Source: a virus. Taken from it: a DNA stretch of 38,282 nt. The translations under genes and the position numbers were made by a program. The stretch spans positions 1 to 38,282 of IMG/VR virus record IMGVR_UViG_3300042293_000200. One strand, given 5' to 3'. Shown here one piece after another: positions 1-38,282 of this stretch; positions within the stretch are counted from its first letter, which is position 1, and each line of letters opens with the position of its first letter. The notes under the pieces are model-generated. The model made no database searches and was not told the DNA's origin. It saw only the letters and a list, made by a program, of their open reading frames with translations.

Positions 1-190
1 GAACTATTCCTGTTCCTGTTGTTGCGGCGCAATACCCGACAATTACTAATCCTACATTTGTAATTCAAATTACAAGTAGTTCAGTTGGGATTATTCAATA
101 CGCGGAACTTTGGTATTCCGCTTTTTCAAGTCCTACGCAAGAACAACTTATCTTTGCTGGCACTACAGAAATTCAGCCGAATGGGAATCC
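1..190. repeat. Left copy of imperfect terminal direct repeat
   Basis: These 190 bases match the last 190 bases of the window (38093-38282) without gaps except for four substitutions, at 128, 130, 131 and 185. Both copies lie in the same frame of the same tip-protein gene, so the repeat is best read as the overlap of a circular or circularly permuted genome opened at an arbitrary point. It is mid-gene and far from the terminase, which argues against physical virion ends. Confidence 0.9.
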
Positions 191-1568
191 TTACGCGGTT
201 TCAACTGCGATGCCGGGGATTAGCATTTCAGACATTCCTGCGGGTAATTGGTATTTCTTTTCCCGCATGGTTAATAGTATTGCGACAAGTCCTTACAGTT
301 CAGCAAGTTCTGTATTTCAATGGCGACCAAGCACTTTCCAATATACAGAAAGGTATTTGGTTGTTGCCTACGCAGATAGCATTACCGGAACCGGATTTGA
401 TTTAGACCCTCGCGGACATTCCTATTACGGGCTTTTAAATCAAAACAGTGTAACGCCAAGCATTACGGCATCTGACTATACTTGGTATTTAGCAGACCCT
501 AATTTTGGAACTGTTTATTTTCTATGTTATTCCAATAGAACTGGAAGAAGGTTTAGTTTTGATACCGGATTAGCTGGCTACGCGGCTGGCACAGGTTTTT
601 TTGTTCCAACTCAAACTAATTTGTTTGACCCAACTATTTGGGCGGCTTTAGCAGACGGAATAAATTTTATTGATTTAGACCGAGCAACAGGACAGTTATT
701 AACTACCGGAACAACTTCTGTCGGAACTGGTGAAATTAATGTAACCAATAGTCCTGACGGTAAAGTTATTGCATCGCTTCAACAGTTTTTAGATTTTGGT
801 GGCGCATATTCGCAAACAAGCGCGGTCGCAACATTAACCATTGATATTTACGGTCGTGTTGTCGGATTTGAATCGCCGGATAATTTCTATTTTACTAAAC
901 AATCTTTTACCGCAACTTCAAGTCAAACGGTATTTTCTGTTACTCGCGCAAGCGGATATATTTCAGGTCAATGCTTTGTTTTACAGAATGGATGCTTACT
1001 AGATACATCAGAATACACTGACACTGGAGGCGCTACGGGAACCGTTACGCTATCTGTTGGCGCAACAACTGGTGACATTGTTACGATTGTTTCTTATAAA
1101 AGTAGCAATGCAACTACCGGGGTTTATGCTTCGTTCACAAGAAATACTGCGACCCTTACAAGCGTAAATGAATACACGGCTTCAGGATTTACATTAACAA
1201 GCGGATATGAATTGTTATTCCTGAACGGAACTGTAGTAAATGAACAAGATTACAACATTGTTGACCAGACCATTACGGATTTCCCAAATATAACATCTGG
1301 AAAATTAACTGTTATCCAATGGAGTCCTAATAACTTAACAGTGCCTAATGGAAATCCGGTAAATATTATTGCTAATACCGCAATAGGTCAGACCATTTAC
1401 TCTTTTAATTTTGACGTAAATGCGTTTAATTTATACAACAACGGTTTGATGTTATTGCAGGGAACGGATTACACTACCGCTACGAATACATATACGCTAT
1501 CTAATTCACCGACCACTATAACTAATTTACTTTTACAACAAACCTTCGCAAGAACGGGGGCAGTATGA
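3..1568 (+). CDS. Tail tip / host-specificity protein, C-terminal part (continues from right end)
   Basis: The frame is open from position 3 to the TGA at 1566-1568 and is the continuation of the gene starting at 36547. Joined across the circle the protein has about 1037 residues, close to lambda gpJ-type tip proteins. This half is rich in Thr, Ser, Asn and Gly and looks like successive beta-sandwich modules. A segment with WYFFSRMVNS resembles a fibronectin-III-like tip domain, and the C-terminal third looks like receptor-binding beta structure. The tip protein closes the distal tail end and contacts the host receptor. The stop overlaps the next start as ATGA, so the fibre gene is translationally coupled. 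An internal ATG at 210 is not a real start, because coding sequence continues upstream. Confidence 0.85.
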   Translation, partial: TIPVPVVAAQYPTITNPTFVIQITSSSVGIIQYAELWYSAFSSPTQEQLIFAGTTEIQPNGNPYAVSTAMPGISISDIPAGNWYFFSRMVNSIATSPYSSASSVFQWRPSTFQYTERYLVVAYADSITGTGFDLDPRGHSYYGLLNQNSVTPSITASDYTWYLADPNFGTVYFLCYSNRTGRRFSFDTGLAGYAAGTGFFVPTQTNLFDPTIWAALADGINFIDLDRATGQLLTTGTTSVGTGEINVTNSPDGKVIASLQQFLDFGGAYSQTSAVATLTIDIYGRVVGFESPDNFYFTKQSFTATSSQTVFSVTRASGYISGQCFVLQNGCLLDTSEYTDTGGATGTVTLSVGATTGDIVTIVSYKSSNATTGVYASFTRNTATLTSVNEYTASGFTLTSGYELLFLNGTVVNEQDYNIVDQTITDFPNITSGKLTVIQWSPNNLTVPNGNPVNIIANTAIGQTIYSFNFDVNAFNLYNNGLMLLQGTDYTTATNTYTLSNSPTTITNLLLQQTFARTGAV

Positions 1569-2389
1569 CGCAAGCCTATAATCTCTCACAATTAGCCAAC
1601 AAGGTTAATTCCTCTGGACTGTTAGATGTAGCAACAGGAATTACCGGAACCGCTGCTGTAGCAAACGGCGGAACAGGCCAAACGACTTATACAAACGGCC
1701 AAATATTAATCGGAAATACGACCGGCAATACTCTTACCAAAGCCACATTGACTGCTGGCACCGGTATTACTATTACGAATGGAACTGGTTCAGTTACCAT
1801 TGCCGGAAGTTCCGGTCAATTGCAATACAACATATACACTTCTGGCGCAACGACTTGGACTGCCCCTACGGGCGTTACCAGCATAAAAGTGATCTGCATC
1901 GGCGGCGGCGGTGGCGGTGGTGGCGAGGATGGCGGATGTACCGGTGCTGGGAATGGTGGCGCTGGCGGTATTTCTATCGGCATCTACACGGTAGTTCCCG
2001 GCACAGGCTACGTAGCTACGGTTGGCGCTGGCGGATCGGGTTCAAATTCAGTAGAAGGTAGTGCTGGCGGAACAAGTTCTTTAGGCTCGTTGTTATCTGC
2101 AACCGGAGGTGGCGGCGGCGTCAGGGCTTCATCAGGCGGCGCTGATGGTGCGGCTGGCGCTGGCACAAGCGGGGTTACTGCAAACAGTTCTGTGGGTTTT
2201 GGCCTCACTGGTGCTGGCGGTGACTTTATGGGCGCGACTAATCGCGGAAACGCGGCATCTGCTACAGCGGCCGTAACATGGACTGCGGCTTTAAACCGCG
2301 TTCCCGGCGCAACTGGTGCTGGTGGAACTACTATATCAAATGCTTCGGGCGGCACCGGAGGCGTTGTTTACATTCAATATATTGGATAA
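1565..2389 (+). CDS. Glycine-rich tail fibre / adhesin protein
   Basis: A 274-residue protein with an ATGA overlap to the tip gene. The N-terminal part carries the phage-fibre signature VANGGTGQTTYTNGQILIG, followed by TAGTGITITNGTGSVTI, found in many tail fibres. After WTAPTGVTSIKV the protein becomes extremely glycine-rich (runs of GGGGGGGG and GGAGG, roughly residues 115-265), as in the glycine-rich domains at the ends of siphophage fibres. Such tips are thought to bind surface receptors through polyglycine-type sandwiches. The local GC rise comes from the GGC/GGT codons. Placement directly after the tip protein supports a distal receptor-binding role. The receptor cannot be inferred. Confidence 0.75.
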   Translation: MTQAYNLSQLANKVNSSGLLDVATGITGTAAVANGGTGQTTYTNGQILIGNTTGNTLTKATLTAGTGITITNGTGSVTIAGSSGQLQYNIYTSGATTWTAPTGVTSIKVICIGGGGGGGGEDGGCTGAGNGGAGGISIGIYTVVPGTGYVATVGAGGSGSNSVEGSAGGTSSLGSLLSATGGGGGVRASSGGADGAAGAGTSGVTANSSVGFGLTGAGGDFMGATNRGNAASATAAVTWTAALNRVPGATGAGGTTISNASGGTGGVVYIQYIG

Positions 2390-2392
2390 CCC

Positions 2393-2623
2393 ATGAAAGC
2401 ACTCATTTCGACTGTTGAGCCCCGTGAAACTGGCTACCGTGTTGCAGAGGTAGAAGAAAATGAAAACATTTTCCCCGTTTCTCCTGAATTGTTTTGGACT
2501 GATTGCCCGGATGACCTGAAAGCTGATGAAAAGTGGTATGACCCGGCAGACCAGCAGTTCAAAGACTTCCCGGTGCCGGAACCGTTGCCGCAACCTTTAA
2601 CCGAAGGCACGCAACCGCTGTGA
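2393..2623 (+). CDS. Small tail-fibre-associated protein, unknown
   Basis: A 76-residue acidic protein starting three bases after the fibre stop, with no clear Shine-Dalgarno. It contains ETGYRVAEVEE and WTDCPDDLKADEKWYDP, a pattern seen in small phage proteins encoded beside fibre genes, where many are fibre chaperones or unassigned. It ends in a Pro-rich tail. The TGA stop is shared with the GTG start of the next gene (GTGA), implying coupling. Function is not known; a fibre assembly or chaperone role is inferred from position only. Confidence 0.65.
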   Translation: MKALISTVEPRETGYRVAEVEENENIFPVSPELFWTDCPDDLKADEKWYDPADQQFKDFPVPEPLPQPLTEGTQPL

Positions 2624-2901
2624 CTATCCGCGTTCTTCCAGCGCACAGCTTTACCTACGATGGCGCGATAGTAAATGTGTTTCACGCCAACAAAGGTGAG
2701 GGCTTGCCGAAGCACGAGCATGTTTATTCTCATGCCACGTTCTGTGCTGCTGGTTCGTGCGTCGTGCGGAAGGAAGGCAAGGAAGTTGTTGTAATGAAGC
2801 AAACCCAACCGCTAAATCTCAAAGGAAACGAGTGGCACGAGATTGAGGCGTTAGAAGATGGAACGGTATTTATTAACGTATTTTCTGAAGATAAAAGGTA
2901 A
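2620..2901 (+). CDS. Cupin-fold protein
   Basis: A 93-residue protein with a GTG start overlapping the previous stop. The sequence GEGLPKHEHVYSHATFCAAG places three histidines in a cupin motif-1-like arrangement, followed by a G-rich turn and a second conserved histidine in NEWHEIEA. This length suits a single small beta-barrel cupin that could bind a metal. Such proteins occur sporadically among phage tail-fibre genes; their role there is not established. It may bind sugar or metal in the virion or modify a small molecule during infection. No transmembrane segment or signal peptide is visible. Confidence 0.65.
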   Translation: MTIRVLPAHSFTYDGAIVNVFHANKGEGLPKHEHVYSHATFCAAGSCVVRKEGKEVVVMKQTQPLNLKGNEWHEIEALEDGTVFINVFSEDKR

Positions 2902-2918
2902 AATTAAAAACCGTAGCA

Positions 2919-2927
2919 TGATATACT
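2919..2927 (+). promoter_or_regulatory. Possible extended -10 promoter before the fibre genes
   Basis: TGATATACT gives an extended -10 (TG, one base, TATACT) in the 91-bp gap between the cupin gene and the next gene; no good -35 lies upstream. It would start RNA near 2934, about 60 bases before the start codon at 2993, which has a purine-rich GGAAAGGG ribosome site. It could raise expression of the collagen-like fibres. Confidence 0.35.
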
Positions 2928-2992
2928 TCTAAAAAACAAGACATGATTTAGGCTGCTGCGAGTGCGCGGCGCTTTAACCGGAAAGGGTAATC

Positions 2993-3472
2993 ATGGCAAT
3001 TTTTAATAAGAACACGCTTACACAGGTAAGCGGTTTCGACAATCCAATTATTGCTGGCGAATTAGTTTACGCGCAGCAAACATTCTGGAATCTGGCGTTT
3101 TCCAATGAAGGTGTGGCGGTTGATTTAACCGGCGCAACCATTGACGCACAAATTATCCGCAGACAGTTATCGGATATCAAAGATACTCGTTATGGTCTGA
3201 CATTTGACATTTCGGACTATAGCCCGCCTCCTTCTCCCGTAGCATTAACAATTACAAACAGGGATGACGAAGAAGGAACATTTACGCTTGTAATTGACGA
3301 ATCTTCGTGGGATGTAATTTCAAGTGACCCGCAGTTAGATATTAACGCTCAAGAATGTGTAGGATTTTCTGGTCGGATAAAAATTGGTTTCCCTGCGGCT
3401 GGCTCTACTCCCGCGCAAGACAATATTATCTTTCTATTATTCTTGGTTCGCTCCGATGGTGTGGTGAATTAA
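2993..3472 (+). CDS. Fibre/baseplate-associated protein, unknown
   Basis: A 159-residue protein with a good ribosome site (GGAAAGGG, 5-12 bases upstream) after the largest gap of the tail region. The sequence is beta-rich: DLTGATIDAQIIRRQ and TLVIDESSWDVI, with a Pro-rich turn (SPPPSPV). The pattern of an early Asp-Leu-Thr-Gly-Ala and later domain resembles the N-terminal immunoglobulin-like domain of baseplate upper (BppU-like) or minor structural proteins. It is followed without a gap by the collagen-like fibre and may anchor it to the tail. The family call is tentative. Confidence 0.6.
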   Translation: MAIFNKNTLTQVSGFDNPIIAGELVYAQQTFWNLAFSNEGVAVDLTGATIDAQIIRRQLSDIKDTRYGLTFDISDYSPPPSPVALTITNRDDEEGTFTLVIDESSWDVISSDPQLDINAQECVGFSGRIKIGFPAAGSTPAQDNIIFLLFLVRSDGVVN

Positions 3473-6379
3473 ATGGCTCACCTGTCCATTACTCAAGGGC
3501 AGGTAAACGATATTTCGGTTTCTGTAAACGAAACTGAAGTAGCCGTTTCACAAGCCAATAATATTAATGTAGAAGTAACTCCGACTCCGCGTACTGAAAT
3601 TTCTATTGACCGAGGTATTTACGGCCAAAGCGGTTATTCTGGATATTCTGGATATTCTGGTTATAGTGGATTTTCAGGATTTAGCGGCGCATCTGGTTAC
3701 AGTGGGTTATCAGGGCAGAACGGCACCAGCGGTCAATCGGGCGCAAGCGGTTACTCTGGTCTAAGTGGTTTTTCAGGTGCCTCCGGCTTTTCCGGCTTTT
3801 CAGGTCAATCTGGTTTTTCCGGTTTTGGTGTATCCGGCTATTCTGGGTTTTCTGGGTTTTCTGGGTTTTCTGGATTCTCAGGTTTATCCGGTTCGGTTTA
3901 CATTGGCGATACTCCACCTTTAGGCGTTGGTGCTGGCGCGATGTGGTGGGATGATATTGCGGGTAAGCTCAAGATTTATTACGTTGACCAAAACGGCGCA
4001 CAATGGGTTGACTCCATTACAGGCACCGCAGGTTTCTCAGGCTACAGCGGTATCTCTGGATTCTCTGGTTTATCTGGTTATTCTGGTGGCGACGGACTTT
4101 CCGGTTTCTCAGGCTATTCTGGTTTCAGTGGATATTCTGGAAGCGGCATTTCAGGATATTCTGGAGCAGTCGGGGTGTCTGGTTTTAGTGGCATTAGCGG
4201 ATATTCCGGTGCCGTTGGACTATCTGGCACAAGTGGCTACTCTGGTTTTTCTGGTCAAGATGGTTTAAGCGGAACTTCAGGGTTTAGCGGATTTTCAGGA
4301 ATAAATGGTTTAAGTGGTTATTCAGGTCAAAATGGATTATCAGGAACATCTGGCTTCAGTGGTATTTCTGGATGGTCTGGAATATCTGGATTTTCCGGTC
4401 ACTCAGGAATAAGTGGATTTTCAGGCGGTAGTGGAATATCGGGCTACAGTGGATATAGCGGAACTTCTGGAATATCAGGCTACAGTGGTTTTAGCGGAGC
4501 CACGGGTTCATCTTCAAGTTATTTTTCTTATCAAGCGGAAACACCTTCACAATCTGGATATCCCGGTAATGGTCGTATACTTTGGAATAATTCAACCCAA
4601 ATAAATTCTACTTCAATTAATGTTTCGCATTTAACGCAAGATAATGTTGATATAGATATTTTCTTGGCGTTATTAACGCAAGGCGAACAATTTGTTATTC
4701 AAGACGAAAACGCAAGCGTTAATAATCAAGTCTGGTTAATTTCCGGAACACCTACTCTTACAAACGGAGGAACGGCTACCGCTTATTGGACTTATCCAGT
4801 GTCTTTGGTATCTAGCTCAGGAACCGGCACAACAAATTTTGCACATAACCATGAAATAATCCTAGCTCTAGTTAATGGAGTATCCGGTTATTCTGGCTAT
4901 TCTGGATTCTCAGGTTTTAGCGGCGCTAGTGGAATATCTGGTTTTAGTGGAATTAATGGAACATCCGGCTTTTCTGGATATTCTGGCGCTGTAGGAGCAA
5001 GCGGAACTTCAGGGTTTTCAGGATATTCCGGTTCAGGTATATCTGGATTTTCTGGATTTTCTGGATTTAATGGCGCATCTGGAATAAGCGGATTTTCTGG
5101 AGCCAATGGTGCAACAGGAGAATCAGGCGCATCTGGATTCAGCGGATATTCTGGTTTCTCAGGAATCTCTGGTGCTAACGGCGCAACAGGCGCGTCTGGA
5201 ATATCAGGATATTCTGGTTTTAGCGGGGCAACTGGCTCTACGGGAACAAGTGGTTTCTCTGGAATTTCTGGTTACTCAGGCATTTCTGGATATTCTGGCG
5301 CTGTAGGAGCAAATGGTGAATCTGGATTTTCAGGATATTCCGGAATTTCAGGATTTTCTGGCGCTCAAGGTATTAGCGGCTTTTCTGGAATCAATGGTGT
5401 AAATGGAGATTCAGGTTTTTCTGGTTACTCAGGAATTTCTGGATACTCAGGTTTCAGCGGAACGAATGGTCAATCTGGAATATCTGGTTATTCGGGAATC
5501 TCTGGATATTCTGGTTTTAGTGGAATTAATGGCGCGTCTGGATTCTCAGGAATATCTGGGTTTTCCGGCTCTGGGATTTCTGGATATTCAGGATTTTCAG
5601 GACTTGGATTAAGCGGGTTTTCTGGTTTTTCAGGAATATCTGGTTATTCAGGTTTCTCAGGGATAAGTGGATTTTCAGGAATATCTGGGTTTTCTGGTGT
5701 TGCGTTTACTGGCGGAACTCTTACTTCGCCATTAGTAACAAGTGTTGGAACTGCCACCAATGGAACTGAGCCTATTAGGTTTCAAACTGGCGTAGTTACA
5801 ACAATTCCTGCCGCGGGAACTAAAGAATACAATGGCATTGTTATGCTTTCTACGCCACAAGCAGGTAATCGTGGCGTCTCCCCATCAATTCATTACATTA
5901 CTCAAACTAGCAACTATACAACTCCTACTGGAAGCAACAACACATTAAAACAATTATTCAATGCCACAACAAGCGGAGCTTTGACTGTCGGTAATAATTT
6001 GACATTCTTTTTTGAATGTTTATTTAGATTGGCATCAATGAGTAGCACCAATGGTAATTTACAATTTGGATTTTTGGGAACCGCAACCTTTACTGATATT
6101 AACTATATTTCGATTGCAAATAAAACTGCACTTACCGTTCAAACCGCAAGCAGTCATACTTTTGGAACGGTAAAAACAGCAGTTGTTATTAGTGCCTCAA
6201 ATACTCAGACAACTGGATATGCTTTTATAAAAGGCAAAATAGTAGTTTCTACTGGCGGCACAATTATTCCTGCGTTTGCTTTATCTATTGCTGCTGCGGC
6301 AGTTGTGCAAAACGGGTCTTATTTCCAAATTTATGAAGCAGGAAACGATAGTGAACTTAAAATAGGGCAATGGACATAA
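3473..6379 (+). CDS. Collagen-like tail fibre protein
   Basis: A 968-residue protein starting directly after the previous stop. Residues 1-50 form a short head domain. Gly-X-Ser triplets (GYS, GFS, GIS, GAS) then fill about residues 51-141, 184-345 and 470-742. These blocks are interrupted by a small domain (about 142-183, containing GAGAMWWDD) and a beta-rich domain (about 346-470). Residues 743-968 form a globular C-terminal domain. Glycine at every third position predicts a trimeric collagen-like shaft. Unusually, proline is almost absent and the third position is mostly serine with aromatic X residues. Such fibres project from siphophage tails and mediate adsorption. The next gene carries the same repeats and the two products may assemble together. 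Confidence 0.85.
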   Translation: MAHLSITQGQVNDISVSVNETEVAVSQANNINVEVTPTPRTEISIDRGIYGQSGYSGYSGYSGYSGFSGFSGASGYSGLSGQNGTSGQSGASGYSGLSGFSGASGFSGFSGQSGFSGFGVSGYSGFSGFSGFSGFSGLSGSVYIGDTPPLGVGAGAMWWDDIAGKLKIYYVDQNGAQWVDSITGTAGFSGYSGISGFSGLSGYSGGDGLSGFSGYSGFSGYSGSGISGYSGAVGVSGFSGISGYSGAVGLSGTSGYSGFSGQDGLSGTSGFSGFSGINGLSGYSGQNGLSGTSGFSGISGWSGISGFSGHSGISGFSGGSGISGYSGYSGTSGISGYSGFSGATGSSSSYFSYQAETPSQSGYPGNGRILWNNSTQINSTSINVSHLTQDNVDIDIFLALLTQGEQFVIQDENASVNNQVWLISGTPTLTNGGTATAYWTYPVSLVSSSGTGTTNFAHNHEIILALVNGVSGYSGYSGFSGFSGASGISGFSGINGTSGFSGYSGAVGASGTSGFSGYSGSGISGFSGFSGFNGASGISGFSGANGATGESGASGFSGYSGFSGISGANGATGASGISGYSGFSGATGSTGTSGFSGISGYSGISGYSGAVGANGESGFSGYSGISGFSGAQGISGFSGINGVNGDSGFSGYSGISGYSGFSGTNGQSGISGYSGISGYSGFSGINGASGFSGISGFSGSGISGYSGFSGLGLSGFSGFSGISGYSGFSGISGFSGISGFSGVAFTGGTLTSPLVTSVGTATNGTEPIRFQTGVVTTIPAAGTKEYNGIVMLSTPQAGNRGVSPSIHYITQTSNYTTPTGSNNTLKQLFNATTSGALTVGNNLTFFFECLFRLASMSSTNGNLQFGFLGTATFTDINYISIANKTALTVQTASSHTFGTVKTAVVISASNTQTTGYAFIKGKIVVSTGGTIIPAFALSIAAAAVVQNGSYFQIYEAGNDSELKIGQWT
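3623..5697 (+). repeat. Collagen-coding nine-base repeat tracts
   Basis: Degenerate 9-bp units of the type GGATTTTCT/GGATATTCT occupy three tracts (about 3623-3893, 4030-4505 and 4880-5697) inside the fibre gene, plus a fourth (about 6496-6655) in the next gene. Synonymous codons vary (TCT, TCA, TCC, AGT, AGC), so the repeats are conserved more at protein than at DNA level. Identical short stretches remain and could drive recombination, length change or misassembly. Confidence 0.85.
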
Positions 6380-6381
6380 TT

Positions 6382-7701
6382 ATGGCCTCATTAGACTTTC
6401 CTTCATCGCCAACAATCGGTCAGCAATATTCCGCAAACGGTTCAACTTGGACTTGGGATGGCGTGTCTTGGCTGGCAGTAAACGGCCCTGCGTCTGGTTT
6501 TTCTGGGTTTTCTGGGTTTAGTGGATACAGCGGGTTCAGTGGATTCTCTGGTGTTGGTTCATCTGGTGTATCAGGTATTTCTGGATATAGCGGATTTTCA
6601 GGAATAGGTTTTAGTGGCTTTTCTGGGTATTCAGGAATCTCTGGTTACTCTGGTTTAGGTGTAGCTTTGCCTGTTTCTGTAGCGAACGGCGGCACTGGAG
6701 TAACGACTTCGACCGGCACTACAAACGTGGTTCTGTCGAATAGCCCTACTTTGGTTTCGCCTACGCTTGGAACCGCCACCTTCGCAGCAGGAACCGTCGC
6801 ACTACCTTCTATTACGACTTCAGATGATACGAATACCGGGGTTTACTTCCCGGCTGCGGATACCATTGCGTTCACTGAGGGTGGTGCAGAGGCGATGAGG
6901 ATTAATTCCTCTGGTATCGTTCTTATCGGAACTACGGCAGCATCAGGAACTAAACTTCTTCAAGTTAATTCTGATATTAGGATAGGAGTTATTACTGCTG
7001 GATTTGGTAATGTTGGAGGTAATTCAAATACAGCATTTGGTCAAGAAGCACTTAACGCAAACACGAACAACTCTAATTCAGCATTTGGTAAATATGCTTT
7101 ACGAGTTTCATCTACCGGAAACTCAAATACTGCTGTAGGCAATAATTCACTTTCATCAAACACAACCGGCTCTGGCAATACTGCTGTAGGCAATAATTCA
7201 CTTATAACAAATAGTGTTGGTAATTCTAATTCAGCATTTGGAGCCATCGCCCTTTATAATACGACGGGCAGTAGTAATGTCGGCCTTGGTTATTCTGCTG
7301 GCTATGCAATAACCACGGGCACTGGCAACGTAATTATTGGCGGCTACACCGGAACCGCAGCGCCAATCAGCACAACAGGAAGTAACAGCATCGTTTTCTC
7401 CGATGGCGCAGCTAACGTCCGGCAATACTATGACGGCACTAACAGTGCGTGGGTCTTTAATACGGGCGCGTCGGAACGGATGCGTATCGACTCAACGGGG
7501 AATGTGGGGATTGGAGCAACCGCCAACGCCTCCGCAATCCTAGACGCGCAAAGCACGACCAAGGGCGTGCGGATGCCTAACATGACCACGACACAGAAGA
7601 ACGCTATTGCAACCCCGGCCGCTGGTTTAATGGTTTATGACACGACCCTTGCAAAGCTCTGTGTTTACACAACCGCTTGGGAAACCATAACTTCACTCTA
7701 A
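6382..7701 (+). CDS. Tail fibre with collagen-like and YadA-head-like repeats
   Basis: A 439-residue protein. I place the start at 6382 (MASLDFPSSP), where homologues of this head domain typically begin and a GGA lies 7 bases upstream; an in-frame ATG at 6370 overlaps the previous stop. Residues 1-37 carry TWTWDGVSWLAV, and residues 39-91 are Gly-X-Ser collagen-like. A fibre module with SVANGGTGVTT follows. Residues about 211-320 repeat NSNTAFG/NTAVG/NSAFG motifs like the left-handed beta-roll of YadA-type trimeric adhesin heads. The C-terminus (RMRIDSTGNVGIG, then MTTTQKNAI and GLMVYDTTL) is a common phage-fibre ending. Likely a trimeric receptor-binding fibre working with the preceding fibre. 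Confidence 0.8.
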   Translation: MASLDFPSSPTIGQQYSANGSTWTWDGVSWLAVNGPASGFSGFSGFSGYSGFSGFSGVGSSGVSGISGYSGFSGIGFSGFSGYSGISGYSGLGVALPVSVANGGTGVTTSTGTTNVVLSNSPTLVSPTLGTATFAAGTVALPSITTSDDTNTGVYFPAADTIAFTEGGAEAMRINSSGIVLIGTTAASGTKLLQVNSDIRIGVITAGFGNVGGNSNTAFGQEALNANTNNSNSAFGKYALRVSSTGNSNTAVGNNSLSSNTTGSGNTAVGNNSLITNSVGNSNSAFGAIALYNTTGSSNVGLGYSAGYAITTGTGNVIIGGYTGTAAPISTTGSNSIVFSDGAANVRQYYDGTNSAWVFNTGASERMRIDSTGNVGIGATANASAILDAQSTTKGVRMPNMTTTQKNAIATPAAGLMVYDTTLAKLCVYTTAWETITSL

Positions 7702-7710
7702 AGGAAAATC

Positions 7711-8034
7711 ATGACCGCTTGGCTAATCGAACAGATGTCTTGCGCCGTTCAGCAGGACGGTGAAGCGGACGTTGTAATTACCGCAGCATGGCGCTGCAAT
7801 GGCGAGCAGGTCGATGGTGACAAGACCTACACCGGCACCATCTACGGCTCCAGCACTTTTACTTATACAGGCGGTGAGTTCACGCCCTACGACCAACTGA
7901 CTGAAGACCAAGTTTTGGGCTGGTGTTGGACAGGCGGCGTGGACAAGGATGCGACTGAGGCTGCGGTTCAGGCGCAAATTGACGCTCTGATGAACCCTCC
8001 AGTTGTCATCCTGCCGTTGCCTTGGAGCGTCTAA
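7711..8034 (+). CDS. Small conserved phage protein, unknown
   Basis: A 107-residue protein with ribosome site AAAGGAAAA. It contains WRCNGEQVDGDKTYTGT and a C-terminal EAAVQAQIDALMNPP helix, a layout common to small proteins encoded just after fibre genes in siphophages. No catalytic motif, signal peptide or membrane segment is visible. It shares the stop/start TAATG with the next small gene. GC content is higher than in the following glycan genes. A structural or fibre-associated role is possible but unproven. Confidence 0.65.
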   Translation: MTAWLIEQMSCAVQQDGEADVVITAAWRCNGEQVDGDKTYTGTIYGSSTFTYTGGEFTPYDQLTEDQVLGWCWTGGVDKDATEAAVQAQIDALMNPPVVILPLPWSV

Positions 8035-8189
8035 TGGACAACAAAGAAATTGAACTGAAGCTGACTGTTGCTGAAGTAAACGGCGTTCTGAGCGCACTTG
8101 GTCAGATGCCGTTTGTGCAAGTCTCTACTCTGATTCAGAAGATTCAACAGCAAGCTGCTCCGCAAGTCGCATCGCCGGCCGAAGTCTGA
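8034..8189 (+). CDS. 51-residue conserved phage protein
   Basis: A short gene overlapping the previous stop by one base (TAATG). The product, which starts MDNKEIELKLTVAEVNGVLS and goes on with a VSTLIQKIQQQA helix, resembles a frequently seen small phage protein of unknown function encoded between fibre and lysis genes. It is helical with two amphipathic segments and an Ala/Pro-rich tail. The overlap and recognisable sequence make it likely real despite its length. Confidence 0.65.
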   Translation: MDNKEIELKLTVAEVNGVLSALGQMPFVQVSTLIQKIQQQAAPQVASPAEV

Positions 8190-8199
8190 ATACAAAAAA

Positions 8200-8769
8200 A
8201 TGAATATAAGACAAGAGTTAGAAAACCATTTTGAGCGCGCCGTATTTCTTAAAGGAGACCCCGTTTACCTTAGAGAAGCTGCGCGATATATTTGGGCTAA
8301 CGACAATTTACTAGGAAAAAATATTCTAGAAGTTGGTTGTTCTAGCGGCTATGGCATCCAGTTTTTGCCAAACGATATTAAGTATGTTGGCGTAGATTAC
8401 GATGAGAAAATTATCAAATATGCCGCAATGCAGGGCTGGCGCAACAATACTTTATACGTTCATGCAGACATTAACCGGTTAGAACTACAACAACACGACA
8501 CTATTATTGCTTTTGAAGTTATTGAGCATCTTAATAATGGGCTTGAAATTGTTGAAAGGCTAAAAAAACATTGCAAACGATTGTTAATCTCCGTTCCATA
8601 CAATGAGCCTGTTGGTTTTTGGGGAGAGCATCATAAGTTGCATTGTTTGACTGAAAAAGATTTACCCGGATTTCAATATGAATTCATTAATCAAGATGGT
8701 TATTTAAAATCTTACATTGATGTCAACGATAAATTTAATCTAATGCTATGTAAGTGGAACAATGTCTAA
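8200..8769 (+). CDS. Class I SAM-dependent methyltransferase
   Basis: A 189-residue protein with motif I ILEVGCSSG (residues 42-50), an acidic post-II residue in VGVDYDEK (63-70), and a motif IV-like region IIAFEVIEHL, as in small UbiE/Methyltransf_11-type enzymes. Substrate is unknown; such enzymes beside glycosyltransferases often methylate sugars or lipid-linked glycans. No DNA methyltransferase motif (DPPY or PCQ) is visible. The start lacks a clear ribosome site. The end overlaps the next gene by 8 bases, forming a three-gene glycan cassette with 8762-9730 and 9727-10185. Codon use is more AT-rich than the tail genes before it, suggesting separate acquisition. Confidence 0.8.
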   Translation: MNIRQELENHFERAVFLKGDPVYLREAARYIWANDNLLGKNILEVGCSSGYGIQFLPNDIKYVGVDYDEKIIKYAAMQGWRNNTLYVHADINRLELQQHDTIIAFEVIEHLNNGLEIVERLKKHCKRLLISVPYNEPVGFWGEHHKLHCLTEKDLPGFQYEFINQDGYLKSYIDVNDKFNLMLCKWNNV

Positions 8770-9730
8770 AATTCTTTGTTCTGTTGCGACAAAAGGAAGA
8801 TATTTTTCTACTTTGCCTTCTGTTCTTTTTGCGATAGTCAATCAAACAAAGTTACCGGACAAGCTGATAATCTTTGATGATAACGACGAACCGCAAGATA
8901 TGCGGAATGAATTTTTATATCAGCATTTTTTTAAGATACTAGATATTAAAGGTATTCAATGGGAATGGTTATTTGCCGGTAAGAAAGGCCAGCATCATAT
9001 ACATCAAGCCGCAAATACAATGGGGTTTGATTGGGTATGGCGAGTTGATGATGATGCAATTCCAGAACATAACGTATTAAAGAATTTATCAAAACATATC
9101 TCTCAAAATGTCGGAGCGATTGGCGGCGCGATACTGACTCCCCCGCTACTATTTGAGAATTCAGAACCTACTGGACTTCTGGAAAACATTGATATTGAAC
9201 CTAGTGTTCAATGGAAAAACATCCAACAAGTAAAGTCTGTTGAGCATTTACATTGCTCATTTCTGTATCGTGCGGGGATACACGATTACAACTTGGGATT
9301 GTCTAGAGTAGCGCATAGGGAAGAAACATTGTTTTCCTACGGTCTACATCAAAAAAGTTATAAGTTGTTAGTCGTGCCTAACGCAGTTACATGGCACATG
9401 AAAAACCCGCAAGGCGGAATACGTGATGGTCAAAAGCAGGAAATGTTTGACCATGACGAAAAGATATTCAAAAACATTATTAGCTATAAAGAAAAAACCA
9501 TTGTTGTTTTAAACAATGGGATGGGCGACCACGTAGTGTTGAGTAAGATTCTTTCAGAAATAAAGAACCCTGTTGTATTTGGTTGTTATCCAGAAATCAT
9601 ACCTTGTAAGTCTATTGCGGAAGCGCAAGCATTGTTTGGCGATTTAGACCAGTGGAATATCTACAAAAAAATGGCGGAATGGAATTGGACTGAAAGTTTA
9701 GAAAAAGCCTATAGAAAGCTCTATTTATGA
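8762..9730 (+). CDS. GT2-type glycosyltransferase fused to N-terminal half of a GT9-like domain
   Basis: A 322-residue protein. Residues 1 to about 240 look like a GT-A family 2 glycosyltransferase: SVATKGR at the start, IFDDNDEP (37-44) and a metal-binding DDD within WVWRVDDDAIPEHN (about 91-104). From about residue 246 a new Rossmann-like segment begins (IVVLNNGMGDHVVLSKIL, GMGD at 253-256), matching the N-terminal signature of heptosyltransferase-type GT9 enzymes. The matching C-terminal half lies in the next gene, which overlaps by ATGA. It would transfer a nucleotide-sugar residue to host LPS or a virion protein. The fusion boundary and GT9 reading are my inference. Confidence 0.75.
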   Translation: MSKILCSVATKGRYFSTLPSVLFAIVNQTKLPDKLIIFDDNDEPQDMRNEFLYQHFFKILDIKGIQWEWLFAGKKGQHHIHQAANTMGFDWVWRVDDDAIPEHNVLKNLSKHISQNVGAIGGAILTPPLLFENSEPTGLLENIDIEPSVQWKNIQQVKSVEHLHCSFLYRAGIHDYNLGLSRVAHREETLFSYGLHQKSYKLLVVPNAVTWHMKNPQGGIRDGQKQEMFDHDEKIFKNIISYKEKTIVVLNNGMGDHVVLSKILSEIKNPVVFGCYPEIIPCKSIAEAQALFGDLDQWNIYKKMAEWNWTESLEKAYRKLYL

Positions 9731-10185
9731 TTCTTATTAGCCCATATTCAAAAGCATTAACAAATGGGAAAGTTAATCCTAAAAACTATCCATATTGGGA
9801 AGAAATTATTGCGGGAATAAATGAGCCAATTGTTCAAGTCGGCATAGAGGGTGAGAAACAATTGGTTAGTGATTTTAGAAAAAGTTTATCGCTTCCAGAA
9901 TTAAAAGAATTAATACTTCAATGCAGACTTTGGATTTCTTGCGATAGTTTTATTCAGCATGTAGCTACATCTTTGTGGAAGCGCGGAATAGTATTGTGGT
10001 CTGTTTCAGACCCAAATATTTACGGTTACGCTGATAATGTTAATCTTCTAAAAAACAGAGATTGTTTGTCAAAGAATCAATTTCTTTGGTGGGAATCCGT
10101 AGAATTTGACGCAAGCAAGTTTGTTAGCCCCGAAGAAGTTATATACAATATAAACACTTTTAAACCTTCGAAAATCCTCTCATGA
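9727..10185 (+). CDS. C-terminal half of a GT9 (heptosyltransferase-like) enzyme
   Basis: A 152-residue protein that begins like the second Rossmann domain of GT9 enzymes (LISPYSKALTNGKVNPKNYP). It contains ISCDSFIQHVATSLWKRGIV, equivalent to the conserved DSGxxHLAxAL region that binds the nucleotide sugar, followed by SVSDPNIYGY. No N-terminal acceptor domain is present here; that half is fused to the preceding GT2 protein. The genes overlap by four bases, so the two chains are made together and probably associate. It overlaps the next gene by ATGA as well. Confidence 0.7.
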   Translation: MILISPYSKALTNGKVNPKNYPYWEEIIAGINEPIVQVGIEGEKQLVSDFRKSLSLPELKELILQCRLWISCDSFIQHVATSLWKRGIVLWSVSDPNIYGYADNVNLLKNRDCLSKNQFLWWESVEFDASKFVSPEEVIYNINTFKPSKILS

Positions 10186-10397
10186 ACGAAATCAGCCCGC
10201 GTGAGTATGGTCAACTTGAAAATAAAGTTAAACATCTATCAGAGCAAATGATTTTGATGCAAGCCGATTTACGTTGCATCAGAAACTTGCTAGAGCAAAG
10301 CAAAGGCGGCTGGCGCATGATGATGTTGATTGGTGGCGCGGGGGCAAGTGTGGCGGCTGGTCTTGCTTGGCTGCTAAGTCATTGGGGCTTAAAGTGA
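10182..10397 (+). CDS. Coiled-coil single-TM protein, possible holin or holin partner
   Basis: A 71-residue protein with an N-terminal amphipathic coiled coil (about residues 8-42), a short basic linker and one hydrophobic segment (MMMLIGGAGASVAAGLAWLL, about 47-66). This architecture matches small XhlA/haemolysin-like lysis proteins that sit before a holin. It is encoded directly upstream of a 3-TM holin and endolysin, and its stop overlaps the GTG start of that holin. It would act in the inner membrane. Whether it forms holes itself or regulates the next protein cannot be told. Confidence 0.6.
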   Translation: MNEISPREYGQLENKVKHLSEQMILMQADLRCIRNLLEQSKGGWRMMMLIGGAGASVAAGLAWLLSHWGLK

Positions 10398-10828
10398 ATC
10401 CTCTTGTTATATCCGGCCTGTTTTCTGCTGCTCAAAATTTAATAGAAAGATTCTTTCCAGACCCTGAAAAAAAAGCGGTCGCACAACTTGAACTGTTGAA
10501 GATGCAGCAAAACGGCGACCTTGCCCAACTCGCCGCTGAGACTGACCTTGCTAAACTTCAGATTCAGGTAAACATCGAAGAAGCCAAAAGTGTCAATTGG
10601 TTTGTCGCAGCATGGCGACCTTTTATCGGATGGACATGCGGCTTCGGGCTTGCCTATGCCGCATTGATTGAACCGTTTGCAAGGTTTGTCGCAAATGTTG
10701 CGTTTGGTTACACCGGAGAATTTCCAGTAATAGACACCAATTTAACGATGCAAATTCTTATGGGTATGCTTGGATTAGGTGCTATGAGGTCTGTTGAGAA
10801 AATAAAGGGCGGCGAAGGAAATAGATAG
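10394..10828 (+). CDS. 3-TM holin-like protein
   Basis: I start this at GTG 10394 (144 residues), overlapping the previous stop, because the sequence VNPLVISGLFSAAQNLIERF is typical of the GTA/3-TM holin family N-terminus; an upstream ATG at 10274 would overlap the previous gene by over 100 bases. Residues 1-12 are hydrophobic, a long charged helix follows (about 20-70), and two membrane segments lie near WFVAAWRPFIGWTCGFGLAYAAL and TMQILMGMLGLGAMRSVEK. It would time release of the M15 endolysin. The endolysin starts on the base following the stop. Confidence 0.75.
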   Translation: MNPLVISGLFSAAQNLIERFFPDPEKKAVAQLELLKMQQNGDLAQLAAETDLAKLQIQVNIEEAKSVNWFVAAWRPFIGWTCGFGLAYAALIEPFARFVANVAFGYTGEFPVIDTNLTMQILMGMLGLGAMRSVEKIKGGEGNR

Positions 10829-11266
10829 ATGAACCTGTCTACAAACTTTACCCTAGAAGAACTGACGCGTTCAGAGACTGCTGACCGCAACGGGTGGGAT
10901 AACACTCCAAACGAGCAAGAAGTATCTAACCTGACGCGTCTTGCGGCCCTTTTGCAGCAGGTTAAGACGGCAGTTGGTGGCAAACCCGTAATAATTAGCA
11001 GTGGGTTCCGGGCGAAGCAGGTAAACGACTCGGTGGGTTCTAAGGACACTAGCCAGCATCGTTTAGGTTGCGCTGCGGATATTAGAGTGCCGGGAATGAA
11101 ACCACGGGAAGTTGTTGAGGCATGTATTAATGCAGGAATTTTGTATGACCAGATTATTCTTGAGTTTGATTCATGGACTCATATTTCTGTGCCTAATGCA
11201 CCAGAATTTAAACCAAGAAAATCCGCGTTAATTATTGACCGTCAAGGCACTAGAATTTTTACTTGA
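10829..11266 (+). CDS. M15-family endolysin (peptidoglycan L-Ala-D-Glu/D-Ala peptidase type)
   Basis: A 145-residue protein with the M15_3 zinc site: SQHRLGCAADI gives H77 and D84, and WTHIS gives H118. The upstream ISSGFR motif (residues 56-61) is the usual substrate-binding strand. No signal peptide is present, so export depends on the holin encoded directly upstream. The family cuts peptide stems of peptidoglycan in Gram-negative phages (T5-type endolysins). No spanin gene was found downstream, because the next element, a tRNA on the other strand, begins on the following base. Confidence 0.88.
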   Translation: MNLSTNFTLEELTRSETADRNGWDNTPNEQEVSNLTRLAALLQQVKTAVGGKPVIISSGFRAKQVNDSVGSKDTSQHRLGCAADIRVPGMKPREVVEACINAGILYDQIILEFDSWTHISVPNAPEFKPRKSALIIDRQGTRIFT

Positions 11267-11351
11267 TGGTAGGCGTGGCCGGAATCGAACCGGCAAGGCG
11301 TTAGCCGAGAGATTTTAAGTCTCTTGTGTTTACCAATTTCACCACACGCCC
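11267..11351 (-). tRNA. tRNA-Leu (anticodon UAA)
   Basis: Read on the minus strand it folds as a class II tRNA. The acceptor is GGGCGTG/CACGCCT (the first pair G-U), the D arm starts GTGAAATTGG, the anticodon stem AGAGA/TCTCT carries the loop CTTAAAA, and there is a long variable arm (GGC/GCC). The T arm is GCCGG/CCGGC with loop TTCGATT. CCA is encoded at the 3' end. The anticodon UAA reads UUA, a codon used heavily by the AT-rich genes here. It is the last gene of the leftward operon, 6 bases after the preceding stop, and its 3' end abuts the endolysin stop. Confidence 0.95.
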
Positions 11352-11357
11352 ACATTG

Positions 11358-11573
11358 TTATTTCTCCTTATCCAGCGCGGCGAGGACTTCACGCATTTTT
11401 TCCATTGCAACCGCAATCGGATAGTTTTGCGCGTTAGTCTGATAGACGAGCATTGCGTTCTCCGCCGCCTCGACCAGCGCGACGATTTCTTTGGCGTGGG
11501 TGTGAAGAAATACTCCAGCTAGTGCGTTGTTTGAGTTTGCTAGGACTGCGGTGAGGTCGGTTAGGAAGGTCAT
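11358..11573 (-). CDS. Small helical protein, unknown
   Basis: A 71-residue protein, the last coding gene of the leftward operon. It overlaps its upstream neighbour by four bases. The sequence is nearly all helix (HTHAKEIVALVEAAENAML, MEKMREVLAALDKEK) with no recognisable motif. GC is higher than in the rightward early genes. It may belong to the variable small accessory proteins of phage leftward operons; function unknown. Confidence 0.6.
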   Translation of the reverse strand: MTFLTDLTAVLANSNNALAGVFLHTHAKEIVALVEAAENAMLVYQTNAQNYPIAVAMEKMREVLAALDKEK

Positions 11574-11983
11574 TTCTCCTCCGCAGCGCGAATGTTTGCC
11601 GCTATCTGTATAAACATATCAGCAAAAAATAACTTCCAACTTGGGTCTGCAACTTTTGATAGGTCTGTCATTTCCACCATCTCAGCCGCCTCCCGCAGCC
11701 CCGCTTGCCTTCCTTCTTCACGCGCCTCCACCAGCAGCCGCATCTTTTCTTCGATAGCTGGAAGCGCCCACCGGAACCATTCCTCAGATGTGAACGAGTA
11801 GTATCCTTTGGGGCCAACATCAGCAAACTTCTCCCCTATACGCAGGGCTTCGTTATGCCAATGCTGCGCCTCCGCCAGCAGCCGCTTGGTTTCTGCGAGC
11901 TCGCGTTCAAGCTCCCCAATTCTGTTCGTCTGAATTACGTAGACATCCTCAAAGCTGCGCGTTTCCATCGGTGTATCGCTCAT
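11570..11983 (-). CDS. Coiled-coil accessory protein, unknown
   Basis: A 137-residue protein overlapping both neighbours by four bases. The N-terminal half holds a coiled coil (NRIGELERELAETKRLLAE), the middle has YSFTSEEWFRWALPAIEE, and the C-terminal half is again helical (EGRQAGLREAAEMVEM). The layout resembles Ea22-like phage accessory proteins of unknown role. It is followed by another coiled-coil protein with similar SYWK/HWHN-type spacing, suggesting the two may be distant relatives or partners. Confidence 0.6.
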   Translation of the reverse strand: MSDTPMETRSFEDVYVIQTNRIGELERELAETKRLLAEAQHWHNEALRIGEKFADVGPKGYYSFTSEEWFRWALPAIEEKMRLLVEAREEGRQAGLREAAEMVEMTDLSKVADPSWKLFFADMFIQIAANIRAAEEK

Positions 11984-12345
11984 TTCAGTTCCTTTATGGC
12001 GGCGTCGATTGCGTATTCAATTTCTACGCCGGTATTCTCTTTTTGAATACGGTTGAACTCGTCAATATTGTCCGCAATCCACAGATACCGTTCAGCATCC
12101 CGCTTGGCTTCTGCGAGTTTGGCTTCTGCTGCTTCGGCGCGGTCACGCCAGTAATCGGCGTTTCCAGCGTATCGCTTGGCTTCGTTTTTCCAATAACTAT
12201 CATCCGGTTCATCCGGCACCTGCACAGCCTGTATTCGCTTGAGTTCTTCAAGGCTGGCGAGGATGGATTTAGGCATGTGCGTTGGAAGCAGGGAAGTCGC
12301 AACAATGCTTCGCATGTATTCAATCTGCTCGTCAATCGAAATCAT
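11980..12345 (-). CDS. Coiled-coil accessory protein, unknown
   Basis: A 121-residue protein with four-base overlaps on both sides. The centre (DDSYWKNEAKRYAGNADYWRDR, about residues 49-70) leads into a heptad-like coiled coil (AEAAEAKLAEAKRDAERY), and the end contains GVEIEYAIDAAIKEL. No enzymatic motif is seen. Similar proteins are common in leftward operons of phages of Proteobacteria and are unassigned. Confidence 0.6.
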   Translation of the reverse strand: MISIDEQIEYMRSIVATSLLPTHMPKSILASLEELKRIQAVQVPDEPDDSYWKNEAKRYAGNADYWRDRAEAAEAKLAEAKRDAERYLWIADNIDEFNRIQKENTGVEIEYAIDAAIKELK

Positions 12346-12686
12346 GTATTTTCCTTTTTTAACTTTCTCATTAAATCATCAAGAAGTTTCTTATTCTGTT
12401 GCGTAATTTTGTTGTCTGTCGGCGCTGGAAGGCACAACGCTTGTTGACGGGGCGGCAGGGCGCGCAGGAACTGGGCGGGTGCGGGGAAACTATCAACCGT
12501 CGCGCACAACTCGCTAAAAGCCGTTTTAATGCGTTTCCTGTCTAGCCTTTCATCCCAAGAAATCGGTCTGCTGGCTACCGTTTCATACCAAACTACGGCA
12601 GTTGCAGTAACCGTGTCCGAGGACGGTGCGTTTCGCAATCGCAACGAGATTAGCCGCTGCAAACCGTCCGCAATTTCACTTTTCAA
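12342..12686 (-). CDS. Conserved phage protein next to replication-initiator-like gene
   Basis: About 114 residues if translation begins at TTG 12684-12686 (reading MKSEIADGLQRLISLRL), which is how similar proteins usually begin and leaves an 11-base overlap with the gene upstream. An in-frame ATG at 12719 would give 125 residues but a 44-base overlap. Visible features are SEIADGLQRL, TAVVWYETV, SWDERLD and a Pro-rich FPAPAQFLRALPPR. Such proteins accompany replication genes in several phages, but the biochemical role is unknown. The C-terminus is a lysine-rich helix. Confidence 0.6.
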   Translation of the reverse strand: MKSEIADGLQRLISLRLRNAPSSDTVTATAVVWYETVASRPISWDERLDRKRIKTAFSELCATVDSFPAPAQFLRALPPRQQALCLPAPTDNKITQQNKKLLDDLMRKLKKENT

Positions 12687-12987
12687 CCAAAGCACGTTTC
12701 CAGCCTTCCAGAGCAACAAGAGTTCCGAGGGTTTTGCTTAACTGTTTGGGAACGTCAATTTCCATTTCATCAGACCATCGTTCTCCGCGTAGCCAAGTGG
12801 CGGGGTGCGGGATAAACTGACCGTTATCCTTTTGCCATTGCTCGGCCTGACATTGATTTTCAATAGCAGCCAGCAGTTCATCAAGCGGCGGTCTAATCTT
12901 TGCGGTTTGCATCCATGCTTTTCTTGCAACAGCTTTTGCTACCCGCCGAGGGTATGCTTTCCAAAAAATCTCAAAATCATTATTCAT
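12676..12987 (-). CDS. Replication-initiator-like C-terminal domain protein
   Basis: A 103-residue protein with FWKAYPRRVAKAVARKAW at the N-terminus and GQFIPHPATWLRGERW in the middle. These hallmarks occur in the C-terminal domain of phage replication initiator/replisome organiser proteins (lambda O or DnaD-linked types), where the domain is thought to contact DNA or load the host helicase. Here it stands alone, without the usual N-terminal winged helix. A separate HTH protein is encoded two genes upstream and might supply DNA binding. It overlaps the upstream gene by four bases. Confidence 0.7.
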   Translation of the reverse strand: MNNDFEIFWKAYPRRVAKAVARKAWMQTAKIRPPLDELLAAIENQCQAEQWQKDNGQFIPHPATWLRGERWSDEMEIDVPKQLSKTLGTLVALEGWKRALVEK

Positions 12988-13193
12988 ATTGTCTTTCTTA
13001 TCAGCGAATTTAATCCGGCAGCTTGTCCACGGCGCGGGTTGTCGGCGCGGTAGTCTGCGCTGTAATCATCGCCCTCGTTTGTGTCTATCTTTTCAATCTT
13101 AATACCGCAATCTCCCAAGCCAAATTCGTGCGGCCACGGATAAGCCAAACACTTGCAATCAGATATAAATTTAATTGTCATTTCATTTGACAA
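12984..13193 (-). CDS. Small protein with Cys pair, unknown
   Basis: A 69-residue protein overlapping the HTH gene by 11 bases and the next gene by 4. It contains SDCKCLAYPWPHEFGLGDCG, three cysteines and a histidine that could bind metal, and an acidic stretch (DTNEGDDYSADYRAD). The start at 13193 lacks a ribosome site; a second ATG at 13181 is possible. No known family is recognised with confidence. Confidence 0.6.
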   Translation of the reverse strand: MSNEMTIKFISDCKCLAYPWPHEFGLGDCGIKIEKIDTNEGDDYSADYRADNPRRGQAAGLNSLIRKTI

Positions 13194-13392
13194 CGTAATA
13201 TTTTTTTACATTTACAAATTCACCCAAGCGATTTTTCACTGGAAACATATAACCGGAAATCTTCATTCCAGATTCGCGCAATTCGCAGATTCTTGAGGCA
13301 AGGCGCGTAATGCCATACATCGAAAACGCTTGCAGGGTAGTTATGCTTTTGTTGTTTTTCAGGTGATTCTTGATAATGTCGTTTTGTGTCAT
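13183..13392 (-). CDS. Helix-turn-helix DNA-binding protein (HTH_39-like)
   Basis: A 69-residue protein and the first gene of the leftward operon. The ribosome site AAGGAG lies 7 bases before the ATG. It contains LKNNKSITTLQAFSMYGITR followed by LASRICELRESGMKISG, the helix-turn-helix pattern of small phage proteins of the HTH_39 type, which resemble winged-helix modules of replication initiators or repressors. It could regulate the adjacent divergent promoters or act with the initiator-like protein two genes downstream. Which of these it does is not visible. Confidence 0.75.
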   Translation of the reverse strand: MTQNDIIKNHLKNNKSITTLQAFSMYGITRLASRICELRESGMKISGYMFPVKNRLGEFVNVKKYYVVK

Positions 13393-13420
13393 GTCATATC
13401 TCCTTTGTTAAGGTGAATAC

Positions 13421-13449
13421 ATAATAAACAGGCAATTTTAAAAAGTAAA
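13421..13449 (-). promoter_or_regulatory. Promoter of the leftward operon
   Basis: On the minus strand, TTTACT (13444-13449) and TATTAT (13421-13426) are separated by 17 bp, a good sigma-70-type promoter. RNA would start near 13414, about 22 bases before the HTH gene. It lies within a 36-bp element repeated in inverted orientation at the rightward promoter. Confidence 0.7.
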
Positions 13450-13460
13450 TAATTATTTTT
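13425..13460. repeat. Inverted 36-bp promoter element, left copy
   Basis: The reverse complement of this segment matches 13935-13970 at 32 of 36 positions. It contains the -35 box and most of the spacer of the leftward promoter. The shared sequence may hold an operator for a repressor acting on both promoters. Confidence 0.75.
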
Positions 13461-13479
13461 ATGTGTTAAAAAATGAGTT

Positions 13480-13735
13480 GTTTTGACAGGGCATAGCTTC
13501 CCCAAAGGTGATAGCCACATCACTTCTGCTAGTGTCTCAATGATTCCTGAGATACCTACAGCACCCGAAGGCAGAGATTCATCAATAAAAGGCTTGTCTC
13601 ACCTATAGACCGTTTATTTTGTGCGGTCGCTCTCTGACACGCCGCGAAGGATGTATGCCGTGTGAGCATATTCCATGTGTATTCTTGTCAGCAGCCCAGT
13701 CAGGCTCGTTGCTATCGCGGACAGTACGACCCATG
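13480..13735. other. Hairpin-rich non-coding segment
   Basis: No convincing gene is present in these 256 bases. Several short inverted repeats follow one another: GGTGAT/ATCACT near 13507-13524, GTGTCTCA/TGAGATAC near 13532-13555, GACCG/CGGTC near 13608-13628 and TATGC/GCATA near 13654-13670. GACAGG at 13485-13490 can pair with CCTGT at 13866-13870, and GGTCGCTCT at 13625-13633 with AGAGCGACC at 13859-13867, so the segment may fold together with the adjacent RNA. GC is higher than in the AT-rich promoter flanks. It could be part of a long structured RNA or a replication origin. Confidence 0.5.
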
Positions 13736-13759
13736 AAAAAACCCATACGGCTTGGGTTT
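13736..13759 (-). terminator. Intrinsic terminator of the minus-strand RNA
   Basis: On the minus strand, AAACCCA-AGCCGTA-TGGGTTT forms a 7-bp stem and the RNA ends in a run of six U. An upstream segment (13815-13833) is complementary to this stem at 17 of 19 positions and could act as an antiterminator. Confidence 0.65.
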
Positions 13760-13884
13760 CAGGTCGCGGCGGTAATAATGTGCAAGCAAAGGGGAAAGTC
13801 ACATTATTTCAACCGAAACCCAATGCGTATGGGCTTCCCTTTGCTACACGCTCCGCCAAGAGCGACCTGTCTTTTTCACAGGCG
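13736..13884 (-). ncRNA. Predicted structured non-coding RNA (about 150 nt)
   Basis: The RNA would start just after a strong minus-strand promoter and end at the terminator above. It has nested pairing: GGTCGC/GCGACC and GGCGG/CCGCC form a closing stem, and AATAATGTG/CACATTATT forms an inner hairpin with a C/U-rich loop (CTTTCCCCTTTGCT). That loop is complementary to AGCAAAGGGAAG upstream in the same RNA, so a pseudoknot is possible. A CCCATACG...TGGGTTTC segment can pair with the terminator. No open frame fits. I do not recognise a named RNA family. It may be an sRNA or a leader controlling read-through toward the leftward operon. Confidence 0.5.
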
Positions 13885-13889
13885 ACGCA

Positions 13890-13919
13890 ATTATAACCTA
13901 CTTTTTTTTATTAGCGCAA
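13890..13919 (-). promoter_or_regulatory. Promoter for the minus-strand non-coding RNA
   Basis: On the minus strand TTGCGC (13914-13919) and a perfect TATAAT (13890-13895) are separated by 18 bp. RNA would begin near 13883. No gene follows for about 490 bases, which points to an RNA product or a long leader. Confidence 0.65.
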
Positions 13920-13934
13920 GATTTAATTTTTCTC

Positions 13935-13970
13935 AAAAATAATTGTTTACTTTTAAAAATTGACTATTTA
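13935..13970. repeat. Inverted 36-bp promoter element, right copy
   Basis: Matches the reverse complement of 13425-13460 at 32 of 36 positions and contains the -35 box and spacer of the rightward promoter. Confidence 0.75.
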
Positions 13971-13974
13971 CAAT
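13946..13974 (+). promoter_or_regulatory. Promoter of the rightward early operon
   Basis: TTTACT (13946-13951) and TACAAT (13969-13974) are 17 bp apart. RNA would start near 13981, immediately before the strong ribosome site GGAGG (13982-13986) of the first gene, giving a very short leader. Confidence 0.65.
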
Positions 13975-13992
13975 AATACTTGGAGGTGACAA

Positions 13993-14214
13993 ATGACAGA
14001 TGCACAAGCAACAGCACTTGGTAGATTTTGCGGGTTAAGTACATTTTGTAAAGAAAACTCAAATTATCAATATGGCGAATATGTTATTAATAAATTGATT
14101 GAAATTTTAAACGAATACGAAAGGACAAAACATGAAACAAATAGCAACAGCATTTCTTGCGGCACAAAAGCAATTCTCCCCGGCGCTGAAAAACAGCCTG
14201 AATCCGCACTTTAA
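13993..14214 (+). CDS. First early gene, small protein of unknown function
   Basis: A 73-residue protein with the best ribosome site of the region (GGAGGTGAC, 6 bases before ATG) and directly downstream of the early promoter. The first 45 residues (GRFCGLSTFCKENSNYQYGE and a following helix) look coding. The last 28 residues overlap the ERF gene by 83 bases in another frame and appear less protein-like. The long overlap is odd; the stop may once have been earlier. No family recognised. Confidence 0.55.
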   Translation: MTDAQATALGRFCGLSTFCKENSNYQYGEYVINKLIEILNEYERTKHETNSNSISCGTKAILPGAEKQPESAL

Positions 14215-14671
14215 AAGTAAATACGCTGACCTTGCCAGTTGCGTTGACGCGGTGATGGATGCTTTAAATGCAAATGGTATTGCTCTGATTCAAACCACAC
14301 ACCCGCACGACGACGGTGTAATTGTGGAAACTCTTTTCCTTCACGAATCCGGCGAACAGTTTTCTGGCGGCAAGCTGTTTTTCCCTTCCGTTAAAGCCGA
14401 CGCGCAAGGTTACATGAGTGCGTTGACGTATTGCCGCAGAGGTTCATTAATGGCGGCTTGTGGTATTGCTCCCGAAGATGACGATGGCAACGCGTCAGTG
14501 CAAAAACCGACATATAAAAGAGAAAATTGCGGCGATTATGAGACTTTAAAATTCAAAATCGAAAATGCGGATTCCCTTGATGAATTGCAAAAACTGTGGA
14601 CTGCAATGAATTCTGACGAACGGGCATTGGTTACAAAAGAAAAAGAAATTGCAAAGGCTAAACTCCAATGA
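14132..14671 (+). CDS. ERF-family single-strand annealing protein
   Basis: A 179-residue protein with ribosome site GAAAGGAC. It opens with the ERF-like pattern of an early AxxxxxPALKNSLNPHFKSKYADL, continues with VMDALNANGIALIQT, and ends the core with SVKADAQGYMSALTYCRRGSL and CGIAPEDDDGN. ERF proteins bind ssDNA and anneal complementary strands in phage recombination. The C-terminal 50 residues form a helical tail (SLDELQKLWTAM). It overlaps the exonuclease gene by four bases, giving a Red-beta/alpha-like pair. Confidence 0.9.
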   Translation: MKQIATAFLAAQKQFSPALKNSLNPHFKSKYADLASCVDAVMDALNANGIALIQTTHPHDDGVIVETLFLHESGEQFSGGKLFFPSVKADAQGYMSALTYCRRGSLMAACGIAPEDDDGNASVQKPTYKRENCGDYETLKFKIENADSLDELQKLWTAMNSDERALVTKEKEIAKAKLQ

Positions 14672-15294
14672 GACAAGAAAACAAAGAACAGGGAAACGGG
14701 GAGTGGTTTAATCAGCGGATTGGAAAGCTGACTGCTTCCCGTATGGCAGATGCCATGAGTTTTACAAAGAAAGGAACAGATAGTTCTGAAAGGAAAAGAC
14801 TGAAGATGGAAATTGTGACGGAACGCATGACGGATATTATTATGCCGAAATACGTTAATGCTGCAATGCAATGGGGAATTGATAACGAACCGTTAGCAAA
14901 AGAAAAATTCGAGAACGACACAGGTATTCTAATTAAAGACGTTGGCTTTGTTTCGCACCCGACAATAGAAAACTTTGGTGCATCGCCAGATGGCTTTACC
15001 AGTGACGGGTTTTTAATTGAAACTAAATGCCCAACTTCGACAACGCATCTTCAATATTTACTTGACAAAAATAATATACCGGAAGAATATAAACCTCAAA
15101 TGTGCGTTCAAGCACTCTGCTCTGGCAGGAAGAAAATCTGGTTCGTTTCATGCGACCCAAGATTTCCGCCTAAGCAACAGATGTTTATAAAACTTTACGA
15201 GCCGACACAAAAAGAACTGGACGATGTTGAGGCCGCAGCGATTAAATTCCTTGCGGAAGTGGAGCAACTTTTCGATAACGTAATTGGAGCCTGA
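14668..15294 (+). CDS. YqaJ-type (lambda-exonuclease-like) recombination exonuclease
   Basis: A 208-residue protein with the YqaJ signature: EWFNQRIGKLTASRM at the N-terminus, MQWGIDNEPLA in the middle, then GASPDGF and LIETKCP, which provide the acidic and lysine residues of the PD-(D/E)XK active site, and QMCVQALCSG. It would resect double-stranded ends 5'-3', giving ssDNA for the ERF protein encoded just upstream. Length is typical of the family. Confidence 0.9.
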   Translation: MRQENKEQGNGEWFNQRIGKLTASRMADAMSFTKKGTDSSERKRLKMEIVTERMTDIIMPKYVNAAMQWGIDNEPLAKEKFENDTGILIKDVGFVSHPTIENFGASPDGFTSDGFLIETKCPTSTTHLQYLLDKNNIPEEYKPQMCVQALCSGRKKIWFVSCDPRFPPKQQMFIKLYEPTQKELDDVEAAAIKFLAEVEQLFDNVIGA

Positions 15295-15295
15295 A

Positions 15296-15541
15296 ATGTC
15301 ATACGACAACACAAACAGCGGCGCATTGTTTAAAAACGATAAGAAAGAAACGGAAAAGCAGCCTGATTACAAAGGCAAGCTAAACGTAAACGGCAAAGAC
15401 TTTTATCTTAGTGCTTGGATTAAAACGTCAAAAGAAGGCAATAAGTATATGAGCCTAGCGGTTCAAGAGCCTACGCAGGGGCATCAATCTACAAAACAAA
15501 AAGAAACAATCATGAATATGAAAGAAGATATTCCTTTTTAA
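15296..15541 (+). CDS. Small OB-fold-like / ssDNA-associated protein candidate
   Basis: An 81-residue protein. I start it at ATG 15296, one base after the exonuclease stop region and 7 bases after GGAG; the frame opens at 15284 but that would overlap the exonuclease. It contains DYKGKLNVNGKDFYLSAWIKTSKEGNKYMSLAV, a beta-rich pattern like DUF736-type or minimal single-strand-binding proteins. Charged ends are typical. Location after ERF and YqaJ supports a recombination or ssDNA role, inferred only. Confidence 0.7.
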   Translation: MSYDNTNSGALFKNDKKETEKQPDYKGKLNVNGKDFYLSAWIKTSKEGNKYMSLAVQEPTQGHQSTKQKETIMNMKEDIPF

Positions 15542-15542
15542 T

Positions 15543-15701
15543 ATGGAAAATAAACTACAAGAAGCAATTAATTATTTGCGCGAACGGAAAATTTACATTC
15601 TTGAGTTTCCGTTTAAACCGACAAACGCAGCACAGACAGATGTTGCGTTTACTATAGCCAATTATCGTATGCAAGTATTAAACAGCAATTTCACGCAATA
15701 A
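15543..15701 (+). CDS. 52-residue early protein, unknown
   Basis: A short gene whose ATG comes one base after the previous stop (TAATATG). The product begins MENKLQEAINYLRERKIYIL and continues with a second helix before SNFTQ. The codon bias matches its neighbours and there is no competing frame. It is followed by a strong hairpin. No known family. Confidence 0.55.
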   Translation: MENKLQEAINYLRERKIYILEFPFKPTNAAQTDVAFTIANYRMQVLNSNFTQ

Positions 15702-15710
15702 GTAAAACGC

Positions 15711-15739
15711 AAAAAAGCCCCGCTAAAGGAGGGCGGGGC
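15711..15739 (-). terminator. GC-rich hairpin with A-tract (minus-strand terminator orientation)
   Basis: AAAAAA precedes GCCCCGC-TAAAGGAGG-GCGGGGC. On the minus strand this is a textbook intrinsic terminator (GC stem then six U); on the plus strand there is no U run, only AAAA. It sits inside a rightward operon. It may stop antisense RNA or be an inverted remnant; on the plus strand it could still stabilise upstream mRNA. Confidence 0.6.
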
Positions 15740-15770
15740 AAAACCGGCAAAAACTCTATATGGATTCTAT

Positions 15771-15935
15771 ATGAAGCACATGAAGGACGATTTACACCAC
15801 ATGATTTTATTCAATAAAGACGATTTGGATATTATTATTATTGCTTTTAAACGAGCGATTAATACTTGGTCGCCAGTTCCAGAAAAATTAGTAACGCTAA
15901 TAGAAGAATTGGAAGATGTCCGATTGCGTTTATGA
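15771..15935 (+). CDS. 54-residue early protein, unknown
   Basis: A short reading frame after the hairpin. The product contains DDLHHMILFNKDDLDIIIIAF, then helical NTWSPVPEKLVTLIEELED. A second ATG at 15780 is an alternative start; neither has a good ribosome site. It overlaps the next gene by 20 bases. The amino-acid composition looks natural, but the evidence is limited to frame and position. Confidence 0.5.
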   Translation: MKHMKDDLHHMILFNKDDLDIIIIAFKRAINTWSPVPEKLVTLIEELEDVRLRL

Positions 15936-16134
15936 TTTTAATTTAGACGCGGACAGAGAGCGATTTATTCAGCGAGAGCCTTGTAAAGTAATGCGGAAAA
16001 TCTACGTAGACAGAATTGAAAAACGATGGGGTTCTTGCGGCGATTGGAAAAAAGGAAATAACTGTGGTTGCACATATCAATGCAAAAGAAAGAAAAACAT
16101 CGAAGAAGCGAAAAAAAAGTGTGAGTCTGTCTGA
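15916..16134 (+). CDS. Small Cys-rich protein, unknown
   Basis: A 72-residue protein with ribosome site GGAAG close to ATG. The C-terminal half has CGDWKKGNNCGCTYQCKRKK, four cysteines that could bind zinc, in a strongly basic context. The N-terminal half contains DFNLDADRERF. It overlaps both the previous gene and NinG. Nucleic-acid binding is plausible from composition, but no family is recognised. Confidence 0.55.
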   Translation: MSDCVYDFNLDADRERFIQREPCKVMRKIYVDRIEKRWGSCGDWKKGNNCGCTYQCKRKKNIEEAKKKCESV

Positions 16135-16528
16135 CCTTGAAAAAAAACTAGATAAAGTATTTAGTCAATACATCAGATTAAAAGAGGCAGACGATGGTGG
16201 AACGGTTGAATGTGTAACTTGCAATCAGTTATTTCACTGGAAAGACACCGACTGCGGCCACTTTATTAAAAGACAGCATAGGTCGGTGCGATGGGATGAA
16301 CGAAACGTAGGTGTTCAGTGTACTAGGTGTAATCATTACATGGGCGGTAGGCAGGATGATTACTCAAAATACATTATTAAGACTTACGGATATTCTGTTT
16401 TTGACGAACTTATGCGGTTGAAATATCAAACAATGAAATTTAGCAGGTCAGATATTCAACAAAAAATTGATGAATATAAAGAAAAGTTGGGGTCTTTAAA
16501 TGTCGGACGAAATAGATACTGCGAATGA
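16121..16528 (+). CDS. NinG/Rap-like recombination protein
   Basis: The conserved region starts at SLSDLEKKLDKVFSQYIRLK, so I prefer the GTG at 16121 (about 135 residues). An ATG at 16016 in the same frame would add 35 residues with no recognisable family sequence and overlap the Cys-rich gene by 119 bases. The core has CVTC, DCGHFIKRQHR, RWDERNVGVQCTRCNHYMGG and DELMRLKYQTMK, the HNH-like zinc pattern of lambda NinG (Rap), a Holliday-junction or D-loop endonuclease assisting Red recombination. It fits the ERF/YqaJ module upstream. It ends overlapping the TraR-like gene by 29 bases. Confidence 0.85.
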   Translation: MSLSDLEKKLDKVFSQYIRLKEADDGGTVECVTCNQLFHWKDTDCGHFIKRQHRSVRWDERNVGVQCTRCNHYMGGRQDDYSKYIIKTYGYSVFDELMRLKYQTMKFSRSDIQQKIDEYKEKLGSLNVGRNRYCE

Positions 16529-16688
16529 TTACGCTCAAAAGGTTCTTGATAATCAAATTAAAGATGTCAGGAAGCGTGCGATTTTAGAAAAAGGTGAGCC
16601 GGGTGATTGTGACTTGTGCGGCGAATGGAGTGGCCGATTGATTAACGACGTATGCTCCCCGTGTCGAGATAGGTATAAATTGAAATGA
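16500..16688 (+). CDS. TraR/DksA-type zinc-finger protein
   Basis: A 62-residue protein opening with EIDTANDYAQKVLDNQIKDV, the N-terminal helix seen in phage TraR-like proteins. CDLC...CSPC then forms a C4 zinc finger (GEPGDCDLCGEW and NDVCSPCRDRY). TraR-like proteins bind the secondary channel of RNA polymerase and mimic DksA with ppGpp, changing host promoter activity. Its short length is typical of TraR. It overlaps both neighbours (29 and 4 bases). Confidence 0.75.
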   Translation: MSDEIDTANDYAQKVLDNQIKDVRKRAILEKGEPGDCDLCGEWSGRLINDVCSPCRDRYKLK

Positions 16689-16978
16689 TAGATTCTAAAG
16701 AAGTATTAAGGTTTCACGTGAAACGGGTTCCTAACTGTTCAACGCTAGAACAATTTAAAGAATGGCGCTCGTTTGCACAACAACAAATTCCAGCTTACAC
16801 CGCTTGGTTTTGTACTGATTGCACTTCACAATTTCAGTTAAAACACAAAACGCAAGGCACCTGCGACCATTCTTATATTAAATTTAAAAAGATTGATGGT
16901 TCTTTGGATGGTTATGTTCCCTCAGAGTGGGCGGAACATCACAAAAAAACAATTAAGAGATTATCAAATGTTAGATAA
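16685..16978 (+). CDS. Protein of unknown function with CxxC
   Basis: A 97-residue protein overlapping the zinc-finger gene by ATGA. It contains FKEWRSFAQQQIPAYTAWFC followed by TDCTSQFQ and CDHSYIKF, three cysteines and histidine that could coordinate zinc. The C-terminus is basic (EWAEHHKKTIKRLS). No family recognised; position points to an early accessory role. Confidence 0.6.
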   Translation: MIDSKEVLRFHVKRVPNCSTLEQFKEWRSFAQQQIPAYTAWFCTDCTSQFQLKHKTQGTCDHSYIKFKKIDGSLDGYVPSEWAEHHKKTIKRLSNVR

Positions 16979-17219
16979 AAACCAAATAATAAATATTTGT
17001 AAGCAATACAAAATACTTTCCAGCTTTAAAAAATACCATAGAAATTATTACGACCGAGCATTAAAGCTAGGAGTTCTTAAAGAAGCAACCGGACATATGA
17101 TTAGGGGAATTAAATGCGGGGAAGAAATTGTAGATAAATCAAAACCAAAAGTAGGGATGTGTTTGTTGCAAGACTATTGGTCAACAAAAAACGACCACGT
17201 AGAATCAATTAACTTATAG
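16968..17219 (+). CDS. Small basic protein, unknown
   Basis: Starting at ATG 16968 gives 83 residues, overlapping the previous stop by 11 bases; the frame is open further upstream but would overlap the earlier gene heavily. It contains NQIINICKQYKILSSFKKYHRNYYDRALKLG, which may be a helix-turn-helix-like region, and GIKCGEEIVDKSKPK. No named family. Confidence 0.5.
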   Translation: MLDKNQIINICKQYKILSSFKKYHRNYYDRALKLGVLKEATGHMIRGIKCGEEIVDKSKPKVGMCLLQDYWSTKNDHVESINL

Positions 17220-17230
17220 GAAAAAACAAA

Positions 17231-17458
17231 ATGGCAATCACTAAAAAAATTCTGGCATTGCTGGCGCAAGAACCAAAATTAAACGCAAATGAGATTGTGG
17301 CTAAGATTGGAGAAAATGAAACGTGTGTAAAAACAACTTTGTATTATTTAACCAAAAAGAGCCGCGTAGCGCGTGAAAAGGTGCTAAAGACTGAAGCTGT
17401 GCGCGTAGGGCCGAAAAACGTCTATATTTATAGCCTTCCTGAGGTCGTTCCTGTGTAA
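17231..17458 (+). CDS. Winged-helix DNA-binding protein
   Basis: A 75-residue protein with ribosome site AGGAAAA. LLAQEPKLNANEIVAKIGENE followed by VKTTLYYLTKKSRVARE is a winged-helix pattern, with a basic wing and a beta hairpin NVYIYSLPE. It resembles the protein at 19047-19268 in size and fold, though sequence identity is low. It closes this transcription unit, as a strong terminator follows 25 bases later. A transcription-regulator role is inferred. Confidence 0.7.
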   Translation: MAITKKILALLAQEPKLNANEIVAKIGENETCVKTTLYYLTKKSRVAREKVLKTEAVRVGPKNVYIYSLPEVVPV

Positions 17459-17483
17459 AAACCCATTAAATTCAATACCCCTG

Positions 17484-17518
17484 CCCTTTGTAAGTCTTTG
17501 ATTTATAAAGGGTTTTTT
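17484..17518 (+). terminator. Intrinsic terminator
   Basis: CCCTTTGTAA pairs with TTATAAAGGG (10-bp stem including one G-U), followed by six T. It ends the first early operon (13993-17458). Confidence 0.85.
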
Positions 17519-17534
17519 ATTGACTAAAATAAAG

Positions 17535-17563
17535 TTTACAACGAACATTAGATGTATTATTAT
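17535..17563 (+). promoter_or_regulatory. Promoter for 17602 onward
   Basis: TTTACA (17535-17540) and TATTAT (17558-17563) are 17 bp apart. RNA would start near 17570, about 30 bases before the gene at 17602, which has the ribosome site AGGAGA. The preceding terminator makes an independent promoter necessary. Confidence 0.7.
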
Positions 17564-17601
17564 TCTTATGTCGCATTAATAAACATAACAGGAGATACAA
17601 A

Positions 17602-17889
17602 ATGAACATTACCCAAAACCTCATTGCCCGAATTGAAGAATACCGCGCCACAAATAAAAACCCATGCAAAAACTACATCACAGAAGCTGCCGCAGAAAAA
17701 GCTACCTCTCTCGCGGCTTCTAAAGCAGGTATTTATTTCGACATTGACGGCGAATCCGCCCGCTACGTGGTGTTTTTTAACGAAGCATGGGGCCGGTGGG
17801 TTGGCGCGATGGATTACAAAGAACTTATGAGCCGCAAAACGGCGCGAGGTGGATATATCGGCGCAATTACCGGTTTCTTTACTTATTAA
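17602..17889 (+). CDS. Protein of unknown function, strongly initiated
   Basis: A 95-residue protein with a good ribosome site (AGGAGAT, 7 bases upstream) and its own promoter. An N-terminal helix is followed by AEKATSLAASKAGIYFDIDG and a beta-rich ARYVVFFNEAWGRWVGAMDY; the end is GGYIGAITGFF. Strong expression signals suggest an early host-directed or control protein. No family recognised. A UUCG-capped hairpin follows the stop. Confidence 0.65.
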   Translation: MNITQNLIARIEEYRATNKNPCKNYITEAAAEKATSLAASKAGIYFDIDGESARYVVFFNEAWGRWVGAMDYKELMSRKTARGGYIGAITGFFTY

Positions 17890-17895
17890 TTAATC

Positions 17896-17911
17896 GGGGG
17901 CTTCGGCCCCC
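17896..17911 (+). terminator. UUCG-capped GC hairpin
   Basis: GGGGGC-TTCG-GCCCCC forms a very stable 6-bp stem with a UUCG loop 6 bases after the stop at 17889. It lacks a U run (ATTATTAGG follows), so it may partly terminate, stabilise the upstream mRNA end or set a processing point. Confidence 0.55.
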
Positions 17912-17928
17912 ATTATTAGGAAAACAAC

Positions 17929-18009
17929 ATGAGCGAAAATTTACAGTTTTGGATTGCAGGTTTTGTGGTTGGCGGGTTGTTGTTGTTGGCTTTCTTTTCT
18001 TTTATCTAA
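17929..18009 (+). CDS. 26-residue single-TM microprotein
   Basis: The ATG follows TTAGGAAAACAAC (AGGA, 8 bases spacing) and the frame ends at TAA 18007-18009. After MSENLQF nearly all residues are hydrophobic (WIAGFVVGGLLLLAFFSF), a single membrane-spanning helix. It lies between two early genes, each with its own ribosome site. Small membrane proteins of this sort occur among early phage genes that act on the host envelope; this is inference. Confidence 0.55.
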   Translation: MSENLQFWIAGFVVGGLLLLAFFSFI

Positions 18010-18026
18010 ACAAAGGACAATACAAA

Positions 18027-18998
18027 ATGGCACATCAAATTACAGAACGAGCAGATGGATACGCTGAAATGGCGTTTGTAGGTAAAACACCGTGGCATGG
18101 TCTTGGTCAAGAACTTGACCAAAATGCAGATATTGATTCATGGAAAAAAGCTGCGGGGATGGATTGGACGATTGAATCCGCGCCTGTTCAGTTTTTCGGG
18201 GCTGGCGACAATCAGAATTTGCATACATTTGAAGGTCAACGTATTTTGCACCGGTCGGACACTAAAGCGCCTTTGTCGGTGGTTTCAACGCGCTACAAGC
18301 CGGTGCAGCCGAGCGAAGTGCTGGAATTCTTCAGGGATTTGGTAGAAGAAAACGGGTTCAAGCTGCACACGGCAGGAACTTTGTTTGGTGGTCGAAGGAT
18401 GTGGGCATTAGCCGAGACAGGCAAATTCGCAGAAGTCAGCAAAGGCGACGGAATCGGTGGTTTCCTTTTGCTTTCGACCAGCGCGGATAAATCTCTTGCG
18501 ACTACCGCACGATTCACGACAATCCGGGTTGTTTGTAATAATACCTTGAGCGCAGCAACAGCAGGTGAAAATGCAACAGCGGTATCATTCACGCATAGCC
18601 GAGAATTTGACCATGAATTAATGCGCGACAGGCTCGGTGCTGCGGTTAACAGTTTTGGCGCTTTTATGGATGCCGCTAAATTCATGCAAGCCCAAAAGTT
18701 AAGCTATGAACGGGCAAGCTCAATAATCAAGAAATTGGTTGTTCCTGCTTACGCCGAAACCAAAGAAAATTACGACCCAGAAAACAATCGTATTTACAAA
18801 AGCATTATCAAACTGTTTGACGGTGAAGCAAAAGGCTACGAACTTACGGGTATGACAAACTGGGGATTGATGAACGCGGTAACTGAATATTACGACCATC
18901 ACACACCCGCCAGAACCGATGACGCTCGACTAAACAATACGTGGTTTGCAAATGGTCAGGCTATAAAACAACAGGCCTTTGATATGTTGACCGCATAA
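18027..18998 (+). CDS. DUF932-family phage/plasmid-like protein
   Basis: A 323-residue protein starting at ATG 18027 after AAAGGAC; the frame is open upstream but that stretch overlaps the two preceding genes. Characteristic sequences are TPWHGLGQEL, SVVSTRYKPVQPSEVLEFFRD, GGRRMWALAETG, GDGIGGFLLLSTSADKSLAT and RVVCNNTL, all typical of DUF932. The family is widespread in phages and plasmids; its biochemical role is not established. A perfect terminator follows within 21 bases, making this the end of the second early unit. Confidence 0.85.
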   Translation: MAHQITERADGYAEMAFVGKTPWHGLGQELDQNADIDSWKKAAGMDWTIESAPVQFFGAGDNQNLHTFEGQRILHRSDTKAPLSVVSTRYKPVQPSEVLEFFRDLVEENGFKLHTAGTLFGGRRMWALAETGKFAEVSKGDGIGGFLLLSTSADKSLATTARFTTIRVVCNNTLSAATAGENATAVSFTHSREFDHELMRDRLGAAVNSFGAFMDAAKFMQAQKLSYERASSIIKKLVVPAYAETKENYDPENNRIYKSIIKLFDGEAKGYELTGMTNWGLMNAVTEYYDHHTPARTDDARLNNTWFANGQAIKQQAFDMLTA

Positions 18999-19018
18999 TA
19001 CTATCCCTGTCATACTAG

Positions 19019-19046
19019 CCCCCATCTGACACATGGGGGTTTTTTT
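19019..19046 (+). terminator. Intrinsic terminator abutting next start codon
   Basis: CCCCCAT-CTGACAC-ATGGGGG, a perfect 7-bp stem, followed by seven T. The very next base begins the ATG of the winged-helix gene at 19047, so the GGGGG of the 3' arm is the only possible ribosome-binding sequence of that gene. Confidence 0.9.
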
Positions 19047-19268
19047 ATGGCCAATGCAGCAAGGAAAGTCCGAGAACATCTGAGAGAGAATCCTATTCAA
19101 ACTTTACTGCAAATTAAAACTGCGGTGTATGATTTAAAATCCAGCGAAATCAGCATGGCGTTATGTTATTTGCGGAAGAAAAACTATCTGACGCGAGAGC
19201 TTACCAAGAACGCGCAAAATGGTAGAAAGCTAGTTTGGCAATATCAATTTAAAGAAAAAACATCATGA
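19047..19268 (+). CDS. Winged-helix protein
   Basis: A 73-residue protein starting immediately after a terminator. VREHLRENPIQTLLQIKTAVYDL and SSEISMALCYLRKKNYLTRE form a winged-helix pattern, and GRKLVWQYQF the wing. It is similar in type to 17231-17458. Translation probably depends on read-through RNA, since the terminator hairpin holds the only purine-rich sequence ahead of the ATG. It overlaps the ParB-like gene by four bases, so it may regulate the following cassette. Confidence 0.65.
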   Translation: MANAARKVREHLRENPIQTLLQIKTAVYDLKSSEISMALCYLRKKNYLTRELTKNAQNGRKLVWQYQFKEKTS

Positions 19269-20026
19269 ACAAAATAGAAGTTGTTTACAAAAACATTGAT
19301 GAGTTAATCCCGTATATTAATAACAGTCGAACTCACAGCGACGCTCAAGTCGCGCAGATAGCTGCCAGTATTAAAGAGTTTGGCTGGACGAATCCTGTAT
19401 TAATGGATGGTGACAACGGAATCATTGCGGGCCATGGCAGAATTCTTGCCGCTAGGGTGCTAGGTCATACGGACATTCCAACTATAGAACTGTCTCACAT
19501 GACAGATATTAAAAAACGCGCTTATATCATTTCAGATAACAAACTTGCGCTTAATGCTGGTTGGGATGAAGAATTGTTAGGGCTTGAAATTACTGAATTA
19601 CAAGAATTTGGATTTAATATTGATTTGTTAGGCTTTGATGCTAATGAGTTAAAGGAATTAATTGGAGAAAAAAAGGAAAATATTTATTCTCAAAGCGTTG
19701 ATGTTCCTACTTATCAACCAAGTGGAGAAAAGCCATTATTAGAAGATTTATATAATGACGAAAAAGCCATGGATTTAATTACTTCTATAAAAGAAAGTAA
19801 TATAAATGAAAAAGAAAAAGAATTCTTAATGACAGCAGCTTCACGGCACATTGTTTTTAACTATGAAAAAATTGCCAATTTTTACGCACATTCATCAAAA
19901 GAATGTCAAGAACTTATGGAATGCAATGCTTTAGTTATTATTGATTTTAATAAAGCTATCGAAAATGGATTTGTTAAATTAACAGAAGAAATTAACGAAA
20001 TGTTCGATGTTGTTGATGATGAATAA
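19265..20026 (+). CDS. ParB-like domain protein with a non-methyltransferase C-terminal domain
   Basis: A 253-residue protein. Residues 1-100 are a ParB/sulfiredoxin-like domain: ELIPYINNSRTHSDAQV, then IKEFGWTNPVLMDG and GIIAGHGRILAARVLG (52-67), and KRAYIISDNKLAL. In many phages this module is fused to a DNA methyltransferase. Here the linker after ITELQEFGFNIDLLGFD leads into a different C-terminal domain of about 90 residues (SRHIVFNYEKIANFYAHSS and CNALVIIDFNKAIENGFVKL) with no SAM or DPPY motif. ParB folds bind CTP or nucleotides. It precedes a cytidylyltransferase fusion and a glycosyltransferase, so a role in a DNA or nucleotide modification pathway is plausible. Confidence 0.8.
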   Translation: MNKIEVVYKNIDELIPYINNSRTHSDAQVAQIAASIKEFGWTNPVLMDGDNGIIAGHGRILAARVLGHTDIPTIELSHMTDIKKRAYIISDNKLALNAGWDEELLGLEITELQEFGFNIDLLGFDANELKELIGEKKENIYSQSVDVPTYQPSGEKPLLEDLYNDEKAMDLITSIKESNINEKEKEFLMTAASRHIVFNYEKIANFYAHSSKECQELMECNALVIIDFNKAIENGFVKLTEEINEMFDVVDDE

Positions 20027-20972
20027 TGAATACACATTTGTTAGGCATGGTCAAACATTTTGGAATAAAAACGGAATAATGCATGGTCAGTTTGATATTC
20101 CACTTAATTACACAGGTTTCAAACAAGCAAAAAAGATAGCAACAGAATTAAAAACCGAACATTACGATTTGTGTTTATGCTCACCTTTAAAGAGAGCTAA
20201 ATCAACAGCATTTAGCATATTGCTACATCATAAGAATACAGATATTTCTTATGATTATAGATTGATGGAAATTAATAAAGGCTTACTTGAAGGAAAACAT
20301 TTAAACAGTGAAAAACTATTAAAAAGTGAAGATGATAAATTCCTAAGAAAATTTAAAATAGAAAGCAAAAAACAATTTTTTGCTAGAGTAAAAGAGTTTA
20401 TAAATGAAATAGAAAAAAAGCATAAAAACAAGAAAATTTTGATAGTTGCTCACAGTGGCACGATTAAAATGTTGTTGTTTTGCTTTAACTATCCAAAAGT
20501 TGAATTACATAAAGCCTACTACGATTTACATATTAAGAACTGTAAAGCATATAAACCAAATTTTAATAATTCAAAGGTCGAAAAAATGAAAATTGGCTTT
20601 TTCCCTATGGTCGCGGACATTTTGCATTCTGGGCATGTTTTGTCGTTAGAAGAAGCAAAAAAACATTGTGATTTTTTAATAGTGGGATTGCATTGCGCTC
20701 CTAGCTATAAAAATCCACAACAATCAATTTATGAAAGATACATGCAACTTAGAGCGGTTAAATGGGTAGATGAAGTTATTCCGTATGAAAATATAATTAA
20801 AGACAAAGATATTTTCGTTTCTTTAGACTATGACGTTTATTTTCTTGGCGAAGACCATAAAAGCGAAGAATGGGAACTTAAGAACAAAATAGAAGAATTA
20901 GCCAAGGAAATCATTTATCTTAAAAGAAAACACAACTACAGCAGTAATAAAATCAAAAATGAAAGCAAGTAA
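20019..20972 (+). CDS. Histidine phosphatase fused to cytidylyltransferase
   Basis: About 317 residues from ATG 20019 (several ATGs from 20007 are possible). The N-terminal domain is a histidine phosphatase/phosphoglycerate-mutase fold: YTFVRHGQTFWNK, LCSPLKRAKSTA and ILIVAHSGTIKML. The C-terminal domain begins near 20586 with MKIGFFPMVADILHSGHVL, the HxGH motif of TagD-type cytidylyltransferases, and ends in NYSSNKIK, a degenerate version of the usual RTEGIST motif. Such enzymes activate a phosphorylated small alcohol with CTP. An internal ATG at 20586 preceded by AAAGG could also make the second domain alone. Strong A/T bias sets it apart from the tail genes. Confidence 0.8.
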   Translation: MNNEYTFVRHGQTFWNKNGIMHGQFDIPLNYTGFKQAKKIATELKTEHYDLCLCSPLKRAKSTAFSILLHHKNTDISYDYRLMEINKGLLEGKHLNSEKLLKSEDDKFLRKFKIESKKQFFARVKEFINEIEKKHKNKKILIVAHSGTIKMLLFCFNYPKVELHKAYYDLHIKNCKAYKPNFNNSKVEKMKIGFFPMVADILHSGHVLSLEEAKKHCDFLIVGLHCAPSYKNPQQSIYERYMQLRAVKWVDEVIPYENIIKDKDIFVSLDYDVYFLGEDHKSEEWELKNKIEELAKEIIYLKRKHNYSSNKIKNESK

Positions 20973-21843
20973 AAAAATAGCTGTGTTCATTCTTTCTAAC
21001 GGAAGACCGGACAATGTTATAACTTACAAAACCTTGCGAAAACAAGGGTATACAGGCAAAATATTTCTTATTGTTGACGATGAAGACAAAACACTTAATC
21101 AATACAAAGATAAATACAAAAATGAAGTAATTGTATTTAACAAAGCGGATTACAAAAATAAGTTTGACATAATGGATAACTTTGAAGGAAACAAAGTCAT
21201 CGTATATGCAAGAAACGCTTGCTATGACATAGCTAGAAAATTAAATTTAGACTATTTCTTTGAATACGAAGATGATTACACGCAATTCCAATATAGGTTT
21301 GCGGAAAAAGATTCATTAAAAGGTACTCAAGTAACTAATCTTGATAAAATATTAGATGCAATGATTGAATGTCTAGATATAACGAAAGCAAATACTATAG
21401 CTTTTGCGCAGGGGGGTGACTTTATTGGTGGTTTAGGTGCCTTGAAAAACAATACATTTAAAAGAAAGGCAATGAATACATTTGTATTTAAAGTAAATAA
21501 AGACCCAAAAGAAGACACAATTTTTATTGGAAGAATGAATGACGATGTAAATACTTATTTAACGCAAGGAAAGATAGGAAAGCTATTTTTCCAAGTTTCA
21601 AACATTTCGTTAGTACAACTTGCAACACAATCAAACACAGGTGGAAACACAGAGGCTTATAAAGCATATGGCACCTATGTAAAGTCCTTTTATAGTGTTA
21701 TAGCCGCCCCTAGTTGTTGCAAGATTGACTTGATGGGCAGAACTGATAAAAGACTTCATCACAGAATAACTTGGAATAATGCAGTTCCAAAGATTTTGGA
21801 TGAAAAGTTTAAAAAATATAATGCCATCCATCCCAATCAATAA
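20959..21843 (+). CDS. TAGT-like glycosyltransferase
   Basis: A 294-residue protein overlapping the fusion gene by 14 bases. It begins VFILSNGRPDNVITYKTLRK and has GYTGKIFLIVDDEDKT, VYARNACYDIARKL, YFFEYEDDYTQFQYRF and GRMNDDVNTYL, a GT-A-like plan with acidic DD motifs. From memory it resembles the TET/JBP-associated glycosyltransferases (TAGT) predicted to decorate oxidised DNA bases in phages. No TET/JBP gene is present in this genome, so the acceptor may be another base, a protein or a surface glycan. Call is at family level only. Confidence 0.6.
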   Translation: MKASKKIAVFILSNGRPDNVITYKTLRKQGYTGKIFLIVDDEDKTLNQYKDKYKNEVIVFNKADYKNKFDIMDNFEGNKVIVYARNACYDIARKLNLDYFFEYEDDYTQFQYRFAEKDSLKGTQVTNLDKILDAMIECLDITKANTIAFAQGGDFIGGLGALKNNTFKRKAMNTFVFKVNKDPKEDTIFIGRMNDDVNTYLTQGKIGKLFFQVSNISLVQLATQSNTGGNTEAYKAYGTYVKSFYSVIAAPSCCKIDLMGRTDKRLHHRITWNNAVPKILDEKFKKYNAIHPNQ

Positions 21844-22261
21844 CAAATGTTCAGAATTAAGATGTACTAATATAAGAACAAAGGTAAATACTTATTGCAT
21901 AGAGCATGGCGGCAAGAATTCTATTAGCAATGAATCAACTCGAATAAAAAGTAAACAATATAATTCATTAAAATGGAAGACACTTAGACAACGCCAGTTA
22001 AGCCAGCAACCCCTTTGTCAGTCTTGTAAGACACAAGGAAGAATCTGTCTTGCCACTGATGTTGACCACGTATTCCCATGGAATCATATAGGTCCACATG
22101 CTTTTATGCATAACGTATATCAAAGCCTTTGTCGTGCGTGTCATAGTCATAAGACACAGTTAGAGCAACAAGGCATATATCGCCACTATGCAAATCCTAA
22201 AGATTTTACAGACTATTCTAAGCTCGATTGGAATAAGGTAATTTCAGGAGAAATATCATAA
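21821..22261 (+). CDS. HNH endonuclease
   Basis: A 146-residue protein. I start at ATG 21821 (MPSIPINNKCSELRCTN), overlapping the previous stop by 23 bases; an earlier ATG at 21779 lies deeper in that gene. Zinc ligands are CxxxxC, CIEH, CQSC and CRACH, and the catalytic segment is ATDVDHVFPWNH. HNH proteins next to terminase often help DNA packaging (HK97 gp74 type), which fits its position just before terS. A free-standing homing endonuclease is the alternative. Confidence 0.85.
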   Translation: MPSIPINNKCSELRCTNIRTKVNTYCIEHGGKNSISNESTRIKSKQYNSLKWKTLRQRQLSQQPLCQSCKTQGRICLATDVDHVFPWNHIGPHAFMHNVYQSLCRACHSHKTQLEQQGIYRHYANPKDFTDYSKLDWNKVISGEIS

Positions 22262-22304
22262 AAAGTATAAAGAACCTAGAAACTTAAATAATTATTGTAT
22301 TAAA

Positions 22305-22330
22305 GAAAAACAGGCCCGGACCTTCTTTTC
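22305..22330 (+). other. Imperfect inverted repeat with GC core before terS
   Basis: GAAAAACAGG-CCCGGA-CCTTCTTTTC pairs at 8 of 10 positions and ends in a T-rich arm, so it could terminate the early RNA. Its GC-rich centre (GGCCCGGACC) in an AT-rich gap next to the HNH/TerS/TerL genes also makes it a candidate cos region. The 117-bp gap holds nothing else except the promoter/operator just before terS. Confidence 0.35.
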
Positions 22331-22341
22331 TACAAATGCTC

Positions 22342-22371
22342 TTGACGAATAGGGGTATCCCCTGACAAAAT
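22342..22371 (+). promoter_or_regulatory. Late promoter candidate with operator-like palindrome
   Basis: TTGACG (22342-22347) and a weak CAAAAT (22366-22371) are 18 bp apart. Between them is AGGGG-TAT-CCCCT (22351-22363), an inverted repeat filling the spacer. RNA would begin within a base or two of the terS start codon (22379), giving a leaderless mRNA. A weak -10 with a palindrome in the spacer is the layout of an activator- or repressor-controlled late promoter. Confidence 0.5.
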
Positions 22372-22378
22372 TTAACTT

Positions 22379-22843
22379 ATGGACAAAAAACCTTTAGAAC
22401 TGCACCTGATTGACGGAACCAAGCCAAAGCACAATCCGGCACCGTTGCCTGTAGAACTTCGCAAGCGGGTTCCTGCTGCTGAGTGGATGGACCATCCCGA
22501 ACTGTGGGATAAGATGAAATTCGTTGAGGAAACTAGCGAGTATTTGTTTAAGGTTTACGGCATTGGCTCAAACCAAGACAAACACGCGCTTTCTATGCTG
22601 GCCGACTATATCGACACATATGTTAAATGTACTCGCGGGATAGACAAAAACGGAATTATCACTACGTTTAACAATGGCGCAACGCCGGGGCCTAATCCGT
22701 ATATTCCCGTTCGCAATAAAGCCATGGGTGTTATTTTGCAATTGATGGGTGAACTTGGCCTAACGCCTCGCGCCCGTCTTTCTTCAAGCAAAAGTGAAAA
22801 CGCTAGCCCGATTGCGCGAATGCTTAAAGGGCCAATGGGGTGA
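22379..22843 (+). CDS. terS: Terminase small subunit
   Basis: A 154-residue protein with the HK97-type TerS pattern: LHLIDGTKPKHNPAPLP, RVPAAEWMDHPELWD and FVEETSEYLFKVYGIG, with PNPYIPVRNKAMGVILQLMGELGLTPRARL near the end. TerS recognises phage DNA and presents it to TerL for packaging. No Shine-Dalgarno precedes the ATG, consistent with a leaderless start. The stop overlaps the TerL GTG start (GTGA). Confidence 0.9.
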   Translation: MDKKPLELHLIDGTKPKHNPAPLPVELRKRVPAAEWMDHPELWDKMKFVEETSEYLFKVYGIGSNQDKHALSMLADYIDTYVKCTRGIDKNGIITTFNNGATPGPNPYIPVRNKAMGVILQLMGELGLTPRARLSSSKSENASPIARMLKGPMG

Positions 22844-24507
22844 TTTGGGAGCAAGGTGTTAAATACGCTATTGATGTTAGTAAAGGCGAGATAGACGTTT
22901 GTCGCGATGTTCGCTTAGCCTGTCAGCGATTCATTAATCAATACGAAAACCAAGAATGGGCGTATGTCTTTGACGAACGCTTCCCGCAGCACGTTCTAGA
23001 TTTCTGCGTCACGCTTAGACATACCAAAGGACCGCTGGCAGGAAAACTGATTGAACTAGAACCGTTTCAGATTTTCTTAATCTGTGGCATATACGGCTTC
23101 CGAAATAAAATCGACCGCACGAAACGCATGGTGTCGGATGTAATTTTGTACATCCCGCGAAAAGCTGGTAAGTCTACGTTGACAGCAGTTATCGGGCTTT
23201 ACGAATTACGCTTTGGAGAAGCGGGAAGCGAAGTATTTACTTTAGCTACAAACCGCGAACAAGCTACTATCGTATTTGATGCGGCTAAAGGGTTAGTAGA
23301 AGGGATGCTTCCAGAGCTATCGGCCGAATTCCATTTATCAAAATATGAGATAAAAAGGTTAGGCGATTCGCAATCAATGTTTAAAGCATTAAGCCGAGAT
23401 ACTAAAAAAACAGGTGATGGTAAAAATCCTAGTTGTGTAATCATAGATGAAGCTGCGCAAATTGTAGACCGAAACGCTATCGAAGTGCTTCACTCAGGCA
23501 TGGTTGCAAGGCAAAACCCTCTACGAATTTACATAACCACAGCTTCATTTACTAAAGAAACAAAGTTTTACGAAGATATGTCAATGTTTCAAGCCATTTT
23601 ACACGGTGAAGCAGAGGACAATCCTAAATGGTTTGGTTTGCTTTACGGTCTTGACCCGCAAGACGATTGGAGAGACCAGACTTCGTGGCGTAAAGTTAAT
23701 CCGATGCATGGCATATCTGTATTTGAAGACGCGATTAAACAACGCGCCGAAGAAGCCAAGCACAAGCCAGCAAGCCTTAATGAATTTCTTTGTAAGACCC
23801 TTAATATATTCGTGTCTGCAAATACGGCATGGATTGATAGAACTTTGTGGGAAGACAAAATTTGCTTAATTGAAGAATTCAGGGAACCAGATGCTGTATT
23901 TATAGGTTTTGACCTAGCGGCTACTCGCGATTTAAACGCGGTATGCACTCTTAAGCGATTCGCTGCTGACGATTACGAGGCAGAATTTAAATTCTTTTTG
24001 CCAGAAGAAGGCCTAAATTTTGTTCCTAAACACTATCAAGACATATTTCGAGCCGCGATAAAATCTAATATATTAAAGCTGACAGAGGGAAATGTAATGG
24101 ATGACCGAGAGGTTAGCGAATATATTAAACAGCAAGTAAACAGATACCAGATGACCAAAGAGATTGGCTATGACGCTTACAATGCGGCCTCTTTAGTAGC
24201 GCGATTGCACGATGAAGGTATGCCGATTAAAAAGGTAGGGCAGGGCATGGCAGTATTAAACAATCCTTCTAAGCAGGTTGAAAAGCTAATTCTTAACAAA
24301 AGCATTAAGCACGATGGAAATCCTTTTCTCGCATGGCAACTAGGCAATTGCGAAGTGTTTACAGACGTTAATGGCAATATTAAAGTGCGTAAGAACTCAG
24401 CAGATACCGCTGCAAAAGTTGATGGTATTATTGCTATGATTATTGCTTTTCATTGTGCATTAGACAATCCTATGGTAAATAGTAGCTTCGGTTTCAGGAG
24501 TTTTTGA
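22840..24507 (+). CDS. terL: Terminase large subunit
   Basis: A 555-residue protein with a GTG start. The ATPase has a Walker A-like RKAGKST (residues 107-113) and Walker B CVIIDEAA (199-206), followed by the coupling motif TTASFTKET. The nuclease domain opens with FIGFDLAATRD (354-364), the first metal-binding aspartate, and has DG(I)IAMI near the end. This is the HK97-type TerL, usually associated with cos packaging. It pumps DNA through the portal encoded 20 bases downstream. Confidence 0.95.
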   Translation: MIWEQGVKYAIDVSKGEIDVCRDVRLACQRFINQYENQEWAYVFDERFPQHVLDFCVTLRHTKGPLAGKLIELEPFQIFLICGIYGFRNKIDRTKRMVSDVILYIPRKAGKSTLTAVIGLYELRFGEAGSEVFTLATNREQATIVFDAAKGLVEGMLPELSAEFHLSKYEIKRLGDSQSMFKALSRDTKKTGDGKNPSCVIIDEAAQIVDRNAIEVLHSGMVARQNPLRIYITTASFTKETKFYEDMSMFQAILHGEAEDNPKWFGLLYGLDPQDDWRDQTSWRKVNPMHGISVFEDAIKQRAEEAKHKPASLNEFLCKTLNIFVSANTAWIDRTLWEDKICLIEEFREPDAVFIGFDLAATRDLNAVCTLKRFAADDYEAEFKFFLPEEGLNFVPKHYQDIFRAAIKSNILKLTEGNVMDDREVSEYIKQQVNRYQMTKEIGYDAYNAASLVARLHDEGMPIKKVGQGMAVLNNPSKQVEKLILNKSIKHDGNPFLAWQLGNCEVFTDVNGNIKVRKNSADTAAKVDGIIAMIIAFHCALDNPMVNSSFGFRSF

Positions 24508-24526
24508 TATAAAAACGAAAGAAAAT

Positions 24527-25921
24527 ATGGCATTTCTAGACATATTAAGAAATAAAAAACAAACTCAAAACGAAGCTAATACCGTATTGGGCCAATTACA
24601 ATTAGGTAACCAAGTTATCTATGGCTCCGGTAACAAAACAACTTCGACGCAACTGCTTTATGTAACCACTGCTGGCACTACTGTTGCCGGTCGCGTGATT
24701 GATATATCCGCATTAACGCGCAACTCTACGATTATGGGATGCGTCGGAGCGAAGGCTAGAACGCTTGCCCAGTGCGGAATTAGTGTTATGTCGAAAAACG
24801 ACGATGGAGCGTTGGTTGATGCTGTTAGCAATCCCGGCGTAGGTAGCAGAGATAAAGTAAAAGCCAAACAAGTATTAAATCTACTTAATAATCCAAACAA
24901 CTTCCAAAGCAATTACGAGTTTTGGTATCAGTGGTGTATGTGGCAGGATATTTCTGGCGAGTCGTTTACTCTTTGGTGGAGAAAAGACCAGAAAGATTCT
25001 TTGCAGACACCAATTGAAATGTATATGTTGGATTCAACACTTATTACTGTAGTGCTGACCCCAACCAGATACCCTTCCTACAGATTGTCAACGCCTTCGT
25101 ATGGCTTCAGTAAAGACCAGCCACTAGAAGCACACCAAGCCATGCACATTAAAGAAGCTGCGTGGCAAGGCTCTAGCGGTTTTAATAAAGGCATCTTAGC
25201 TACCGAACTGGTTGCGCTTGACCAAGACATTGACGTTTACGCTAACTTTGTTATGCAAAACGGCGCAAAACCTTCTGGAATTTTTAGCACTAGTCAGGTT
25301 ATCCCTGATGCAAAATATAAAGAAATTGCTTCGCGGTTAAAAGAAACGTGGAACGCTATGACAGGTTCGCGTGCTGCCGACCCAAGCAAAGCAGGTCAAG
25401 GCATGTTGTTAGACCAAGGAATGACTTACACGCCAGTCGATATGCTTACCCTGCAAGACGCGCAAACTGCACAGTTAAAAATCCAGACAATGAAGCGTAT
25501 TTGTGGCCTGTTTGGTGTTCCTCCGGCAATGTTGGGTATTGACGACCAGAAATACAATAATACTCAAACAATGCTGGATGAATTCCATAAGACCACAATG
25601 TATCCGATGATTATTAACATTGAGCAAAAGCTAAAACAACATTTATTGCGCGGTTACCCCAATTTATACATCAGGTTTGACACTAAAGATTTTTTAAAAG
25701 GCGCTCCGTTAGACCAAATGAATTTTGTGTCGGCCGGTGTTAAATCCGGAATTATGACTCCCAACGAGGCGCGGGAATATATGAATATGCCGCGCATAGA
25801 CGGTGCCGATAAATTAATTTCTTCAGATAGCAAAGTTGAGCAAATACCCGGAAGCGGCCCACAAGACACTGGTGGTGGTGGCGGTAATCAAACACGGCGG
25901 TTAAATATAGGAACGACATGA
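24527..25921 (+). CDS. Portal protein (HK97-type)
   Basis: A 464-residue protein with the Phage_portal pattern: an N-terminal block followed by MGCVGAKARTLAQCGI, NNPNNFQSNYEFWYQWCMWQ, SGESFTLWW and LEAHQAMHIKEAAWQG, then FGVPPAMLGIDDQKYNN (a family hallmark) and MNFVSAGVKSGIMTPNEARE. It forms the dodecameric ring at one vertex through which DNA enters and to which the tail joins. It overlaps the next small gene by ATGA. Confidence 0.93.
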   Translation: MAFLDILRNKKQTQNEANTVLGQLQLGNQVIYGSGNKTTSTQLLYVTTAGTTVAGRVIDISALTRNSTIMGCVGAKARTLAQCGISVMSKNDDGALVDAVSNPGVGSRDKVKAKQVLNLLNNPNNFQSNYEFWYQWCMWQDISGESFTLWWRKDQKDSLQTPIEMYMLDSTLITVVLTPTRYPSYRLSTPSYGFSKDQPLEAHQAMHIKEAAWQGSSGFNKGILATELVALDQDIDVYANFVMQNGAKPSGIFSTSQVIPDAKYKEIASRLKETWNAMTGSRAADPSKAGQGMLLDQGMTYTPVDMLTLQDAQTAQLKIQTMKRICGLFGVPPAMLGIDDQKYNNTQTMLDEFHKTTMYPMIINIEQKLKQHLLRGYPNLYIRFDTKDFLKGAPLDQMNFVSAGVKSGIMTPNEAREYMNMPRIDGADKLISSDSKVEQIPGSGPQDTGGGGGNQTRRLNIGTT

Positions 25922-26133
25922 ATTTGTTAAGAAAAGCAATGTTTACATTGACTTCACAAATTCGTAAATCTGATGTTAAACTCAGCGTAATTATAAAACC
26001 CCACAAGATAACAGACGATAATCAATCAGTTAAAAATGGGGTAATCAATGAAAAATCTACTTCTGATTTGCGAAGCAAAAGTAAATCTGGAGCAAAGCGC
26101 GGAAGAAAACCTAAGTCCGTCAGGAAAGATTGA
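25918..26133 (+). CDS. Small basic protein between portal and protease
   Basis: A 71-residue frame beginning with an ATGA overlap to the portal gene. The last 28 residues overlap the protease in another frame. The sequence is Lys/Arg-rich at the end (KSKSGAKRGRKPKSVRKD). The overlap start argues that it is translated; its length and position resemble small genes found between portal and protease in related phages. No function is known. Confidence 0.5.
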   Translation: MNLLRKAMFTLTSQIRKSDVKLSVIIKPHKITDDNQSVKNGVINEKSTSDLRSKSKSGAKRGRKPKSVRKD

Positions 26134-26815
26134 AGCTAGGATTACGACTTGGGGTGCGCGTGAAGGCGCAGACGGTCGAAAATTCTTCTATAAGCCTGAA
26201 GGATTTTATGCTTGGGCAAAAGAGTTTACTGAAGCAAGTAAACCTATGCCTATGTTTCTGAACCATAACGACATGGGTATGCCTGTCGGTCAATGGACAG
26301 AATTCAATTTTGATGATGAAGGAATGACTGCAAGCGGTCGTATTTATACAAATACCGTTGGCGGTTCCGACCTTTACACAATTCTAAAAGAATCGCCGAA
26401 CTTGTTTGGAGGCGTTTCTGTTGGTGCATACGCTGAAGACGCTGTAATGGTGAATGCTGATGGCGAACCCGACCAATCAGACGAAGCCTATTTCCAGATT
26501 ACCAAAGGCGGTATTCGGGAAGTCTCAGTCGTGATGTATCCAAACAATCCTAATGCCGAAATCCACAAATTAGAATTTGCTGGATTAACCGAGCGCAAAA
26601 TCGAGAAAGTCCTGCGGGATGCTGGATTTTCACGTAAAGATGCGGCCACCGCGTCTAGTTCTCTCAAAGAATATATCAAGCGGGATGCTGATATAGAAAT
26701 TGAGGATTCCCCAACTCAGCGGGATGCTGATGCGGTGGTAAAAGAAACCGAGGAAATTTTACGTGCGCTACAAGTGCGTGAACTTTCTAAAGAAATCCAA
26801 AAACGCATTAAATAA
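26048..26815 (+). CDS. Prohead maturation protease
   Basis: A 255-residue protein with the HK97-protease plan: SGKIEARITTWGAREG near the N-terminus, MPMFLNHNDMGMPVGQW (catalytic His at about residue 73) and NLFGGVSVGAYAE (nucleophile Ser about 124), then TKGGIREVSVVMYPNNPNA. The C-terminal 60 residues are charged and helical, likely a prohead-targeting tail. It cuts the N-terminal scaffold (delta) domain from the major capsid protein encoded next. The ATG lies within the small gene upstream and has TGGGG nearby as ribosome site. Confidence 0.9.
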   Translation: MKNLLLICEAKVNLEQSAEENLSPSGKIEARITTWGAREGADGRKFFYKPEGFYAWAKEFTEASKPMPMFLNHNDMGMPVGQWTEFNFDDEGMTASGRIYTNTVGGSDLYTILKESPNLFGGVSVGAYAEDAVMVNADGEPDQSDEAYFQITKGGIREVSVVMYPNNPNAEIHKLEFAGLTERKIEKVLRDAGFSRKDAATASSSLKEYIKRDADIEIEDSPTQRDADAVVKETEEILRALQVRELSKEIQKRIK

Positions 26816-26824
26816 GGAATTATC

Positions 26825-28156
26825 ATGAAAGAAGTCATTGAAAAACTGGACGCAATTGAAGCCTCCAATGCCGCAAAAGTAGATGCAATTAAAGTCGAAG
26901 TTGATAAGTCGCTGGAAGAAGTTAAGGCCCAAGTAACGGAACAAGTTGCTGCTTTGGAAGCAAAAGTAGCCGCGATTCAAGCCCCGGCAATCGTCAAGGT
27001 CGCTAAAAGCATTCATGAAGATGTGAACCGTTCGGTTAAAGAACAACTGCGCGATTTCTACAAATCCAATCGCACGATGGAAAAAGAAATCAAGATGTTT
27101 GCTGACGAAGGCCAGTATGATGCTTACCTGAAAGAAGCGTCGACCTTAACTGGCTCTGGCGCTGGCATTGGTGGTCGAACCGCTTATGACCCCATGTTTG
27201 TTCCGCTGCGTCTTGCGAATCCGATGCGTGGTGTTTCGCGTAATGTTTCGACTGAAGGCGCAACGTATCAATTCCGCGCCAAAATCGGCAATACCGGCCC
27301 TGCTTGGGGTTACACCATTCAAAACAACGGCGGCGCAACGACTGTTGGCACGAACATCTGGCAACTGACGCTGCAAGATTTGAACGTGCAATTCCCTATC
27401 CGCACCGCTTCGCTGGACGATATTGACGGTCTGGAAAGCAACGTTGTTTCGGATATGCTGGTTGAGTTTTCGCAATCCGAAGCACTGTCGATGATTAAGA
27501 ACGATGACCAAGATGCAGGTGCGGCTTATGGTGGCACCAACGGTCTGCGCGGTCTGAATCAATACGCTGGTGCTGCTGCAACGTATGCTCCGGGTGAAAT
27601 CACTACTGCCGCTTTTGGAACAACTGGCACTGGTTCTTCGTCCGGTCTGCATAGCATTGCAACGTATGACCAAACAACCACTAATGCTGCTGGAGCCGCA
27701 AATAACGTTACTTACAAAGACTTAATTAACTTTATTTACGACCTTCCGCAACAGTATTGGACTCCGAGTTGCTGCTTTGTGATTAACCCGCTGATGCTTG
27801 CTGGTATTCGTGGGCTGGTTGACGATAACGGCACCCCCGTGTTTGAGCGTATGTCGCCGCTGGAATATCCCGGCATTGTCGGTCGCTTGCTTGGCTTCGA
27901 TGTTGTCGTAAATAAATATCTCGACAACCCGACTGCACCTAACGCCACCGCATCAACTGATTCCCTGTATCCGATGTATTTTGGTGATTGGAGCCGTGGT
28001 CATACCATCGTAGACCGTTTAAACATGATTCTGCGCCGTTACGACCAAACTCTCCCCGGTTTCATTACGTTCTACGGTGAGAAGCGGCTTTGCACTAGCG
28101 TTGTTGACCCGTTTAGCATCATTCGGTATCGCTCTACTGCTACCGGCAATCTGTAA
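26825..28156 (+). CDS. Major capsid protein 1 (HK97 fold with delta domain)
   Basis: A 443-residue protein with ribosome site AAGGAATT. Residues 1 to about 100 are a charged coiled coil (delta/scaffold domain), then EASTLTGSGAGIGGR (104-118) begins the mature capsid. Features such as FPIRTASLDDIDGLES and GLRGLNQYAG, then DLPQQYWTPSCCFVINPLML and PGFITFYGEKR, follow the HK97 plan. It builds the icosahedral shell after protease cleavage. A second, related capsid gene lies 60 bases downstream beyond a terminator. Confidence 0.93.
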   Translation: MKEVIEKLDAIEASNAAKVDAIKVEVDKSLEEVKAQVTEQVAALEAKVAAIQAPAIVKVAKSIHEDVNRSVKEQLRDFYKSNRTMEKEIKMFADEGQYDAYLKEASTLTGSGAGIGGRTAYDPMFVPLRLANPMRGVSRNVSTEGATYQFRAKIGNTGPAWGYTIQNNGGATTVGTNIWQLTLQDLNVQFPIRTASLDDIDGLESNVVSDMLVEFSQSEALSMIKNDDQDAGAAYGGTNGLRGLNQYAGAAATYAPGEITTAAFGTTGTGSSSGLHSIATYDQTTTNAAGAANNVTYKDLINFIYDLPQQYWTPSCCFVINPLMLAGIRGLVDDNGTPVFERMSPLEYPGIVGRLLGFDVVVNKYLDNPTAPNATASTDSLYPMYFGDWSRGHTIVDRLNMILRRYDQTLPGFITFYGEKRLCTSVVDPFSIIRYRSTATGNL

Positions 28157-28162
28157 AAAGGC

Positions 28163-28193
28163 GGGGGGCAGGGTAACTTGCCCCCCCTTTTTT
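28163..28193 (+). terminator. Intrinsic terminator between the two capsid genes
   Basis: GGGGGGCA pairs with TGCCCCCC (8 bp, loop GGGTAACT), followed by one C and six T. The next gene starts 23 bases later without a clear new promoter, so it would be expressed by read-through at a lower level. Confidence 0.85.
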
Positions 28194-28216
28194 CATAAAA
28201 TTATATTGGAATATTT

Positions 28217-29248
28217 ATGAGCCTGATTCTTGATGCAGTAAAGAAAACATTAGAAGAAGGTGAGGCAACAGTAAATCTTGCTGAAGCATCTACGCTTACC
28301 GCGTCTGGTTCAGGTGTCGGCGGTCGTGTTATTTATGATGATGCGTTTGCGGCTTTGCGCTACGCTAACCCAATTCGCATGATGAGCCGAGTTGTTACTA
28401 CAATTGGTTCTGACGAAGCATTTGTTGTAAAAACTGGCAACGCTACTGTAATCCAAACGTCTACTACTAATCCGTGGGGCTACGGTGTAAAGAATGACGT
28501 AGGCAATTACGGCGCTTCGTTTTGGCAAATTTCGCTTAAATGTATTAACGCAGTAGTTCCTATTCGTACTGCGGTAATGTCCGATATTGACGGTCTAGCA
28601 GAAACCATTGTTGAAGATATTGCGCTTGAGTTTGCACAGCAAGAAGGTTTAAGCATGGTTTTAAACAACGACCTTTCTAGCGGAACTGGCACCCCTCAAA
28701 CGGGTAGCACCGATGGTTTACGAGGATTAAATTTTTACACGGGTTCCACTAGTGCGGCAGCATTTGGTTCTAGCGGTTCCGCAGACACCAATGGCCGTCA
28801 TACCGTGTTGCAAGTCGCGCAAAGTAGTGCGGCAGCAGTCTCATACAACGACATTATGAATCTGGCCTCTGCTTTGCCAGCGCAGTATTGGAACAATCCC
28901 TCTACTGCTTGGATGATGCACCCGACCACAATTAAACTTCTGCGCGAACTTCGTGATGACCAACAACTGCCGGTATTCCTCGATATTGGAGAAATCGACG
29001 GTTATTCGATTGGGCATATTGCAGGATTTCCTGTAATTCCTAATCCGTATATGGATATTGCTGGAGTTGGCAAGTATCCTGTTTATTTAGCCGCATGGGA
29101 ACGGTTTGTAACGATTGCGGATAACGAAGAAATGAAATTGCAAATGATGGAACAGACTGCGCCCGGATTTGTAACGCTGTATGCCGAAAAGCGCACTTGT
29201 TCTACCGTCCGCGATGTATTCGCAGGGGTTCGGCTCTACGGTGCTTAA
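28217..29248 (+). CDS. Major capsid protein 2 (paralogue lacking the delta domain)
   Basis: A 343-residue protein aligning with capsid protein 1 over its whole mature part: EASTLTASGSGVGGR (23-37) matches the corresponding 104-118 motif, then YANPIRMMSR, VVPIRTAVMSDIDGLAETIV, GLRGLNFYTG, ALPAQYWNNPSTAWMMHPTT and PGFVTLYAEKR. It has only 22 residues before that motif instead of 103, so no scaffold domain. A duplicated HK97-fold protein could form pentons, a minor shell component or an alternative capsid; T4 gp24/gp23 is the known precedent for a vertex paralogue. Weak ribosome site. Confidence 0.9.
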   Translation: MSLILDAVKKTLEEGEATVNLAEASTLTASGSGVGGRVIYDDAFAALRYANPIRMMSRVVTTIGSDEAFVVKTGNATVIQTSTTNPWGYGVKNDVGNYGASFWQISLKCINAVVPIRTAVMSDIDGLAETIVEDIALEFAQQEGLSMVLNNDLSSGTGTPQTGSTDGLRGLNFYTGSTSAAAFGSSGSADTNGRHTVLQVAQSSAAAVSYNDIMNLASALPAQYWNNPSTAWMMHPTTIKLLRELRDDQQLPVFLDIGEIDGYSIGHIAGFPVIPNPYMDIAGVGKYPVYLAAWERFVTIADNEEMKLQMMEQTAPGFVTLYAEKRTCSTVRDVFAGVRLYGA

Positions 29249-29260
29249 TAGGGGTAGCAA

Positions 29261-29917
29261 ATGTCTGTTGATAACATTACAGCGGCACAAATATTTGCGG
29301 CTAACCGCAATCCCTACAATTACGCAAAAATTGAGCAAGTAAACCGCGATTTATCTACTGAATGGATAACTCTTGCAGAAATTACGCAACAATTAAATCT
29401 TGTTGACGATGAAAGCCAAGATACTTATTTAAGCAGTTTAGAATTAGCAACGAGATTTGCGATAGAGGATTATCTTGGCGTTTCGATGTTCTCTACGCAA
29501 TATCGTATTTATTATGGAAACCCCGGATTTTTTAGTAACGCAATTTATTTAGATTTGCCTGAAGTATCTATTGGTAGTGCTGGCGTTACTCTAAATCAAG
29601 TTAAATGCTACACCGGCGACCCAACCCCTACGGCAGTAGTCATAAGCAGCACAGAGTATTACTACGACCCAACCGGAAACCGCGTGGTTCTGACAAGTGT
29701 TCCAAACAGCATTAGCCAAATAATCGCTAATCCGCTTCAGGTTCTGTATACGGTTCCTTCTAATTTTATTTCTCAGTATCCAGTTGTAAAGCAAGCTGGT
29801 TTGTTAATGCTGACGAGTTTATACAATAATCGCAGCAATACGACCGAAACAAAACTTACCCCAATACCATTCGGTATTGAGCAATTACTGCGGCCCTATA
29901 AATCGCTGGTAATGTAA
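29261..29917 (+). CDS. Head-tail connector (gp6-like adaptor)
   Basis: A 218-residue protein. STEWITLAEITQQLNLVDDESQDTYLSSLELATRFAIEDYLG is the N-terminal helical pattern of HK97 gp6-like adaptors, which form a ring below the portal. The middle is beta-rich and the end contains QYPVVKQAGLLMLTSLYNNRS. It abuts the next gene with a one-base overlap. It joins the portal ring to the stopper encoded downstream. Confidence 0.85.
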   Translation: MSVDNITAAQIFAANRNPYNYAKIEQVNRDLSTEWITLAEITQQLNLVDDESQDTYLSSLELATRFAIEDYLGVSMFSTQYRIYYGNPGFFSNAIYLDLPEVSIGSAGVTLNQVKCYTGDPTPTAVVISSTEYYYDPTGNRVVLTSVPNSISQIIANPLQVLYTVPSNFISQYPVVKQAGLLMLTSLYNNRSNTTETKLTPIPFGIEQLLRPYKSLVM

Positions 29918-30261
29918 TGGGCATTGTCAGATACGAAAACCTCACTGTTAAGAATGTTGTCAATTCGACAAATTCTGTCGGTGAATATACAACTTCATTG
30001 ACTGATTGGTTTTTGACTCGCGGGTTAGTAAACGATGTTTCTAATACATTGCGTATCTCAGAGCGATACAGGGCTTATTCTGATTTAGTAAGTATCACGC
30101 TAAACTACACGCCCAATACAAAAGAAATGGTAGACAATCAAAATCTATACGCTATCAACTGGCGTAATTTTGACTGGCGCATTACTGACGTTCGGGAATC
30201 AAACGACCGAATGAAAGTTACTTTTTTGTGCTATCGCAATGACCCCACGGTGCCGGTATGA
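29917..30261 (+). CDS. Head closure / stopper protein
   Basis: A 114-residue protein starting at the last base of the previous stop. The pattern SVGEYTTSLTDWFLTRGLVND, then YRAYSDLVSITLNYTP and NWRNFDWRITDVRESND, fits phage head-tail joining proteins (Phage_H_T_join type). It seals the DNA-filled head before tail attachment. The stop overlaps the next gene by four bases. Confidence 0.8.
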   Translation: MGIVRYENLTVKNVVNSTNSVGEYTTSLTDWFLTRGLVNDVSNTLRISERYRAYSDLVSITLNYTPNTKEMVDNQNLYAINWRNFDWRITDVRESNDRMKVTFLCYRNDPTVPV

Positions 30262-30671
30262 GCCAACAAAACCCTGTCGAATACGCCACCGCCATTCAGT
30301 ATCAGCTTGTTGATATATGCGACCCCTATCCTGTTTATGCAAACTTCAACAGGAATTACGCCACAGAGCCAACTTTTGTTACTTGGCAACTGCGTAATAT
30401 TCACCAGCCAGTTTATACAGGGCAAACGCAAGACAATAAAGGTATTGATACTCCGGTATTTCAAATTAGCTTGTTTTCGCAAAGTTTTAACGATGCGTTG
30501 ACGTTAAGCAATACAGTATTACAAGAACTGCATGGCTATTCTGGACAGTTTGGTGGCGGCGCTGGTTTCTTTATTGCTAAAGCTGACGTTGTTTGGCTTT
30601 ATAATTCGTATGATAATGAACTAGGTTTAAACCAAATATTTCTAGATTGCACAATATACGTTCCAACATAA
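30258..30671 (+). CDS. Tail terminator / completion protein (DUF3168-like)
   Basis: A 137-residue protein with VTWQLRNIHQPVYTGQTQDN, then TPVFQISLFSQSFNDALTLSNTVLQ, matching DUF3168/gpU-like tail terminators: beta strands on either side of a long helix. Its place between the head-closure protein and the tail tube gene agrees. It caps the tube and sets the end of tail polymerisation. Confidence 0.7.
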   Translation: MSQQNPVEYATAIQYQLVDICDPYPVYANFNRNYATEPTFVTWQLRNIHQPVYTGQTQDNKGIDTPVFQISLFSQSFNDALTLSNTVLQELHGYSGQFGGGAGFFIAKADVVWLYNSYDNELGLNQIFLDCTIYVPT

Positions 30672-30706
30672 AACAAGACTTTCATTAACTTTATTAAGGA
30701 ATTAAA

Positions 30707-31228
30707 ATGCCTCTTATTAATAAGGTCTTGCCCGGATATGTTGCGACTCTCTGGATGCAAGACGATGCTACTCCGACTCCTCTGACTGACACGCAATTAT
30801 CAACTTGGGTGGCTCAAGTTACAACTATTGTCGGCATTTCCGCTGGCGGCACTGGCACCGCTGGCATCCAAGTTCCGGTTGAAGCTATCCCTTCGTTTGG
30901 TGCTGATGATGCTTCCGCTGCTTTCTCGGTTGCTGGCGCTCGTACTGGCGCGAAGATTACCACTCAGAACCAAGTAACTTCGCTTACCATTACTTCTGCG
31001 TGGAATCCGGCTGATACTGCACAACTGTTAATCCGCGACGATGGCTACAGTGGCACCATTATCCGCACCTTCGTTATCGCGGTATATGATGGCACCAATA
31101 CCGTGGCGTATGCCTTCAATGCTCGTGTAGGCGGTCTACAGTGGGATATGTCGCCTTCTGCCGAAGGTAAGTTTATTTTTACGATTCATCCGGTTGGTGG
31201 CAATAGCTACGGCTGGTCTAACGACTAA
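30707..31228 (+). CDS. Major tail tube protein
   Basis: A 173-residue protein with ribosome site TAAGGAAT. It begins MPLINKVLPGYVATLWMQDD, then has VEAIPSFGADDASAAFSVAG and the strand-rich RTFVIAVYDGTNTVAYAFNA typical of phage tube proteins. It is the most abundant tail protein and stacks as hexameric rings around the tape measure. GC is higher and codons more regular than neighbours, as expected for strong expression. Confidence 0.85.
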   Translation: MPLINKVLPGYVATLWMQDDATPTPLTDTQLSTWVAQVTTIVGISAGGTGTAGIQVPVEAIPSFGADDASAAFSVAGARTGAKITTQNQVTSLTITSAWNPADTAQLLIRDDGYSGTIIRTFVIAVYDGTNTVAYAFNARVGGLQWDMSPSAEGKFIFTIHPVGGNSYGWSND

Positions 31229-31238
31229 AAGAGAAAAA

Positions 31239-31469
31239 ATGACTACGACAATACAAAACAACAATGACTTGTTTAGTTATTTGGTAACCCAAGCCAGTTC
31301 TGGAACAAAGAATTGGTTTGGGTTTCACCAACAAAGAATTGCGGGAATTAATATCGCGTATGAGATTGCAAAACATCATGCCGATACAATGAGTCCTGAA
31401 GAAGTAGCCGATTATGCTAAACGGCTGAACGATGCGATATACGACAAAATGATAAAGCCAACTATTTAA
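31239..31469 (+). CDS. Small tail-region protein, unknown
   Basis: A 76-residue protein starting at ATG 31239 (ribosome site AGAGAAAA); the frame opens earlier but inside the tube gene. It contains TKNWFGFHQQRIAGINIAYEIAKHH and MSPEEVADYAKRLNDAIYD. The genomic slot between tube and gp10-like genes is often filled by a small unassigned protein. No family recognised. Confidence 0.6.
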   Translation: MTTTIQNNNDLFSYLVTQASSGTKNWFGFHQQRIAGINIAYEIAKHHADTMSPEEVADYAKRLNDAIYDKMIKPTI

Positions 31470-31470
31470 T

Positions 31471-31947
31471 ATGGGAATATCAATTAAATTAGAAGGAATC
31501 GGCGAGGTAGATAAAGCGTTAAAGGCTTTGGAAATAGAATTTGGCGACAAATTAGCAAGAAGCAAAGTATTGATACCGGCGGTTAGAGAAGCAATGAAAG
31601 ATGTATTACAACAAGCTAAAACATTAGCGCCTAAAGACACTGGCGATTTAGCGCGTTCTTTAATTGTGGAAGCAAGAAGACCCACACGAAAAGATAAAAG
31701 AAGTAAATATATAACTGAAACTGATACTGTAATTGCAGCGGTTACAACAGCTTCTGGAAAAAAATTAGCGAAGATGGGAATAAAAAGCGATGCTCGCGCT
31801 ATTGCTCAAGAATTCGGGACAGCAAAAATAGCAGCTAAACCATATTTGCGGCCGGCATTAGAAAACAATGCACAAGGAACAATAAACAGATTGGCAAATA
31901 TACTGACAAGACGAATAGCACAATTTAAAGCAAAAAATTCTAATTAA
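31471..31947 (+). CDS. HK97 gp10-like tail completion protein
   Basis: A 158-residue protein with IGEVDKALKALEIEFGDKLA, then REAMKDVLQQAKTLAPKDTGDLARSLIV and AIAQEFGTAKIAAKPYLRPAL: the HK97-gp10 pattern (TGDLxxSL and EFGTxxxxAxPFLRPA). This family completes the tail or neck. Strongly basic. The order tube, small protein, gp10-like, chaperone is slightly unusual but functional. Confidence 0.85.
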   Translation: MGISIKLEGIGEVDKALKALEIEFGDKLARSKVLIPAVREAMKDVLQQAKTLAPKDTGDLARSLIVEARRPTRKDKRSKYITETDTVIAAVTTASGKKLAKMGIKSDARAIAQEFGTAKIAAKPYLRPALENNAQGTINRLANILTRRIAQFKAKNSN

Positions 31948-31966
31948 TATTAAAGAAGAAAACAAT

Positions 31967-32455
31967 ATGAGTAAATTATCAGAAACATTAGGCGCAAAAT
32001 ATAAAAACAAAAGCAGCGAAATTTTTATTCGTGAATTTGACTTAGGCGGACATTTATTTAAAGTTCGTATTCCTAAAGTATCTGAATCCGATGCAATTTA
32101 TGAACGGGTAATGAATCCCGCAGAAGAAATCATAGAAGAAATATATCAAAAGATTACCGAGCCGCTTTTTAAATTTAAAAACGAAGCTAAGATTGAAGAT
32201 AACGTTACGTTTTTAGAAAAAGATGTAATTGTGCAAGATAGGTCTATGCGTGATGCTGCAAAAACAAAAGCTATGACCGAAGCAAAAATTACCGAATATA
32301 TAAAATTGCTTGTTCCTGAAAATAAGGAACATTCAATGAATGATATTACTTACGCGGACATTGAAGAAGAATTCCCTTTAGCAATTCAATTAACTTTAGT
32401 CGAAAAAATCGGCGAAGTAATTAGCCCGTCATATAAGGAAAATCGGGGAAACTGA
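31967..32455 (+). CDS. Tail assembly chaperone, short form (gpG-like)
   Basis: A 162-residue protein with FIREFDLGGHLFKVRIPKVSE near the N-terminus and a charged helical body (DAAKTKAMTEAKITEYIKLL). In lambda-like phages gpG coats the tape measure during assembly. The gene ends in CGGGGAAACTGA, where GGGAAAC precedes the stop, so a fraction of ribosomes can shift to -1 and make a longer fusion with 32452-32817. Confidence 0.85.
   Translation: MSKLSETLGAKYKNKSSEIFIREFDLGGHLFKVRIPKVSESDAIYERVMNPAEEIIEEIYQKITEPLFKFKNEAKIEDNVTFLEKDVIVQDRSMRDAAKTKAMTEAKITEYIKLLVPENKEHSMNDITYADIEEEFPLAIQLTLVEKIGEVISPSYKENRGN
32446..32452 (+). promoter_or_regulatory. -1 ribosomal frameshift site GGGAAAC
   Basis: In the chaperone frame the codons are CGG GGA AAC TGA, so G-GGA-AAC fits the canonical X-XXY-YYZ slippery heptamer. 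The -1 frame is open from 32437 and leads without a stop into the T-like reading frame that ends at 32817. Lambda uses GGGAAAG at the same place. Confidence 0.9.
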
Positions 32456-32817
32456 TTGGCTCATTAAGGACGCAAGTGAAATGTGCAATGGTCTTTAATG
32501 GGCATACGTTAGAAAACATAAGGCAAATTGACGAAAACACAATGGGCCATATTATTACCATGTATGCAGATGGATTACTGGGAAATTCAAAAGTCTTAAC
32601 CTTATTAAGTCAATTGACTGCTGGTGTTTTTAATTATATGAGGCCAGCGAATAGTAAAGATTATAAATTAGACGAAATTTTAGGTTCGGCACACGATTAT
32701 ATTTTCCCGCCAATCTCGACGGAAGAACAGAAAAAAATTACAAACAATGCTTTAAAAGCATTTGTAATGTCCGCGCCCGGATTCAATAAAACTTTAATGG
32801 GTAATAAAAATGGCTAA
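32452..32817 (+). CDS. Tail chaperone T-like extension, reached by -1 frameshift
   Basis: After the shift, translation reads LIGSLRTQVKCAMVFNGHTL and on to KTLMGNKNG, 121 residues. Fused to 162 upstream residues the product has about 283. The separate frame could start at GTG 32476, but it lacks a ribosome site and lambda-type logic favours the fusion (gpGT). It contains GHIITMYADGLLGNSKVLTLLSQL and ends overlapping the tape measure by 8 bases. gpGT brings the tape measure to the tube protein. Confidence 0.88.
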   Translation: MIGSLRTQVKCAMVFNGHTLENIRQIDENTMGHIITMYADGLLGNSKVLTLLSQLTAGVFNYMRPANSKDYKLDEILGSAHDYIFPPISTEEQKKITNNALKAFVMSAPGFNKTLMGNKNG

Positions 32818-34843
32818 TTTTATTGGGCGGCTAGGTGTAATTTTAGGTCTTGATAGTGCTGAATTCCAAAAAGGCATTGCTTCGGCAAATAAAAGCCTAG
32901 ATAAATTTGTTTCTTCTGCACAAACAACTGCAAAAGTAGGAGCCGCAGCTTTTGCTGCTATGGCGTATCAAGCCCTTCAGCTTGCGGATGAAATTGTAGA
33001 TACTGCCAAAGCAAATGATATGGCGGTTGATTCTGTTCTTAAATTGCGTAACGCATTAGCTCTAAGTGGTGGAGAAGCGCAAAACGCAGGAAAATTCTTA
33101 TCGTCGTTTACCGCAAATATAGATAAAGCAGCAGAAGGTTCATTTGAAGTCCAAAAAACATTTAAATCTTTAGGCGTTTCTCTTTCCGATTTGCGTCGGC
33201 TTGATATTGATTCATTACTAAATAAATCATTGCTCGGCTTGCGAGACATGGCCGACCCAATTACACGCAACGCAAAGGCAATGGAATTATTTGGCAAGGC
33301 AGCTAAAGGCGTAGATTTCGCAGAATTAAATTCAGAAATACAGCGCGGCGCTGGCGTAACAAACGAACAAGCAAAAGCAATAAAAGACGCGGCAGATTCC
33401 TACGACGTTATTACACAAGCTGGAAGGGATTTTTCTATAATGATTGCCTCCGAATTGGGGCCATCTATTAAAACAGTTATTGATTATTTTAAACAAACAC
33501 AAAGTGCTGGTCTAAACTTTGGTTCGGGCATCAAAATTGTTTTTGATACATTAGCAATTTTGGGTGCAAATGTTATTTTTGTATTTAAAGCAGTAGTATT
33601 AGAAGTTGAAGCAGTATTTAATTTTTTAAATACAGCGGCTACAAAAGGCTTTGCAGAAGCAAGCCGACAAAACGATATTTATATACAAAAAACAATTGAA
33701 AGCAGAAAAAAATTAGACCAATTTGAAAAAAGCATATTACAAGAACCGCCAGAACAAATAGACGACAGAAGGGAATTTGCGCGACTTCCTGCAAGGGCAG
33801 AACCAATACGTAGACAAGTCAAAGAAGGAAAAGACAAAGACGCACAAGCGGAAAGAAAAAAACAATTAGATATTTATCTTAAAGGATTGGCAGAAGAACA
33901 AAAACAATCAGAAGAAAATTTACGTTTATTGGCAGAGCAAGAAAGCATGTATCAAAAAGGCAATGCAGCGCAAATTATGCGTCAAAGAATTGCCGGAATG
34001 GATATACAAAGAGAAAAAGAAATACTGGAATTGTTATTCCAAAATCGTTTTGCTAGGGAAGAAGATATAAGATTAGCCCAAGATTTAAAACAAGTTGAAT
34101 GGTCTAGACTTGATGCAATAGAAAAAATTGGGCAAAACGACGAATTAACACGCAAAGCTAAAGAAGAATCTATTGAAAAAGAAAATCAATTAGCAAAAGA
34201 AGCGATTAATTTAGCAATGCGACGAAATGAATTAGCAAAAGAAATGCGGGAAGGAACTCTGTCAGAAGGGTTCTTTTCTGCAATGGAAAGTGCAGCAAAA
34301 AATGCCTCAACAGAATTCGAGCGAGGAAAAGAAGTTTTTGAATCCGTAATGAGTAATATGGACAACGCAATTACTCAATTCACAAGAAATGGAAAATTAG
34401 CTTTTAAAGATTTTGCTAGGTCAATAATTCAAGACATTCTGGCTATCTATATAAAATCCCAAATGCTACAAATGATTAAAGGATTTGGGAGTTTATTTTC
34501 TGGTGGTGGCGGTGTTAATCCGGGCGGCTTAGATGCCTCTGGCGGGATGGGTGAAGCCGTTATGAGTTTTGCTATGGCAGCAGATGGTGGATATATTTCC
34601 GGCCCGACCGTTGTAGGCGAAAACGGTCCTGAACTATTTATTCCGAGAACCGCAGGAACAATAGTGCCTAATCAGCAAATGGCAGGAATGACCGGAAGCC
34701 CGCAGGTGGTGTATAACGGCCCTTATATAGCGAACATGCAAGCAATTGATACGCAGTCGGCAGCGCAGTTCTTAGCAAGAAATAAAGAGTCAGTATGGGC
34801 AGCTAACCAATCCGCGTCGCGGTCAGTTCCGCAAAGCAGGTAA
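32810..34843 (+). CDS. Tape measure protein
   Basis: A 677-residue protein. It begins MANFIGRLGVILGLDSAEFQKG, has a helical tail-length region, a hydrophobic middle with IKIVFDTLAILGANVIFVFKAVVL (a possible membrane-inserting segment), a charged coiled coil (about 350-500) and ends with GGYISGPTVVGENGPELFIP, a tape-measure hallmark. Using the usual ~0.15 nm per residue rule, the tail would be about 100 nm. It also needs the chaperone pair encoded upstream. Confidence 0.9.
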   Translation: MANFIGRLGVILGLDSAEFQKGIASANKSLDKFVSSAQTTAKVGAAAFAAMAYQALQLADEIVDTAKANDMAVDSVLKLRNALALSGGEAQNAGKFLSSFTANIDKAAEGSFEVQKTFKSLGVSLSDLRRLDIDSLLNKSLLGLRDMADPITRNAKAMELFGKAAKGVDFAELNSEIQRGAGVTNEQAKAIKDAADSYDVITQAGRDFSIMIASELGPSIKTVIDYFKQTQSAGLNFGSGIKIVFDTLAILGANVIFVFKAVVLEVEAVFNFLNTAATKGFAEASRQNDIYIQKTIESRKKLDQFEKSILQEPPEQIDDRREFARLPARAEPIRRQVKEGKDKDAQAERKKQLDIYLKGLAEEQKQSEENLRLLAEQESMYQKGNAAQIMRQRIAGMDIQREKEILELLFQNRFAREEDIRLAQDLKQVEWSRLDAIEKIGQNDELTRKAKEESIEKENQLAKEAINLAMRRNELAKEMREGTLSEGFFSAMESAAKNASTEFERGKEVFESVMSNMDNAITQFTRNGKLAFKDFARSIIQDILAIYIKSQMLQMIKGFGSLFSGGGGVNPGGLDASGGMGEAVMSFAMAADGGYISGPTVVGENGPELFIPRTAGTIVPNQQMAGMTGSPQVVYNGPYIANMQAIDTQSAAQFLARNKESVWAANQSASRSVPQSR

Positions 34844-34845
34844 CT

Positions 34846-35526
34846 ATGAGTTTGAATACTATATTGTCAATCTCTGAATCCGTTGGGATTAACGACCAGC
34901 GGTTCGTTGGGCAAATGTTAAGCAGGAACCAAAGGATTTCTACAAGCGAAATTCTTACCGTGGTTCCGTTTGCATTTACGATGAAGCCAATGAATTACCT
35001 TATGTATTCTCAAAACAGAGATTTACTTTCTGATTTGAGGTATTACGACAAGTCATTAACTCAATATCTTAATTTTGGCACTACTGGATGGATTAACTAT
35101 ATTGACTATCAAGGTGACATGACTTCGGGCCAAATTAGTTCTTGCCAATGGCAAACTGCGTCTGCAAACAAAAATCTTGTATTAGGTTCTTTACCGTCTA
35201 TTAGTTCTTCTGCTTATATAGTAAGAAAAGGCGACTTTTGCCAAGTTGGTTTGTATTCGTATATTGCTACTTCGGACGTTCAGCGCGGCTCTGGCTCAAC
35301 AGTAAACATACCAGTTCATAGGAATCTATTAGCGACTTTAACAAGCCCTGTTGCGGCTGTAATCGGTCAATACGGAACAACTATTAGTATGGGAGGCAGT
35401 TCCTATACTGGAACGACTTTCCCTGTAATCCTGCGTGAATATCCTACCTACTCTTTAATGCCAATTACTAATGATTCGTTTATTCAATGGTCTGGTAACT
35501 TTGTGGCTTTCGAGGCGGTGTTATGA
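34846..35526 (+). CDS. Minor tail protein
   Basis: A 226-residue protein. It contains FTMKPMNYLMYSQNRDLLSDLRYYDKSLTQY and TTISMGGSSYTGTTFPVILRE; the layout and place directly after the tape measure match minor tail/distal tail proteins of lambda-like siphophages (M-like position). It overlaps the next gene by ATGA. Exact homologue family not certain; beta-rich content is in line with a ring at the tail tip. Confidence 0.7.
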   Translation: MSLNTILSISESVGINDQRFVGQMLSRNQRISTSEILTVVPFAFTMKPMNYLMYSQNRDLLSDLRYYDKSLTQYLNFGTTGWINYIDYQGDMTSGQISSCQWQTASANKNLVLGSLPSISSSAYIVRKGDFCQVGLYSYIATSDVQRGSGSTVNIPVHRNLLATLTSPVAAVIGQYGTTISMGGSSYTGTTFPVILREYPTYSLMPITNDSFIQWSGNFVAFEAVL

Positions 35527-36116
35527 ATGTAATTGCTCCGGTAGAAAATACCAACAACATTCGTTACGCGCAATTTGTCCGTGTAACTACTGCTGATGAA
35601 GTATTTAGGTTTGCTACTACTCCCGCGCCTATAACGGTTGCATCTGTTGATGCCGCGCCGTTTGACGCGGTTGGTGTATTAATGAAGATTGGCGATGCTC
35701 AGAAAGACATTAAATCTACCGCTAACGAAACTGCGTTTACATTAATTGGGATTGATACCGCAATGCTTGGTTGGGTTTTAGGTTTAAACGTAAAAGGCTC
35801 AAAGATTGAAGCATGGAATGGATTTTTTAACACGAACGGAGAATTAATTACGGGTGGCGGTGATGGCGGTCTTTATAAGTTCTTTACTGGTTATGTTTCC
35901 TCGTTTTCGATTTCCGAGGAATGGCTAGAAGAACTACGGCAGTTTGTTGGAACGATTACTGTAACCGCATCTTCTATTCAGCTAATACTTCAGAATAGAA
36001 CCGCAGGACGATATACAAATAATAACTCGTGGCAGTTCTTCAATTCCGGCGATACCAGCATGAACCGTGTTGCGTTTGTTTCGACTATTAATTATTACTT
36101 CGGCAAGACGCAATGA
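35523..36116 (+). CDS. Minor tail protein (L-like / DUF2163-like position)
   Basis: A 197-residue protein with IRYAQFVRVTTADEVFRFAT at the N-terminus, ALTLIGID-type strands and FTGYVSSFSISEEWLEELRQFVGTITVTASSIQLIL. Such a fold is seen in tail proteins between the distal tail ring and the tip. It overlaps neighbours by four bases. The lambda gpL-type metal-cluster cysteines are not visible. Confidence 0.7.
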   Translation: MNVIAPVENTNNIRYAQFVRVTTADEVFRFATTPAPITVASVDAAPFDAVGVLMKIGDAQKDIKSTANETAFTLIGIDTAMLGWVLGLNVKGSKIEAWNGFFNTNGELITGGGDGGLYKFFTGYVSSFSISEEWLEELRQFVGTITVTASSIQLILQNRTAGRYTNNNSWQFFNSGDTSMNRVAFVSTINYYFGKTQ

Positions 36117-36547
36117 TTTATCGGGCAACAAAATTTCACAAACCAATCATTATTGATTTAATGACGAAGTTTGCTGACGAAAGCCCTATAGATTATTGCC
36201 ATTCATATTCTGATATGGAATACGGAAATAAATTGCTTGATGAAATCTTTGCCGGTCGTGGCGCAATATTTTTAGCAGATGATTACGGAATACTTATGTC
36301 AATAATTCTTCCGTGTATCTGGTCAGATAAAATATTTGGATTGCATGAACTAGCTTGGTATGTAAAACCAGAAAAACGTGGTGGAATGGCTGGATATAAA
36401 TTAATAAAAGAATATAACGAATATGGAGAATTGTTAAAAACTACCGGCAGGATTAAGTATTACACCATGAGCCGATTGGTTACTAGCCCCGATGTGGACT
36501 ACTCTAGATTCGGTTATCGGAAACAAGACGAAATCTGGATTCAATAA
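36113..36547 (+). CDS. GNAT-fold acetyltransferase-like protein in tail operon
   Basis: A 144-residue protein with the GNAT pattern: MIYRATKFHKPIIIDLMTKF, the strand AIFLADDYGILMSII, and a motif-A-like LAWYVKPEKRGGMAGYKLIKE (about 80-100) with the expected basic/glycine pattern, and an end SRFGYRKQDEIWIQ. GNAT genes at this tail position occur in other siphophages; whether they are active or structural is unknown. It replaces the NlpC/P60-type gene that usually stands here. One-base overlap with the tip gene (TAATG). Confidence 0.75.
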   Translation: MIYRATKFHKPIIIDLMTKFADESPIDYCHSYSDMEYGNKLLDEIFAGRGAIFLADDYGILMSIILPCIWSDKIFGLHELAWYVKPEKRGGMAGYKLIKEYNEYGELLKTTGRIKYYTMSRLVTSPDVDYSRFGYRKQDEIWIQ

Positions 36548-38282
36548 TGAAATACATAGTTGCGTTTTTATTGTTGTTTGGTTTTGCGGCCCCTGCTTTT
36601 GCTATTGGTATGACTATTGCAATTGCGGCGGGATTGACTGGTTTTGCCGCCGCCGCTGCTGCTTTTGCAATAAATATGGTTGTATCTGCAATTATATCTA
36701 AAGCATTTTTTAGCCCTAATCAGGGCGCACAAGACTTTGCAGGTCAATCCAAAAACCCCGGCAATCGTCAGCAAATCCCTCCGGCTACAGATAATAAACT
36801 TGAAGTAGTTTATGGCTCCGCTTGGTTAGGCGGAACAATGATTGATTTAAGCATTACTGAAGATAACCAGAATCTTTATTATGTATTGGCGCTCTCTGAA
36901 GTTACTAATAACGGCGCTGACACAATTACGTTTGGCGATATTTATTACGGCGGGAAAAAGGTAGTATTTAATGCAAACGGATATAGCGTAGATTCTTTGT
37001 TAGATGAATCTACCGGGGAAAGTCAGCCTGTAAACGGAAATATTGAGTTTTACCTTTATAGCAATGGCATAAATTCGCAGCAAAATTCCGGTTTATCTGC
37101 TACTCAAGTAATGCAATCTAGCGGTCTTGTTTGGCAATGGGATGGTGCTCAGTTAATGACGGATTGCAGTTTTGCAATTCTGCATTTAACTTACAACCAA
37201 GACCTTAACATTCAGGGTATAGAACAAACAAAGTTTCAGATAACAAACTCTCGCTCTAAGCCGGGAGATTGTTTTAATGATTACTTAACCAATACAGTTT
37301 ATGGCGCGGCCATTCCTGATAATCAAATAGATACAGCTAGTCTTACTGCGCTAAATGTTTATTGTGATGAATCATTTACATACGAGCCTTATTCCGGTGG
37401 CTCTGCTACGCAAACCCGTTTCCGTTTTGATGGTGTAATTGATACCAACAGAACGATAATGCAAAACCTGCAAGACATGGCATCGTGTTGCGATTGTTTA
37501 TTGAAATACAACGAAATATTAGGAGCGTGGGGTGTTGTTGTTCAATCGCCTACTTACACGGTAGCAATGAACATTAACGATAGCAATATGGTATCTGCTA
37601 TTAGTATTACTCCAATTGATATTGCCGGTTCTTACAATGTCATTGAATGTAAATTCCCTGACGAAAACAATCAGGACTCATTTAATTCTTCGACGTTTGA
37701 CCTTGCTGAAATCGCCCCAGAACTTCTGTTTCAGAATGAACCAGTAAACAAGCAATCTGTTTCTTTGCCATTAGTTAATAACGACGTTCGCGCACAATAT
37801 CTTGCGAACCGTATGCTTAAATCAGCAAGGGAAGATTTACAGGTTCAATGCACAATCAATTATGTCGGACTGCAATTAGAAGCTGGCGATATTGTTTCTG
37901 TAACCAGTGTAAATTACGGATGGAATGCAAAGCTATTTAGAATCAATAAAGTCGTGCAGACTTTCGAGGATAGCGGTCAGGTATTAGCAAAATTAACATT
38001 GTCAGAATTTAATCCAGCTATTTATGACGATGTTCCAGTTACGCAGTTTTCACCAGTTCCAAATACCGGAATTGGAAGTCCAACTCTTTTTGGAACTATT
38101 CCTGTTCCTGTTGTTGCGGCGCAATACCCGACAATTACTAATCCTACATTTGTAATTCAAATTACAAGTAGTTCAGTTGGGATTATTCAATACGCGGAAC
38201 TTTGGTATTCCGCTTTTTCTAACCCTACGCAAGAACAACTTATCTTTGCTGGCACTACAGAAATTCAGCCGAATGGAAATCC
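36547..38282 (+). CDS. Tail tip / host-specificity protein, N-terminal part (continues at position 3)
   Basis: The gene starts at ATG 36547 and is open to the window end, continuing in frame at position 3. The first ~55 residues are highly hydrophobic (MKYIVAFLLLFGFAAPAFA, then AIAAGLTGFAAAAAAFAINM), resembling a signal peptide plus a glycine/alanine membrane-type helix. In lambda such a segment belongs to the separate tail protein gpI, so this may be a fused I/J-type arrangement. The remainder (LEVVYGSAWLGGTMIDLSI, NLQDMASCCDCLLKYNE) follows gpJ-type tip architecture with a tape-proximal hub. It would complete the tail after GNAT. Confidence 0.85.
   Translation, partial: MKYIVAFLLLFGFAAPAFAIGMTIAIAAGLTGFAAAAAAFAINMVVSAIISKAFFSPNQGAQDFAGQSKNPGNRQQIPPATDNKLEVVYGSAWLGGTMIDLSITEDNQNLYYVLALSEVTNNGADTITFGDIYYGGKKVVFNANGYSVDSLLDESTGESQPVNGNIEFYLYSNGINSQQNSGLSATQVMQSSGLVWQWDGAQLMTDCSFAILHLTYNQDLNIQGIEQTKFQITNSRSKPGDCFNDYLTNTVYGAAIPDNQIDTASLTALNVYCDESFTYEPYSGGSATQTRFRFDGVIDTNRTIMQNLQDMASCCDCLLKYNEILGAWGVVVQSPTYTVAMNINDSNMVSAISITPIDIAGSYNVIECKFPDENNQDSFNSSTFDLAEIAPELLFQNEPVNKQSVSLPLVNNDVRAQYLANRMLKSAREDLQVQCTINYVGLQLEAGDIVSVTSVNYGWNAKLFRINKVVQTFEDSGQVLAKLTLSEFNPAIYDDVPVTQFSPVPNTGIGSPTLFGTIPVPVVAAQYPTITNPTFVIQITSSSVGIIQYAELWYSAFSNPTQEQLIFAGTTEIQPNGN
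38093..38282. repeat. Right copy of imperfect terminal direct repeat
   Basis: Matches 1-190 except at 38220, 38222, 38223 and 38277. Three changes fall in two adjacent codons (TCA AGT versus TCT AAC, a Ser-to-Asn replacement) and one is a silent Gly change. Joining the copies gives a circle of about 38,092 bp. Confidence 0.9.

Follow-up and report, generated by a model that had tools for sequence, protein, structure and literature searches.

The window analysed here is the whole of the virus contig IMGVR_UViG_3300042293_000200, 38,282 bases long, and it contains a gene-free stretch at about 13400-13990, across which the open reading frames tested gave no family match. The part singled out by an earlier note as structured and non-coding lies between a leftward gene for an HTH_39 protein and a rightward operon, starting at 13993, whose products include a phage exonuclease and an annealing protein of the Erf kind. 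A promoter-like match (13449-13421) sits just upstream of the HTH_39 gene. A promoter-like element occurs as two inverted copies of 36 nt (89%), at 13425-13460 and 13935-13970, on either side of the RNA gene; both point away from it, one lying before the HTH_39 gene and the other before the Erf operon, and relatives show similar copies. Elsewhere, the window carries a tRNA-Leu with anticodon TAA (11267-11351, minus strand; a tRNA is also found in several relatives), a NinG-like protein (PF05766, 16016-16528), and a protein fusing histidine-phosphatase and cytidylyltransferase-like domains (20007-20972), followed by a TET-associated glycosyltransferase (TAGT; 20959-21843), a neighbourhood that suggests DNA hypermodification. 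No PF00589 integrase was found in the record, which is possibly a fragment. The terminases of the window and of Methylophilaceae phage P19250A share 69% identity, so a methylotrophic aquatic betaproteobacterium is a reasonable guess for the host. The idea of a retron was dropped, the nearby identified genes being Erf, exonuclease and replication-type genes, with no reverse transcriptase seen. The features of the minus-strand RNA, a constant 5' module followed by an exchangeable 3' domain (the tail), are collected in Table 1.

Table 1. Features of the RNA locus in the window, with the observations on which each rests.
Feature	Position	Strand	Evidence
Sigma-70-type promoter: -35 TTGCGC (13919-13914), 18-nt spacer, -10 TATAAT (13895-13890)	13890-13919	minus	sequence
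Constant 5' module of the RNA family, 147 nt	13736-13882	minus	R1; 53 homologues aligned
hp1, CCUGU-GAAAAAG-ACAGG, predicted RNA 5' end	13866-13882	minus	99.2% paired; two-sided changes in 5 of 5 pairs
hp2, CGCUC/GAGCG	13849-13864	minus	97.3% paired; loop can pair with 13767-13772
Pseudoknot 5' arm, AGCAAAGGG	13837-13845	minus	hypervariable, complementary to its own 3' arm
Terminator helix, 5' half: strands X (13836-13816) and Y (13815-13812)	13812-13836	minus	
Hairpin P3 (AAUAAUGUG/CACAUUAUU), holds the pseudoknot loop	13774-13808	minus	two-sided changes in 8 of 8 model pairs; 81% paired
Pseudoknot 3' arm, CCCUUUGCU, in the P3 loop	13785-13793	minus	permutation and within-RNA tests, as for the 5' arm
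Strand T (13760-13740) and U-tract (13741-13736), predicted intrinsic terminator	13736-13760	minus	pairs with X; T-run of homologues
Tail of A4 type, exchangeable structured 3' domain	13492-13735	minus	nine sequences, compensatory changes, module/tail swaps
Winged-helix HTH_39 protein, first gene downstream of the RNA	13183-13392	minus	PF14090

The RNA is carried by dozens of other phages, the homologues being viral metagenome contigs. A search with the Erf protein returned nine relatives, seven of them with the intergenic region, of which the distinct sequences were aligned to that of the window; a pattern for the conserved 5' hairpin yielded 25 viral stretches, and a pattern for strand X yielded more. 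Nineteen sequences, the window's among them, served to build a covariance model, R1; these 19 match by construction and the remaining homologues do not. Homologues score from 51 to 145 bits, at a single site per record; 53 (52 distinct) were aligned, and a few more appeared later. The window, itself a training sequence, scores 128.7 bits on the minus strand, as against 20.4 bits for its best plus-strand match. Searched against Rfam 15 at curated and permissive thresholds, the RNA stretch was without match, the tRNA being the only hit in the window; BLAST of the region or its relatives against annotated phages and plasmids gave no meaningful match, nor did R1 match phage P19250A. Neither R1 nor the window's tail was found in any of 399 Burkholderiales genomes, in a pass that scored few R1 candidates per genome, using a tool with which R1 does match its known carriers. 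A 17-mer of the tail recurs at 34 loci in bacterial genomes, and since R1 matched at none of them, these occurrences are probably due to chance. No paper describing this RNA was found in a limited search of the literature.

The fold of the module is recorded in its pattern of substitutions. Over the 39 pairs of the 53-sequence alignment, which was fitted to R1 and thus favours the R1 structure, standard pairs occupy 95.5% of cells, two-sided changes affect 29 pairs and 224 cells (52 cells in shuffles), and the covariation score is 0.405, compared with 0.166 for shuffled and at most 0.095 for slid or shifted versions. A MAFFT alignment of the 19 sequences, made without structure fitting, gave two-sided changes at 14 pairs and a score of 0.241 against 0.131, for a structure that had been read from the same 19 sequences. 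In the window, hp1, hp2, the X:T terminator helix, Y, and P3 with its compensatory changes are all present, as is the pseudoknot between the P3 loop and the upstream arm, and G-U pairs are used throughout the helices. The X:T helices are 99.7% and 99.4% paired, with two-sided changes at 9 of 11 and 2 of 6 pairs, and Y is 100% paired, with a C-G/U-A exchange. The minus-strand fold has a z-score of -2.66 over 409 nt and of -4.3 for the 147-nt module alone, in keeping with the earlier description of the stretch as gene-free and structured. That description had itself named a lack of compensatory changes as the outcome that would speak against a pseudoknotted, structured RNA, and such changes proved abundant. 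We are nearly certain that the RNA, pseudoknotted and apparently self-terminating, belongs to a real and new family found in phages.

The earlier note had proposed that the C/U-rich loop CCCTTTGCT pairs with the upstream arm, and this complementarity is indeed kept in the homologues: from phage to phage the arms change almost completely in sequence, yet within each RNA they remain complementary. For 42 representatives below 88% identity, a set in which relatedness is reduced but not removed, arms of the same RNA score 21.4 against a cross-sequence mean of 11.0, a value reached in none of 5000 permutations; the true arm also beats all other same-length stretches of its own RNA in 40 of the 42. 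By the same test, the hp2 loop and the strand that separates P3 from Y are complementary (17.8 versus 14.1, 0 of 5000 permutations). Since in window-like sequences this second long-range pairing overlaps Y, it probably exchanges there with part of that helix.

This exchange is the main real conflict among the conserved pairings, most of which are compatible within one pseudoknotted fold. The case for the attenuator-like alternatives that had been suggested for the region is weak. The complementarity of 17 out of 19 bases that had been read as competing with the terminator stem is a genuine inverted repeat (13815-13836/13739-13760) and covaries, with G-C, A-U and U-A at one position, but it is the terminator helix itself rather than an alternative to it, with some 60-85 nt between its 5' strand and the 3' strand downstream. 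A two-way switch by GGTCGCTCT is not supported: its near partner, GCGACC, is incompletely retained (at one pair, for example, in 36 of 51), and its distant partner, AGAGCGACC, sits in a local tail hairpin that has a compensatory change of its own, other tail types lacking AGAGCGACC. A conserved antiterminator was not found in the homologues, in which the candidate switch pairing is poorly kept.

At both of its ends the module is tightly framed. The minus-strand promoter recognised by the earlier note has equivalents at the same place in the homologues, where the -35 box is usually TTGAC and, in about 41 of 53, the -10 box lies exactly 7 nt ahead of the point where hp1 begins; a T-run after the terminator helix closes the module. 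Given this fixed distance and this T-run, we infer that the transcript starts at hp1, near 13882 in the window, and can end at the U-tract, at 13736. The precise promoter, together with the predicted start and terminator, makes the RNA directly testable.

Past the U-tract, roughly 200-400 nt without a called gene follow in most loci, and a downstream domain is present in nearly every one, the clearest exception being L125. These tails fall into eight sequence groups and three singletons; their G+C content is mostly 48-60%, that of their own contigs being 40-63%. In the window's group of nine sequences, two-sided changes occur at 14 of 63 predicted pairs, which lends the tail structure modest support; the mean fold-energy z-score of tails is a weak -0.85. 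Simple-type terminators between the U-tract and the next gene were found in just 3 of 51 tails, and no clear 3' end was found for an RNA of 400 nt. Modules and tails differ in their patterns of relatedness. L016 and L020 share modules of 98% identity with tails of 22%, and L007 and L034 modules of 93% with tails of 20%, whereas L001 and L003 (module 73%, tail 91%) and L020 and L150 (module 70%, tail 91%) show the reverse. Modules and tails recombine at the U-tract junction, and in both directions. Such a layout, a constant head and an exchangeable tail with swaps at the terminator, is unusual and would show how phages trade RNA modules. In L035, 24 bases identical to a tail of the L012 type (6699-6722) are located after a window-type tail, possibly as the scar of a tail exchange. 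A coding role for the tail was considered and set aside: a 47-aa frame is open in the window and in L024, other frames are open elsewhere, and the changes follow the stems. In L001 (4989-5370, minus strand), and also in L007 and L011, an open reading frame of 126-130 aa starts at a conserved ATG that ends the tail; by eye only, its product is like a PD-(D/E)XK nuclease, with no Pfam match, and it is absent in the window.

In two phage contigs, the tail is a known RNA. The tails of L018 and L028 match Betaproteobacteria-1 RNA (RF02932) at 70.5 and 67 bits, against a cut-off of 49.4, which places this RNA behind the shared phage head; it corresponds there to the downstream domain and not to the 5' module, and its covariance model found no match in the window, window tail included. 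Four of the 399 Burkholderiales genomes hold Betaproteobacteria-1 RNA over the cut-off, with no module upstream of these copies. Near three of them lie defence-type genes, namely HmaB/HmaC (L194), a PDC-S06 ATPase (L195) and a PLD-like protein (L196) that weakly resembles ZacB, a sample of five loci being too small for a statistic. We consider it a long shot that the family amounts to a portable RNA head, made up of promoter, pseudoknotted domain and intrinsic terminator, which phages set before swappable structured RNA cargo and exchange at the terminator junction. On this reading, since the bacterial copies of one such cargo, Betaproteobacteria-1 RNA, are in part neighboured by genes of the anti-phage defence type, the cargo may consist of RNA agents of phage-host conflict that controlled read-through sets free.

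The genes around the RNA resemble, by sequence, those for Erf, exonuclease, helicase and primase, in varying order. With open reading frames called by a simple script and not by a gene finder, a frame with a ribosome-binding site follows the U-tract on the same strand in 38 of 50 loci and on the other strand in 5. The first downstream products belong to many unrelated families, HNH-like, DUF5710 and winged-helix-like proteins among others. In four loci (L134, L170, L155 and L125) the neighbours called to either side are encoded on the opposite strand, although a reading of the sequence reveals short frames running in the RNA's direction behind the tails of L134 and L170.

What, then, might such an RNA do? 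It may be a riboregulator, as had been suggested. The loci present a conserved RNA fold, promoter position and U-tract, an exchangeable downstream domain and co-directional downstream genes; that the stretch is transcribed, that transcription terminates and is read through under regulation, and that control in cis is the point, are our inferences. A promoter, a compact fold closed by an intrinsic terminator and a further domain dependent on read-through are most simply read as a cis-acting conditional terminator, a leader or attenuator heading a small phage transcription unit, which we put forward tentatively, at somewhat short of an even chance. RNA polymerase would start near 13882 and produce the 147-nt domain, with hp1, hp2, P3 and the long-range pseudoknot forming and lastly the terminator helix, whereupon most polymerases would be expected to stop at the U-tract. 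A fraction would read through into the second structured domain and onward to the downstream early gene, yielding a two-domain leader RNA, and passage might be permitted only in a certain state, for instance when an antitermination factor is present or infection has reached a given stage. In favour of a conditional terminator are the covariation of the terminator helix, the other helices and the pseudoknot, along with the fixed promoter distance, the closing T-run and the frequent same-strand reading frame. The near-universal downstream domain and the two-way recombination at the U-tract fit a portable control module ahead of different cargo, and Betaproteobacteria-1 RNA, found behind the module in two phages and free of it in Burkholderiales genomes, speaks for the same reading. 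Against it stand the failure to find a conserved antiterminator, the diversity of the first downstream proteins, unusual for a regulator of a single process, the antisense called neighbours in four loci, and the promoter-like element that the window's next gene has of its own.

Unrelated downstream genes, and called neighbours that are antisense in four loci, speak for a stand-alone small RNA of 147 nt that would end at its intrinsic terminator, be stabilised by its pseudoknotted fold and act in trans on host or phage RNA or protein targets, the downstream segment being a separate and often unrelated element. This is a serious contender, nearly as likely as the conditional terminator: promoter and terminator bound exactly one folded unit, the fold is elaborate, unpaired nucleotides are conserved, and L125 carries the module without a recognisable tail family. 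A separate element is harder to reconcile with a second structured segment that nearly always abuts the U-tract, leaving no space for a promoter of its own, and with the strong co-directionality of the next gene. The constancy with which a 3' domain follows the module would be accounted for by a single large two-domain RNA of some 400 nt, akin in spirit to the ornate phage RNAs, with the U-tract serving only as linker or pause site and the variable 3' domain as the functional part; the compensatory changes in the window-group tails, the tails' own base composition and the known family in L018 and L028 agree with this, and the rarity of simple terminators in the tails implies that the U-tract is more than one such site among others. 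We nevertheless judge a single large RNA improbable, as the retention of the terminator helix and the T-run is hard to explain without a stop there, and the weak mean tail z-score and the lack of a clear distal 3' end also count against it. Finally, the intergenic position between divergent early operons in the window and the recombination breakpoints at one junction might point to an element acting at the DNA level, such as a replication origin or recombination hot spot with hairpins in single-stranded DNA. Such an element is highly unlikely in view of the strand-specific R1 scores, the G-U pairs, the fixed promoter and terminator, and the varied gene contexts.

Whichever role is correct, a well-supported structured RNA family absent from Rfam 15 is now added to phages of aquatic bacteria, and several known systems offer points of comparison. 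The put RNAs of phage HK022 are structured, form the first part of early phage transcripts and act on termination; they are much smaller, being found at two early promoters as two simple stem-loops, and the terminators that they suppress lie further downstream, whereas the present RNA occurs at a single site per record and carries its own terminator. The immunity leader of phage P4, a temperate satellite, with its CI RNA, is a structured early-operon leader with internal termination and complementary segments. The conserved pairings described here differ in forming no exchange of the P4 type, and in this record, perhaps a fragment, no PF00589 integrase was found. The earlier note had also raised large ornate RNAs such as GOLLD and ROOL, which are large, structured, phage-associated noncoding RNAs (structures in PMC12286853); that suggestion did not hold, for in a search of 13390-13995 against Rfam 15 at E values up to 10 nothing came near the cut-off. 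Unlike them, the family presented here has a module of 147 nt and a terminator in the middle of its structured stretch.
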